From NCBI GenBank assembly GCA_947172415.1, contig OX359193.1, forward strand, positions 1,482,501 through 1,546,500: a stretch of DNA of 64,000 nt, written 5' to 3'. This document shows, in pieces, positions 1-64,000 of this stretch (position 1 is the stretch's first letter; each line of letters opens with the position of its first letter). This DNA comes from Chondrosia reniformis. Taxonomy: Eukaryota > Porifera > Demospongiae > Chondrillida > Chondrillidae. Under the pieces are notes generated by a model, which made no database searches, had not been told where the DNA came from, and saw nothing but the letters and a program-made list of their open reading frames with translations. The position numbers and the translations under genes are program-made.

Positions 1-1296
1 GAAACTGTACAATCCCTTTAGCCAGATTGTGAGGTTCATTGGCTTTGACTAATTAGTAGGCAAACGGTAAAACTGTTCAAAAAGTTTCTTGTTTCTGTAA
101 CTACATGTACTTAGAAAATCTATTTGTTTTTATTCTTCTTGAGTATCCATGGTAACATATGACCTAGATTAAATTTGTCTAGCTGTTAAGTATGACCTGA
201 TTTAGGGGCCATTCCAGCGCCTAGTAGCTATGGCTACACTCATTTGGAGGAGTGGTTACAGTGCTGACCCATCTGAGGTGTAAATAAAGTTGTCCAATGT
301 GCTTATATTGCCTATCTTGTTTGCTTCTATAGCATATATACCTTCATTCCCTTTTTATTTTATATAGGAAAGTCTCTATAGCAACCAGGTGCAGTTCCCT
401 GGCAACCATTCAATTCAGTCATAATCAATTGTTTATGTGATTCCTACTTGTAGAACAAACTTTTATACTGTAAGTCAAGCAATATCTTCACCTAGTCAGC
501 TGATCCTGATTGAGATCAGGCAGTTACTCCAAAGTCATTATTAATGGATGTACATGAAAAAACAAACATTATTTAGTTGTAGATAATTAGAATTATGTAA
601 TGTTCAGTATATGTGCTATACTTCATGTGCATGTCCTTTTAACAGAACTTATCTGTGACTGCTATAGGTAGATAATTACTTTATAGATTATTAACTTATC
701 ATTGACATTTTCTGTCCAACTGTTTCACTGCAACAGCTCATGACAGTGGTTGATGCAATAACATGTTTTTGCAGGATTTGTGTCTGAGTATGCACTAATT
801 GAATAACAATACCTTCTTGTTAGAAAAACTTTAAAATCCCTTAAACTATATAAACAGAAAATAAATACCTTAACTACTGCACTAAACATTGTGTACCTTT
901 ATTTTGTAGTTGTCATTTGTTATGTGTATGTAATTGTTAATAAGTTTAGCAAGTGATTATGGGACTTTGGTATATGTGTTGCCTTGGCTACGTAAATCAA
1001 TATGTTGTGCAATAGTACAGTATATGACCATTTCAAGAAGTCTGCATTCAAGAGTATATACAAAAACCTTTATCATAATAAATGTTATATGTGTAAATTT
1101 ATTGTGTGAAAAAATAAATGAAGTTGAGTTGATTTACTTTATATAGCTATATCCAAAACATGTGGTGCATACGTATATATAGTACATATTTCAATACTTC
1201 TAGTATTACATAACATTTGTTGGCTTATTTAATATACACTGTTTATCGTAATAAGAGAGAATTGTTATGTGATAGCTCCTGTAGTTCTGAAAATAA
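1..1296. other. non-coding DNA downstream of PX-SH3 gene A
   Basis: AT-rich sequence with no splice-bounded or family-like coding exon. It should contain the 3' UTR of gene A, whose stop codon is at 1297-1299. The short open frames here have no recognisable composition or exon signals. I see no RNA gene in it. Confidence 0.5.
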
Positions 1297-4200
1297 TCAT
1301 TGTTCCCCAATCTCCTTCATTTTCTCAGCCAGAGAAGGATTGCTAATCAGGAGGTCAGCCAACTTGGCCTTCATCTCAATGTTGTTGGTTTGCAGTACCA
1401 ATTTTAAAAGTGCATCCAGCAACACCTCATTATCCTTTTGCTTGGAACCATTTGTTTGCAGTGAATGTACAACACTTGAAGGCCTAGGGCTGGCTTCAGT
1501 TTGCAATTCATTCAGTTTGATCTCTACACTAGCTAGCGAATCTGAACGTGAATCTTTAGGTGGAGTGGCTGTAGACTCAATGCTTGACATTCGGCTTCTA
1601 TTGCCAGAGGAGTTATTTGTGTTGTCATCTTCATCTGTTGGAGCACTAGGCTCAAGTGAAAGCTTCCGTGGCGCAGGGACTGGAGAAAGGGCATGTCTCA
1701 CAACAGTTTCGCGAGGTCTCAGAGGCAGAGCTGGACTCTTGCTTCTAGAACGTATGGCTCTAGATCTTCTCTGTCTTCCTTGACTGTCCGACTCTTCACT
1801 TGAGGAAGTGGATCTTTGTTCAAGGATTTCTCCAAGGTGAATTTCCTGTGTATTTTTTCTTAAAGTTTTCCTTTTAACAATTGTTTTCCTATAAATCGTG
1901 TTCAAAGTACTTCCTTTACAAAGCACCATGAGTTATACCAAGAATATAATATGTATATACGTATTGCCGATTATAGTATCTAATTTTAGTGATTGCTTTA
2001 AAAACATAATTAAGCCTAATATAAATAATATTTGACTGATTGATGATCTTTTAGATGCATTGGCCATCTGATTTTTTAGCATCTAGAAATGTACAGTCTG
2101 GTAAATCTTCTCCAGTGTGTCTAAAGATGACCCATGCATCTAAAAGATGTATAAGTTCGAATTCGACGCAAGAACTATTCTCTCTATATATAACTGCATG
2201 GACTAACTGAAGTTATATTAGATTTAAAAACTTGCTGTAGCTATAGGTATAGGCTGCATTGCATGCATCTTGCATACTATAACATGTCTTACTTCCTAGG
2301 AACAGCTCTTTTTTGGCTCTCTGGGACACTCCTATAATATTTTCCCTCAGAATCCAGCTCTTGCAAATATGTTGCTGGAAATAGCCCTATTTTGCTGTTA
2401 TACTTGACAATCCACCATCCAGAAATGGACTTTTTCAATATTTCCACAGTCTTACCCTCTTCTATGGAGAGCTCATCAGCATCCTGTGCTTTGTAACCAT
2501 TTGTAGTTTTGTATGGTGGATTCTTCCCTATATATATATACGTACATAATACAGAATAGGATGAATACTATACAGATTATAGAACAGTACGTAGGAATTG
2601 ACAAAAACAACAGGCAAAGTTGTGATGAGACACGGCATAAGTGCTAACAACCAAACAATGTGACATATTACACAGACTGGCAGTTGATATGTGATTGAAC
2701 TTTAGTATATGTATATTTTACTCAAGAATCTTTTAACGTTATCCTCTAAACTACGTATGTATATATATATTACATAATTAGTCACCCTCTGAGTTTGTAA
2801 TGCTCAAAGCCCCATATCGTCACACTATCCCACACTGGTATATAAAATAATATACTTTAGGTAATTACTTATATACACAAGTAACACATCACACCTTCCA
2901 TTTTAAAATTACCTTTTTATGTGTAATCACACCATGCAACAAGCATTCATTGCAGTGATTTAGGGCTATGCACAGTTATTGGAACGTATCCAAACAGCTC
3001 TCAAATAAATAAAACTAACAAACTAACCATATTTTGAGATAATTGCTTCCTCATTCATCTTTAAATTGTCTTCTTCTTCTTCACTTGTGGCCTCACTGCT
3101 CTTTCCAGAATCATCTGATTTTGCATCTCTCTTTGGCTCCAAGTATGAGCATGGAGCCCAGCCTTCCTTCCTTTCAACAGCTACAAACCACCATCCTATA
3201 GCATTGGCCATTAAGTATATATATGTATATACTTTATATATGGCTGATGGAGCTATACGTATATATAGAACACAACTACACTGCATGCATACAGTTTACT
3301 CTTATGTTTAGTAAATTGTTGGATTGCCATGTATGTTTGAAATGTGGTCAGGATACGTTCATGCTAAAGGTGTTGATGGAAAATACATTTGCTATATTAT
3401 ATTTTATAACCATACCATTTCAATTTGGACCCTTGCATATGCATCACTGAATTAAGAGTATTAATTGTATACATATATTATATACACTATAGTCTTGTAT
3501 ATAATATATATGTATAATTTGAGCCTATATAATTTGCATGTACGTAAGTACGGGTATTTCAATATATTTACATAAGTCTGTAGTTATATATACTGTTTGC
3601 CTCACCATCCTCCTCTTTATCAATAACTGTGACGCTGTCACCCTCTTTTAGTGTGACTTGTGAGCTGTCCTCAGCTTCATAGTCGTCGATTGCTTTATAG
3701 TCTTCAGTTTGGATCACTTTTCCATCAGGAACACAAAGTCCCAGACTATCCTCATCCTCATTTGGAGATCCTGGTCTGGAAATGGGACCCAAATAGCTTG
3801 ATGGCACCCAGCCAACTTTGGAGTTGCTATTTAAAACCATCCACCAACCACTATCATCCCTTCTTAGGACCTTAACAATATCTCCAATTTTAACTGATAG
3901 CTGTTTTGAATCCTCTTCTGAGGTGTACTCTTTGGTGACAACTAATTCATCCCATTGGCTGCCTAATCATGTAATCATAAAGAGGATACATATTAAGTTA
4001 TTCGATTGAATGGGCTGAATATATATACGTAATTAAGTATATATAAGACTTGAAATCTGCATGTGGGTTCATATACTATATACAGCTTCTTAAGTGTCTA
4101 CCTGTTGGAACTTTGAGGGGATGTAAAGATGGCTGCCTTTTCCAATCTTTCCTATTTAGAGAAAATTTCATAAATTAAGCATTTTAGATAATATAGTTTA

Positions 4201-5984
4201 GTACTGTTACCCAATATATATGTATGTATCATTTTTATGGCTATAGTATCTTATTATATATTACACACACACACACATATTTATATATGTATCAGTTAAG
4301 AATTGTCTTTATTTTAAATTCGTGATATAATTTATCTTTGAGAGATGGTTCATTTTTAATCTTTTGAGCGTCTATAGATGCAGTTTGGTTTCAAAACCCA
4401 TATGGTCAAAATGTCAAACGTTTCAAGAAACCAATTGCAAACCATTTCTTTAGATGCTATATAAAAAGACTAAAGATGAACCATCTCAAAGAGAGCAGTG
4501 CATACAATTGTATAGCAACTACTAACTTGGGGAGCTGTATGTCTCCAGGTAGCGCACTAAAGAATCCAAGGACATGATTGCTCTGAGCTACTTTTGGTGG
4601 CATTCTGATTAGTGCCTGACAGTACTTATTTATAGTATCAAGTCGAGCTTCGGCCACTCTAGCAACATGACTACGTCCAATAAAAATTCTACCTGTAACA
4701 TTATAATAATATATAGATTGATATACATATATACGTAAATATTTTGATGATCATGGCTATAAGGTGCATGTATTTAAAATGTGTGCACCTATGTATGCTA
4801 TGTGTGAAGAGAGAATCAGTTGCATATAGACGTAATCATTTAAGAAAGCCATATACTTACTGGGAAGTGATGGTAATTTCTCCCCTGATATCGTTTTACT
4901 AAAAAGCCTTACAAGTGTGTCCTATATGGGATAAACACAGAAGCAGGCAACATATTCATTATATGCAATATGTATAGAATGTGACATGCATATGTATCTG
5001 ACATACGTATTTATATATATACACTATATGTAAAGTCAAAGTAGTAAAACAGATGAAGGACTGTGTACTTGAAATGATTCAACATCCAAAAGGGTTGAAG
5101 ACGGCCTATTAAAGTTACCGATTGATATAACACAATGGTACAAATGATTGCCATAGAAACCAGTTTGTTCATTCATAATTAGGTTTCATGATTAGCACCT
5201 TCATGTACATCCTTTAATAGAGTTATTCAACTAATTACCCTAAGAAGCCCTGGACTAATCCTTTAAGGATCAGACTTTGAACAGAAAGCCTTATATATGA
5301 ACTTTCAGTTAATTAAATAAAGGAAATTGAAGAGCAATTGAAGATCATAACTTGACAGTCTGGTTTTGGTAATGAATACCAAATCCATAATCAATTAATC
5401 ACAATCTAACATCATGAAGAGAGAAACGCTAAAGAGACATCCAATTGTTAAGAATCTAACCCAGGACAGACCACCAGTGCTCTGTTATTGAGCTACAATT
5501 GCCACAAGAATGATCTATTAAAACCTCTCTCTAATGTTACCAAGTAATTAGTCTATTAATTACATTGAGTTGATTCTTTTTTTATATCAGTGCAAGAATA
5601 AATTGAGGTACGTATGTATGAGTTACATGCATATTCAATCTAACACTCCTAGCTTGCATACAGTGATGAATTTAAACTCACATGAAAGGCATAAAATTCA
5701 CTGTATCTCCTAAAAATGTAGTAATCATTGTCATCAGTCCATGTCACCTCTATCTGGAAAACCTGTACATGTAATAAAATAAATTGCAGAAAAAGTTAGG
5801 AAGTTCAAGTATATTATTTGTACGTGTTATAACTATATGCACAGATGGGCCTTATAAATTTGAGTGAGGTCTTTTTATAAGACACAATTACATAACCCCT
5901 TACATAGTGTTTCCTCGGTTTTACTCTCTTTTGGTAAGTATTTACTGTGACAACACTGATCGTATTGGCCACTTTGGTTGCCAT
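1297..5984 (-). CDS. PX and triple-SH3 adaptor, p47phox/Tks-like (gene A)
   Basis: Nine coding exons: 5984-5904, 5762-5682, 4921-4861, 4692-4527, 4151-4102, 3962-3606, 3195-3028, 2527-2293, 1888-1297. All junctions are GT..AG and the phases agree, giving 596 residues. A PX domain (about 1-130) has the phosphoinositide-site motif FRRYSEF and a LPSLPS stretch where the PxxP loop is expected. Three SH3 domains follow (about 150-207, 233-285, 316-385), each with the GWW core and a GW(V/A)PxSYL or GLFPATYL end. The tail has basic and serine-rich sequence, a proline motif (SPVPAPRK) and a predicted helix at the C-terminus. In this family PX binds membrane phosphoinositides and the SH3 domains organise NADPH oxidase (p47phox) or podosome proteins (Tks4/5). 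Which role applies here is open. It is a tandem paralogue of gene B at 15975-20590. Confidence 0.88.
4331..4497. repeat. R2 fold-back MITE
   Basis: Inverted ends TTTATCTTTGAGAGATGGTT and AAGATGAACCATCTCAAAGA, with the inner CTTTTGAGCGTCTATAGATG arm. It lies in an intron of gene A. Confidence 0.7.
5441..5503 (-). other. tRNA-like relic or SINE head
   Basis: On the minus strand, inside intron 1 of gene A, an approximately 63-nt segment has a D-arm-like core (TAGCTCAATAACAGAGCA: GCTC pairs with GAGC), a T-loop-like GGGTTAGATTC and near-complementary ends. The anticodon stem is badly mispaired and the length is below a normal tRNA. It is best read as a decayed tRNA-derived SINE, not a working tRNA. 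Confidence 0.33.
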
Positions 5985-6155
5985 AACGCGGACTGTTTCT
6001 GCCAGATACTCAAATGAGCTTCAACCTGCTGGATACCACTCAAGCTTATTGCATTTGCGGTCTGCTGGCAGCCCTATATAATGCGAATGCCCAAGCCACG
6101 CCCATTATACCAATATGGCTTCCGAATAGTAAGACATCGCGTATACAGGTCGCCA
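5985..6155. promoter_or_regulatory. divergent promoter interval, gene A / sarcosine oxidase
   Basis: Only 171 bp separate the start codon of gene A (minus, 5982-5984) from the chosen start of the oxidase (plus, 6156). An upstream in-frame ATG at 6081 would cut the gap to 96 bp. No clear TATA box is visible. Both 5' UTRs and both promoters must fit here unless there are upstream non-coding exons. Confidence 0.5.
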
Positions 6156-9100
6156 ATGGACTTGAACAAGAAAATAGGTTCCTTTGATGTCGCTGTCATA
6201 GGGGCAGGAGTAATAGGTAGTTCTGCTGCCTACAATTTGACCAAGCTAGCTAAAAAAAAGAAAATTGTACTAGTGGAACAAGTACGTAATCTTGTCCACA
6301 TTTCCGACCATATTGTAAATGGACTTGAGTTACCAGTAATGAGTAATAAGTGCAGTATACCATTTTGTTGTATTATAAAAGTCATAGCTAAATGTACATG
6401 TGATCGTCCTATGGCAAAATTAATTTTACAAAAGTATTATGTATTTGGTTCAATATATAAAGTCTTAATTTAGTTTAGTTGAATCATTTAACAAGTAACT
6501 GAAAACAGTCAACAGTGAACTTTCAATTTTAAATTAAATGCAATATATTATTTTATTATTATTATAGTTAAATATATTTAAAGTCATTCATGATCAAACA
6601 AGTAATTCAAGCTAAAAAATAAAGTCTCTTATTCTTAAATGTAAGGAAGAAACACAAGGTCTCCTTAATCAAAATATTTCCCCTTTTAGAAGGTCTGACG
6701 GGTATAATAACCTTAAATTGTCCACTTTGTAGTTTACCTGGTTACCTCTGTGAATGAAGCATGTTGTATCAATGCTTTGATGTTGTAGTGTTGTATAGTG
6801 TATACTCCTAGCAATGCAGGAAATTCACTAATTGGAGGGTTTATTTTGAGTAGCATTTTAGACATGTTATAGATAATAAAAGTCCTGAATCAACCAAAGT
6901 GTCAATGTACTGTACATTGAAATACTATATAGCTATTCATAAAAATGGCCTCCTCAAGCACCAGGCACCAAAGGTGAAAAGGCATGTGTTTAGGGTGTGA
7001 TTTCCATGTGAAACATAAGCAGGCCTTTTGTATCAGGTATCCATATGTTTCTTCATAGAGCAAGATTCACAGCTGTCAGCACAATTACGTTATTCATAAT
7101 TTACAAATATACATACTGTCTATTGTTATCCTTGCGTGATTGCAAAGTGTAATTTTAAAATGGATACACTTTCACATGTTCACATCTAAGGGTCACACAG
7201 CTAGTACTGCAACTGTCATACCAATAGTTGGTTATGTACATGAAAGTTAAATCCTATGCATTAAGGGTATTTCTATATCACCCAATAGGATATAATAAAG
7301 GATGTCAATCACACAACTTCTCGCATACGTATACCATACCTAGAGTATATGTGTGAATATTATCTGGTCTAATTCAATTAAAGGACTCCATGGTTAGGTT
7401 TCTGGTTTGAGCTGTGGACTAGATATATATTATTGATATTACTTGTAGATTTCTTGTGTTGTGAGGCAGGAGGTATTATCCCCCTCAATATATCCCCCTG
7501 AAGAAAGTCAAATATTTAATACCATACAAATATATTGAAGTATGTTGCCCCCTCAATTCATCTTGTAATATGTTATACATATAAATAAACCCAAACTTGT
7601 GACTACAGATTCTACGTATGTGCGTTAATGTCTCATCTGTTACACCCCTAGTTTGATGCTCACCACACCAGAGGTAGCTCCCATGGCGGGTCGCGGATCA
7701 CTAGGAAGGCCTATAACAAGCCGTACTATGCTGCCATGATGGAAGAATGCTTTCCAATGTGGGAAACGTTGGAAAAGGAATCCGGAGAAGACATATATCA
7801 GTACGAGCTCATTGCACATTTATATAGTATGCCTATACATTAGCATAATAAAATAATGATTCCTTCTAACTGAGTCGAACTACACTTTTGGATGGAACAT
7901 CTTTCAACTTGTCGAGCATATAAAGACCTTGTTTTGGTGTATCTTTCCATCAGTCACACTCAGGATCAAAACGTTTGACCAAATTTATGCTGAAAATGCG
8001 TCTTTAGATGTTTAAAAGATATTCCATCCAAAAGACAATATTAGCATACCTATAGTACATAATTATACATAATTATATAAAGGTGGTATACGATGAGATG
8101 GAAGATATATTTAGATATAGAGAAATATTTCTAAAAATGGATATTTATTTAATATTTTATTTTGTTATATATACATCATGTCCATGGTTTCAGCTAAAAA
8201 GGATATAATAAAGGGATATCAGTTGCACATCTACATAAGCACTATGTACTAATGATTGGATGGAAACCTAGTATGCAACAAGCCCATAACCTCGTGATAA
8301 AGATAAACCTTTTAAGTAGGCTTTATAACTGAAATCTTATTGTTTGCATATATTTCCTGAATTAGCAATTTAGATTACATCTAAATGCACCATTATACTC
8401 CAAATGTATATTACATTATCTTTGTAGCTCCTATGGATAATCTAACATGCTATTTTTCTTACATATATATGCATGCTACATCTGCTCTATAGTAAAGGCC
8501 TATAGGGAACTAAACCTAATGAGAGCTTGGGATGAGAATATATGTATATAAGAGTTTTCTCTTCTTCTGCTTCTTCTCTTCTTCTGCTTCTTCTCTTCTT
8601 CTCCACTGGAACAGACAGCTGTTCCTATGCAATACATACATAGTTGCATATCTAAAACCCTGTGCTGTGCTATATATGTACGTAGCTCTCATGTTGTGGG
8701 GTTACTGTACTGTACCAGCATCTGGTTAAAATATATGTAGCCAAACTGGGAATTTATACTTTGCACCTGAAGATGAGAAGGAATTGAAGGACATACTTAG
8801 CACATTAAGAAAACTAAAGGTCCCCCACAAATCACTAAGCGTACAGGAAGTGAACGCTGAGTATCCATGTTTCAATATACCAGAAGGACATTCTTGTGTG
8901 GTAGAACCTCAAGCTGGCATTCTTAGGGCTTCAGTTGCAGTGAAGGCTTTTCAAGTTGGTTTGGGATTGGGTATATTCTATTAACACAATTTTGGCATAC
9001 GTATACACACGCACAATTATACAGTACAGTAAAACCTCTGAAGAAAGGAAACATTGGTGAGTAAGAATTAGTGAGGTTATCCTTTCTTAAAGGTTATGCC

Positions 9101-12100
9101 TATATTTTTGTCCTATTTTGAAATCAATCGGGGCAAGTAGTTTGTCCACTGTAGAGAGGCTGGCTGTTGTTTGGAGGGTCCTTTATTAGAGGTTTTACTG
9201 TATATCAAGTGGAACAGCCTATTGTAGCTAATATCACTCACAGACTAATCTGCTTTGTTTAAGGAATTAGGGGAAAATCGTGCCTCTGACTATTCTACTT
9301 CCATATAAGGAAGGTCCTAGTCTTTGTACCCAACTCATGCACTTCTTAACTCATAGAATGTATGTATAACCAATGTCCATATATCCTATATAATTTCCAT
9401 TGCACTGTATGCAATTATATCCTCTTTGTGTGCACTGGCATGTGTACTCTGTATGTATGCATTAATACACACAGTTAAATAAAGAAGTAAATGATCATAA
9501 GAAGATATTGCATCAAGTGACTGAAGTGTTATCCTGGCTAGGGGGAGTAAACTATTAATGGTTCACTTATTCATCATAGCCTTTACGGAGGCTTTGTTGC
9601 AATTAGTTCATAAAGTTAAATGTATAGGAAGTGACGGCCTTACCTTAGCCAGACTTTATAGCCAGTATTGTATATGTATGCCTATCACATGTTCAATGAC
9701 GTTATTATACTTTGCAGAAAGTTTTCCAGTTGAATGGTGGGCTCCTTTTGGACCACCACAAGGTACTAAGGATTGACCCAGGGTTCGATACCATTCTTGT
9801 TTTCACAAGTAAAGGAGTTATTGTCACCAAGCAACTCATAATTGCAGCAGGTACATTGAAAAGGAGTTTGTCTGACAATATATATATACGAGTTCTGAGA
9901 AATATCCGTCTTGTAAAATACTTCATTTCGTATGTAGGAGTCATGGTTTAAAGGTTTATGAATATACATACGTATATTTGATGCAGTCTATATTCCTCTA
10001 ATTTGAAAGGCTGAAATATCAATATATAAGTATATCAATAAATATATCAATTTCTTTATTGTATTTATGATTGTTTATTGAGGATTCTTTCCAACCATAC
10101 ACAGGAGCCTGGACCTCATCTCTCCTTTCACCTTTGAACCTTGACCTCCCACTGAAGGTAAATATTTCATTAATGTTACTAGCAAGAGTGTGTTCATAGG
10201 CTTCTGTCTTTGTATGAATGCACCAATTGTTCAATTCTTGTAATAGAATACCCATAGCAGTGCTCCTGCTAATAGCTTTAAGCTCACTTTCATGGTATAT
10301 GCCGCTATTGTATTACAGTATTTGTCATGAATGAGTAGGAAGCTGGACGGGAGGAGATATGGTTCAAGGATTGTTTTTTTGTAGCAAAATATAATTCTCA
10401 TACGAATGCATCATGGTGCTCTTACAATAGGATATATATGTATATATTGTGTGTATATACCCCAGTTAGAAATTGATATGTATTTGAGCTACGTATGTAT
10501 ACATATGTGTGGATAGTACAGTAATATAAAGTTAGTACTTGACAATTGCTTCATTGTAAATATTTCTACTTCTGTTAATATTCATGAAAAATCTAAGATA
10601 CCATTTTCCTAAATGCTATATGCTTATTCTGTAAAAAGAGCCTATAGGGGAACTAAACCTGAAGAGAGCTTTAGATTCATGTATGTCTTTCTACGTACAT
10701 ACGTACATTGAAATGTCTGTCTGGATCTTCCTTTTGAACTGATAGAAGTATACAGGCTAAGACATTCAGAAAACTGAACTCAAGTTATTAGAAGCAGATT
10801 CCCTTATTCTCTGTCAGGCCTTTAGCACTTCCAAAGCTAATACGTACAAATCAACTCAGTTTTCTTTTTAATGGTTTATCTTTCGATTCTTGAGCATCTA
10901 GAGATGCCTGCATGTACAGTATCTATTATTTTATATATGTAGGTATTAAATCCTACTTTCCTTTACTGGCACACAAAGGACCGCAGTCTGTATTATAATA
11001 TGCCATGCTTTGTTAAGATGCCATCTTATAATGCACACAAGGAAAAACATAGAACATTCTACTGTGGGACACCACCTTTGGAATATCCAGGACTTGTTAA
11101 GGTATATGAATGATTTTTATCTCTTTTCTCCTTTTTTATATTCAACTGCTTGATGCGCAATAATCAAGCCTTTCAGAATAGATGTACTCTACTGGAAAGC
11201 AAATTTTGGTAGTTTAAGCAGGTTTGCTTTTGGGGCTTATGGAACTGGAAAGGATCACATTTTCTATGGCTCCTCTCCTCTAGAATATCCCAATTTAGTT
11301 AAGGTAAAGCCTGTAATTACAGTGTATTTAATTGTGTATGTATTATAATTAATTGGGTTCTTTTAAAGTTTAAAATAGTCAATTAAATGTGGCAATCAGA
11401 GCAACCGGCCATCTGTAGATTTCCCATATAAACTAAATATGCACAACAGTAAATCTAAAGTGATGTTTCTTAAACTACGTACCTCCTTTATGCTCATAAT
11501 AGTGACCTTGCATGGCAGCCTCCCACTTCCACACTCTTGCACTCTCCTACTTCCACACTCTTGCACTCTCCCACTTCCACACTCTTGCACTCTCCTACTT
11601 CCACACTCTTGCACTCTCCCACTTCCACACTCTTGCACTCTCCCACTTCCACACTCTTGCACTCTCCTACTTTCCGTAACTGTGGTGGCCTTCTTCTAGA
11701 TATGTGCTCATGATGGGGTGGAGGTGAATCCTGATAGAAGAGACTTGCAGGGTGCACAAGCCCATAGCACATCAAGAGTAAAGTGGTTCATAGACAAGTA
11801 CTTCAAAGGAGTTGACAGTGTTGCACCGGCCATTGTAGAGCACTGTATGTATACACTCACTCCAGATGAGGACTTTATCATTGACAAGCATCCTCTCTAT
11901 CAGAATATAGCCATAGGAGCTGGTTTCTCAGGTACTACATGTAAACATACTAGATATGCCACATCTTTTAACTCTTTAACGTCAAAAACTATCACAGGAT
12001 TAAATTTCAGGTTTCATATGGCATGAAACCTATTTGAAACTTCTTGAACAGTCAGGTTTCAAAGGGTGCTCAAGAATGTGCTATTAGATTAATTTCACAG

Positions 12101-12706
12101 CTTTCAAGTTTTTAACAATCCCCTTTCCCAAGTTTTATATATACAAACTTTCATACCTTCTGAAATAAGTCCAAAGAGTTTCAAATAGGTTTCATGCCTT
12201 CTGAAAACTGAGATTTGATCCTGTGTCTGTTGTGGTTTAAATATTATTTTGGTTGAATGTTTTAATTGACCCCAAGCATCTTCATTTAGCAGTGAAGACA
12301 CTGAAAGAGTATACAATATAACCTCTGAAGAAAGGACACATTAGGGAGTAAAAATTAGTCCCTTTTAGAGAGGTTGTCCCTTCTTAGAGGTTATGCCTAT
12401 ATTCCTTATCCTATTTTGAAGCAAGTAGTTTGTCCACTGTAGAGAGGTTGGCTGTTGTTTGGAGGGTCCTTTATTAGAGGTTTTACTGTATAAGTATCAT
12501 GTATACTGTATTATATTACAAATAAAATGTTTATGTGGCATTTGGCAATCATGATGTAGAATATTCTTTATGTAGGACATGGCTTCAAATTGGCACCTGT
12601 TGTGGGTAAGCTCCTTGGTCAATTAGCTTTGGATCTGCCCACTGAGTTTAATATGAATCCCTTCAAAGTTACACGTTTCCCAACAAAGGTCTTCAGCAAG
12701 ATGTAA
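6156..12706 (+). CDS. PIPOX: peroxisomal sarcosine oxidase-like FAD amine oxidase
   Basis: Eight coding exons: 6156-6281, 7652-7800, 8741-8954, 9718-9850, 10105-10157, 10943-11101, 11700-11931, 12576-12706 (398 residues). A second version of exon 6 lies at 11169-11303 and gives 390 residues. The product has the FAD dinucleotide motif GAGVIG at 16-21, the family motif RGSSHGGSR, and the C-terminal signature GAGFSGHGFKLAPVVGK. A cysteine in EHCMYT matches the covalent flavin cysteine of this family. The last residues, SKM, form a PTS1-type peroxisomal signal. Family members oxidise sarcosine, pipecolate or proline-like secondary amines, making H2O2. The start at 6156 fits the family N-terminus; an in-frame ATG at 6081 would add 25 residues. 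Confidence 0.9.
8497..8625 (+). repeat. R1 dispersed element copy
   Basis: Member of the most frequent dispersed family of the window. It carries GGGAACTAAACCT...GAGAGCTT, then a (TTCTTC)-rich tract expanded here, then CTCCACTGGAACAGACAGCTG. It lies in intron 2 of the oxidase gene. Confidence 0.6.
9027..9200. mobile_element. 174-bp MITE with CAGTAAAACCTCT termini
   Basis: Ends are inverted (CAGTAAAACCTCT ... AGAGGTTTTACTG), and TA dinucleotides flank both sides (9025-9026, 9201-9202). This matches a TA-inserting Tc1/mariner-pogo type non-autonomous element. A diverged sister copy is at 12314-12488. It lies in intron 3 of the oxidase gene and has no coding capacity. Confidence 0.7.
10585..10678 (+). 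repeat. R1 dispersed element, truncated copy
   Basis: Carries the 5' part of R1 (ACCATTTTCCTAAATGCTAT ... GGGGAACTAAACCTGAAG) and stops just after GAGAGCTTTAGAT. The pyrimidine-rich 3' half is missing. It is intronic, in the oxidase gene. Confidence 0.55.
11169..11303 (+). CDS. PIPOX: alternative exon 6 of the sarcosine oxidase gene
   Basis: An open exon of 135 bp (45 codons) follows AG at 11167-11168 and precedes a GTAAAG donor. It enters and leaves in phase 0, exactly like exon 6 at 10943-11101. Both encode the same protein segment: an (I/L)xVLYW- or FLYW-type start and an end of PLEYPGLVK or PLEYPNLVK. Using both in tandem would keep frame but duplicate the segment. With this exon the protein is 390 residues, the length I recall for human PIPOX, and it has the glycine-rich GAYGTGKDH. 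The acceptor has a poor pyrimidine tract, so the exact 5' border is less certain than the 3' one. Confidence 0.72.
11521..11675. repeat. 24-bp pyrimidine-strand minisatellite
   Basis: Six full copies plus a partial one of a 24-bp unit (CTTCCACACTCTTGCACTCT with a variable CCCA/CCTA). The period is a multiple of three, so open frames run through it on both strands; these are not genes. It ends about 25 bp before the acceptor of oxidase exon 7 at 11700. Confidence 0.9.
11996..12222. repeat. R6 fold-back element
   Basis: Near-inverted ends: AGGATTAAATTTCAGGTTTC and GGCATGAAACCTATTTGAAA on the left are matched by TTTCAAATAGGTTTCATGCC and GAGATTTGATCCT on the right. Relatives lie at 18967-19117 and 19550-19793 inside gene B. 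It is a non-autonomous fold-back repeat in the last intron of the oxidase gene. Confidence 0.65.
12314..12488. mobile_element. diverged sister of the 9027 MITE
   Basis: Clearly similar over its whole length to 9027-9200, with the same internal text around TGTCCACTGTAGAGAGGTTG. The left terminus is mutated (CAATATAACCTCTG) while the right one is intact (AGAGGTTTTACTG, then TA). Confidence 0.65.
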
Positions 12707-13457
12707 TTTCTTTAAATGTATCATCAACATTAATTAATTTGGATACACTTCACAGATGCACTCAAAGACTTGTTATTATATATTATAATATATTTTAGTT
12801 TTCTAAGGAATTATATAGTCTGTTTGCCCACCTATATCATTGAAATATATTTATGCCTACACATTTCCTGCTCCTTCAAGTATATGAGTGAAAAGGATAT
12901 AAATATTAGGAGATTAGAATGTAGGACGGTGGAACTCATCAACTTAAGATACCCTATGAATATCGTTACAGGAACTGACACCAAACTGGTCACCTTAACC
13001 TAGTCTCAAATATCCAGCCCCTCTCCTACGTATTGTGCAATAGTGACACGCGCATGGCAGAGGTTGGGGACTGGATTTGAGACTAACCTTAACCTTCAGC
13101 TTTATCTATGTATTCTTTATGAACATACAAGCCACCACCTCCACCTATATACACGTAAGTGTTTGACATATATATAGTTTGACCAAGCCGATATATAGGT
13201 CAAAAATATATATACATGCAGTCAGTGTTCTGACGATCACATGCATGCACGAGGGAACAAACCTTGTGTTTGGGGAATCAGTAAGACTGTACACAAACAA
13301 AAGACTGCTGGATAAAACATATCTTAATTTAGTTGCTTTTAAAACTCTCTCAATCGCGCACACAATCAAGGGGCTACAACTTATAGACCTACTTTATACA
13401 GTACAAGTTACAATATACTAAGATGATATATAAGGTATTGTAATATGATATTCTTTT

Positions 13458-13766
13458 CAGTGGCGGATCCAGAAACTTATTTTGGGTGGTGCACAGGAAG
13501 CAATTAGATTACGCAAGACGTCAAAGAAAGATGGCGTTCAGCAAGAAGGAAGAGAGTAATAGAACATTTTAGACTACTGCATAGTCTAAGTACATCGTAT
13601 GAAGCTGAAACTGGCTAGTTACCGTTTCTAATGTATGATTAGTTAAAATCGTTTTTGTGCTAGTAATAATGGTAATTCCTAAGAAAAAAAATAGAAGCTT
13701 GTCTGGGCAGTGGCGGATCTAGGGTGGTGCCTGGGCCCCCCAGGCACCACCCTAGATCCGCCACTG
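13458..13766. mobile_element. 309-bp inserted element with CAGTGGCGGATC termini
   Basis: Left end CAGTGGCGGATCCAG and right end CTAGATCCGCCACTG are inverted. CTTTT flanks both sides (13453-13457 and 13767-13771). The right 59 bp (13708-13766) form a perfect hairpin: 28-bp arms and a 3-nt loop, beginning with the same CAGTGGCGGATC. A related sequence without the insertion is present near 14720-14775, where the flanks join directly. The termini resemble those of hAT-type elements, but the 5-bp duplication is not the usual 8. Confidence 0.65.
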
Positions 13767-14212
13767 CTTTTAAGTCCCATTCTATAAATTTTACAACGCC
13801 TGAGAAATGTGAAGAATTGGGTTATAGAGACCATTTGATAACTGCACACAAGGGACATTGTATATATATATTTTTTATGTCCTTGCATGTGTGCCAGTTA
13901 CCAATGGTCTCTATATAACCCAGTTGCAATTGGTTATGTGAATGCATGCATGTACCCAACCATAGGTAGCTCCCTCTCAAGGCAAATCAAATCTGCTATG
14001 GTTATTGGCTGAGACCCTTTAAGAGGTGTGAAAAGATATTTGGTAGACCATGTGTTCTACCTTATACGATCTGTATATAAACTATACTACTCTCTATCGT
14101 ACAGAAGTTGAGGATTTCAATTGTCCACTATTCGGAGGTTGTCCTTTACTGGGAGGTTTTCATATTAAAAGCTTTATATCTGTATACCATGCTATCTGAA
14201 ACGGGTTCAGCC

Positions 14213-14259
14213 ATTAAAAGCGTCCTATCGACAAGATTAGTCGATAGGACGCTTTTAAT
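14213..14259. repeat. perfect 20-bp-arm hairpin
   Basis: Two perfectly complementary 20-nt arms (starting ATTAAAAGCGTCCTATCGAC) flank a 7-nt loop. It is CpG-containing, unlike its AT-rich surroundings. It lies in non-coding DNA; its function, if any, is unknown. Confidence 0.85.
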
Positions 14260-15539
14260 TCGTTAACAGCTTCATCAATACTCGGTGAGAGGCGTCCCTC
14301 GTTACGTACGGAAATCGTTCAGTTTTTTCTGACTGCAACCAAGGGTGTTGTATGATTCATGCATAGCTATACTGTGTAACATCCCTTTCTTGTTTCAGTG
14401 CCATCCCTACATCTTCACTATTTTTGTAGAAAATTTTTATTGTTCTCTATATATATTGCATGTTAAGACAGTATATACACATGTACACTGTATAATTATA
14501 TGACACATATATAATTGATACATGACATTGTACACTCTACAATTTATAGTATGTAGTATTATTTTAGAAAATGTGGAAATCTATATTGCCAACAAAACTT
14601 GGACCACATTTTACCTTCCTGTTACAGTTACTGTACAACATTATCAAGAATATGTATCTCCCTAGCAACCCACGAAACAACCTATACATGTGCATAGGAA
14701 GACAGTCAAAGAGGTATTGTTACAGTAATATGATATTCTTTAAGTCCAATTCTAAAAAAATTGTAATGCCTGACAAATTTAAATGGAATTGAAAGAATTT
14801 GCATGATTATAACAAGGCCCTATAATATTTAAAAATAGTACTCTAATGTGTGTCCATGGACTCATGACTATGAGGAGTACAATGAGGAATGGATGGAGCC
14901 AAACTACGTTTACTTGATGGGAACCAGAGTCATCCTATATATAACTAATAATGGCAACAGTATTGTCCAGCCACAAGGATTACATGCAGCTGACATCTAT
15001 ATATTTCAATGGAGTCATGGCAACCTCAGGGTCTACTAGTATTGCAAGTTACAGTACCTGTACTTTAAAAAGTTACTATATAAAGAGAACATTTGATAGT
15101 GTTTCCATTCCAAGTGCAATTATGCACACTATAACATTTTGGAAACGTCACTGTCATTCTCTCTTGATCTTTAATTGAAAAATCCTATTAATCCAAAGGC
15201 TAATGTACACATTCAGGGCTTTCTCACAGTGAACAAGGAGTATAGCTAGTTGTTAATGTAAAACATGTACAATCTATATACATTTATCCAAGTGAGCCAT
15301 GGGGACGATTGGATATATACGTATATAGTCAGCATGTGCATTCCCTAAAAAGCAGTGGAGTGCTTGTTTGTGCTGTGTGCCCTCTTTCATAATGAGGATT
15401 TTGGCATATATGCAACCTTTAAGAACATCAATAAGAACTAGCTATATACAGACCCATACATGCATGCAAAATACTGTCCAGTCCAACTATATAGCCACCA
15501 GTCCATGAGAGTACGGCAGGCATGTTTCGATGCTCTACA

Positions 15540-15619
15540 CATCACTTCTATGTTTGGGCGCATTGATTCCTACTTAAGCTTCTAGTATATCCATGATGCG
15601 CCCAAACATAGAAGTGATG
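15540..15619. repeat. R5 hairpin, 24-bp perfect arms
   Basis: Arms 15540-15563 and 15596-15619 are exact reverse complements around a 32-nt loop and contain CTATGTTTGGGCGC. The roughly 170 bp that follow (to about 15785) align with 58676-58850, where a degenerate version of the same hairpin precedes them. This is therefore a dispersed family with a hairpin head. Confidence 0.8.
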
Positions 15620-15974
15620 CATGTGTATAGTTAAGTTTCAGTATGCCACTTCTGCAATGTTAGCCTTACCATATGATCACTTTCATGTGTCGCTACTTTT
15701 TCTAGATGTGCCAATCACTGTTATAGCTAGTGCCATCCCTACTTTTAACTTCATTTTTGAATGTTTTTATTTAACTTTATATACTATATATACAAGAGCT
15801 AAAGGAACTGTATATCTACTGTAACACTCATATACAACATAGGATTAAACCCATTGACAATATTGTTATTATTTTATATTAATCAATCAAAAAGGATTTA
15901 TATATACGTAGACTCAGATGAACCATAAGTTTGATGCAGTTAAACGAAATCCCTATATTCAAAGAACTCAACAG

Positions 15975-18756
15975 TTATATAGAATTGCTCATTTCCTTCA
16001 TTTTCTCGGCCAGAGAAGGATTGCTAATCAGGAGGTCAGCCAACTTGGCCTTCATCTCAATGTTGTTTGCTTGCAGTACCAATTTTAAAAGTGCATCCAG
16101 CAACACCTCATTATCCTTTTGCTTGGAACCATTTGTTTGCAGCGAATGTACAACACTTGAAGGCCTAGGGCTGGCTTCAGTTAGCCATTCATTCAGTTTG
16201 ATCTCTACACTAGCTAGCGAATCTGAACATGAATCTTTAGGGGGAGTGGCTGTAGACTCAATGCTTGACATTCGGCTGCTATTGCCAGAGGAGTTATTTG
16301 TGTTGTCATCTTCATCTGTTGGAGCACTAGATTCAAGTGAAGATTTCCTTGGTACAGGAACTGGAGAGAGGACACATCCCACAAGACTAGTACTCTTTCT
16401 AGGCCTTGGAAGTACACTTAGGCTCCTGGTTCTAGAGCTAATTGCTCTAAATCTTACTTGTCTCTCTGACACTGAGGAAGTGGATTGGTGTTTATCAAAG
16501 TGGATATCTTGATGAGTATGTCTTCTTAAAAGATACTTATCATTTTTAGTTTTCCTAATGTAGTTAGAAAATGTTTCCTAGAACAAATTATATGACAGGC
16601 TCGTAGCTTAATATAAGAGTGACATATATACATAATTATATACCTATACACATCAAATATCATTATTATATAACCAATGCTTTACTAATAACCTTAAAAT
16701 TGGCCTTTAATACTTTCCTATATCCCATCAGCCTCTATATATATTTAGAATCAAATACATACATCAAGCAGAAGTATAGCTATCTATAGCTCTTGTTTTA
16801 TATACCTCATACGTACTCAACTGTCTAACTTCAAAATCATATCCAAAGAAGTGCATGTTGCTATATAATAGGTAGATCTACATATGTAAATCTATGTAAA
16901 TTATCTAGATCTAGAGCTCAACATAAAGAAATTTCCAGAAAGATTTCCAGCATGGTCACTGATGAAGGGTGCATGCATGGTATTCCCAGAATCAGCTGAC
17001 TGACCAAGTGGAGCAGAAGATCAAAGAGAAAGCTTTGTATCCTCAACCAAAGCTCTCGCTCTATATAGATTTAGTTCCTACAGTCTTTTTACAGTGAAAA
17101 GGATACATATATTAAGAAAGAAATTTGTGTTTTAGAATTATAATTACTCATATACTCATACATATATTTGTAAAACAGTAATTCTTACTTGCTTGATGAT
17201 ACACCAGTGCCTTTATGACCTTCTGGAACACTCTTATAAAGATTCCCTTCAGAACCAAACTCTTGTGAATATAATGTTGGGAAGAGCCCTATTTTATCAT
17301 TGTTTTTGACAATCCACCATCCAATAGTAGGTGTTGTCATGCTAGCTGTCATTTTACACTCCTTATCATCATCCTCATCATCACCATTACCGTCATCATC
17401 ATCACCATTACAGTCATCATCACCATTACCGTCATCATCACCACCATTACCGTCATCATCATCTCCATTACCGTCATCATCATCACCATTACCGTCATCA
17501 TCACCATTACTGTCATCATCACCATTACCGTCATCATCATCACCATTACTGTTATCATCATCATCATCATGTTTTCTGGTTTTATTTTTAAAAGTAGCTT
17601 TTTGGGGGATTGGTGGCAGTTCCCTCAGTCCTTTTTTCTTCATAATATTCATAACAGCCTCACAACCAGACACTCCTTCATCCTGCATAGCATATAATAA
17701 GCAAAGGTTTTAAACAAAACCGTACATGTGTAGTGTCGAGAAGTGACCATGGCCAGTTAATACTGTATGCATGTATATATAATATTTGATAATGAAATTT
17801 ACATTTAGGCTGGCATCTTCTGGGTCTAAGCTTAATAAAGAACTTGCTGGAACTACTCCTTCCTGTCCATTAAACCTACAATTAATATATATATATGTAC
17901 ACACAAGGGTATACTATGTAATTATTTAATGTTAATGGAAACTGGTTAGTATATATTAGCATTCAATTGCATCTTACTATATAGCTACCTCACTTTCCAC
18001 CATCCACTTAAGTTCATTGTTAAAACCTCAACTTTGGCATTCAGAGGAAGAGATACTTCATCTGGCATTGTGGCAGTGTACTCCTTGATAACCCAGTGCT
18101 TATGGAAATTGTTTGGCCTTTTCAATGAAGCCTCTCCATTAGAAATTGAATTCTTTTCATGTTCGTCAACCTTTACACATAAATCTTTAGCTCCCTTTGG
18201 CTCCAAATAGGAAGAAGGCACCCAACCAGTTCTGTCACCCACAACTGCTAGCCACCAACCTACATTATGTACACATGGAAATAATGTACATAATTGCTAT
18301 TTCCACTTAGAAACTCTCTCTATATACAATACCATCACAATATTATAACTATAAACTTTGCTGGCACATACCATCTTCATCTTTATCAAGTACAGATATT
18401 TCTGTTCCTTCTTTAAAGGAAACTTGGTTGGTGTCTTCAGTTTCATAATCAGCTATGGAGACATACATTTCAATGGATCCAGCTGGTTCCTTCTCCCCTG
18501 CATCAAGGACTCCCAAATAGTCTTCATTGTTTTCAGCAGTTGGCTCAGCAAGGTAGCTAGAGGGAACCCAACCTGTTTTCTTTCTGTCACCTTCTTTAGT
18601 GACATACCACCATTCTGTACATACGTATATAAATATTATGATAAAAATAATACACATATATTACATGCAGTTTCTTATATAATAATTAATGTATGCATAT
18701 GTGTCATTTGTGTGTATATATACATGTGTGTGTGTGGATTCTCCCATTCTGTACAT

Positions 18757-18799
<43 letters not shown>

Positions 18800-20590
18800 T
18801 TATCTATTCTATGTGTGTACATATCAATCACATATATATCACCTGCAAGAGTATGCATGGTAAAGTGATATATGTATATCATGTACAGCATGAGATAAGG
18901 CATACTTTAACTATATAAAAATGTAGTCAATTGTCATTATAGCAACGGGGTACAAACACATGCATGCAGGATCAAATCTCAAGTTTCAGAAGGGATGAAA
19001 CATTTGAAACTCTTTGAACGTCAGGTTTCTAAAGGTATTGGAATTTATTTAAGGGGCTATGAAAAACTTGAAACCCTTGAATAGGTTTCATGCCATATAC
19101 TGAACCTGATGGGAATTAAACCCACCACTGAGTACAGCCACAAGCTTTATGTGCATCTTGAATATAAATCTACATACGTAATACACCCCCTCTCTCAATT
19201 AAAAGTTTGCAAGATATAGCTTCATACAATCATGCATTCCCATATACATACAAATGCATAAATAAATTTCTGTACATGCAGTTAAATTTTCTTCTTGTCA
19301 AACCAACCTCCCTCTTTCTTGCTGATTACTAGAATAGTCTCTCCAGATTTGACAGAAAGCTGATCAGCAGTTTCTCCTTTGTAATCAGCAATCACTCTAT
19401 ACTCTTGCCAGGTAGAGCCTTAAATGTTGAAGATTAACAAGATAATGTAGTGACAAATCCTTTTAAATAACTATATAAATTAAAATTTCAATTGATAATG
19501 CTGCGGGCATGCAGTATCTGCATGTAGTTAATTTGCCACAAGATCAAGCATTCGATTTCATATTGCATGCATGAAATGCATTTGAAGTCTTATACTGGCC
19601 GGGTTTCAAAGAATCGATGCTCAAGTGTAGATTGAAAGGTTAATTAAAGCCATATATATATAGGTTTCAAGTGTTTGATCTGTGCAGTTTCAAAGTTAAC
19701 TTTATTCATATGCCTTTATACACTTTGGCCTGGAAGTTCAATGTTTTCAAATACGTTTCACACTTCGTATATATATAAAACCTGAGATTTAATCTTATAA
19801 ATTGTTAAGACTGCATGTACTCATAAATATATACGTATATACCTTGTGGAATCACTTGTGGATGAAGGGAGAGGGGTCCTGCTAAGCTGAATGAGAGAGA
19901 AGCAGTCGAATTTACTTCAAAAATGTGTTTCAGCTCAATGTAGGCAATTTGTTAATTTTACCAACCTTTGTAACTGAGTATCTCCAAAGAGAGGACTAAA
20001 GAAATTTAGTGTGTATTGGCATCTTGATATTGTTACAGGCATCTTCAGAAGGATTTGTTCGCAATAATAGCTGATTGTATTAAGGCGAGCCTGCATGTGT
20101 TTTGCAGACAGTAGTTTGTTAAACTTTCTCAGTAAATTATCTCCACTAGGAAGATATGGAAGTTCACGTTTATTCTTGTCATATTTTCCAGCTTCTTCAG
20201 GAAAAAGTATAACAAGCGTATCCTAAAAGGAAAGAAGGAAATTAGCATATTTCATCCCACAAATACTCTTAACTGATATGTTTAGCTAGCCATATATAGC
20301 TTACATGAAATGTAAAGAAATCTGCATAACGGCGGTATATTTCATATCGGCTCTTGTCTGACCATGTTGTAAGAATAGCATACACCTGAGGATATATCAA
20401 TGCATGAGAAACTATAGTATATACATTTAGTCAACCAAAACATTTATATATATTTATGGACTGTTACTGAAGCTCTAGAGTCTAATATTTATATGTACTG
20501 GCTCACCCAGAGACCTTTCTGCTTTTGAAATCCTTTGACTTTGACACCAGTTACATAATTATCTCCAATGGCTTTGGCACCAACTGGCAT
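15975..20590 (-). CDS. PX and multi-SH3 adaptor with Asp-rich insert (gene B)
   Basis: Ten coding exons: 20590-20507, 20385-20305, 20222-19966, 19886-19843, 19418-19308, 18614-18372, 18259-17989, 17875-17803, 17682-17189, 16554-15975 (745 residues, phases consistent). PX (about 1-140) has the motif YRRYADF and a LPYLPS stretch. Three complete SH3 domains follow at about 157-215, 242-292 and 330-388. A 68-residue run of (D)DDGNG-type repeats (about 427-494) is then followed by only the second half of a fourth SH3 (IGWWIVKNNDKIGLFPTLY). The basic, proline-containing tail is nearly identical to gene A. The family role is membrane-targeted scaffolding for NADPH oxidase or podosome factors. The start fits the family; another ATG 8 nt upstream is out of frame. 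Confidence 0.87.
16968..17096 (-). repeat. R1 dispersed element, minus orientation
   Basis: Reverse-orientation R1 copy in the last intron of gene B. CCAAGTGGAGCAGAAGA, CCAAAGCTCTCGCT and TTTAGTTCC match the CTCCACTGG, GAGAGCTTTGG and GGAACTAAA landmarks. Confidence 0.5.
17370..17573. repeat. coding Asp-Gly-Asn repeat in gene B
   Basis: Imperfect 18/21-bp units built from GTCATCATCATCACCATTAC read on the minus strand as DDD(D)GNG. About nine units stay in frame within exon 9 of gene B. Variant units (DDDSNG, DDDCNG) show it is not freshly homogenised. Confidence 0.9.
18757..18796. repeat. (AG)n microsatellite
   Basis: About 20 uninterrupted AG dinucleotides in the intron between SH3 exons of gene B. 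Confidence 0.95.
18967..19117. repeat. R6 fold-back element copy
   Basis: Starts GGATCAAATCTCAAGTTTCAG and ends near AATAGGTTTCATGCCATATA; the inner text includes AACGTCAGGTTTCTAAAGG. It belongs with 11996-12222 and 19550-19793 and is intronic in gene B. Confidence 0.55.
19550..19793. repeat. R6 fold-back element copy
   Basis: Left ATTTCATATTGCATGCATG with GGGTTTCAAAG and right TTTCACACTTCG with CCTGAGATTTAATC follow the R6 pattern. It is more diverged than the other two copies and lies in a gene B intron. Confidence 0.45.
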
Positions 20591-21579
20591 GATATCATGG
20601 GACTGTATATATATATACAGTTATAATGTAACAGTTGCAAATATATATACAGAGATCCAGGTTTATTAGGCTGTCAATGAGCTTACTTGAGCAAGTGATT
20701 CTATATGGGGTCTTTACTTATATATACGTACAATGTAATGTCATAATATAAGAAACTAGCTATATATATATTGCTAGAAAAATACCTTACATATTTGGAC
20801 TGGAATCCAATCTCCCAATAGTCATGATGCCATATAGTGATTCCACCTCCACCAATAACTTTTCTGAGCTATTAAGCTCAAACCACCATATACCATTCCT
20901 TCCCTGATTTACATTTATTAGCCTGCCAGTCCCCCATAATTTCCTAATTCCCTTTTTCTTCTCTTGACCTCTGCTGAAATCAAAGTACCAGCAGTCAGTA
21001 CCATTTCCACTTCAGAATCTTTATCAACAAAACTTCCTTGCTTGCTTGTTCATCTCAGTGCTTGTGCTCTCCAGTTTGTCGATTAGTGTTATAATTTCCA
21101 CACATTTCTCTTAAGTCCTTTGTGTTAATTCTTTGATTATAACTGCCATTTCCTCCTTTAATGAGCTTAGACTTTCCTGCACTTCTGTAGTCACTTTACA
21201 GCTGACCTCTCTAAAAGGGCTTGGTACCACGTCAAAATATAGGTCGAGCAGAAGAAGCAAAGGAAGTGAACGTTGTCCTTGGGGCAACAAACACTTGAGC
21301 CACTCGGCAGAAAGTAGGATACGACCAAAAAGGCATGCAGGTCTCACAACAGACCCAATCTCTCTTGTCCTTTGTTGCTGACTCTCTATTCTTCCCGCAA
21401 ATACAGTTAATAACGTCCGGTTAATAACCTTATAGAAATGTCCATTTCTTTGTACGTACGTGTATGATGGATGTGGAACACTTATATATATCTTATACAA
21501 GACTGCTTAAAAAGTATTTGCAATCGATACACATGAATGCATAATGTTTATACATGTTATAGAGGCTATATCACAACTG
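20591..21579. other. intergenic stretch between gene B and SMARCB1
   Basis: Upstream region of gene B and downstream region of SMARCB1 (both minus strand). I find no exon with family resemblance. A 129-codon open frame at 21111-21500 has no convincing splice context and is left out. Confidence 0.5.
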
Positions 21580-24358
21580 CTACCAGGCTTGAGCCAGCCT
21601 CCTCATTCTGCGTGTGTTCCTATCTTGATCTCTCATCTTCTTCTCCATTTCTGCTTCTGTTAGTAACTGCACATTGGGGCTCCACTCATCCAGTACATTG
21701 GGAGTCCTTAGGGCCACCTCTATGGGGGGTAGTGCTTCACTACATACACAGAACCGCATAGCAAAGTAGTTGACCTTAATAGTACAAAGCACACAAGTTA
21801 TTCAAATATATGATAGGGATATATCTTCTAGCTGCACCAAACTTATCTTTGAGATGGTTCATCCGTAGTCTTTTGAGCGTCTAGGGATGCAGTTTGTTTC
21901 TTGAGAATTGAATGTTCTGACCCTTGGGGTCTACTTCAGTGACTGATGGTGACTGCTATAGGCTCTATAGACGCTCAAAAGACTAAAGATGAACCATCTC
22001 AAAGATAGATTATTCAATGTTTATACCAGGAGAATAAACCTGCAAATCATTGAAATTTCATAATACATTACTATACATAATGTATGTACCAATACACAAT
22101 ATGGTACGTATATAACTATAGCAACTGAGACAATGTATTGGTGATCCTTGTGATATTAGATGTCCAAAACAGCATAGCTTGATGGATGGTCCAAATTTCA
22201 CTAACCTGAATGCATAAGCTTTAGCATGCCAACTAAGTTGACCCCTAATGGAATATGCTATGGTGGAGGGAAATTCCCCACCAAGTCCCAGATCTGCACA
22301 TAACTGTTGAGCAAATTGTTCTGGACTATTGAGTGGATTTGAAAGATCCCATTCAAACTGATCCACCAATGACACATTGCCAACATGAATGTTAAGCTAT
22401 AATAGTTCCAATTTAAGCAATCACATACATATAGGTATGTACGTACGTACATACGTATATACATATAAAACACAAAATATTGTGGGATTCATGATCAAGT
22501 TAAAATTGTATCAGCTTCAACAAATTTTTTGAAGAGACATACATGTACATGTATATTATTTATAATTGACGAAGAATTATGGATCAAAACATTCTAAGTT
22601 GATATGAATGTACATATGTAGTTATTTCACAATAAGAACTAATTTATATCCTCAAATTGTTAACCAGAGTCCTATTAAAGTTCTAACAGAGTAATGACAA
22701 TCTAATTTGTCTTTGAGTATGTAACCACACATTACACAAAAATTTGACATTACAAACCAACTGTACATACATACCTTGACTACAACCCTTCTATCTTCTT
22801 CATCCTGAGGAATGATATCAGTGTTGAACTGTTCCAATTGCTGCCTAATTGTCTGTGCTATAGGTTGCAGGAATGTTCCAGTAGGGAGTTCCAGGTCATC
22901 ACACAAAATTTCAGCAAATCTCTCAGGTGTTAAAATGGTCTCTAAAACACGACACACCAGAGTACAGTACAATATATGTACGTACATACATCATCAATTG
23001 TTTTTACCTTAGGTAACTCTACGTAAGTGCATACTATACCATTTTTATTCCATAAGAATGTGTCCCTGAGTTTCTGTCCATCAACATCAATGTCCAATCT
23101 TATGGGTACTAATACTTCTGGTTGCGACGCTGCTTCATAGAGGAGATCAAGATCTCTGTCATCATAGCTACAGAAATATCAAATAACTATGAAATTGTAG
23201 ACATACAAAGATTTTTTCTAAATGTCCTAAATTTATCTTGAAATAAGTTCATATTTTAGTCTTTTGAGCATCTAAAGACACATAAATTGGATGTTTCAAA
23301 CCTGGTTTTTTTTTATCAGTGACTGATGGTGACTGTTAGAGGTTGCCTCTTTTATAGAGAAGGCCCTCAGAGTCAAAACATCCGATTCTCAAGAAACAAA
23401 CTGCATGTCTGTAGACAATCAAAAGACTAAAGATGAACCACCTTAAAGACATTCCCCTTGCTCACCATGTCTGAGCACTCTTTATCTTGTGTGGTGTATT
23501 TCTGGGATGAGGAATGAGACTAGATGGAGGGACAGAGTCGAGATGAAAGGAGGTTCCAGGAATCTGAGTCATCCATGACTGCTTTTTCCTCAAATTGACA
23601 GCACTGGTATGCTGGGAAGGCGTACGATCCATGGAACTACACAATATTGAAGGATTATGACCATGAGTCACTATTGGACATGACAACCTAACCCTTGCAA
23701 AGGATTTGTATAGATGCATAATCTAACACACCACTTTTCAACATGCTACATCTACTTTAGAGTAAAAGGCCTACAGATTACATAGGTATGTATGTACATA
23801 TATGAATATGCTCAATGAATATATATATGTACTTATGTATGCAGGGCCAAGTGGAGAAGAAGAAGGCGGAAACTCTTGTATCCTCATCCAAAGCTCTTTC
23901 CATGTTAAAAATGGTGTGTTAGATTATTCATACATATACGTATGTACACATATGTGTTTCAGAGGTACTATAAGTCATGAATACAGAATGAGGTGGCATA
24001 CACTACTCACTCACCTGGAGTAATTCTGATCCAAACTAGAAATAGATGAGATTGCCCTATATCTATCTTCGTTTCCCGTCAGAATATCATCAACTTCGTG
24101 TGTCTTTACAATCCACACATTAGAGGACACGAGAGCGGGATTGTGTCCCTCCTTCACAAGAATCTCCCTCTCTTTAGGAGACAAATTACGTTTGGATAAG
24201 TTGGGAAACTTCTTGTAGAGACTACCTCTGAAGAGCCGAAGATAGTTTCCCACCTCGCTACCAAACATGTAATCTTCGCCATCTGGAAGACGGAAGCTCA
24301 TTGGCTTGGGACCGTACGTCTTCAATGTGGTACACAGTTTCCTATTCTCCACGGCCAT
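21580..24358 (-). CDS. SMARCB1: SWI/SNF core subunit SNF5/INI1/BAF47
   Basis: Six coding exons: 24358-24015, 23636-23466, 23167-23040, 22941-22775, 22396-22206, 21739-21580. They give 386 residues, one more than the human protein as I recall it. The N-terminal winged-helix region has [20 protein letters not shown]. Repeat 1 spans about 186-240 ([18 protein letters not shown] ... [12 protein letters not shown]). Repeat 2 spans about 265-310 ([19 protein letters not shown] ... [11 protein letters not shown]). The C-terminal basic helix has [16 protein letters not shown]5 binds the nucleosome acidic patch through this helix and is a core subunit of BAF remodelers in the nucleus. All phases are consistent and the gene looks intact. 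Confidence 0.97.
21842..22010. repeat. R2 fold-back MITE
   Basis: Left CTTATCTTTGAGATGGTTC ... TTTTGAGCGTCTAG and right GACGCTCAAAAGACTAAAG ... CCATCTCAAAGATAG are inverted. Family members are at 4331-4497, 23230-23452 and 44249-44381. It lies in the last intron of SMARCB1. Confidence 0.75.
23230..23452. repeat. R2 fold-back MITE, longer copy
   Basis: Same termini as the R2 family (TAGTCTTTTGAGCATCTA on the left, AAAAGACTAAAGATGAACCA on the right). The internal region includes GTGACTGATGGTGACTG, shared with the 21842 copy. It lies in an intron of SMARCB1, ending 14 bp before exon 2. Confidence 0.65.
23732..23925. repeat. R1 element, rearranged copy
   Basis: A plus-orientation fragment (CTACTTTAGAGTAAAAGGCC) is followed by a minus-orientation fragment (GGGCCAAGTGGAGAAGAAGA ... 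TCATCCAAAGCTCTTTCC). This suggests two broken copies or an inversion. It lies in intron 1 of SMARCB1. Confidence 0.45.
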
Positions 24359-24629
24359 CTTGTCACTAATGAGTCGTTAATGCATACAAATTGGATGACA
24401 TTGTGTAAGTTTATATGTATAATTATGTACGCAGTTTGATGCTTATTCTCTTTGAGTATCCGAAAACCATACACCTGTAATAAATATGTAGTATTTCTCT
24501 CTTCCAATATGCGATGATGAGATTTCAGTATCTATGATCTCACCCTCCAATCGCGCATTTGCGGGTAGTAACGCTAGACCTTAAATAGTCGCTAGGGGAA
24601 ATCCCGGTCGCCAAGGTTACGATATTAAA
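24359..24629. promoter_or_regulatory. divergent promoter interval, SMARCB1 / TCHP
   Basis: 271 bp lie between the two start codons. The TCHP-proximal part (about 24530-24629) is richer in CpG than its surroundings. No TATA box is evident. It likely drives both housekeeping-type genes. Confidence 0.5.
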
Positions 24630-27600
24630 ATGGCTCTACCCACACTACAGCCGTATTATCTGACTAAACGAAACGCTGCTGCTCCGGAGAACATTATCGT
24701 TAGAAGAAGAACGCAGCAGAGAGATTTCAAAGAGGCTTGGTCACGAAATGCGCAGTACTTCAACCAATCAGATGTGTCCGCGACAAAGGCAAATGAGTGG
24801 ACTTCGACCAAGGCGTTTCAGGAAAGGTGAGTGTGGTATGGCATTTCACAAGAAATAGACAGTGTTTGACGACCTGTTTTTGTCTCAAATTATTTAAGTA
24901 TGGATGCTTATCACAATATAATCGAGAAAGAAGAAAAGATAAAAAGGCTTCAGGAAAGAAGAAAGAAACTACAAATTATGTTGGAAGATGAGAGACTACA
25001 ATTAGCCGTATGCAAGTGTAGTGAAAGAAATGTATTATACACACATACATACATAAGAGTTTAAAAGTTTCAGTCAGTGCAAAGGTATTTAGTAAATTCA
25101 CCATTGAACCAAGGTGACACTACCCACTGCTGTGTTTAGATTATTTAGTTGGGGGGAGGGGGGGTGCATAACTGATAATCCCATTTAAATAAGAACAAAC
25201 ATACCTATGACAGAATTCCAAATATTGAATTTCCAAATTTCAAGAAGGGATAGATTTTAACAAGATGAATGCCACCCTCCTAAACGCAGCCCTGCTACCT
25301 ACATACATATATATGTATGTGTAATGGATGGTTGAAGTACTAAATACTACATTACAGCTGTTTGTTGTTTCTGTCATCAATTACTTCTATCCATTACTGA
25401 TTGCATAATATAGGCAGAATTAGAAGAACAGGAAAATGATGTTGATGGTCGACTCTCTCAGATGAAGGACAGAGCAGAAGAACTGAAAAGTGCCAGGGAA
25501 CATGAACGTAAAGTTCTTGCTAACAAGAAGTTGCACGAACATTGGAGAAACAACAATCCTGATATTAGAAAGGTATTGTAAATGCCTTAAGATTAGTAAT
25601 TTTCACTAAATTAATGTCATAATCACTAGGTTTAAGCTGAAAATGGTTGTGCCTTCCCCCACTCCCGAGATTTAGCCAATTTTCACTTAATTCCAACCTA
25701 TACCCTCTATTTCTCGAAACTTTGGGTTACCCCTGAAAATATTTCCTAAAAACCCTGGTACTGGTACGTATATGTTAAACTTCTATCTGTGTCTCCTCTG
25801 CAGAAAGTTGCTAAAATATATTAGTATAAGTAACACCTACGTATATACTTACATATCAAAACATTAGAAAGTAGTTGGGTATCATTATGTACGTACTTTA
25901 TATACTATAGTACGTATGTTATATTATGTATTATTTGACAGCTTGAAATGAAGCAGTTTGAGAAGTCTGTACAAGGCAATTGGTCCTCTCAGATAAATGA
26001 AAAGAAAAAGGTTGGCAATAGCTGATAGTGATAATGTCCGCATTACGTACATAATACATACGTATTTCATTACAGTGCTTTGAAAGCTGATCTTGCCCTG
26101 TGCCTAACATACATATATATATGTATGTGATACACAACAGATTAATGCAGTGTTTTTATTACTATATATAGCAAAGAGAGGTTGAGGAGCAGGAGAAGGC
26201 TCTGTATGAAGAGGCTATGGAGAGAGAAAGAATGGAAGTGCTGAGACAAGAAAGGAAACAAAAGGAGCAAAAGAAAATGTAATTATTCATTATTTATTAC
26301 TTCTGTTTATCATGCAAATTGGGCATGTACTATGTTCTTGTGTGTGTGTATAGCATACGTATGTACGTGTGTGAACCTTATAACTTTCATTACTCGTGAT
26401 ACTTTACAGTGAAGAGAAGGGAAGAGCAGCCATACTTCAGTCTCAGATGCAGGAGATTAGGGAGAGACAGGCAGAAGCTGCATTAATGGAGCAGCAGAGA
26501 TCATCTCTTCTTAAGGAGCAAGCAGAATTAGAAAAAGCAGTAAGACAACCAACACTGCATGTATGTACGTACGTACATCAGTGGACTCTGGATTTACCCC
26601 ACCCACTCATGTCTCCCGAGGAGCTCAATTAAAAGTCCCCTATTTTTCCATGTATAGCTTATTTGAAATGATAAGCATACCACATGTATTCAAAATGTCA
26701 CTGATAGGGAAAGACATGAGAACGAAAAATCATATCAGTGCTACGTAACTCAGTTGGTCAAAGCAGGTTGACCACCATTTATTACCAAATCAATTTAATG
26801 CATACCTACGTATGTACTTTTCAATGATTTCTATTTGGCTATATAAGCAGTTTTGAACTCACCAACTCTCTGTAGTTGACCTTTTGTACGTAACTGTAAT
26901 CCTAGAAATTGCATTTTTGTTACTCACACATTTGTAATATGTTTGTCTTTGGTTGTTTGCCCCTATACTCTACACTTTAGCACTAGTACTGTTTTAGCAT
27001 TCTTCACATACTTTTATTTGAAAGATATTTGTACCAACATCTATAGTCAGGGCAACTAGACATGATAATGAACAGGACATTTAGTCAATCCTTTTGGAAT
27101 GTTATTTATTATTTGATGATCACTATATTTTTGGTAACGTACATTTGTAGGAGTTAAGACTTAAAGAGATGGAAGAGCAAAGGAAAAAGAGTGAGCTAGG
27201 GTAAGTCTACTGTATTCTGCAGCCCACTCCATCTAACCATTTAATGGCTATTATAGATACGTACGTATGTACATATGTACGTACGTATGTACTTAGGAAT
27301 GATGATACGTAACATATGTGGTGACTTACATATGTACATATATACATATTCTAGGATGTTGAGAGATTATTTGTGGACTGAAAAATCAATGTGCACACAT
27401 ATACGTATATGTATGTTTTCTTAAGAACTAGCATTTAATACACTGAACCTATGTACTATACTCTTCATTGTTGACACAGTCAAAGATGTGTCCTATAGAG
27501 ACAGATGATTGAACCGTGCTGTATGGTATTAATCAGTAAATGTAAATACTTGTTCCATCAAGTAACTGATAACCTTATCTGTTTCTGTGTATATGTTTGC

Positions 27601-30023
27601 ACAATAATTTATTTGAATTTATTATGCGATCACTGGTAGCCATTTTTAATAGGACTTTGGTCCCCCATCCAAGATTAGACTTCGGTCACTTGGCTGGTTT
27701 GGCGTAATATTTTCCAGTGAATATTTTACTTATCAATTTATTTGAAATGAACCTTTTAAATGTTTGTACATACATACCAACTTTACACATAAATGAAAAT
27801 CTAAAATACCATTTTCCTAAATGCTATGCCTATTCTGTAAAAGAGCCTATAGGGGAACTAAACCTGAAGAGAGCTTTGGATGAGTCTTTTCTTCCTTCTT
27901 TTCCCCCTTCTTTCGTCTTCTTCTCCACTGGGTCACAGACATCCATTTCTGGGAATTCCACCCTTCATCAGTGATCCTGGGAATCTTTGTCTTTTTCTTT
28001 ATCTTGATCTTCTGTGAATCCTTGGCAATATACATACTTACTTAATATCTAAGTAATTGTCATTTATGTATATGCAAAGGTTTTAAATTTATATACATAT
28101 ATAGGCGTGTACTTGTTCGACAAGCTAAGGCACAGTTGCGTCGCAAAAGCCAACGTGTTCAAGAAGAACTGGAATTGGACTTGAGAATCTTGGAAGGTCT
28201 GGTTTCATCAGAGAAAGAGGAGAATGCATTAAGAACAGCCAGAAGGGATAAGGCTAGAGCTGATGCTGAATGGATGCAGGATGTGGTTAGACAGCAGCTC
28301 CAGCTAGAGAAGGAGAGAGAGGCAGAACTGGACATTATGTACCAGTCAGTTATGTAGCTAACATGTACTTATATATATGTACGTACATACATAGCTGGAT
28401 ACTATTATTTGTGTTACCTGCAAAAAACCTTGGAATCTTGTGTTGTATGCTACAAAGGGAAGAAGCTCTAAGGATGTGGAATAAAAGAGAAGCTGAGTGG
28501 GAGAAGGAGAGACAAGCTCGGGAGAGATTAATGAACGATGTTTTAGCTGAGAGACAGAAACAAATTGACACAAAAATAGAACTCCTTGAAGAGAAACAGG
28601 TACGTATGTACGTATGTATGCAATTGTAAAAGTTGATCGTCACAGTATGCATGTACGTATACATATATGTACGTACATACGTATATTTGCATGAAAAGGT
28701 AGTTAATTTCACAAAATCTGTGAAATGGCTATCTGTATATTTCCATTCAATAAGGCTGAATCAATACAAAGACGAGAAGACCTATTACAAGAATTAGAAT
28801 ATGACAAACAGTTAACAAGAAGGGACCGAGAGAATGCCAGTGAAGCAGTGACACACAGAGCCAAGGAGCTTAAGGAGCAAGTAGTAGAGAAGAAAAGGCA
28901 GGCTGAAAAGGCAAAGAAACAATACCAACTTCAACTACAAGAACAGAGGTACATACGTACATGCATGCATATGAATGAACATAAGACCTAAGGTTTTCAT
29001 CAAGACAAAGAATACTGATTTTTATCTGTATAATTTCATAAGCCTCTAATATGTGTTATCAACGTTCATATGGGTATGTATGGTACGTGCGGTAAATTAG
29101 TTTCTACCAAACTTTGAAGGTAATTGCGAAGAAGTTACTCCGTAGGTAGTAGCAAAGTTCGAAGCTTCAAATGGAAACTAGTTTTCCGTATGTACCGTAT
29201 ATACGTATGTAGTTTGCATTTGTATAGGGATGCTTGCCTCTTGTATGAAATGTACATACATACGTATATAAGTGTTTATTAATGCATAAAGCATTTGACA
29301 TGTAAAAAGTCTTGGTTGTTAATTAATACAAGATATTGCTTGTATCATGTATTTACACATGTGATGGTAGCTGATGTATGAATTTAGGAGAATGGAGGAG
29401 GAATTTGAAGAATTAATGAGGATTGAAGAAGATGCCATTACAGCAAGAGGTTACCAACCACAGGTACGTATGTATGTATATGTCAATACTTTATCATTAA
29501 ATATTACTATATGTACATACATACATACGTACGTACGTACATATTAATACAGTCGACTCCTGAAATAGCCAACACCATAATTGTTCATTATAAAAGAAGT
29601 TCTTTATAACCAAATGTACGTACTTTATTTGTATATAACTATACAAATAAACTACTCGTCAGTGCAGTATGAATACAGCAAACAGCTGTAGAATGCTTAC
29701 AAAATTAAAATTACATATTAATGGTACTCAGGGTGGACTTTGTAACTGAACTCGTCACAAATACCCTTCTCCTTCCTCCCTTTATCCACTTCGTCCAGTA
29801 ACTTTGGTTTAAGATTGATAAATAAAGCCGTTTTTGGCTTCACACATACATAATCATAAGTTAACACGTTCGTTATAATAGAAGTTTGTTTGTTATAAAC
29901 AGAAGGAATTGAATGGACAGGATGTACATACTAAGCTCAAATGCTTCATATTCACTGTGTGTTTTAATTGTGTTTTTATATGTACTTCAGGAATATGGCA
30001 AAAAGAAGTATGCCTGGATGTGA
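24630..30023 (+). CDS. TCHP: trichoplein-like coiled-coil protein
   Basis: Twelve coding exons: 24630-24826, 24899-25007, 25414-25572, 25942-26010, 26172-26278, 26410-26539, 27151-27200, 28105-28344, 28458-28599, 28755-28948, 29388-29463, 29991-30023. They give 501 residues, close to human trichoplein. Family features seen: the MALPTL start, [20 protein letters not shown] near the N-terminus, [10 protein letters not shown], the block [14 protein letters not shown] with [15 protein letters not shown], and an end of GYQPQ then YGKKKYAW. The rest is charged heptad coiled coil. In vertebrates TCHP sits at the mother centriole, activates Aurora A to restrain cilium growth, and binds keratin filaments; the centriolar role is the likelier one here. 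Confidence 0.95.
26172..26539 (+). other. TCHP: coiled-coil exons 5-6 of TCHP
   Basis: These exons are rich in Glu, Lys, Arg and Gln with heptad spacing. They start at CAAAGAGAGGTTGAGG and end at the GTAAGA donor at 26540. They are listed because this low-complexity stretch is easily over-extended by open-frame reading: the open frame runs on past the donor to about 26632 but is non-coding there. Confidence 0.6.
27638..27722 (-). repeat. R4 dispersed element copy
   Basis: Reverse complement shares CAGCCAAGTGACCGAAGTCT and TCCTATTAAAAATGGC with copies at 59800-59890 and 60878-60975. It lies in a TCHP intron. Confidence 0.55.
27794..27991 (+). repeat. R1 dispersed element, full copy
   Basis: Near-complete copy with ACCATTTTCCTAAATGCTAT, AGGGGAACTAAACCTGAAGA, CTTCTTCTCCACTGGGTCAC and the end CATCAGTGATCCTGGGAATC. 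It lies in TCHP intron 7. Confidence 0.75.
29089..29188. repeat. short fold-back element
   Basis: About 100 bp with imperfect inverted ends (CGGTAAATTAGTTTCTACC against CGGAAAACTAGTTTCCATT). An inner match of ACTTTGAAGG with TTCGAACTTTG is also present. It is less AT-rich than its flanks and lies in a TCHP intron. Confidence 0.5.
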
Positions 30024-30405
30024 TATCAAATTGGCACCTTGTGCTCCACAGGACATTTGTGTGTGCATGTGTGCTGTGTGTTCATGAATTGTTTATCTGT
30101 CTTGAAAATGTACATACATAGTTGGTACAGTATGCATAATACAATGTATGTAACATTTTTGTATCAAAATATAGTACATATATGTAATACAGTCTGTTTT
30201 ATAAAATATTTTATCTTGTACTGTTGCTGCATGTACGTACTTGCAACTACGTATATAGCAATGAAAAGAGTGCAATATTGTGTAAAATTTAGTGCAGATA
30301 CATAAATCTTACAAGTTTTGCAGGTGCATGTGTACATTTGCAGTTAAGTGTGAAGATGGTGTGAAATGAAAAAAATGATTCAGAATTAAATTAGATACAG
30401 CTTGT
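30024..30405. other. short intergenic stretch after TCHP
   Basis: 3' region of TCHP converging on the minus-strand orphan gene that ends at 30406. The duplicated block containing that gene starts at about 30255. No separate gene seen. Confidence 0.5.
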
Positions 30406-30951
30406 TTATATCTGTATTTCTGTTCTTTCTGCAACAAGCAGTGAGGAACCTTTAGGTGGCCGTGACCTGAGCTTGACTAAGACTAGTCCCAAGTCTTCTA
30501 CATCCTGATCCTGATCATGAGGTGGCTTGTAATGCAACAAGTAAGAATTTCCTTTGTACTTTGTCATTAATGCTGAGGAGGATTTACCTGGTCCAAAAAA
30601 CTGTTGAAAGAAAAAGTGCATGGCCTCTTCTGAGTTGTCTGTTAGATTAAGGAAAAGGCTATTTCTAGTAGGGCCATTTCCACTTGCAGCTTTGAAATAA
30701 GTCCTGTTACCAGCACTGCTGTTAGATAATCTTATGCTGTAAAGATTCCCCACCTGGGGACACTGGATAGGTTGTTTGAGAGACAGTTCACTGTTCACTG
30801 AAGTTGCTGTGAACATTGTTCCTTTTGGAGTGCTCAGAGAGAAAATGTTGCTGTCTGACACATTCCAGCTAACTTGCTTCGAATTAATGTTGCCAGGATA
30901 GAGCTTTAGAATAAACAAGAAGGAGATACAGGAGACTGCAATGGCAGGCAT
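30406..30951 (-). CDS. small secreted protein of unknown function, copy 1
   Basis: Single-exon gene of 181 residues; I do not recognise the family. The N-terminus (MPAIAVSCISFLFILKLYPG) looks like a signal peptide. Several N-glycosylation sequons follow (NVS, NLS-free NSS, NRT, NLT). There is an aromatic patch (HFFFQQFFGPG) and then a conserved TKYKGNSYLLHYK segment, and no transmembrane helix near the end. A TATAAAA box lies about 125 bp upstream. The paralogue at 32609-33148 differs by whole-codon indels and mostly conservative changes, indicating that both are real coding genes. It ends ...VAERTEIQI, slightly longer than copy 2. Confidence 0.75.
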   Translation of the reverse strand: MPAIAVSCISFLFILKLYPGNINSKQVSWNVSDSNIFSLSTPKGTMFTATSVNSELSLKQPIQCPQVGNLYSIRLSNSSAGNRTYFKAASGNGPTRNSLFLNLTDNSEEAMHFFFQQFFGPGKSSSALMTKYKGNSYLLHYKPPHDQDQDVEDLGLVLVKLRSRPPKGSSLLVAERTEIQI

Positions 30952-31075
30952 CTTTCTTTTCCAAAAGTTACTGTTACAAGATTCTTATAATTGATACACA
31001 CAATATTTTCCTCAGATCTATGTACTTTCTTCTGATTCTTCTGATTGGGCTGCTTACAGGTGCAATGAGGATTCC

Positions 31076-31082
31076 TTTTATA
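31076..31082 (-). promoter_or_regulatory. TATA box of orphan gene copy 1
   Basis: GGCTATAAAAGGAATCC on the minus strand, about 125 bp upstream of the ATG at 30949-30951. It is conserved at the same distance in the other copy. One of very few clear TATA boxes in this window. Confidence 0.65.
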
Positions 31083-31332
31083 GCCTTTGCTTTCCTGTGA
31101 TCTAATGGGAAAGGCCCCTTAGGAATGTTTGGAACTGATCACCTGTGTTAATAATTATGCACTGTATGCAGACCACGAATATACCTAGCGAATCACCAGA
31201 TATTACACAGAATATATATATGACATGTATATACTGCACCTACACCTTAAATGCCTTTGTTTACAGAGCATTTTTTAATTTAAAACTCTTCAATTCTCTG
31301 AAATTTACTAAAATCTGCCCTTAGTTGCTGAT

Positions 31333-32456
31333 ATTCAATTTACACCAGCTCTCCGGTGGTTGATGGTGGCCAGCACAACCCATTGATAGTTTAAAGATGT
31401 CCTCTCCGACTGGAAATGGGCTGGGTCTTGATAATATCAGCTTATTATGATAAGAGAATCACTAGAAATGAAGACTAATTACTGCCTTGTTTCAATTGCT
31501 TCTTTCTTGACAATGTTTTTCCCTCTTCATGATGTTGAGATTGATTACAATTACTTGTGGTTTGATTATCACTTCGATTATTCATGAATTGCACAATACA
31601 TTCTAACAAATAATTGCATGAGTTAATTGCTCAATGTGTGACATACGTACGGTACAGGTCAAAAGAAACTTGGCGATTTCCGCAAGGGTTTGTATGGGAA
31701 TCCGCAAATTTTCTGCGTACTGCTGTACAGCCATTTGCGGTTTGCCATATCAGCATCTGCGGTTATCGTCAGCGATGTTTGTAAACAAACGAACAATACG
31801 TACGTACGTACGTAAGGTGTCGATAGGGAAGCCATGCAATCTACGAAGAAAATTGATACGTTACGTATGTCGAGCATTTCGATCTTTACCTACCTATAAG
31901 TATCGTCAAAATAAATAATACGAAAGTATGTAGTCAACAATAAAATAATTAATACAATGTATACAAACGTACGTACGTATAATAAAGAAACTTAGTCTAA
32001 AAGTGTACGAGATGAGGAATGCTATTGATGATTTTGACCTGTACCGTATATCCTAGCCATATGTGTATATTTACATACATCCAGATCTCAAATTGACTGC
32101 AATACGTATACTAAGTTGAACAATTTGTGTTATACTTTTGCATGATTAAAGTATATCACATGTTTATTACTATAAAAGAGATATTGATGCTACATTGTTC
32201 TTCCATAATACAGATCATTAATAATAATGTATACATATGCCTTATATGGTATGTACAAAATATTGCAGGATATATTATGGTAGTAATAAGTATATATATA
32301 CATACGTATGTGTGAGGACAATAATAAAACTATATATAGATATATAGATATACACAGTTCTGCAAAGAAATAGAAGGAACAAAGTAAAGTTGAATTAAAT
32401 GGTGTTTAGCTTTATATATGATTGTATACATTCCTTCTCTTTCTGCATAGCAATGA
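31333..32456. other. spacer between the duplicated orphan genes
   Basis: No supported gene. The first 300 bp is ordinary AT-rich DNA. About 31650-31880 is unusually CpG-rich with repeated ccgcaa words and a 94-codon open frame that I cannot assign. The remainder is AT-rich with ATAT and ACGT runs. Confidence 0.5.
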
Positions 32457-32608
32457 AAAGAGTACAAAATTGTGTAAAATTTACTGCAGGTACATAAATC
32501 TTATATAACTTTAATTTTGGAGGTGCATGTGTATGTTTGCAGTTAGGTGTGTGAAATGAAAAAAAATGATTTAGAATTAAACTAGACACAGCTTGTTTAT
32601 ATCTGTAT

Positions 32609-33148
32609 TCATTTTCTTTCTGCAACAAGCATTAAGGAACCTCTAGGTGGCCTTGACCTGAGCTTGACTAAGACTAGTCCCAAGTCTTCTACATCCTGAT
32701 CCTGATCATGAGGTGGCTTGTAATGCAACAAGTAAGAATTTCCTTTGTACTTTGTCATTAATGCTGAGGAAGATTTACCTGGTCCAAAAAACTGTTGAAA
32801 GAAAAAGTGCATGGCCTCTTCTGAGTTGTCTGTTAGATTAAGGAAAAGGTTGTTCTCATTGCCAGTTGTGTCATTATCACCTGCAGCGTTGAAATAAGTC
32901 CTGTTACCAGCACTGCTGTTAGATAATCTTATGCTGTAAAGATTCCCCACCTGGGGGCACTGGATAGGTTGTTTGAGGGACAGTTCACTGTTGTTCACTA
33001 AAGTTGCTGTGAACATTGTTCCTTTTGGAGTACTCAGAGAGAAAATGTTGTCTGACACATTCCAGCTAACTTGTTTTGAATAAATGTTGCCAGGATAGAG
33101 CTTTAGAATGAACAGGAAGGAGATACAGGAGACTGCAATGGCGGGCAT
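32609..33148 (-). CDS. small secreted protein of unknown function, copy 2
   Basis: 179 residues, intronless, the same family as 30406-30951. Signal peptide, sequons, the HFFFQQFFGPG patch and the GNSYLLHYKPP segment are all kept. The middle loop differs (FNAAGDNDTTGNENNLF here against FKAASGNGPTRNSLF in copy 1) with in-frame length change, and the C-terminus stops at VAERK. A TATAAAA box sits at 33275-33281. Function unknown; secretion is inferred only from the N-terminus. Confidence 0.75.
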   Translation of the reverse strand: MPAIAVSCISFLFILKLYPGNIYSKQVSWNVSDNIFSLSTPKGTMFTATLVNNSELSLKQPIQCPQVGNLYSIRLSNSSAGNRTYFNAAGDNDTTGNENNLFLNLTDNSEEAMHFFFQQFFGPGKSSSALMTKYKGNSYLLHYKPPHDQDQDVEDLGLVLVKLRSRPPRGSLMLVAERK

Positions 33149-33274
33149 CTTTCTTTTCCAAAAAAATTACTGTTACAAGATTCTAATATTTGATACACAC
33201 AATATTTTCCTCAGATCTATGTACTTTCTTCTGGTTCTTCTGATTGGGCTGCTTACAGGTGCAATGAGGATTCC

Positions 33275-33281
33275 TTTTATA
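33275..33281 (-). promoter_or_regulatory. TATA box of orphan gene copy 2
   Basis: Same GGCTATAAAAGGAATCC context as in copy 1, about 127 bp upstream of the ATG at 33146-33148. Confidence 0.65.
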
Positions 33282-33550
33282 GCCTTTGCTTTCCTGTGAT
33301 CTAATGGGAAGGGCCCCTAGGAATGTTTGGAACTGATCACCTGTGTTAATAATTATGCACTGTATGCAGACCACGAATATACCCATTGGCAACGAATCAC
33401 CAGATATTACACAGAATATATATATGACATGCACCTACTGCACCTACATACTGCACCTACACCTTAAAATGCCTTTGTTTACAGAGCATTTTTTAATTTA
33501 AAACTCTTCAATTCTCTGAAATTTACTAAAATCTGCCCTTAGTTGCTGAT

Positions 33551-35610
33551 CGCGAAGAAGACCCCCCAGGTCTTAAGAAGCCAAATTGTGTCTTTAGATG
33601 CTCATAAGACTAAACATGAACCAGTGCCTATTTGGGTCACATGACCTCCTAAGAGTCTGTAAATTATTTCATTACATTAGTTAAGAGTGTTACACAGTAC
33701 TGTATATGGGTTTCTGTATAGACCTATAGTTCTAGGAAAGTATTACGTATATACTGCAGGTGAAGAGGGGGGAGGAAAGAAGAAAGAAAATACTCCTGTA
33801 ACTTCAATGTTCATCCAAAGCTCTCTTCAGGTTTAGCTCCCCTACAGGCTTTTTTACAGAATAGGTACAGCATGTAGGAAAATGGTGTATTAGATTTTTC
33901 ATGTTACATATATATACGCATATACACAAAGAGACGTATATAATAATAATACTATCTCAGACTCCTTCAAACTGAATAATGTATACAACCATAAAATCAC
34001 CATGACAGATATGCTATCCTAGACTACGTACAACTCCCTTGTGTTTACATTATATATATATGCTGACAATGAAGAGAATGTTAATAATCACATTCCTAAG
34101 ATAGTTATTATTATAATTATTGTACCTTTTATAAGATCCTATATACAACAGGTTACAGATGTATATACAGTATACAACCGATCCATTATCATACATAGTT
34201 ATCTGGAACTTGACAAGTATAGGGTCAACAAAATATCTATAAGGTCAAACTTGATATTTCACTTGCAGTGTATTTATATAGAAATGTGGAGGAATCTAGA
34301 TTCCATGTGGAGGAGCTAACATGTTGAAATATTGTGCGCAGATGACAAAATGAATTTTAGTTATCACCTGCTGTGAGAGAATATGCACATGTCAAGTAGG
34401 GGTGGCATGAAAAACATGGCTACCCTATTCAATGTATAATGACTATCGCCTTGAAATTGATAATGAATGAATTTTTGGTTTTCTTAAGCTCCCATGCAGG
34501 ACAGGTTTTGTGAGATTTAATAATATACATCATCATTGTCGTCATCAACATAATATCTTATTTTACCTGGGGAGGCCTTTAACCTCCTTTCCAAGGCATC
34601 CAGAAAACAGTACAATATAAAAACTAATAATATAGTTAGTACATTGTTGACAATTGTAAACATGGAGATAACAAGTAATTTAATATATACAGCTCACACA
34701 ATCACAGACCTTTGATAAATTATGTTTTACCTAAGCAAGTCAACCAATTCAGAAGCCAAAGATATTATGTACCCATGTACTAGGAAATTCCCATACAAGA
34801 CATATATCACTGACCTCAATGACAGTCAGAGATGGAGGAGGTTTACATTAACATACACATATATTAAATTAACAGAATATTTTTAATAATTTTTTGATAA
34901 GTCAGTGAAACTGATACAGTTTCCTTACTACTGCAATAGTTTTAACCAGAATCAGTACAAGGTAACAGTGCTTCCTGCTGCTGCACTGGTAAGGTTCCAA
35001 ATGTGAAATTATCTCACAACAGCCATACATGATATTAGAATAGAAAAGCACAATTTGAATTGAAGGTACTGGCTCGGTGGTGGATGTGCACAGAAACCTC
35101 AGAAGCAGCTGTCTGATCCATACAGTTATATAGGAAAAGAATTATTATATAAGACAAACCGGAAAGAAAACTGTCTGCTGTATAAAAGAAAGTGCTGATT
35201 TGCATAGATTATTAAGCAGAAATTGCAGAAACAGTTTGGTATAAGGATTCTTAAACTTATCACACTACTAAGTGTATCTCTTACACTCTATGTCTGTTTA
35301 CATATTAAATATCATAATTTTAATACTGTGCGATGTACCATATATGTAAAATAGCCTAGCTATTCAGTTCATTAGCAAACAAAGCACACCTTTCATCACA
35401 AAATAGCATTAAATGTATGCCCTAAGACGACAAAACACCATGTACAACAAAAACTTTTCTGAGCAGAACATTAAACATAATTATAAGTGATTACATAATA
35501 CTTCATCATAAACAACATAAAAACAAGATATACAGTTAGTGAAAAGTAAACTCTAGCAGAAAAACATGATTAGCTCTTTTAATGAACTTAGTCTGCGAGA
35601 ATAGACAAAC
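33551..35610. other. intergenic region between orphan copy 2 and CRCP
   Basis: No gene supported. It holds a single R2 arm (about 33583-33622), an R1 copy on the minus strand (33765-33905) and AT-rich DNA. The part near 35610 should be the CRCP 3' UTR. Confidence 0.5.
33765..33905 (-). repeat. R1 dispersed element, minus orientation
   Basis: Landmarks in reverse: CATCCAAAGCTCTCTTCAGG, TTTAGCTCCCCTACAGGC, CAGCATGTAGGAAAATGGTG. It stops near the A+T end typical of R1 (GTATTAGATTTTTCATG). Confidence 0.7.
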
Positions 35611-38566
35611 TCAGTTACTGTTTTCAGTACTATTGTGGGACAGACTTTCATTTTGCTTGTTCTGAGGTAGTTCACTGATAATATCTATTAGTTCTTCCAG
35701 TTGTTCTTCTGAAAATCGATCCTCAACACCATCAAGGATCTAAATACATACATATTAAATACTTTTAATTATTAGTTGGTCTGAAGGGTGCATGTTCGAT
35801 TGAGAGGGATTTCATTGTATACTGTATACAGATGCATAATAGACTATATAATTTGAAAATTAACATAGCACTAGCCCTCTCCTCATAAACAGTTTATAAA
35901 AATAAATGTAGCCCATTAAATCAGTTAAAAAATGAAGTACAGTATTACAATAGATAGATTATTCTGTTCAGCTAATGTTTCAAAGGGACCAACATCTGGA
36001 AAATTTACCAACCAGCAATAATATTTGCTACATAAAGCAACTGATTACCTATACAGTTAGTCCTATATATCAGTGTGTAGGAAACCAAGATTCTATTGCT
36101 TGGCAACCAACAAATAACAATTTCAATAGAATATGCTTCTTTATGTATTTCAAAGACTTTGTTTTGGCCTTAAAAAGGAAAATTGTTTAGTAATACTTCA
36201 ATACCTCATTAAACATAGCATTCTTACATATAGTCTGCCTTTATTGAAATTAATAAACAAGATGACATATGTAGCTGGGTACTTATAGCCCCACTCAGGA
36301 ATGTAAAAATGATTTGTATGTAATTTAGATGACAGTAAAACTTAAAATGAATTACTTGAGAGAATGAGTAGGTACCTCGATGCTACACTTAGACACAATA
36401 CTCTTATCTTTGTTTTTAGATCACTACTCCTAATGTCATACATAGGAGGAGAATAGGAACATTATAGGACACTTACTAAATGTGTTTCCACTTGAGTGGC
36501 AGGTCTTAAATTCAATAATTGCAACTTTTCAGATCTGTACACAAAATTAAACAAAGAAAAAGTGTAAATGGGATCATTTAAGAACACAGTATATACGTAG
36601 TTATGGGAATCAATGATTTTTTGAGCATCAGCAACATATATTTAACAGATTTGGATGTTTCGACCTGGAAGTCTTCATCAGCAAATCTAATGATTGCAAC
36701 AAATACTCCATATCACTTCAGTATATAGTTAGTTGGCTATGCTAATTCAATAAATTCAATAACTGTATTACTTGAAATGAATAAGAATACTTCAAACTTT
36801 CTATTATACAATTGAAATTTGTTTTTCTACATAAATAGACCTTAGCATGTCAATTTATGAAAATATATTGTGAATCATACAGTTCATGTTGATTTAGCAT
36901 GACACACACTACATACGCATCACATACATAACTGACACTACATACAAAAATCATATTAGTCCACAAGACATATACGTAGGCTTAGGGAGGAAATGTAGAA
37001 TGAGTACAGTACAGTCAGAATAATAATATCAAGTGGCTTGCCAGTTTAGAAAGGTAATCATAATTACATGAAACTACAAAGCATATGGGAGTGAATAAAT
37101 TTCCTTATTAGCATAAATAAGCAGCCAAATTAATATCTGCCAATTATCACAACTTATTAAACATTCCACCAATTATGTCCTTCCTACCATATTCCTGGCT
37201 ATACAGGCATTGCTTGGCATGTACTGCTTGTTTTTGTAGATGCATTTAACACAAACTTTGAAAGCTCAAACTTCTTCAGTTTAGTTAAACAGTTTTCAAT
37301 AATTTCTTCATTCTATAAAGTAAGATGAAACAATCCTTACATAGTGTCTATTTAAATTGTTCTAGCACATTGTGTTAACTATGAAAAGGGTATCCAGGCG
37401 ACCATACACATTCATATTTTCTCTAGTAACCAGAAGAGAGGTGTATTTCAAGATATATGGAATAAGCTGAAGAACAGCTAACTGGTATAAAAAGAGCAGG
37501 AAGGCAGTGCTTTGGAAGGGACATTACCCTTTAAGTTAATTCCTTTAATATCCAGATGGAAAGAGTTGGGTGGTTATATTCATATCAGAAGTACAGCATA
37601 TGTATATACTTATAGGATGCGATATAGAGTATACTGCTAAATAATGAAATGCAATAAGTGGGTTTGTTAGAAAAAGTGCGACTCTTTAGCTATTTTGAGC
37701 CTGGGGAGATGTAGCCTTGTGAATAATTAAAGCTAATTAACCCGGACAAAAGACAGATGGACATAGAAGCTGATCATTGTTGAGGAACACAATAGTTGCC
37801 TTAAGAAGCTGCCCTTGCATGCAGATGAAAACCAATTGTCTTGAAGAAGCCGTAGGACAATTACCATATTTAACCATGCGGCATTTAGCTTCCTTTTCGA
37901 AACAGTACCACCCAGAAATTAACACCTTGGAGAGTCTCTAACAACTTACTTGTTGTCGGCAAGGTGTGTCTTCTAGATATTTAGATGTCTGGAGGGAAGA
38001 GGGATTGGTAATTCAATACTGGCAGTTTTTTTTTCTAATGTGGTTCACAGATATAAGTAAAAATTATGAGCTGCATACCTGGAATACCACATTAGGGACA
38101 GTTAAGAAAAATTGAAAAACCTTAACATAAATTATCAACCCACGAAATAGCAATGTCAACATATAATAACACTCCTTCTTTATGTTATGAACACATTTAA
38201 TAATAATTTTATTAAGGTGCTATGTAGCATGGCAACCGAGCGTGGAGACTTATTAAGGGCTGAACTAATAGATAGCTTATGTCACTAGAGTATATTGAAA
38301 CGAAACATGTCGCTAATTGATACCTCGTAAACAACAGTAGCTAAATTTTGTAAGCTACTCTGATGAGCTTTTCTGAGGCCTTCCTGGGTCTCCTTGAGTA
38401 AAGAATACACCTAAACGGAGATAGGAGCGCATCCACTTATTTACTTATGAATTTAAACATGTTATACAACAATAAAATTAAATCGTAATACATTAGAAAT
38501 TAAGTATATGCTATACGCTACCTCAAAATTACTCAATATAGCCGATTTTTCATTTATTACTTCCAT
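35611..38566 (-). CDS. CRCP: RNA polymerase III subunit RPC9 (CRCP)
   Basis: Six coding exons: 38566-38522, 38410-38324, 37988-37950, 37312-37257, 36534-36477, 35739-35611 (137 residues, all GT..AG, phases consistent). The start MEVINEKSAILSNFE matches the family N-terminus. SEKLQLLNLRPATQVETHL followed by EDRFSEEQLEELIDII is the conserved HRDC/Rpb4-type helical core. RPC9 pairs with the RPC25-type subunit to form the Pol III stalk in the nucleus; the same protein is known in vertebrates as CGRP receptor component. It starts 34 bp from the divergent NACHT-WD40 gene. The acidic tail is shorter than the human one. Confidence 0.95.
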
Positions 38567-38600
38567 CACGTAGGACACGCCATTTTATTACAAACCAAAA
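38567..38600. promoter_or_regulatory. 34-bp divergent start interval, CRCP / NACHT-WD40
   Basis: The ATG of CRCP (minus, 38564-38566) and the ATG of the NACHT-WD40 gene (plus, 38601-38603) are 34 bp apart. The 5' UTRs must be extremely short or the two transcripts overlap. No TATA box lies in the gap. Confidence 0.7.
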
Positions 38601-41600
38601 ATGGCTGAAATGCCAGGGCCTGCTTGCGGAGAAAAATTAAAGATGTTTTGCGGTCCTGGTAGGTACTTGAGACTTCTGCATGCAGCTTTTGATGACTTGA
38701 AACTTATTTAGTTTCAACCATTATATCGATGCTTGGTAGTAAAATTTTGTAGCGTCACGCCCCTTTTCGCACACCCTCTTTTCTTAGTCCAGTCATTCTC
38801 TACTATCTATGGTCCAGTTACTTACCTGTTCGTTTTGGCATCCTTTAGATCAGAATCGACGCAGAGACATTTTAGAAGGTAACCTTTTGTCAGATCACAG
38901 AGTACCTACAAGGACTATAAGAATATTTATTTCATGCAATCTATCAGGTGAGGCATATGTTCCATGTCAGCTAGGATGTCAGTTAGGTAGCCAATTTTTC
39001 AGATAACGGTGCAGATAACCAAGGGGATCGTTTGAAGCCATTTTAGCACCATTTTGCACATCTATAGTATTTATAGTTTAATTTGCTAACTAGGAGAGCC
39101 ATTTATCAAAAGGTGTCTGATTTGTCAGGCATGGTACCTCAATTATACTTTATAGGCTCGTTTATATGACTACCACGCTGTCAAATTAGGTTTCTCCTGG
39201 GAATGTGGATTGATCGACCAATACCTTTATCCAGAATTGAAGCAGTTTTGCAGTTCTCTTGGCTTCCAATTTCATTTGGTCAATTTAAAGTCTAATTATT
39301 CCAGTCCAGACAATACTGAAGGTACCCAAAGCCCATTGCTATGGCAACAGCTCAGAAAACTGTCACAACAGGAGATCCAACTTTGTCAGAATCATTCAGT
39401 TGGGCCATGTTTTGTGGTAAGTAATTACAACTTTGAATGTATTGAGTAATACCATTGCAAGTTGCTAAATGTCATTTTGAGTATCAAGAGGAAGTTTTGA
39501 TTTGATTCACACTAGCACATATATAGTGTTATAGTTCTTTTCCCACTAATACATAGGGTTCCACCCATTTTAGCTAATTTGTCATTCTCAAGGGGACATG
39601 ATTAAATGGGGAAAATCCAATTAACAAGGCTGTCGTTTTTGTTAGACACTCTAAAGAATTTTACTAAGTGAAAGTATATATATTATGCAATGATTTTACA
39701 CTCTTTTGTTTGATCTTCATATTAAGACCCTGCTGTCACACTCATATGGATGGAAGTTGTTACCAGATGTCATAATGGAGAGTGATTTCTCCTTCATTAC
39801 CAAAACTCTAGCCTTTCAAGACCCAAGGGCCAAAGAACTCCTTGCGATGTGGTACACCTTGGATGTCAATGCTCTTCCACCAGTTCATGTTCTGGAAGAA
39901 AGGAGGATCAAGGAAACTTGCAGGTATATACTTATATACGTATGCCTGTACTTTGCAACAATCTCTGTGTATATATCTTTTACTAAAATGTGATTAGCAA
40001 CTTGGAACATTCAAAGCTTATATAGAGAGATCTTGTTAATTTTGTAATTTGTTTGAGATAAATAAAAAGATTTTAATTAGACATAATTATCATTGTGAAT
40101 CATGAAATACATACGTATGTGTTCAATAAAGCATTAATGTAAACAGATACTCCAATAGAAATTTGTAGACTTTAGATAAAGTATTATTAAAGTAGTAACA
40201 GTTGAGTAAAGGGAACATTTAGGACATTAACCCTACCCTCCTGTGTAGTGTATTAATTTAGGTAACACAATATGTGCCAAGTGGGGTTCATGGGATAAAA
40301 GAATGTGTAGGACATTTCGCTTTTAAATACTTTACAATTTGTAATCCTGATCATTTTACTTAATAGCTTATCTCTAAATAAATAATGTTAACATGGAATT
40401 GTGTATTCTACACATACCAATTCCTGTTGCAGACTTAGGGGGTGGGGTGGGGTGCTCTGGGTTTTAAAGCACCCATGACCCCCTCTGAGTTTGAGTTTAT
40501 AGTACAGCAATATTTAAAACGATAGCAAACCACTAACCAAATGCCTCATACCTTTTCACTATTACACCTGTGGCACTCCCTCCCTTACAAATTTCTATAT
40601 AGATCTGTCCCTGACTTTTTGATTTGAAATGTACGTAGTTTACAGAAATGGAACTATTTGGCAGTTGCTCTCAATAGAACTGTAAAGAGTCTATTTACAA
40701 GCAAGGAGAGGACCAAAATTCAGCTCTTTCTTGGGTCTCTGCTAGAGGAGGAGATAAACAGGGGAATTTTCAGTTCTAAGGGGGACCCCAATCAGCAATG
40801 CTTTTGGTTCAAAAGAACATTCTCAGACATCCAAAGCCAAAAGATTAAAGATCCAGCTATGCCGTTGTTTACTGATGTCTTGCTGAATGAATCTGATTTT
40901 GACCAAGAAGCTCAAAAATCTTTAACTTATTTGAAGGAAGTTAAAATGACAGCAAAGTATACAGGGTCAGTTAATGACATCATCCCATCCCATGTTTCAC
41001 ATTTGTACATTGGTGGTCATACCACGCAGCACCATGCTTGTTAGAACCACAATCAATTTAGACCTTAGAGTGTGAAATTCATTGCACTACCGCACATTAG
41101 TGTTTTAATACATACCTACGTAGCTACATGTTTCATTGTACCAAAATGCATTCTATGTGACATGATTTAGTAATACATTTCATACGTACGTATGTTCCAC
41201 TGTATCTACCTACGTATATACTATATACGTACGTAGGTCGGTGTATGCTTACTGTTTATTGTACAAGTTTGTATATAATCAATAAATGGGTATTTTTATT
41301 AGTGCAAGTTGGAGTAACAAGAATATTTAAACCTATATTTGTATGAAGAATTTTACACCCGAGAATTTTACACCCGAGAAATTGTTGTGTTATCTACATG
41401 TATTTCTTTTGTGTTTTTCCCTCTTTGTCAAGTTTTAGAATGTGGTTTTGATAATCACTTTGATTATCCATAGCAGTATTACATTTCACTGCTTTAGAGA
41501 TAAAGTATACAGATCTGGCTATTCTAAATGAGAGTATATAGTGGATGTTCTAAATGAGAGTATATAGTGGATGTTCTAAATGAGAGTATATAGTGGATGT

Positions 41601-44600
41601 TCTAAATGAGAGTATATAGTGGATGTTCTAAATGAGAGTATATAGTAACTATAACTTTTATTTAACCCCTTCAGCTTGGAAAATTCCAATATTTTTGAAT
41701 TTAATTTAAAATGGGCTAAAGGTAAAGGCCTGGATCCTGTTCTGGAACCATCACACTCACAGTATCTCAAGGATCTGTTGACATCTTTGAAGGAGGTCCT
41801 CAAACAGCAAATCACACTGTCTGCAGAGTCGTATGAGCTTCAATGTGGATCAGCACTCTATCAGGAGGTAGCATTTCATGGTCAATTCTGTATAGAAGAG
41901 GCACCCAAGTTAAAGGTATTCTGTTATGTGCATTCATGCGCAATAGTTTCCTCAGAATGGCCATTTAAAGTGCCAATATAAAATTTGTAGCAGCTGCTTC
42001 AACGCTTTAATCCATGGTCAGATTGTTAGGTCCATAAGACTAATGAATATACTAACACATCATTTTTCTTACATGCTAAAACTAGAGGCCTATAGGGAAC
42101 TAAACCTAGTGAGAGCTTGGTATGAGGATACAAGAGTTTTCTCCTTCTTCTCCACTGGGCCAGACAGCTATTTCTGAGAACTCCATCATTTATCAGTGAT
42201 CCTAGGAATCTTTACACATTACACACCAAGTTGTAATTGTATTAGGCACATTTACAGTAGAATGATGGTATACATATATACAGCTAGTTACTATATTCAT
42301 TTAACAATTAGTATAACATACGTACGTAGGTACATCTAACTGCATCCTCCACCAAAACTCTAAATTCTTACCCTAAGGTATAAGCCTTGGAAAAGTGTTC
42401 TAGTCTTTTCCATTCACAGTCCCTTTTCCTCAAATTTATGTAAATTGAAAGTCTATATAAGAAAAGGTGTTTTAGTGTATTCATGTATACTGTGAGTATT
42501 GTGATCAATAAAGTGGTAGTGAAATGTCTTATCAAGCCTACATACATAGCATCATCCGATGTACTGTGATCAAGTTTGTTTTGCGTAAAGGTTCACAAGG
42601 GCATCCTCCAGAATGTGATGTTCTACCTCGAGGGTCCTTCTGAGCAACCTCTCATTCTGTTTGGAGAAAGTGGGACTGGAAAGACAACACTGCTGAGTGC
42701 AGCAGCAAAAGCATTAAAAGATAAATATTCCCTGAAGAGCACTTGTATAGTTGTACGCTTTCTCTCCCTGACACCAGACTCGCAATCCATTCAAAGAGTT
42801 TTGCAAAGCATTTGTAAGCAAGTACGTTAATATTATTCTGGTATAGCATGAATAATCTAACAGACCATTTTTCAACATGCTACACATCTAATTTAGAGTA
42901 AAAATCCTATAAGGAACTAAAACTAGTGAGAGCCTTGGATGAGGATACAAGAGTTTTCTCCTTCTCCTTCTTCTCCACTGGGCCAGACAGCTGATTCTGG
43001 GAATTCGCCCTTCATCAGTGACCCTGGGAATCATAATACATACATGTGTAGTCTATGCCTTCGGCCACAAGAATGATAGTCTAGACCATCTAGTAGGAAT
43101 TGTGAAATCCATTGGCTGTTTAGAAAGTTACAGTTGTCACATTTAGGAATTCATCATTACATAATCCAGCACACCTTTATCTAAACTAAATAATGTACTC
43201 ATAGAATTAACAGGAACAGAAATCTGGAACACATACATTATACGTACGTACGTATGTATATTAACCTCTTTTTCTCTCACAGATCCAGTCATGTTATAGC
43301 AGTAGTAACCTCTTTGATCCAAAATCCTTGCACAACTATCAAAGTACAGTGGCAACATTTAACAAGCTTATTAAAGAGTTAAACACTAGAGGACGACCAC
43401 TCTACATATTTTTGGATGGTGTTGACCAACTGTCTGCAGCAGACGGAGCCTACAGCATGTCGTGGTTGCCAATAAGGCTTCCCCAGCAGGTGAAGATGAT
43501 TCTCACCACTTCTTCTGATAAGAATTGCAGTTGCTTTGCTGCTCTTCAAGGATTACAACAGAACAGTCAACTTGAAATGATAGAAGTATGACACTATACT
43601 ATACTTTGTTCATACACCTGACCTGTATGTACCTCCAACCTTTAAAATGTTATCATAATACACACATAAAAACCATCGAAATTCTCATCTATTAGCATGG
43701 TATGTAAGTTTTCTCTCAATTAATCTAATGCAGTTGGTTTAGTGTTTTTGTTGAAACAGCTAACAAAAGATTTAACCAGCTTTGTCTTAAGATTCTCCAA
43801 CATGTGAAAGATGAAGCATTCAACTAATACAGCATATTCTTTCATACTACAGGTACCACAGCTTTCAGAAGAAGAAGCTGAAAGGTTGCTCAACTCTATC
43901 CTTCACGAGACAGACCGAACTCTGCAGCCAGAACAGAAAGGGAGAGTTATTGAAAAAATACTCTGCTCTCCCACCCCTTTGTACGTCTCACTCATCAGGT
44001 CTGTCGTTCTCTCATTGAAGCATAATGATGTCGTGCTTTTACCAGCAAGTTTGAAAGAAGCAATAGCTGACATTTTTAAAGAGGCAGAAAGGGTGAATGG
44101 AAGACCATTAGTGGAGAAGGTGGTTCTCTTTCTTGTTTGCTGTAAAACAGGACTCACTGAATCAGAGCTTTTGGACCTTCTGGCTCTTGACAGAAAAGTA
44201 AGCAAATATATTTAGATGATAGGAATTTTTTCTAACTGTGTGCCAAACTTATCTTTGAGATGGTTCATCTTTGGTCGCTGAAGAAGATCCTCACTCATGG
44301 TTGAAACGTCCAAATCTCCAGAAAAACAATATACATCTTTAGATGCTCAAAAGACTGAAGATGAACCATCTCAAAGATAAGCAAGAGTATGAGTAAACTA
44401 AGTTCCTTGAAATAGGAGATATGCAGTTGTTCTTATTTTCTTTTCTCTCCACTGGAAAACTTTTACAGTAAATTTAGAATTCCAATGTGATTAAGGGCAT
44501 TCCTGCACATTGGTTTGTATATAGCAATATTTATTTAACTTTGCATGCACTAAATGTGGATATCTGTATGTCAACATTGTCTATGCATATGTATATGTAG

Positions 44601-47600
44601 TATGCCTTGTTAAAATTTTGTAGCTTTTTGAGAAGATTTCAATCCAACCTGATGCTACATTCATTTCATCTTTTATCTGGTCTCGTCTGCTCCACTCATT
44701 AATGCCCTTGATAAGTTTTAGAAAAGGTGAGGGGAATACCCTAATAATCACCTGGAAGCACCGAGAGTTCAAATGTGTTGCCAGGGAGCGATATTTGACT
44801 GCTGCTACTATGAAGACAGCCAGCGATCAGCTCAGCGGATACTTTAGCTCTAAATTCTTGGAAAATGATGTAGAGCAAACTATAGAAGAGGTAGACGTTT
44901 CAGGTGAACTTGCTAGAAATATATATTCATTTTTAAACGCTTATTGAATACATGCATATATATGTATACTGTATAAAACAGATAATCACTGCAATATACG
45001 TAGATGCATACATACTATATGCACAAGACCTGTCTCCATTTTAGCAATTTTTCTTTACAACAGAGAAAGAAGATCCAGTGGTGAATCAAAGTGCGATATT
45101 TCAAAGATATCTTGGACCAAAGAAATGTCCTGTTTTAAAACAGCCACTCTTCTTTGATTCCTCCTTTCTGAATTATCGTAAGTTGATGGAACTTCCTCAT
45201 GCCCTTGCCATGAGCGGCAGATTGGATGAATTGCAAGTCTTGCTGTGTGACCTTACCTGGCAACAAGCTGTGATTGATGGGTTTACTGTGGCAGATCTTG
45301 TGTCTGATTTCAATTATATTGTACCACTTATATCTAAAAACAAGTGAGGCTAACATCATTCCAAAAAGTGCACACCATTGCTAACTAATGTTTGGTTATA
45401 CAAACTTAATAGCTCCAATATTAAGAAAATCAACCTTTACAGTAAATGTATACACACGTACTGTAAGTGTGTTAGTTGTAAATGGCTTTTTGCTCTGCAG
45501 GAAAATGGCAATCAGTAGCCTTGAACTCCGTATCATCAGAGATGCTCTCTCTCTTTCATCAGAGGCCCTGGCCATATCAAATAAGCTCCTCCCCCAACAG
45601 CTGATTGGTCGTCTCCTTCCCTTTGTGAATGACACCTCCAGAAACAGGTACAGTTGCAACCTACGTATATTCAGTGACGCCAGAGACCATCCATGCTCTG
45701 ATAATATCTCCTTAATTGTTTACCAATTTGAAAACTATACCTATCAACTGAATCTAGAGTTGTTCATTTGTTGATTTAGTTTATTTACATTCTATATATT
45801 AGCTTATTGTCAGTAACTCTAGTTACCTGATGACGTTAAGTCCTAGTTACTACATTTATATATTGTATTAGCTAACAGACAATGTTTTTAGTTGCATGTA
45901 ATTTTTACCTAGGTGTGCACATTTGAATCCATGGAGACCTTATTAGCAATAAACCATTGTTATTGCTGATGAAGACCTCTAATTTCAAATTGATAAAAAT
46001 GGTTTTGCTGAAGCTCATTAAAATCTCTAGATTATCATTGCATGTACGTATGTTTTGTATCATGTAGAAATCAAGTCACCAGTCTGTATGATCAGGCACT
46101 GCAAGCATTAGACTTAGACACTCCTGTTCTGATACCACACCAGCACTTCCCAAAGACACCAGGTAGGGATGTACATATTATTAGTAATGAAGTGGATGAG
46201 GATACAGGAGTCTTCTCTTTCTTCGTTTGCTCCACTGGGCCAGACAGCATTTCTATGTTTATTAATATTATAGGGACAGCATAGATATTAAAGTTATAAG
46301 ATTGGTTTTAGATTCCTATTTTCAATAATGCTTCTATATACATCTTTCTATAGTGCAGCACAGGTACTTAAAATTTGGTGCTGGTAGTTCAGTTAGTATA
46401 ACAGATCAATGAACTCAACTAGGAGTACATACACCTTACCACTTATATTTTCCTATGTACGTATGTACGTACATGAAATATCTAATACACCATCTTCCTA
46501 CATGCTGTGCCCATACTCTAAAAAAGCCTATAGGGGAACTAAACCTGAAGAGAGCTTTGGATGAAGATACAGGAATATTTTCTTTCTTCTTTTCCTCTCT
46601 TTCATCTTCTTCTCCACTGGGCCAGACAGCTGTTTCTGGGAATTCCACCCTTCATCAGTGATCCTGGGAGTCATTGTCTTTTTCTTTATCTACTACTGTA
46701 CACATGTGTAGGCGGTCCTCTGCTACTGCATTTGGAGGGTCATAGAGGAGCTGTGTCAGGACTGGTGTGTTGGGTCAGTGGGAGTGACTGCTTGTCCCTT
46801 CTCTCCTGCTCTCACGATGGAACTCTAAAGACCTGGGACCTGGAGCATGGAGGCGTGGGACAGACCCTGCGAGGTCACCAATCAAGTGTGTCCTGTGTTG
46901 CAGTGTCTCCAAATGGAGCCATTGCTGTGTCTGGAAGTGCTGATCAAACAATAAGGTATTGTTAACACTCAATCCTATATGTGGGTATTATTAGCACTTC
47001 CTTATTGATACTCAATGGTTAATATCTTAGGCACATACAAAAGTCATTATTGTAAAAGGGTTCTTTTAAATATTTTGAATGGCCTCCTACGTACTTGTAC
47101 ATGAAAATCTAAAGTGAATTTTCGTAGAACTGCTAATGGTTAATATACATGTGAGGTTGATAAAGTAAGTACACGTAGAACATGTTTTTATAAAATTGTG
47201 ATTCAGGGTATATAAGTCATAGAGCATTGAATTAAAGCACACCATTTTCCAACATTCTATATCTATTCTAGGGTTAAATGCTATACTTTAGAATGAAAGG
47301 CCTATTGGGAACTAAACCTAGTGAGAGCTTTGGATGAGAATACAAGAGTTTTGTCCTTCTTCTTCTTCTTCTCTCCACTGGGTCTGATAGCTATTTCTGG
47401 GAATTTTACCCCTCATCGTGACCCTGGGAGTCTTTGTCTTCTTCTTAATCTTTTGTATGTGCATTCACAAGCATATTCACATCTAAGCATATTAGCGCAT
47501 ATATCAAGCATATAAAATGGTATATTGATTATTCATGTGCATACCTTATTTGGCATACAGACTCTGGGACCTATTGAGTGGTCATTGCCTAAATGTTATG

Positions 47601-50522
47601 GAGGGTCACTCTGGTGAGGTAATATCTATCATCCTAATGGATCATACTGAGAAGTGTGTAAGTGCTTCAACTGACGGTACCTTGAAAATATGGAGTACCA
47701 ACACTAGTAGCAGGTACATATATGCATTAATATGCGAAATATGTATCTTTGTGTGAAGTATACAATAGTGTAATGTATACGTACATATATACATACATGG
47801 GGTGGTATCTTTTCTATATATACCTCTTCTATGTATGCTCCACCTTTAGGATAATATGCTTCCAAATTGCATGTAGTTATTATTAAAGGAAAATGCAATG
47901 GCAGAATTTTAGTATCCTGTAAAATTATGTGTAGTTTTTAACAAACTTCTTCATTATGATTTAGACATAATACCTCTCAATGTTCAAATCAGTGAGACTG
48001 CATTGCCTAAGTATTATACATTAGCACTTTCAAGCCATCAGAAGCTGTAGGTCATATGATAAAGATTTGGATCAAGCATTTATTTAATGCCCTTTGAATA
48101 GCTTAAGATGATGACTATTGATATTTCTTTAGATTTTGTGGACAGCTAATATTTACTCTGCTGCACAAAGATGTTGTTAAAATGGCACCACTCAGAAGTA
48201 CCGAGATTCACTTCATAACCGGTGATAAGCACGGAACAATCTTCATCTGGGATTTACTTGCTGGAGTAGCAACAATGAGCTTCCCTGCTCATCAGAGTCC
48301 TATCACTGCTATTGAGCCAGTGCCTGCTTTTAGAAGGTTAGGCATATTATATAGGAACCATTTTGTTCAGTTAATCCTAGAATTGGTCTTTAAAGCTTAG
48401 TTTTGGCTATTGCATGGTTCTCTGTTAAATGTTGTTTTCACTAATTTTGTTCTAAAGAGTCTTCACATCTTCTGAGGATCAAACACTAAAGCTTTGGGAT
48501 TCTGATTCTGGAAGTTTTCTGTTTGTTCAGAAACTGAATTCCTTGGCAAGTAGCATTGTTGTCATGGAAACACTGACTTTCATTGTTGGGCACACTGATG
48601 GGTGAGTAACACACACGGTAACTATATATAAATCCATTTTTGTAATATTATTACTTATGTATATTCATACTCACGCTTGTATGTACTTTAGAGGAAATGT
48701 GAGTGTATACTACGTATATATATATCAGCGGTCATTCTATCTGTATATATGTTGTAACTCAATGTAGAATATATACATATGAATTGGTTACAAGTTGAGC
48801 ATCAGCAACACTTATTATTAATCAGAGTATTAGGACGTTTCGACCCGTAGCTCTTCTTCAGCAATAAATGCTCAAATTGTAACCAATTCATTATGAACAC
48901 AACAAGTACCCTTATTACTTCAATATTATACATACATATATATGTCAAATATATACGTACGTACATATGTACATATGCTATATTTGTGCATTTGTCTATT
49001 CAGGTTGGTATCAGTGTGGAATCTAGAATCTGATAAATTTTCCCAACAGTACCTTTTGCCAGGTCATTCTGAAGCCAGAATATTATCGGTATCATCTGTC
49101 CCAGATGGTTGGCTGGTCCTGACAGCTGGTGAGGACAAGGTCATCCGAGTATGGGACCTTCTGACACAGCCTGTTCCACCATCCAACACACATAAAGGAG
49201 TGATAAACAAAGTCTTGTTTACCCACAAAGATGATGCAACTGTACTCTCTGCTGGAAGTGATGGAAGAATTGTTCTTCAAAGTCTAAATATTGAGGAACG
49301 TAAAGTTGAACAGGTCATAGAGTGCTTTGGCCAATCAGTGATGAGCCTCCAACTCATTAATCAAGAAGAGTTTGTGGCCAGCTACAGTGATGGATCAGTA
49401 AAAACATTTGATTTGCAGTCTCTGACAGTAAGACTAGTTCTTAAAGATGCCACTACTGATGAGAGTCCATTACTAGTCATTTCTGTGAGTTCACAAGGTT
49501 TGTTCATAGCAGGAGGGGATTCTGAGGGAAGAGTGATTTTATGGGATGTTAGTAGTGGTAAAAGACTTAAGACTCTTCAAGACCACCACACAACTGTTAC
49601 CGCTGTAGCTTTCTGCCAGAATGACACATTTGATCTTCTAGTTTCTGGTGATGATAGTGGAATGATGTCGCTCAGGGACCTGCACAAACCTACTTTTCAA
49701 CAACTAATTATGGCACATTTCTCCAGCAAAATAACAGCTATTTATCCTGTTCCGGAGAAAAGTAAACTTTTTTCATCATCCTCTGATGGATCCATCAAAT
49801 GTTGGTCTATGCCAGATGGGAATGTGGAGTTTGCTATCAATTGCACAGGTGCCATCAGCAGTCTGTCGCTCTTCTCCAAAAAGAGCATCTTGCACTTGCT
49901 GGCATGTTGTGAGGACGGGTCTATACAACTATGGAACACAGAAGAGAGGGCACTGGTGGCTGTACTTCCAACAGATCACACTCCCACTTCCTGTGACATT
50001 GGCACTGACGGCACTACAATAGCAGTCGTATATGGAGACGTTGAGGGAAACATTTTAACTGCAGATGTGTGTTTCGATACCCAACCACTGGCATTGCAGG
50101 AACATTACAAGTATATCAAGAACACTCTAATGTACAAGTCAGGAGACCCCATTGAGTATCCAGAGGGATTGCCAAGTGGGAGGGGCTCGCCAAGTGGGAG
50201 GGGCTCGCCAGTTAGCAACCCGCAACCCAAATGTGAGCTGATCAAGAATGAGGGTCAGAAAGATTCATCCACAGCCAGACCTACTCCGCAATATGTCTAC
50301 TCTCATGTGAGTCCTGATACCACATCTCCCAAACATTTACCAGAGACTGAACATCTTGAACAGACACACGAACAATGTTTACCCAATGAGTCAAGTGAAA
50401 TTGCTGTTGACCCAAGGACTGGGGAAGTATACAGGGGAAAGCTAAAAGGCAGTGATGCAGAGTCTCCTGTAGAGCCTGGCAATGAAGCTGTAGCTAAAAG
50501 TTCCTTTTGTAGCATTATATAA
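38601..50522 (+). CDS. NACHT and WD40-repeat protein, NWD1/NWD2-like
   Basis: Eighteen coding exons: 38601-38658, 38849-38947, 39190-39416, 39727-39923, 40639-40956, 41675-41915, 42591-42821, 43283-43585, 43853-44197, 44624-44903, 45064-45343, 45501-45647, 46068-46162, 46712-46955, 47561-47713, 48133-48336, 48458-48601, 49004-50522 (1694 residues, phases consistent). An NWD-type N-terminal region (VPTRTIRIFISCNLS, VGPCFV, SYGWKLLP) leads to a NACHT NTPase with Walker A GESGTGKTT (about 405) and Walker B LYIFLDGVDQ (about 497). A winged-helix/helical region and WD40 repeats (about 943-1560) follow. The protein ends CSII, a possible CaaX prenylation box. NWD proteins are STAND ATPases; the ligand here is unknown. 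Exon 5's donor (40956) is the least certain border. Confidence 0.9.
41516..41646. repeat. 26-bp tandem repeat
   Basis: Five near-identical units of TCTAAATGAGAGTATATAGT plus GGATGT in intron 5 of the NACHT-WD40 gene, ending about 28 bp before exon 6. A separate 16-bp doublet (AATTTTACACCCGAGA) is at 41349-41381. Confidence 0.9.
42051..42214 (+). repeat. R1 dispersed element copy
   Basis: Full-length type copy with GAGGCCTATAGGGAACTAAA, CTTCTTCTCCACTGGGCCAG and TTATCAGTGATCCTAGGAAT. In intron 6 of the NACHT-WD40 gene. Confidence 0.75.
42853..43033 (+). repeat. R1 dispersed element copy
   Basis: Starts 32 bp after exon 7 of the NACHT-WD40 gene with TAATCTAACAGACCATTTTT and ends CATCAGTGACCCTGGGAATC. 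Confidence 0.75.
44249..44381. repeat. R2 fold-back MITE, internally replaced
   Basis: R2 termini (ACTTATCTTTGAGATGGTTC / GAACCATCTCAAAGATAAG) are intact. The left inner arm is interrupted by GCTGAAGAAGATCCTC and GGTTGAAACGTCC, words seen in the separate family at 36619-36690 and 48795-48880. Confidence 0.65.
46475..46680 (+). repeat. R1 dispersed element, best-preserved copy
   Basis: Contains every landmark of the family: ATCTAATACACCATCTTCCT, AGGGGAACTAAACCTGAAGA, CTTCTTCTCCACTGGGCCAG and CATCAGTGATCCTGGGAGTC. It ends 31 bp before exon 14 of the NACHT-WD40 gene. A partial copy sits nearby at 46190-46250. Confidence 0.8.
47231..47437 (+). repeat. R1 dispersed element copy
   Basis: ATTAAAGCACACCATTTTCC at the start, then a 5' duplication of the CTATxCTxTA portion, GGGAACTAAACCTAGTGAGA, CTTCTTCTTCTTCTCTCCAC. 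In intron 14 of the NACHT-WD40 gene. Confidence 0.7.
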
Positions 50523-50829
50523 ATCTATTTATATACATTAGAGATTTGAGACACACGTATATACTTATGTATGTATATTGAGTCTTCCTGTTATAGACTT
50601 CACTTACATTCGGTAATGTACTCTAAACATTATTTCTATGATTTAATCCAATTACAAGCCTTAACAACTGCTGAAAAGTATACATTATTATTAAGTCATG
50701 CTATGCATACAAAATAATATTATAAACACAATAAACATTGTTCCTGTATACATAAATAACAACTTCTTAGTAATAGGTGAATTATTTTGATTATGCATAT
50801 ACTTCAGTCCATTAATTGTCTTCCGTCTC
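50523..50829. terminator. convergent 3' ends with polyadenylation signal
   Basis: Tail-to-tail gap of 307 bp between the NACHT-WD40 gene (plus) and the intronless membrane protein gene (minus). AATAAA at 50730-50735 on the plus strand is a plausible poly(A) signal for the former. Confidence 0.45.
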
Positions 50830-53800
50830 TCAATCATCATGGTGATGTCCGCACTCACTAGCTATAGCACTCCCACCTCCACTTTGACTAAGTGATGTTT
50901 CATCTTCATCACTGCTCTCATTCTCCTGTGGTAGACCAGCTTTAAGATGGTGGATGTCATAAAATGGGAATGTCTGGTTGTAATTCTCTGCTTTTAGGTA
51001 CATCTCTTGTGTGCCTTCGTTAATCTTCTTCCTTCTGGGAAATAATGCTTTAACTCCTAGCAACCTTTCCTTCAAGCACTTTGGAATAGGGAAGAACATC
51101 CATCCATGTGCTACTATAATGAGGCCGACTTGTATAGCACCTAAAACAGTTGCAATGACACTGATTGCTATTTGGGAACCTTGTAGTTGCCTTTCTTTGT
51201 TAGAAACAAGGGCATACACTCCAGAAAAGAAAATAATGTTCATTAAGAAGATCCCATCCACATTTACTGGGCTTAAAAACCACTTTAGCACATTTCTTAT
51301 TCTATTCTTAGAGGTGTTGTTTGGCAAAGACGTTTTACTCTGGAATCTGCCATGAAATGGTTTAATTAGATGCAATTCCATGTAAAAAAGCAAACAAGCA
51401 AATAAAAATACAAGTAAATAAGTGTATGATTTTTGAAAAGCACTAACTATTACCAATAACAACCTCAGCAGTAATCTCAGACCAAGCCAGAAACCAAGTG
51501 GCCAGCGATAAGCTCCATGAAATACATCGAGAAAGTGACTGAACCATAGGCTCCGAATGCAATTTCTCCTCAGGAGATCTCCAAAGAGTGTGACTACAGT
51601 CAGTGGAATGAGATAGAGAACAATCACAGTAACAGCCAACAGCCCCAGGGCCAAGTGCTCCTTTTCAAAGTATCTCAGTCTGGGTTGATACAACCAAACT
51701 CTATATGTTGTCTCTTCCTCAGTCAATGTATTATGAGTATATATGTTGGTATACCTTAAGGCATGGATGACAAGTCCAATTAAGTTTGTATATGTCAGCA
51801 CCATCAGTGTCGCCAGTACTGGTACTGCTCTTTTAGCTATGAACTCTATTTTGAATATTCTGAGGTTGAATTTGTGAGCCCCAATGATAATAAGAACCAC
51901 AATAAGTAGAAGATAAAATGGAAAGGAAAATAGGAGCATGGCCTTTGTGAACTCATTCATACCATCATAAAGACAAATTTCAAATTCGCTCCCAAAATTA
52001 AGTAGTAAAATTATTTTATACAAAGGTTTTCCTGCATAATCTTGCAAATCATCGTGGTAAAGATACATGATATTGGCATAAAGACTGATTCCATTGATGG
52101 TTCCTTGTACAATGGTCAAGTTAAACAGGAAAAGTAGAGCTACAAGTGCCAAACCAGCTAGAACATGCAGAGGAATGAAAAGTATAAACCATGGTCCATT
52201 GCATTGAGTACATGTGTATCCTCCAAACACTGAACTATAACCAGATGGACATTCACTGCAGACAAACCCAATTCGGCCATTTTCTTCATTACATTGTTCG
52301 TTATTAAATGACATTTCATAATCATCCAAAGTGACTCCATCTGTTCCTATTAGTTCATTACAAAATGCAAGAGGACAATAATTACATAGGACAAGATTCT
52401 GTTGTTCTATCCCAATCCATTGACTATCGAATTTGACTTGCTTATAAGTAAAACCTAACTGCCTTGATTGGCATTCAATATGATAGTCAATCAGAAACCT
52501 AAGGCATTCACATTTCATGGTATTTAAATCTGCTTCAAATCCGATTGGACATTTTAGGATGTTTATTGTGTGAACTGAGTAAAACCGATCGTCTGTTAAT
52601 AAACGAGCAGGTGCTAAGATCACAGATTGAAAAAACATTAATCTTAATCTAACTGTTGTTGAATTTACTTGAATTGGAATGTTGGAGATTGGAGCAATCT
52701 TACATTCCTGGTTAATATCAACTTGATTACAAGAAATACCATTATTGCAGATAAACTCCACTGTTCGGTCATTGGATATTTCACCAAAATCATCAATTAT
52801 GGAAATATACAGTAATAAATCTCTTTCTAAAAGATTTACTGCCATGTTGGAGTTCTCACTGCAGTCCCATAAAGATATATTCTTCTGATCATGCCTGTTA
52901 CATAAGCATATCTGGTAAGGAAGGAACTTCTTCATATTTTTAGCTGACAGTGTCCAAGGTGGCCGATGGATGATCTTCTTCAAAAGTTCCATATTCATAG
53001 TAATAAAGTTTTCTTGTGTTTGTAACTTGCAATTAAATAAGTGTCCATTGTACATTTCCTTACGTAATTTTGATCCTGTCCTTTGTTTCATACTTTTAAA
53101 AGTATTGTTGAACAACTTAATAATTCCGTTATTGGTAACATTACATCCTGCAGGAAATTGTCCCTTCTCATCTACAAGTTGAAAGAAACATCTTCCATCA
53201 GATCCTATAATAGTTCTCTGATTGCTGTAGCACTGTGCATAATAACCACGATCTTTGACAAAGAGACTATATCCATCTGCTATTAATGTGGGGGGAATGG
53301 CTATACTGCCATAAGGATAGAGAAGCTGATTATGATTAATACTTAACTGGGAACCACTCTCAAGGAGAAGTGTAGAGCAATGTAACACAACCATTCCATT
53401 GAGTATTATTAATTTATTGAACTGATCAGGTTCCCTTTCATTCCTTGTTATCAAATTGTATCCATGAAATTGAAGTTTGCTGTTAGACATAAATATAGCA
53501 CCAGCTTTATTGTCAATTATTTTGCAATCTGACATTAACACTGGAAAATGCAAATTATGCAAAACCAAAACATAACTACCAGTGGCAACATGAAGATCCT
53601 TGCAATGTTCTTTTATAATTCTTTGATAATGTTCAAAAGTGCAATTATGAAATATCAAATAATTTTGCCTGGATTCAGGACTACTGGGCATAAGATTTCT
53701 CAGTAATAATGCAGTTCCTTCAAATTTAGTATCACTGACTTTTATTTTAGGAACTAAATAACCGGTGACATGGTCACTTTTGGTGGTTGTAATTTCTGTC

Positions 53801-54696
53801 ATTAGGGTAACTGAAAAAAGGATTCCATCTGGAGATTCCCCTACATTAAAGTGACATTTGTGTATATCCACTACTGTCTGAAAATGCTTTGGAATATTGT
53901 AATTATGTAATGTCAGGTTGAAATCCCCAAGAATCTGACTATCAGTTACTGATAAATGGAAATTTCCTTGAAAATATATATTGATTAAAAAATTCATTGC
54001 AGATATGCAACTCCTTTTTATGCTAATGCTAGAATTCCTGAGTTCTTTAGCTGAATGAGAAATGGAGTGATAGGTTATGCTTGTTTCCAACAGAAATAAT
54101 GTGTCTTCAAATATTGCATGAAAAACATGGTAATAAGCATTGTTTAATTCCTTGATTATCATGTAGTGATCAATAATTATTTTGTCTACATCCAACGTAC
54201 AATTCTTCATATAATATAACCCTGTTGGAAATCCAAAAAAAATTGAGAGAAATGCAGAAGATGAAAATTTTTTGATTGAGGAATCTTTCATTAGGAATCC
54301 TGAAATATTAACAATAATCAGTGATGTAGTTTTTATATCCATATTTTGAATTGAAATGTTGCTACTATTCTGTATTTTAATGTAGGCTAATTGCAAGTAA
54401 CAATTTCCTTCCAATCCCTTTATAATTATATTTTTTGCCATAGAAATTTCTAATTCCCCTAATTTACGATGAGGTCCATTCAGAAAGATCCAAGTAGCAT
54501 TTGAAGTTGAGAAGATATCTTTAGCCTGATTGTAATATCCATCAATGGTATCACAAGGAGTTCTGTTTCCACAAACCTGTTTAGTAGATGGAGTTACCCA
54601 GAAGGTGTGGTAAAGAGACTCACCAGTAGTGATGGAGGAACAGGCGACAAACAGAAGTAAAACTGTTGAAGAATATTGACTATTACTCATTCTCAC
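50830..54696 (-). CDS. intronless large multi-pass membrane protein, beta-helix-like ectodomain
   Basis: One uninterrupted frame of 1288 residues. The first 25 residues look like a signal peptide (SSTVLLLFVACSSITTG). The ectodomain (about 30-770) has recurring short strands of the kind IIIKGLEGNCYLQLAYIKIQ and many N-glycosylation sites, as in parallel beta-helix (pectate-lyase-like) folds. A Cys-rich EGF-like segment (CSECPSGYSSVFGGYTC) precedes the membrane part. About eight to nine hydrophobic helices span roughly 836-1200, including the motif GTINGISLYANI. The cytoplasmic tail is acidic and ends in a His/Asp stretch. I recall similar proteins as expanded families in sponges and cnidarians, but no function can be named. 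The lack of introns among intron-rich neighbours suggests a retrocopy origin or family habit. Confidence 0.85.
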   Translation of the reverse strand: MRMSNSQYSSTVLLLFVACSSITTGESLYHTFWVTPSTKQVCGNRTPCDTIDGYYNQAKDIFSTSNATWIFLNGPHRKLGELEISMAKNIIIKGLEGNCYLQLAYIKIQNSSNISIQNMDIKTTSLIIVNISGFLMKDSSIKKFSSSAFLSIFFGFPTGLYYMKNCTLDVDKIIIDHYMIIKELNNAYYHVFHAIFEDTLFLLETSITYHSISHSAKELRNSSISIKRSCISAMNFLINIYFQGNFHLSVTDSQILGDFNLTLHNYNIPKHFQTVVDIHKCHFNVGESPDGILFSVTLMTEITTTKSDHVTGYLVPKIKVSDTKFEGTALLLRNLMPSSPESRQNYLIFHNCTFEHYQRIIKEHCKDLHVATGSYVLVLHNLHFPVLMSDCKIIDNKAGAIFMSNSKLQFHGYNLITRNEREPDQFNKLIILNGMVVLHCSTLLLESGSQLSINHNQLLYPYGSIAIPPTLIADGYSLFVKDRGYYAQCYSNQRTIIGSDGRCFFQLVDEKGQFPAGCNVTNNGIIKLFNNTFKSMKQRTGSKLRKEMYNGHLFNCKLQTQENFITMNMELLKKIIHRPPWTLSAKNMKKFLPYQICLCNRHDQKNISLWDCSENSNMAVNLLERDLLLYISIIDDFGEISNDRTVEFICNNGISCNQVDINQECKIAPISNIPIQVNSTTVRLRLMFFQSVILAPARLLTDDRFYSVHTINILKCPIGFEADLNTMKCECLRFLIDYHIECQSRQLGFTYKQVKFDSQWIGIEQQNLVLCNYCPLAFCNELIGTDGVTLDDYEMSFNNEQCNEENGRIGFVCSECPSGYSSVFGGYTCTQCNGPWFILFIPLHVLAGLALVALLFLFNLTIVQGTINGISLYANIMYLYHDDLQDYAGKPLYKIILLLNFGSEFEICLYDGMNEFTKAMLLFSFPFYLLLIVVLIIIGAHKFNLRIFKIEFIAKRAVPVLATLMVLTYTNLIGLVIHALRYTNIYTHNTLTEEETTYRVWLYQPRLRYFEKEHLALGLLAVTVIVLYLIPLTVVTLFGDLLRRNCIRSLWFSHFLDVFHGAYRWPLGFWLGLRLLLRLLLVIVSAFQKSYTYLLVFLFACLLFYMELHLIKPFHGRFQSKTSLPNNTSKNRIRNVLKWFLSPVNVDGIFLMNIIFFSGVYALVSNKERQLQGSQIAISVIATVLGAIQVGLIIVAHGWMFFPIPKCLKERLLGVKALFPRRKKINEGTQEMYLKAENYNQTFPFYDIHHLKAGLPQENESSDEDETSLSQSGGGSAIASECGHHHDD

Positions 54697-55195
54697 TCTT
54701 AACCTTTAATGACGTTTCCATACAAGAATTGAAGTCTGAATGCACATGTACGTATTTGGTCCTAATATCTTTGTACACTTATTATGTACATTACAAATTG
54801 TTGGATGCAAAATAAAAATGAATTTGAAATTCACAAACCATTCAATGACATATACAGTGAATAGCTACAATATTGTGCTGAACATGCTCACATACATATA
54901 TATTATGTTTAGATTAACCCATGGCTTCTGTGGCATTACAGAATATAACCGAGAGGTGGTCAATTGTACGTATACCGCCCAAGGAAAGGGTTAACCTATT
55001 TTTAGTAAGGTTGTGACCTTTTGAGTTTTCAAATACCTATGTATTTCCCAGGATATCCTGGGAAATACCCAGGATACCTTAGAGTGGTAGGTGATATAAT
55101 GTCTACTCATTTGCTTTGATGTTCAGGCTGCCCGGGCTACAAATATATACCAAAATAACACATACATAAATATATATGTAAGTCAGATATAATAT

Positions 55196-55935
55196 GCCTC
55201 CTGGTGCTTAACTAACTTTTTGGCTTAAGCACCAACAAGCCTTGTACTGTTGGAAAATGCAATCGAGGTGACTTTAAAAGACACCTAGCAGCTCCTATAG
55301 GCATCCTGGTGCTGAATCTGCTTTTTGGCTTAAGCACCGGCAAACCCTGTACTATGGGAAAATGCAATTGAGGTGACTTGGAATTACACCCTGTAGCTCC
55401 TGTATGCCTCCTGGTACTTAATCCTTTTTATGGCTTAAGCACAGGAAAGCCTTCTACTATAGGAAAATGCAATAGAGGTGACTTCAAATGACACCTTGTA
55501 GTTCCTATAGGCCTCCTGGTGCTTAACCCACGTTTTGGCTTAAGCACCGGCAAGCCTTGTACTATTGGAAAATGCAATCGAGGTGACTTGAAATGACACA
55601 TTGTAGCTCCTATAGGCCTCCTGGTGCTTAATCCACTTTTTGGCTTTAGCACCGGCAAGCCTTGTACTATTGAAATATACAATCGAGGTGGCTTGAAATG
55701 ATACATGATAAGTAGCTCCTATTGGCCTCCTGGTGTTTAATCCTCTTTTTGGCTTAAGCACCGGAAAGCTCTGTACTATTAAAACATGCAATCGAGATGA
55801 CTTGAAATGACACATTGCAGCTCCTAAAGGGCTCCTGGCGCTTAATCCACTTTTTGGCTTAAGCACCAGCCAATCATACATCTGTAGGTTTAGTGGTTGC
55901 AGACCCAAACTGTTCCCATTTGCTTTCCGGTGCTT
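55196..55935. repeat. 105-bp tandem satellite, seven units
   Basis: Units begin near 55196, 55301, 55406, 55511, 55616, 55725 and 55830, so the period is 105 bp except one of 109. Each has GCCTCCTGGTGCTTAATCC, then TTTTTGGCTTAAGCACCGG, then AAATGCAATCGAGGTGACTT. Inside each unit GGTGCTTAA and TTAAGCACC are inverted around about 13 nt, so each can form a small hairpin. The period is 35 codons, which creates long open frames by chance. Confidence 0.93.
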
Positions 55936-57702
55936 AAAGTACACTGAATGTTAAGCATCGTCTACTGGTACATGTGGATGAAGAATGGGAGCAGCATATA
56001 GGATATAATTATGGAAAATTGTGTACAACCAAGTAAGTCATATGACATCATCTGACTAGCAATGTATTGCATTATAGTATTATACATACATGCCACTGGG
56101 CTGATCAGGAGTAATATGTTCCAGTGATTATGAAAAAAAATTATGAAATGTTAAATATTCTATCTATACAGTGAGTCTTGACGGGAGACTGAGATCCTAT
56201 TAAAATAGCATCCAGTGATCACCTCACAGCTGTGTAAGATCCTGGCCAAGTTAAGACCCTGGTCACTCTACTGGTCTGACAAAATACATTCCAGTGATTA
56301 TTCACTTAGCACCATATCCTTTGTTCAACTGAAATACTTAAAGCTTTAAGACTGGGTATAGATCTTAGAATTGCGTTTTTCCACTAATCTTATGAATCTT
56401 GTTAATTGTAGTGTTGTATGTGATTGTTACGTATGTATATACATGTACGTATATAGTTACATACATACAAGTGTAATTTAGCATTCACACTACTAACCTA
56501 TATTATTAATACTATTTGTATGCTAGATTATTAGACATTTTCTGCATTAGTTCAGTTGTCTTATGACTGTCTAATCTAGTGTACTAATTGATAAGTCTTA
56601 GACTCCATGTCAAAATACATTTTCAGAGTAATATATAGTCAATGAATAGGGTAGTACCCTTCAAGTATAGAGAGGCAGCAAAAAATAGCTGCCTATGAAT
56701 GATCTAAACAACAGTTTCTATGGTGGGCATCAATAGGAGGCAAAGGAAAAACTAGAACAGACTGTATTCCCAGACTTACGACTTAGGGAAAACCCATAGA
56801 TCTTTGTATTCAACAGGTTGCATGTTTACACCTTAAAATTGTATGTACGTATATGTCTGTATGCTCATTGGTGTAAAGGTATGAAAGCTTTCACTATTAC
56901 ATTTCATTTAAATGCAGTCTTTTACATGCATGTGTGAGTGTATGTACTACACAATCTTCTTATTCTGCCTCTCAGGAGAAAACTTATTCCAGAAAAAATG
57001 AAGTTGCCAAATTGGAGAAGCTGATGAACTGAACCACTTTTGGAGAAAGCTGCTTAAACTATAAACACATATGTACATCTGCCTATATAATTTATATGCA
57101 AAGGAACTGTATGTCTATACAGTACATGTACAGAATATATATAGCATGTGTTGAAGTATATGTACATATAAATAAGTGAATCAATTCAAGATAATATTAT
57201 TATTATTATGCTGGCCAGCGACCAAGTCTTATATTGGTTAGGAGAGTATTTAAATGGCAATCAGTGGATTGCCTTCCAGTCACACAAAGAGGGAAAAAGA
57301 ATCACAGACACGTACAGCTGTTTCACCCTCCTAGGCTGGTGTTGTGTAGTGAGCTGCCCCCTACTTCCTGCATGCCTTCCATGTTTGTGTTGGGGTGAGA
57401 AAGTATACATATACAAACCTACCTGCCATCTATGTTTGTGTGCAGGGGCAAGGTACGTAGTAGTATAAATAAACACAGATGGATGGCGCGCAAGTGAGGG
57501 ATAGGTGTGAAAATGTAGTAGATTGTTAATCCATGTGGTCTTTGGTTGTAAATACTGCTTTGGGTCATTCCATCTAGCCATAAATTAACTAGCAGACACT
57601 GCTTAAACAACTCTACAGGATCGCTATGTAGCTGCCATCCAAACTATACTGAAAATAATGTAGCAATGTAGTAATCTGCTATCTATCTATGAGCAGGCAG
57701 TC

Positions 57703-57757
57703 ATTCGAGTCGTTGAAAATGCAAATCAAGGTGACTTGTAATGACACCTTGTAGCTC
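57703..57757. repeat. isolated fragment of the 105-bp satellite
   Basis: AAATGCAAATCAAGGTGACT followed by TGTAATGACACCTTGTAGCT matches the second half of the satellite unit, without the hairpin half, about 1.8 kb away from the array. Confidence 0.75.
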
Positions 57758-58151
57758 CTCAATATTATATACTTTTCATATATTTATATATGACTTATTT
57801 ATATTAGCTGCATTGACCATTTATTTCAAATTCAATGTGTATACAGAACATTTAAACCATATACGTACGTATACGTATACAGTCATTCATGGGCCCAAGC
57901 TTGGCTTATATATATACCGTATAGCCGCATTTCCGGCTATGCAGTATACACATACAGTATTACCAGTATAAAATGATTTTGTTCAGTAAACCGCAAGCAT
58001 TAAATCCGCAAACTTCACTCTTCACTACAAATCCCAAAATATAACTACCACAAACATTTCCAGCTATATAGCATTATTATTAGAGAGTATAGTAGTGCTC
58101 TCTTAAGTGGCTGAAAACATGGCTGTCCTATTTAATTTATCAATTAACACA

Positions 58152-58440
58152 ACTCTGGATTTTATCCCACCCATTTATGTCTCCTGAAGAGCACAATGAG
58201 CAACCAATGTTCATATGATGGGAACCAGAGTCTCCCCTTAAGTTATAGCCACTCAAAAAGATGGTCAAGCCATAGACAGCTGTTTTGTCCTTATTATATA
58301 GAACTCATCAGTATGATGGAAGTTTGCTCTGTACTCTCAAAAGCTAAAATGATTGATACAGCCACAACTGGTTCCCATCAAAAGAACTCTCACCATTTGC
58401 TCATTGCATTCCTCAGGTGACGTGAGCAGGTGGGGTAAAG
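58152..58440. repeat. fold-back element of about 290 bp
   Basis: Left CTGGATTTTATCCCACCCAT ... CTCCTGAAGAGCACAATGAG resembles the reverse complement of the right CTCATTGCATTCCTCAGG ... GTGGGGTAAAG. Related fragments: 26583-26632 (GGATTTACCCCACCCACTC) and about 14860-14935 (GATGGGAACCAGAGTC). Confidence 0.5.
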
Positions 58441-58624
58441 TACCCATTTTAATCTAAAATCTAATAAATCAACAGCCATGCGATTTTTGGGTATACATAT
58501 TTGACTATTTCAATTCATTTATATACTATTCTTTTAAATGCCAAAATATATTTGGATGTTCTACAACGTTCATAAATTGGTTAAACAGAAATGGACCCAA
58601 TTCCAAACAATTTAATTGTTATAT

Positions 58625-58850
58625 TACTTCTATGTTTGGGTGCACCATCCCTACATACTATGGTACATCCAAACATAGCTATGTGTATGGATTTAAGTTT
58701 CAGTCTGCCACGGTATGTTTATATAGCCTTACAATATAATCACTGTCTTGTTTCAATGCTTCTTCAGATGTGCCAATTCTTGTTGTAGGCACACTGTCAT
58801 CCCTACTTCCAACTTCATTTTTTGACTGTCTTTATTTTAACTTTTATATA
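58625..58850 (+). repeat. R5 element, second copy
   Basis: An imperfect hairpin (TATGTTTGGGTGCACC against GGTACATCCAAACATA) is followed by about 170 bp similar to the 3' flank of the 15540 hairpin, for example AGATGTGCCAATTCTTGTT and ATCCCTACTTCCAACTTCAT. Confidence 0.7.
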
Positions 58851-58976
58851 ATGAGTAAAATAATTATTATATGCCAGCTTGTAACTTGAAATAATACATC
58901 AAAAAATGTAAAATAAACTAAACTAAGTCTTGCTTGCTATTCATTCAACTAATTCAAAGGCTTCTTTGTAGTTTAA

Positions 58977-61900
58977 TCAAGGATTTGCATCTCCACCTTC
59001 CTCCTCTTTGTCTTCATCAGTTTGCTGTGTGGATGGTGTGTCAGCTTGCCCTTCAGAGGTTGTAGGCTGCGTGGATGGTGTGTCAGCTTGCCCTTCAGAG
59101 GTAGTAGGCTGTGTGGATGGTGTGTCAGCTTGCCCTTCAGAGGTTGTAGGCTGCGTGGATGGTGTGTCAGCTTGCCCTTCAGAGGTAGTAGGCTGCGTGG
59201 ATGGTGTGTCAGCTTGCCCTTCAGAGGTAGTAGGCTGAGTGGATGGTGTGTCAGCTTGCCCTTCAGAGGTAGTAGGCTGCGTGGATGGTGTGTCAGCTTG
59301 CCCTTCAGAGGTAGCAGGCTGCGTGGATGGTGTGTCAGCTTGCCCTTCAGAGGTAGTAGGCTGAGTGGATTGCTCAGATTCTGACACCTTTGGTCCATAC
59401 TCCAGCCATATGTCCTCTGAAAAGAGTGTTTTCATCAGGTGAAAACTCTTTTCCCAAAGATGTTCCTGATACTGTTCATTTCTTAAAAGAGAAAAGCATA
59501 AAATAACTACTAAGCCTGGCTGACGCTGTGTCGATGTGCAAGTATGGAATGAGAGGTAAAGTGTCAGAGTACCTTGCATCAGAGGTCATTCCAGCAGGCC
59601 TGCAGCTGGAGTAATACGCAAACTGCTCCTTGTTCAGGTCAGGATGGAGTGCCACATGGAGTGTGGTCACTGCTCCTTGCTGGCAATCCCTAGTTTTACC
59701 TAGAGGAAAGTAATACACTGCATAATGTGGTAAAGGGAATTAATCACAACATTGTTGTTAACCTGGCCGCCTGTGAAAGGTTGATAAGTGAATATATAAT
59801 CACTGGAGCATATTATGCCAGACCAGCCAAGTGACTGAAGTCCTATTAAATGGCAACCAGTGATCACCTCCCAGTCATTCAAGATGGAAAACTTCACCTT
59901 GGTGGTGACTGCATTCAACTTATAACTATTAAACCATTATATACAAGTAAAAATTTGCATGCTACTACATGAATATGGAGTCAAATCAGGAATCAAACTA
60001 ACATCCTCCAGAAAATGGCAATCACAATGTTCTATCCTCCAGAAACTTACCCACAACTTTGCTTGCCCACATAAAAAACTTCATTGACCACATGTCAGTA
60101 AAATTACGCTGAATATCAGTAGCTACCTATAACAGAAGTGAATAAAGAGACGATCTCTTGGGACAAGTTCAATCAACTATTCTTACAACGAATGAAAAGA
60201 GATAATAATTATGGAGTAGTCATGCAGCACATTTGGAAATTTACAACAAACAATAAGTTTTTCAACCTCATGGGTCTTCATCAATTACCGCAATTCAGGA
60301 AATTTTCATTTTTTAAAATATTCTTGTGGTTAGCTCAAACCACGAAAACATTTTGCTCATTCCTTTGTTCATGTGAAGAAGTGCGGTTGGTTTAGGCCAC
60401 GGAAATATTTCAACACAAAAATTTATCACACAAACATTTCCGCACACGAAAATTTCCCAAATTATGGTACAACAACCAAAGAAAGCACTACTTGCTATTA
60501 AATAAAGAGAGTTGCAGTGAATTTCCAATTTGTTCAAATGCTGCATGATTGCTCAATTATGTATTGCCATAGCAATGAGCCCTTATTACGTATATTATTC
60601 TTACTACGCCTGGATGAAGGGCTGATACTGTAACTCCTTTCCCCTTGAGTCTTCTCTGCAAGGCAGCTGCAGTCATAATCTGCCAAGGGATGAAACAAAG
60701 TATCTGAAAGTTATGAAAACTGAAAAAGTAATATTCTAGGAGATATGGCTTAATAGGGTAAGTCTCGAGTCATAAGATTGTATCAAATGTTTTAACTCAA
60801 AGAGCAACTACAGCAACAGTTAAAATTAAATGGGAGTTAATGGCACAATACCTGTGAGGTGATATACTGTGGATAATTATTGCATGGAATATAATGCCAA
60901 ACCAGCCAAGTGACCAAGGTCTCATCTTGGCTGGGGGACTAAAGTCCTATTAAAATGGCAACCAACGATCACCTCCTAGTCATCCAAAGATGGAGTTATT
61001 AATATGTACTTGTTAATGTGAAAGATTTATTATTTGTTAACATTAGATTATGCAGAAAATGTAAAAACGTGTAGATGTAACTTCTACACATTTCCAGCAG
61101 TTCTAGACAGACCTACATACGTATGTACATGTCACAGCTGAGCAGGTTGGGGGGGCTTGAAAAAATACTTTGCTCGCAAAAGACCCCCTCCTGCAACTGG
61201 TTCCATCTGTGTGCACTGGTTCCACTTCAAACTACTTCTAATAGGCTTTCATGCACTATGAAAACGTATTTCCTTGCCCACGTATGCAGTAGCACAGAGG
61301 GACTACTTCTCTGAAGTGATCAAGCTGGTTAAGCTGATTTTGGGGATGCCTGCAACTAATGCTCACAGTGAGAGAAGCTTTTAGTGCACTAAAACGTGGC
61401 TAGTACAACAACCAGTCAAGCACGCCTCAATCGGTGCATGATTCTACATGTCCATCAGGAAAGAACAGATGCCCTACCTATGCTTAGTTTTTAGCTAACA
61501 AGTTTGTAACCTGCAGTGCCAACAGGATGTGCATATTTGGACAATTTAAGTGATATTTTCATAGTTTGTACAATTGTTTTGGAATGATTGCATATGCAGG
61601 CATTTCTGGTCTATAGGAGCGTCATAATGGTCTATAGGAGCATCATAATGGTCATGGTTGGCATGAGTGACCATGAGTTAGCATTTGTGACATTGTCTAT
61701 GCAAAAAATATAGGTTGAGGCTAAAACCTGGGTGGGGTGGGGAGGGGGGCGCCTAAGCCTCTAAAGCCCCATGACTGTCTACACCCTTGTTTTACAAATG
61801 CTAAGCTCAAGCATTACGGGTATTTCCAGACCAGTTGGTGCTTGCTGTTAGTATGATGAATGGATGACACAGAATAGGAGCTTACTTACAGAGAAACACA

Positions 61901-63031
61901 AATCTTTGGCATGTTATGTATGCAAAGAGCAGAATATGTGGAATGCCACTGTGTTGCTGTGACGTACATTGAACAGCTTTGATAGACCGTACATTTTCAT
62001 CCGATCGTACCCCTGTTGTGGTATAAGGTTGTCCATATTAAAAGTGTATGTGAACCTGTGGGCCTCAGAGGAGACAAATATAATCCTTGCATCAGGAGCA
62101 GAGGACAACACAACAGGAAGTAGTTCAAGTGTCAACAGGAAGTGACCAAGATGATTAACCTGTATAATACAAATTACAGTACATACCTCATAAAGGTGTG
62201 ATTACATGAATATACATGTAATATGGTTCTTATAAATACATCTCATAATATGATTGTGTGTTATAAATAGTGAGCTACATTTGACAACACAAACAGACTT
62301 GGAAATGATTTTCAAATCCATCCTCTGTTGTCCCTAAGTACACACAGAGAAAAACAAAGTTCAACAGTACAAAACTACAATAACATGCAGTATAGAGGAA
62401 AACTTGAACTATGTAGACAGGAAATTCTAAAAAGATGAATGAACAATTCACCCTTTTCCATGTATCCTACATTATACAGCCATAGAAATACTATACTAAA
62501 TACCACAAGAGAATAAACATGTAAGTACGCATGCCTACCTTCGAGAACTAGTGCTATTCCAGCATTGTTAATGAGGAGGTGAAGAGGGAGATTTCTCTGC
62601 TTGAAGTCTACAGTAAATTGCTTCACAGACTTTAGGGAAGACAGATCGAGTCTCATAAACTCCACATTGATAGTTTTATCTGGCTGTGTTTCAGACACTT
62701 CAGTGCGCATTCGCTCTATAGCCTGTACATAGAGAGGGATAGGTGGTCAAATTTGAATACCATAATCTCAATATTGCTATAGTAGTAGGTTTTCCCATTT
62801 CTCAATACTCACATCTTTCGCTTTTTCTTCACTTCTGCATGCTACGATAACATGAGCTCCCAAAAGCGCCAGCCCTTTCGCTGTCTCGTACCCAATTCCA
62901 GTGTTTCCTCCAGTAACAACGGCTACTCTACCGCTCTGGTCCACTTCGGGGTAAGTCAATCTTCCTCCCATGGCCCAATACGTAATGGCCAGTTGTAACA
63001 CACGTGACCTTGATTCCTCTTCATCATGCAT
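58977..63031 (-). CDS. short-chain dehydrogenase/reductase (retinol dehydrogenase-like) with repeat tail
   Basis: Eight coding exons: 63031-62813, 62722-62539, 62333-62299, 62159-61968, 60679-60605, 60126-60051, 59699-59573, 59481-58977 (470 residues, phases consistent; exon 3 is only 35 bp and encodes TTEDGFENHFQ). The Rossmann cofactor motif TGGNTGIG is at about 40-47, NNAG at 125-128, the catalytic Ser in VSSEAH near 176 and the active-site YGLSK at 203-207, followed by ALHPGVV. This is the classical SDR fold of the retinol dehydrogenase 11-14/WWOX/DHRS type, NADP(H) dependent; the substrate cannot be told from sequence. After the normal SDR end (ARNEQYQEHLWEKS) come eight 14-residue repeats (STQPTTSEGQADTP) and an acidic tail. 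Confidence 0.92.
59027..59365. repeat. 42-bp coding minisatellite in the SDR gene
   Basis: Eight copies of a 42-bp unit (GGATGGTGTGTCAGCTTGCC ... TCAGAGGTAGTAGGCTG on the plus strand). All are in frame and encode STQPTTSEGQADTP; a single Thr-to-Ala variant and a few silent changes distinguish units. Confidence 0.95.
59800..59890 (+). repeat. R4 dispersed element copy
   Basis: GCCAGACCAGCCAAGTGACT, TCCTATTAAATGGCAACCAG and TGATCACCTCCCAGTCATTC are shared with 60878-60975. It lies in an SDR intron. Confidence 0.6.
60878..60975 (+). repeat. R4 dispersed element copy
   Basis: GCCAAACCAGCCAAGTGACC, TCATCTTGGCTGGGGGAC and TCCTATTAAAATGGCAACCA define this copy, which has about 20 bp more than 59800-59890. 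It is intronic in the SDR gene. Confidence 0.6.
61301..61497 (+). pseudogene. hAT-type transposase C-terminal relic
   Basis: Plus-strand remnant inside an SDR intron. One frame reads as the hAT dimerisation-domain core (GMPATNAHSERSF) and stops at TAG at 61381-61383; a shifted frame then resumes with ARLNRCMILHVHQERTDALP. At least one frameshift and no upstream catalytic part are visible, so it is a dead fragment. Confidence 0.65.
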
Positions 63032-63301
63032 GAAATGTGATAGTGGATGATACCGCTAATTACAGTAGTACAGGTATATAATACATTAGTTCTGCTCAAG
63101 TCACTGAATATGAACAATGGATTATACCAGTATTAAACTGAAAAAGCTAATAACAAAAAGTGATACAAGTTGCTAACAAAACTGTAAGAATTAAAACTAC
63201 TAGTAAAGTTTAGAGCATTAAAATCATTAAGTTGCTATAGCAATGAAACAGAATACATGTAGATTGGTTGGAGAATGAGCTAGACTTGTACGTAAAAACT
63301 G
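63032..63301. promoter_or_regulatory. interval between Piwi stop and SDR start
   Basis: 270 bp holding both the 3' UTR of the Piwi gene and the promoter/5' UTR of the SDR gene, which lie in tandem on the minus strand. No TATA box or poly(A) consensus stands out strongly. Confidence 0.4.
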
Positions 63302-63856
<555 letters not shown>

Positions 63857-64000
63857 CTACACAAAAAAGAAAAAAGACGACAACTTAAATCATTACTACT
63901 CCAAAAAGAAAAAAGATTAAAACTTTTATAACTTGTATTCCTTGACAGGATCCAAGGAGGCTAAGGTGACTGCCATCTTGGGTTTTAAAGGAATTCCTGT

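Follow-up and report, generated by a model that had tools for sequence, protein, structure and literature searches.

Two diverged versions of an active-site exon, probably spliced in a mutually exclusive way, in a sarcosine/pipecolate-type oxidase gene of the sponge Chondrosia reniformis

Background

Does a peroxisomal oxidase gene of a sponge specify two enzymes, by choosing between two copies of an exon that covers part of the active site? The question is raised by a gene in a 64,000-nucleotide window of the Chondrosia reniformis genome (contig OX359193.1, positions 1,482,501 to 1,546,500), in which two adjacent exons were read, in an original prediction made from the sequence, as alternative versions of one segment. 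Mutually exclusive duplicated exons are an already known kind of arrangement; what lifts this case above a common exon duplication is the swap of an active-site residue. Should both exons be in use, a single sponge gene would yield two oxidases whose pockets differ in shape, and switching of a catalytic site by splicing could be tested here directly.

Results and discussion

Gene model and identity of the protein

The oxidase gene has eight coding exon positions, placed by homology and splice sites, and the sixth of them is occupied by two exons, called here 6A and 6B. The features, in window coordinates, are:

6156..6281, plus strand: exon 1, with the ATG start codon and the GxGxxG motif for FAD binding, placed by homology to the paralogs
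7652..7800, plus strand: exon 2, FDAHHTRGSSHGGSRITR, with the counterparts of Arg49, Arg52 and Tyr55 of monomeric sarcosine oxidase (MSOX)
8741..8954, plus strand: exon 3
9718..9850, plus strand: exon 4
10105..10157, plus strand: exon 5, ending in phase 0 (LDLPLK)
10943..11101, plus strand: exon 6A, 53 codons, phase 0-0
11102..11168, plus strand: intron between 6A and 6B, 67 nt, GT...AG
11169..11303, plus strand: exon 6B, 45 codons, phase 0-0
11520..11672, plus strand: pyrimidine-rich minisatellite with a 24-bp unit, 6.4 copies, 96% matches, in the intron between exon 6B and exon 7
11700..11931, plus strand: exon 7, with the flavin-attachment cysteine and the His269 counterpart
12576..12706, plus strand: exon 8, with the C-terminal SKM, then stop

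The coordinates, phases and reading frames of the two exons and the 67-nt GT...AG gap are as originally predicted, and so are the products. The isoform with 6B has 390 residues and its flavin cysteine at position 319, presumably also the position in the human enzyme; the isoform with 6A is 8 codons longer (398 residues, Cys327). This cysteine is aligned to Cys315 of MSOX, and counterparts of Cys315, Lys265, His269, Arg49/52 and Lys348 are all aligned in both isoforms; covalent attachment of the flavin via the Cys315 counterpart is predicted. The peroxisomal assignment is upheld by the SKM end, which, like the SKL and SRL of the paralogs, we take to be a PTS1-like signal.

Both isoforms are above the cut-off of the DAO family (PF01266; 150.2 bits with 6A and 154.8 with 6B, cut-off 27.9), and their best full-length matches to MSOX chains in PDB have E-values of 4.6e-63 (6B) and 1e-61 (6A), with 215.7 and 211.5 bits, respectively, for the solved chain 1el5. 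In the NCBIfam model TIGR01377 (soxA_mon) they score 379.1 (6A) and 380.9 (6B), below the curated cut-off of 479.65 bits, a threshold set for assigning names to proteins of prokaryotes. Both isoforms (288.5 with 6A, 279.6 with 6B) and both paralogs pass the N-methyltryptophan oxidase model, whose cut-off is 257. The gene name is therefore based on similarity and not on the NCBIfam models, and by that token the gene is a peroxisomal sarcosine/pipecolate-type oxidase.

The minisatellite stops 27 bp upstream of exon 7; it could be a regulatory platform that binds pyrimidine-tract proteins, or a neutral repeat. Downstream of the gene there are two near-perfect inverted repeats (13710-13764 and 14213-14259, noticed by eye), possibly short mobile-element remnants. 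The oxidase gene is flanked on either side by minus-strand frames with an SH3 domain (Pfam SH3), at 3568-3966 and 18349-18660; similar frames lie at 1297-1932 and 15975-16577. Two of the four flanking frames tried had no match in Pfam, and two Ser-rich flanking frames have, by eye, long stretches in common. These shared stretches suggest that an SH3 gene was duplicated in tandem around the oxidase gene; the upstream SH3 gene may be head to head with it.

Paralogs and prokaryotic relatives

The genome has two related oxidase genes, on C4 (L038) and C12 (L039), modelled as proteins of 390 and 397 residues, with eight exons each and the same intron phases as in the window gene. Outside exon 6 the window gene is 56% identical to the C4 paralog and 55% to the C12 paralog, which are 75% identical to each other; their TIGR01377 scores are 401.4 and 362.8. 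Each has one exon 6, in the same position as in the window gene and of 50 and 58 codons:

3458-3607 (reverse-complement coordinates): single exon 6 of the C4 paralog
6254-6427: single exon 6 of the C12 paralog

No second exon 6 was found in the paralogs, either by tblastn across both fetched loci or in the introns flanking exon 6, read in all three forward frames. Within this genome the duplication is thus peculiar to the window gene; the three genes together make a natural comparison, the same exon having been diversified by gene duplication (C4, C12) and by exon duplication (window gene). Exon 6 of C4 and that of C12 also differ in length at the same place, by 8 codons, which makes exon 6 a length-variable spot among the three sponge genes. 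In the C12 paralog, MSOX positions 317 and 344 are occupied by Phe and Ala (SAQGF), in place of the Tyr and Gly found in 19 of 19 prokaryotic relatives of the alignment; to judge by these residues, the activity of this paralog may be altered.

A scan of the contigs for prokaryotic relatives gave no matches with one isoform as query; with an alignment as query it gave at least 39 loci, 22 of which were used for alignment. Three of these (L054, L057, L065) have no full frame and were removed, leaving 19 relatives that are not independent of one another (10 pairs are more than 70% identical, up to 97%).

Homology, age and constraint of exons 6A and 6B

On sequence comparison, 6A and 6B are homologous, diverged versions of one exon 6, as the original prediction had it. 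In pairwise alignment 18 of 44 residues are identical, with a score reached by none of 1000 shuffles, and in the family alignment 15 of 45 (33%). We scored the alternative forms of the protein against a family profile of 22 relatives that includes neither sponge isoform, and found 381.7 bits with 6A, 376.4 with 6B and 344.0 with neither exon; the gain of 32-38 bits per exon was equalled by none of 50 shuffles of each (best shuffled exons, 358.9 and 358.1). With TIGR01377, the form without either exon 6 scores 335.1. Frames that stay open for 45 and for 53 codons occur in 437/8428 (5.2%) and 255/8092 (3.2%) windows, respectively, in the gene's own introns, or in 3.2% and 1.5% when the minisatellite intron is left out.

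The two exons show signs of protein-level constraint (pN 0.41, pS 0.71, with changed codons at nine of the 18 identical residues); the constraint between 6B and the C4 paralog is weak (pN 0.48, pS 0.64, with pN equal to or above pS in 7% of bootstraps).

Either exon is more similar to exon 6 of the paralogs than to the other exon: 40-47% against 33% identity in the family alignment, and 48-52% against 41% in pairwise alignments. The pairwise alignments of 6A with the paralogs begin with a 10-residue offset, and identities were redone on the family alignment; every value that compares exon 6 of the window gene with a paralog falls there, and the one between 6A and 6B is still the lowest. The duplication is therefore old. 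In the exon 6 tree, two of the three groupings were tested and neither was rejected, the third being the one in the best tree (support 53/4); so short an exon does not place the duplication before or after the gene split.

The pair also falls within the WebScipio defaults for mutually exclusive exons, which are a length difference of at most 20 aa and a score of at least 15% of self (PMC3228551). The lengths differ by 8 aa, and the score ratios, computed with our own gap costs, are 0.163 relative to 6A self and 0.204 relative to 6B self, near the threshold of 0.15; both exons have GT-AG borders and phase 0-0.

A composite exon, with a 6A head and a 6B tail connected through internal sites, is not favoured by the scores. 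Of the 17 in-frame, stop-free forms scored, the best have 374.8 and 374.0 bits in the main profile, both below 6A and below 6B; the former is in fact 6A without its last two codons. In a prokaryote-only profile one composite (299.6) is between 6A (301.2) and 6B (299.0).

Active-site segment and opposite losses

Exon 6 is aligned to MSOX residues 220-265, including the pocket positions Met245 and Tyr254, and the final codon of both 6A and 6B is the counterpart of Lys265, which we take to be the oxygen-activating lysine. This bears out the claim that the segment is on the active-site side. The active site of MSOX is described as consisting of Arg52, Tyr55, Phe100, Met245, Tyr254, His269 and Lys348, and of the three substrate-pocket residues that the same source names, Phe100, Met245 and Tyr254, exon 6 spans the latter two (PMC12582975). 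According to that source, replacement of Tyr254 by Ala or Gly increases activity on cyclic imino acids and decreases activity on sarcosine, and the 245 position in a related enzyme tunes the preference between sarcosine and methyltryptophan.

The two exons depart from the family at different places. Tyr254, invariant in 19 of 19 aligned prokaryotic relatives, MSOX and both paralogs, is on the alignment used replaced in 6A by Cys (codon 11063-11065), with a Tyr one residue before, and the position of Arg222, occupied by R or K in all 19 prokaryotic relatives, by Asn; 6A retains Pro257 and the MPCF version of the family FPxF motif, with Val at 245. Exon 6B retains the P-F-R-I start, Arg222 and Tyr254-Gly255 (Tyr codon 11265-11267), and lacks an alignable Pro242, the proline of FPxF, and has Ser at Pro257; both prolines are present in 19/19 prokaryotic relatives, in MSOX and in both paralogs. 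The alignment of 6B is uncertain at 241-248, and its residue at 245 is not alignable. The Phe100 position, encoded outside the swapped segment, has Glu in both isoforms; only 9 of the 19 prokaryotic relatives have Phe there, and the sponge proteins have, on the alignment used, an acidic or basic residue (E, K, D).

That each exon retains conserved residues lost by the other fits a division of labour between them; such complementary losses also fit decay of one copy, and, given the conserved residues missing from each, either exon could be failing. The human enzyme retains Tyr254 and yet prefers pipecolate, and for this reason any prediction of substrate from the Tyr/Cys swap is offered only as a hypothesis.

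Splice sites and alternatives to exclusive use

Splice sites were scored with a matrix built on 45 donor and 46 acceptor sites, inferred by homology in myosin genes and in the three oxidase genes. In the myosin genes, with 45 adjacent exon pairs, 27 introns were placed and 26 served as controls, one being excluded as too low-scoring; the placement rules prefer canonical sites, and the controls are thereby biased to strong ones. Against such controls the 6A acceptor scores 13.3, above all 46, and the 6B acceptor, in an intron that ends in AAG, -0.0, at the 4th percentile. The donors are all ordinary (exon 5, 67th percentile; 6A, 60th; 6B, 31st). An alternative AG for 6B, ending at 11176, scores 1.1 compared to -0.0 for the acceptor at 11169, and was rejected as it would shift the frame; the same internal AG falls within the P-Y-R codons of both paralogs, indicating that it comes with the codon run. 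The acceptor at 11169 is backed by homology, as exon 6 of the paralogs starts at the same P-[FY]-R codons.

These scores bear on the possibility that 6B is a dying relic, skipped or included at trace level, with 6A the sole exon in use. The contrast between the two acceptors speaks for it, and so do the absence of Pro242, the Ser at Pro257 and the weak constraint against C4. A relic would, however, hardly be expected to have a 45-codon open frame with an ordinary donor, to add 32 bits in the profile (equalled by 0/50 shuffles), to share 41-47% identity with exon 6 of the paralogs, and to retain Arg222 and Tyr254, both of which 6A has lost. We consider the relic improbable, though less so than the other alternatives.

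The reverse, with 6A as a dispensable or failing copy and the normal 390-residue enzyme made from 6B, is close to the original prediction, which leaned to 6B as the normal version. That preference did not survive: 6A has by far the stronger acceptor, an ordinary donor, the FPxF proline and Pro257, and each exon departs at different conserved sites. The Cys at Tyr254 and the Asn at Arg222 count against 6A, and the 6B isoform is slightly ahead with 1el5 and the DAO family; 6A is slightly ahead in the relatives' profile and in the N-methyltryptophan oxidase model. We regard a failing 6A as very unlikely.

The 67-nt spacing had been proposed to hinder the joining of 6A to 6B, and this argument fails. 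The first intron of one paralog is 60 nt long, and 6 of the 27 myosin introns placed by homology are of 61-67 nt; with inferred introns of 60-67 nt in other genes, spacing as such was discarded as a barrier. An intron of this length being usable in the genome, as judged from homology-inferred introns, and the frame being preserved, 6A and 6B might be joined in series in a single 443-residue protein, and this form even has the highest summed TIGR01377 score of the four (381.9). That sum, however, comes from two stretches, and our own profile likewise splits the series protein into two overlapping matches (378.1) in which the same positions are repeated; none of the 22 aligned relatives has the segment twice, and a second copy of it would probably be unable to fold. 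We regard the series form as very unlikely.

Finally, 6A and 6B might be optional and not strictly exclusive, with some double or skipped transcripts and little functional difference, as could be expected from the sponge Amphimedon, where intron retention dominates (45% of alternative splicing events) and exon skipping accounts for 1.8%, so that exon-choice splicing looks rare in sponges (PMC4432959); that both exons have persisted for so long and have diverged in complementary ways suggests separate uses, and optional inclusion is the least probable of the alternatives.

Layout of the 67-nt intron

What stands of the original prediction, then, is a duplicated, alternative, phase-symmetric active-site exon; in place of the spacing, the layout of the 67-nt intron offers a lead on exclusivity from its sequence. 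An 18-nt pyrimidine run at 11120-11137 ends 31 nt short of the 6B acceptor. A run displaced in this way (at least 12 nt long, ending at least 25 nt upstream, longest in the last 67 nt) is seen in none of 47 control introns, a small sample in which the feature was sought after it had been noticed. Pyrimidine content directly before the acceptor is as low as that of 6B, or lower, in 12 of the 47. The intron has no internal AG, which is also the case for 16% of its shuffles; an AG-free stretch of the same length is found in 5/47 controls, although controls of 67 nt or less are unable to show a longer one. Candidate branch adenines are at 11109, 11113 and 11119, near the donor, at 11138 and 11144, after the tract, and at 11153, near the acceptor; only 11119, 11138 and 11153 match yTnAy. 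No inverted repeats linking the relevant introns were found, the region 10105-11931 having three short ones.

Mutually exclusive splicing as the best explanation

Mutually exclusive splicing of 6A and 6B is the best explanation of the duplicated exon 6, and one that we hold to be probable. Each exon would be used in some cells or conditions, one at a time, and splicing would produce two peroxisomal FAD oxidases differing solely in the segment of MSOX residues ~220-265, that is, in a stretch with the pocket positions 245 and 254 that ends on the Lys265 counterpart. The swap could alter substrate preference. Counting against the explanation are the weak 6B acceptor, the conserved residues missing from each exon, the weak constraint between 6B and C4, the top summed TIGR01377 score of the series form, the low share of exon skipping in Amphimedon and the lack of inverted repeats between the introns. 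The very strong acceptor of 6A suggests that it is the default exon, and the weak acceptor of 6B, with its far-upstream pyrimidine tract, that 6B is the regulated one.

As to how the two are kept apart, joining of 6A to 6B preserves the frame, and nonsense-mediated decay would for that reason be unable to enforce exclusivity. A branch point of 6B upstream of the tract would be only ~8-18 nt away from the donor of 6A, leaving too little room for 6A to be joined to 6B. Such steric exclusivity is possible, but we lean against it rather than for it.

The Tyr254-to-Cys swap, together with the mutant kinetics published in PMC12582975, gives a concrete prediction, namely that the Cys of 6A acts like the Tyr254Ala and Tyr254Gly mutants of the bacterial enzyme and makes 6A prefer cyclic imino acids such as proline or pipecolate to sarcosine. 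The combination of this effect with a donor-adjacent branch point and an independently evolved layout of the OGDH type (see below) is unlikely to hold in all its parts. If it does, mutually exclusive splicing would exchange the gate to the active site of this peroxisomal enzyme, with Tyr254 retained in 6B, and sponges, among the first animal lineages to branch off, would have evolved the OGDH-type arrangement independently.

Comparison with known systems

In titles and starts of abstracts of the open-licence literature, we found no report of PIPOX, sarcosine oxidase or pipecolic acid oxidase with such exons, and none of mutually exclusive exons in Porifera among the matches listed. Among the closest parallels is OGDH (2-oxoglutarate dehydrogenase E1), a metabolic enzyme with mutually exclusive duplicated exons 4a and 4b. 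The size-restricted intron between them is described as containing an extended AG-free zone and, downstream of its branch points, a large pyrimidine tract; these branch points lie at 25-41 nt from the donor of the upstream exon, and exclusivity is enforced by them (PMC7969005). The 67-nt sponge intron resembles it in the lack of internal AG and in the large displaced pyrimidine tract. The branch points have been mapped in OGDH, whereas those of the sponge are candidates from sequence, and exons 4a and 4b switch calcium sensitivity, while the sponge exon 6 covers part of the catalytic pocket. With inferred introns of 60-67 nt in other sponge genes, the vertebrate threshold of ~50 nt would not be simply transferable.

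Exons 3A and 3C of KHK (ketohexokinase) are likewise alternative exons of one metabolic enzyme, and the isoforms are reported to differ in substrate affinity (PMC6464065); this is a mammalian and unrelated enzyme, known from RNA and tissue data, whereas the sponge exons are known from sequence. Tandem mutually exclusive exons 15a and 15b of NALCN swap an E/K selectivity residue, comparable to the Tyr/Cys at position 254 in the sponge oxidase. NALCN is an ion channel; according to PMC3557258, its exon 15 junctions are already present in sponges, where the exon is single, and the duplication was placed in early bilaterians.

Also close are MSOX and the peroxisomal sarcosine/pipecolate oxidase, which belong to the same family and whose flavin cysteine and Arg49, Arg52, Tyr55, Lys265, His269 and Lys348 all have counterparts in the sponge gene. 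Compared to MSOX, the sponge gene differs in the Cys of 6A at Tyr254, in the rebuilt 241-248 stretch of 6B, and in the E, K or D that sponge proteins have at the Phe100 position.
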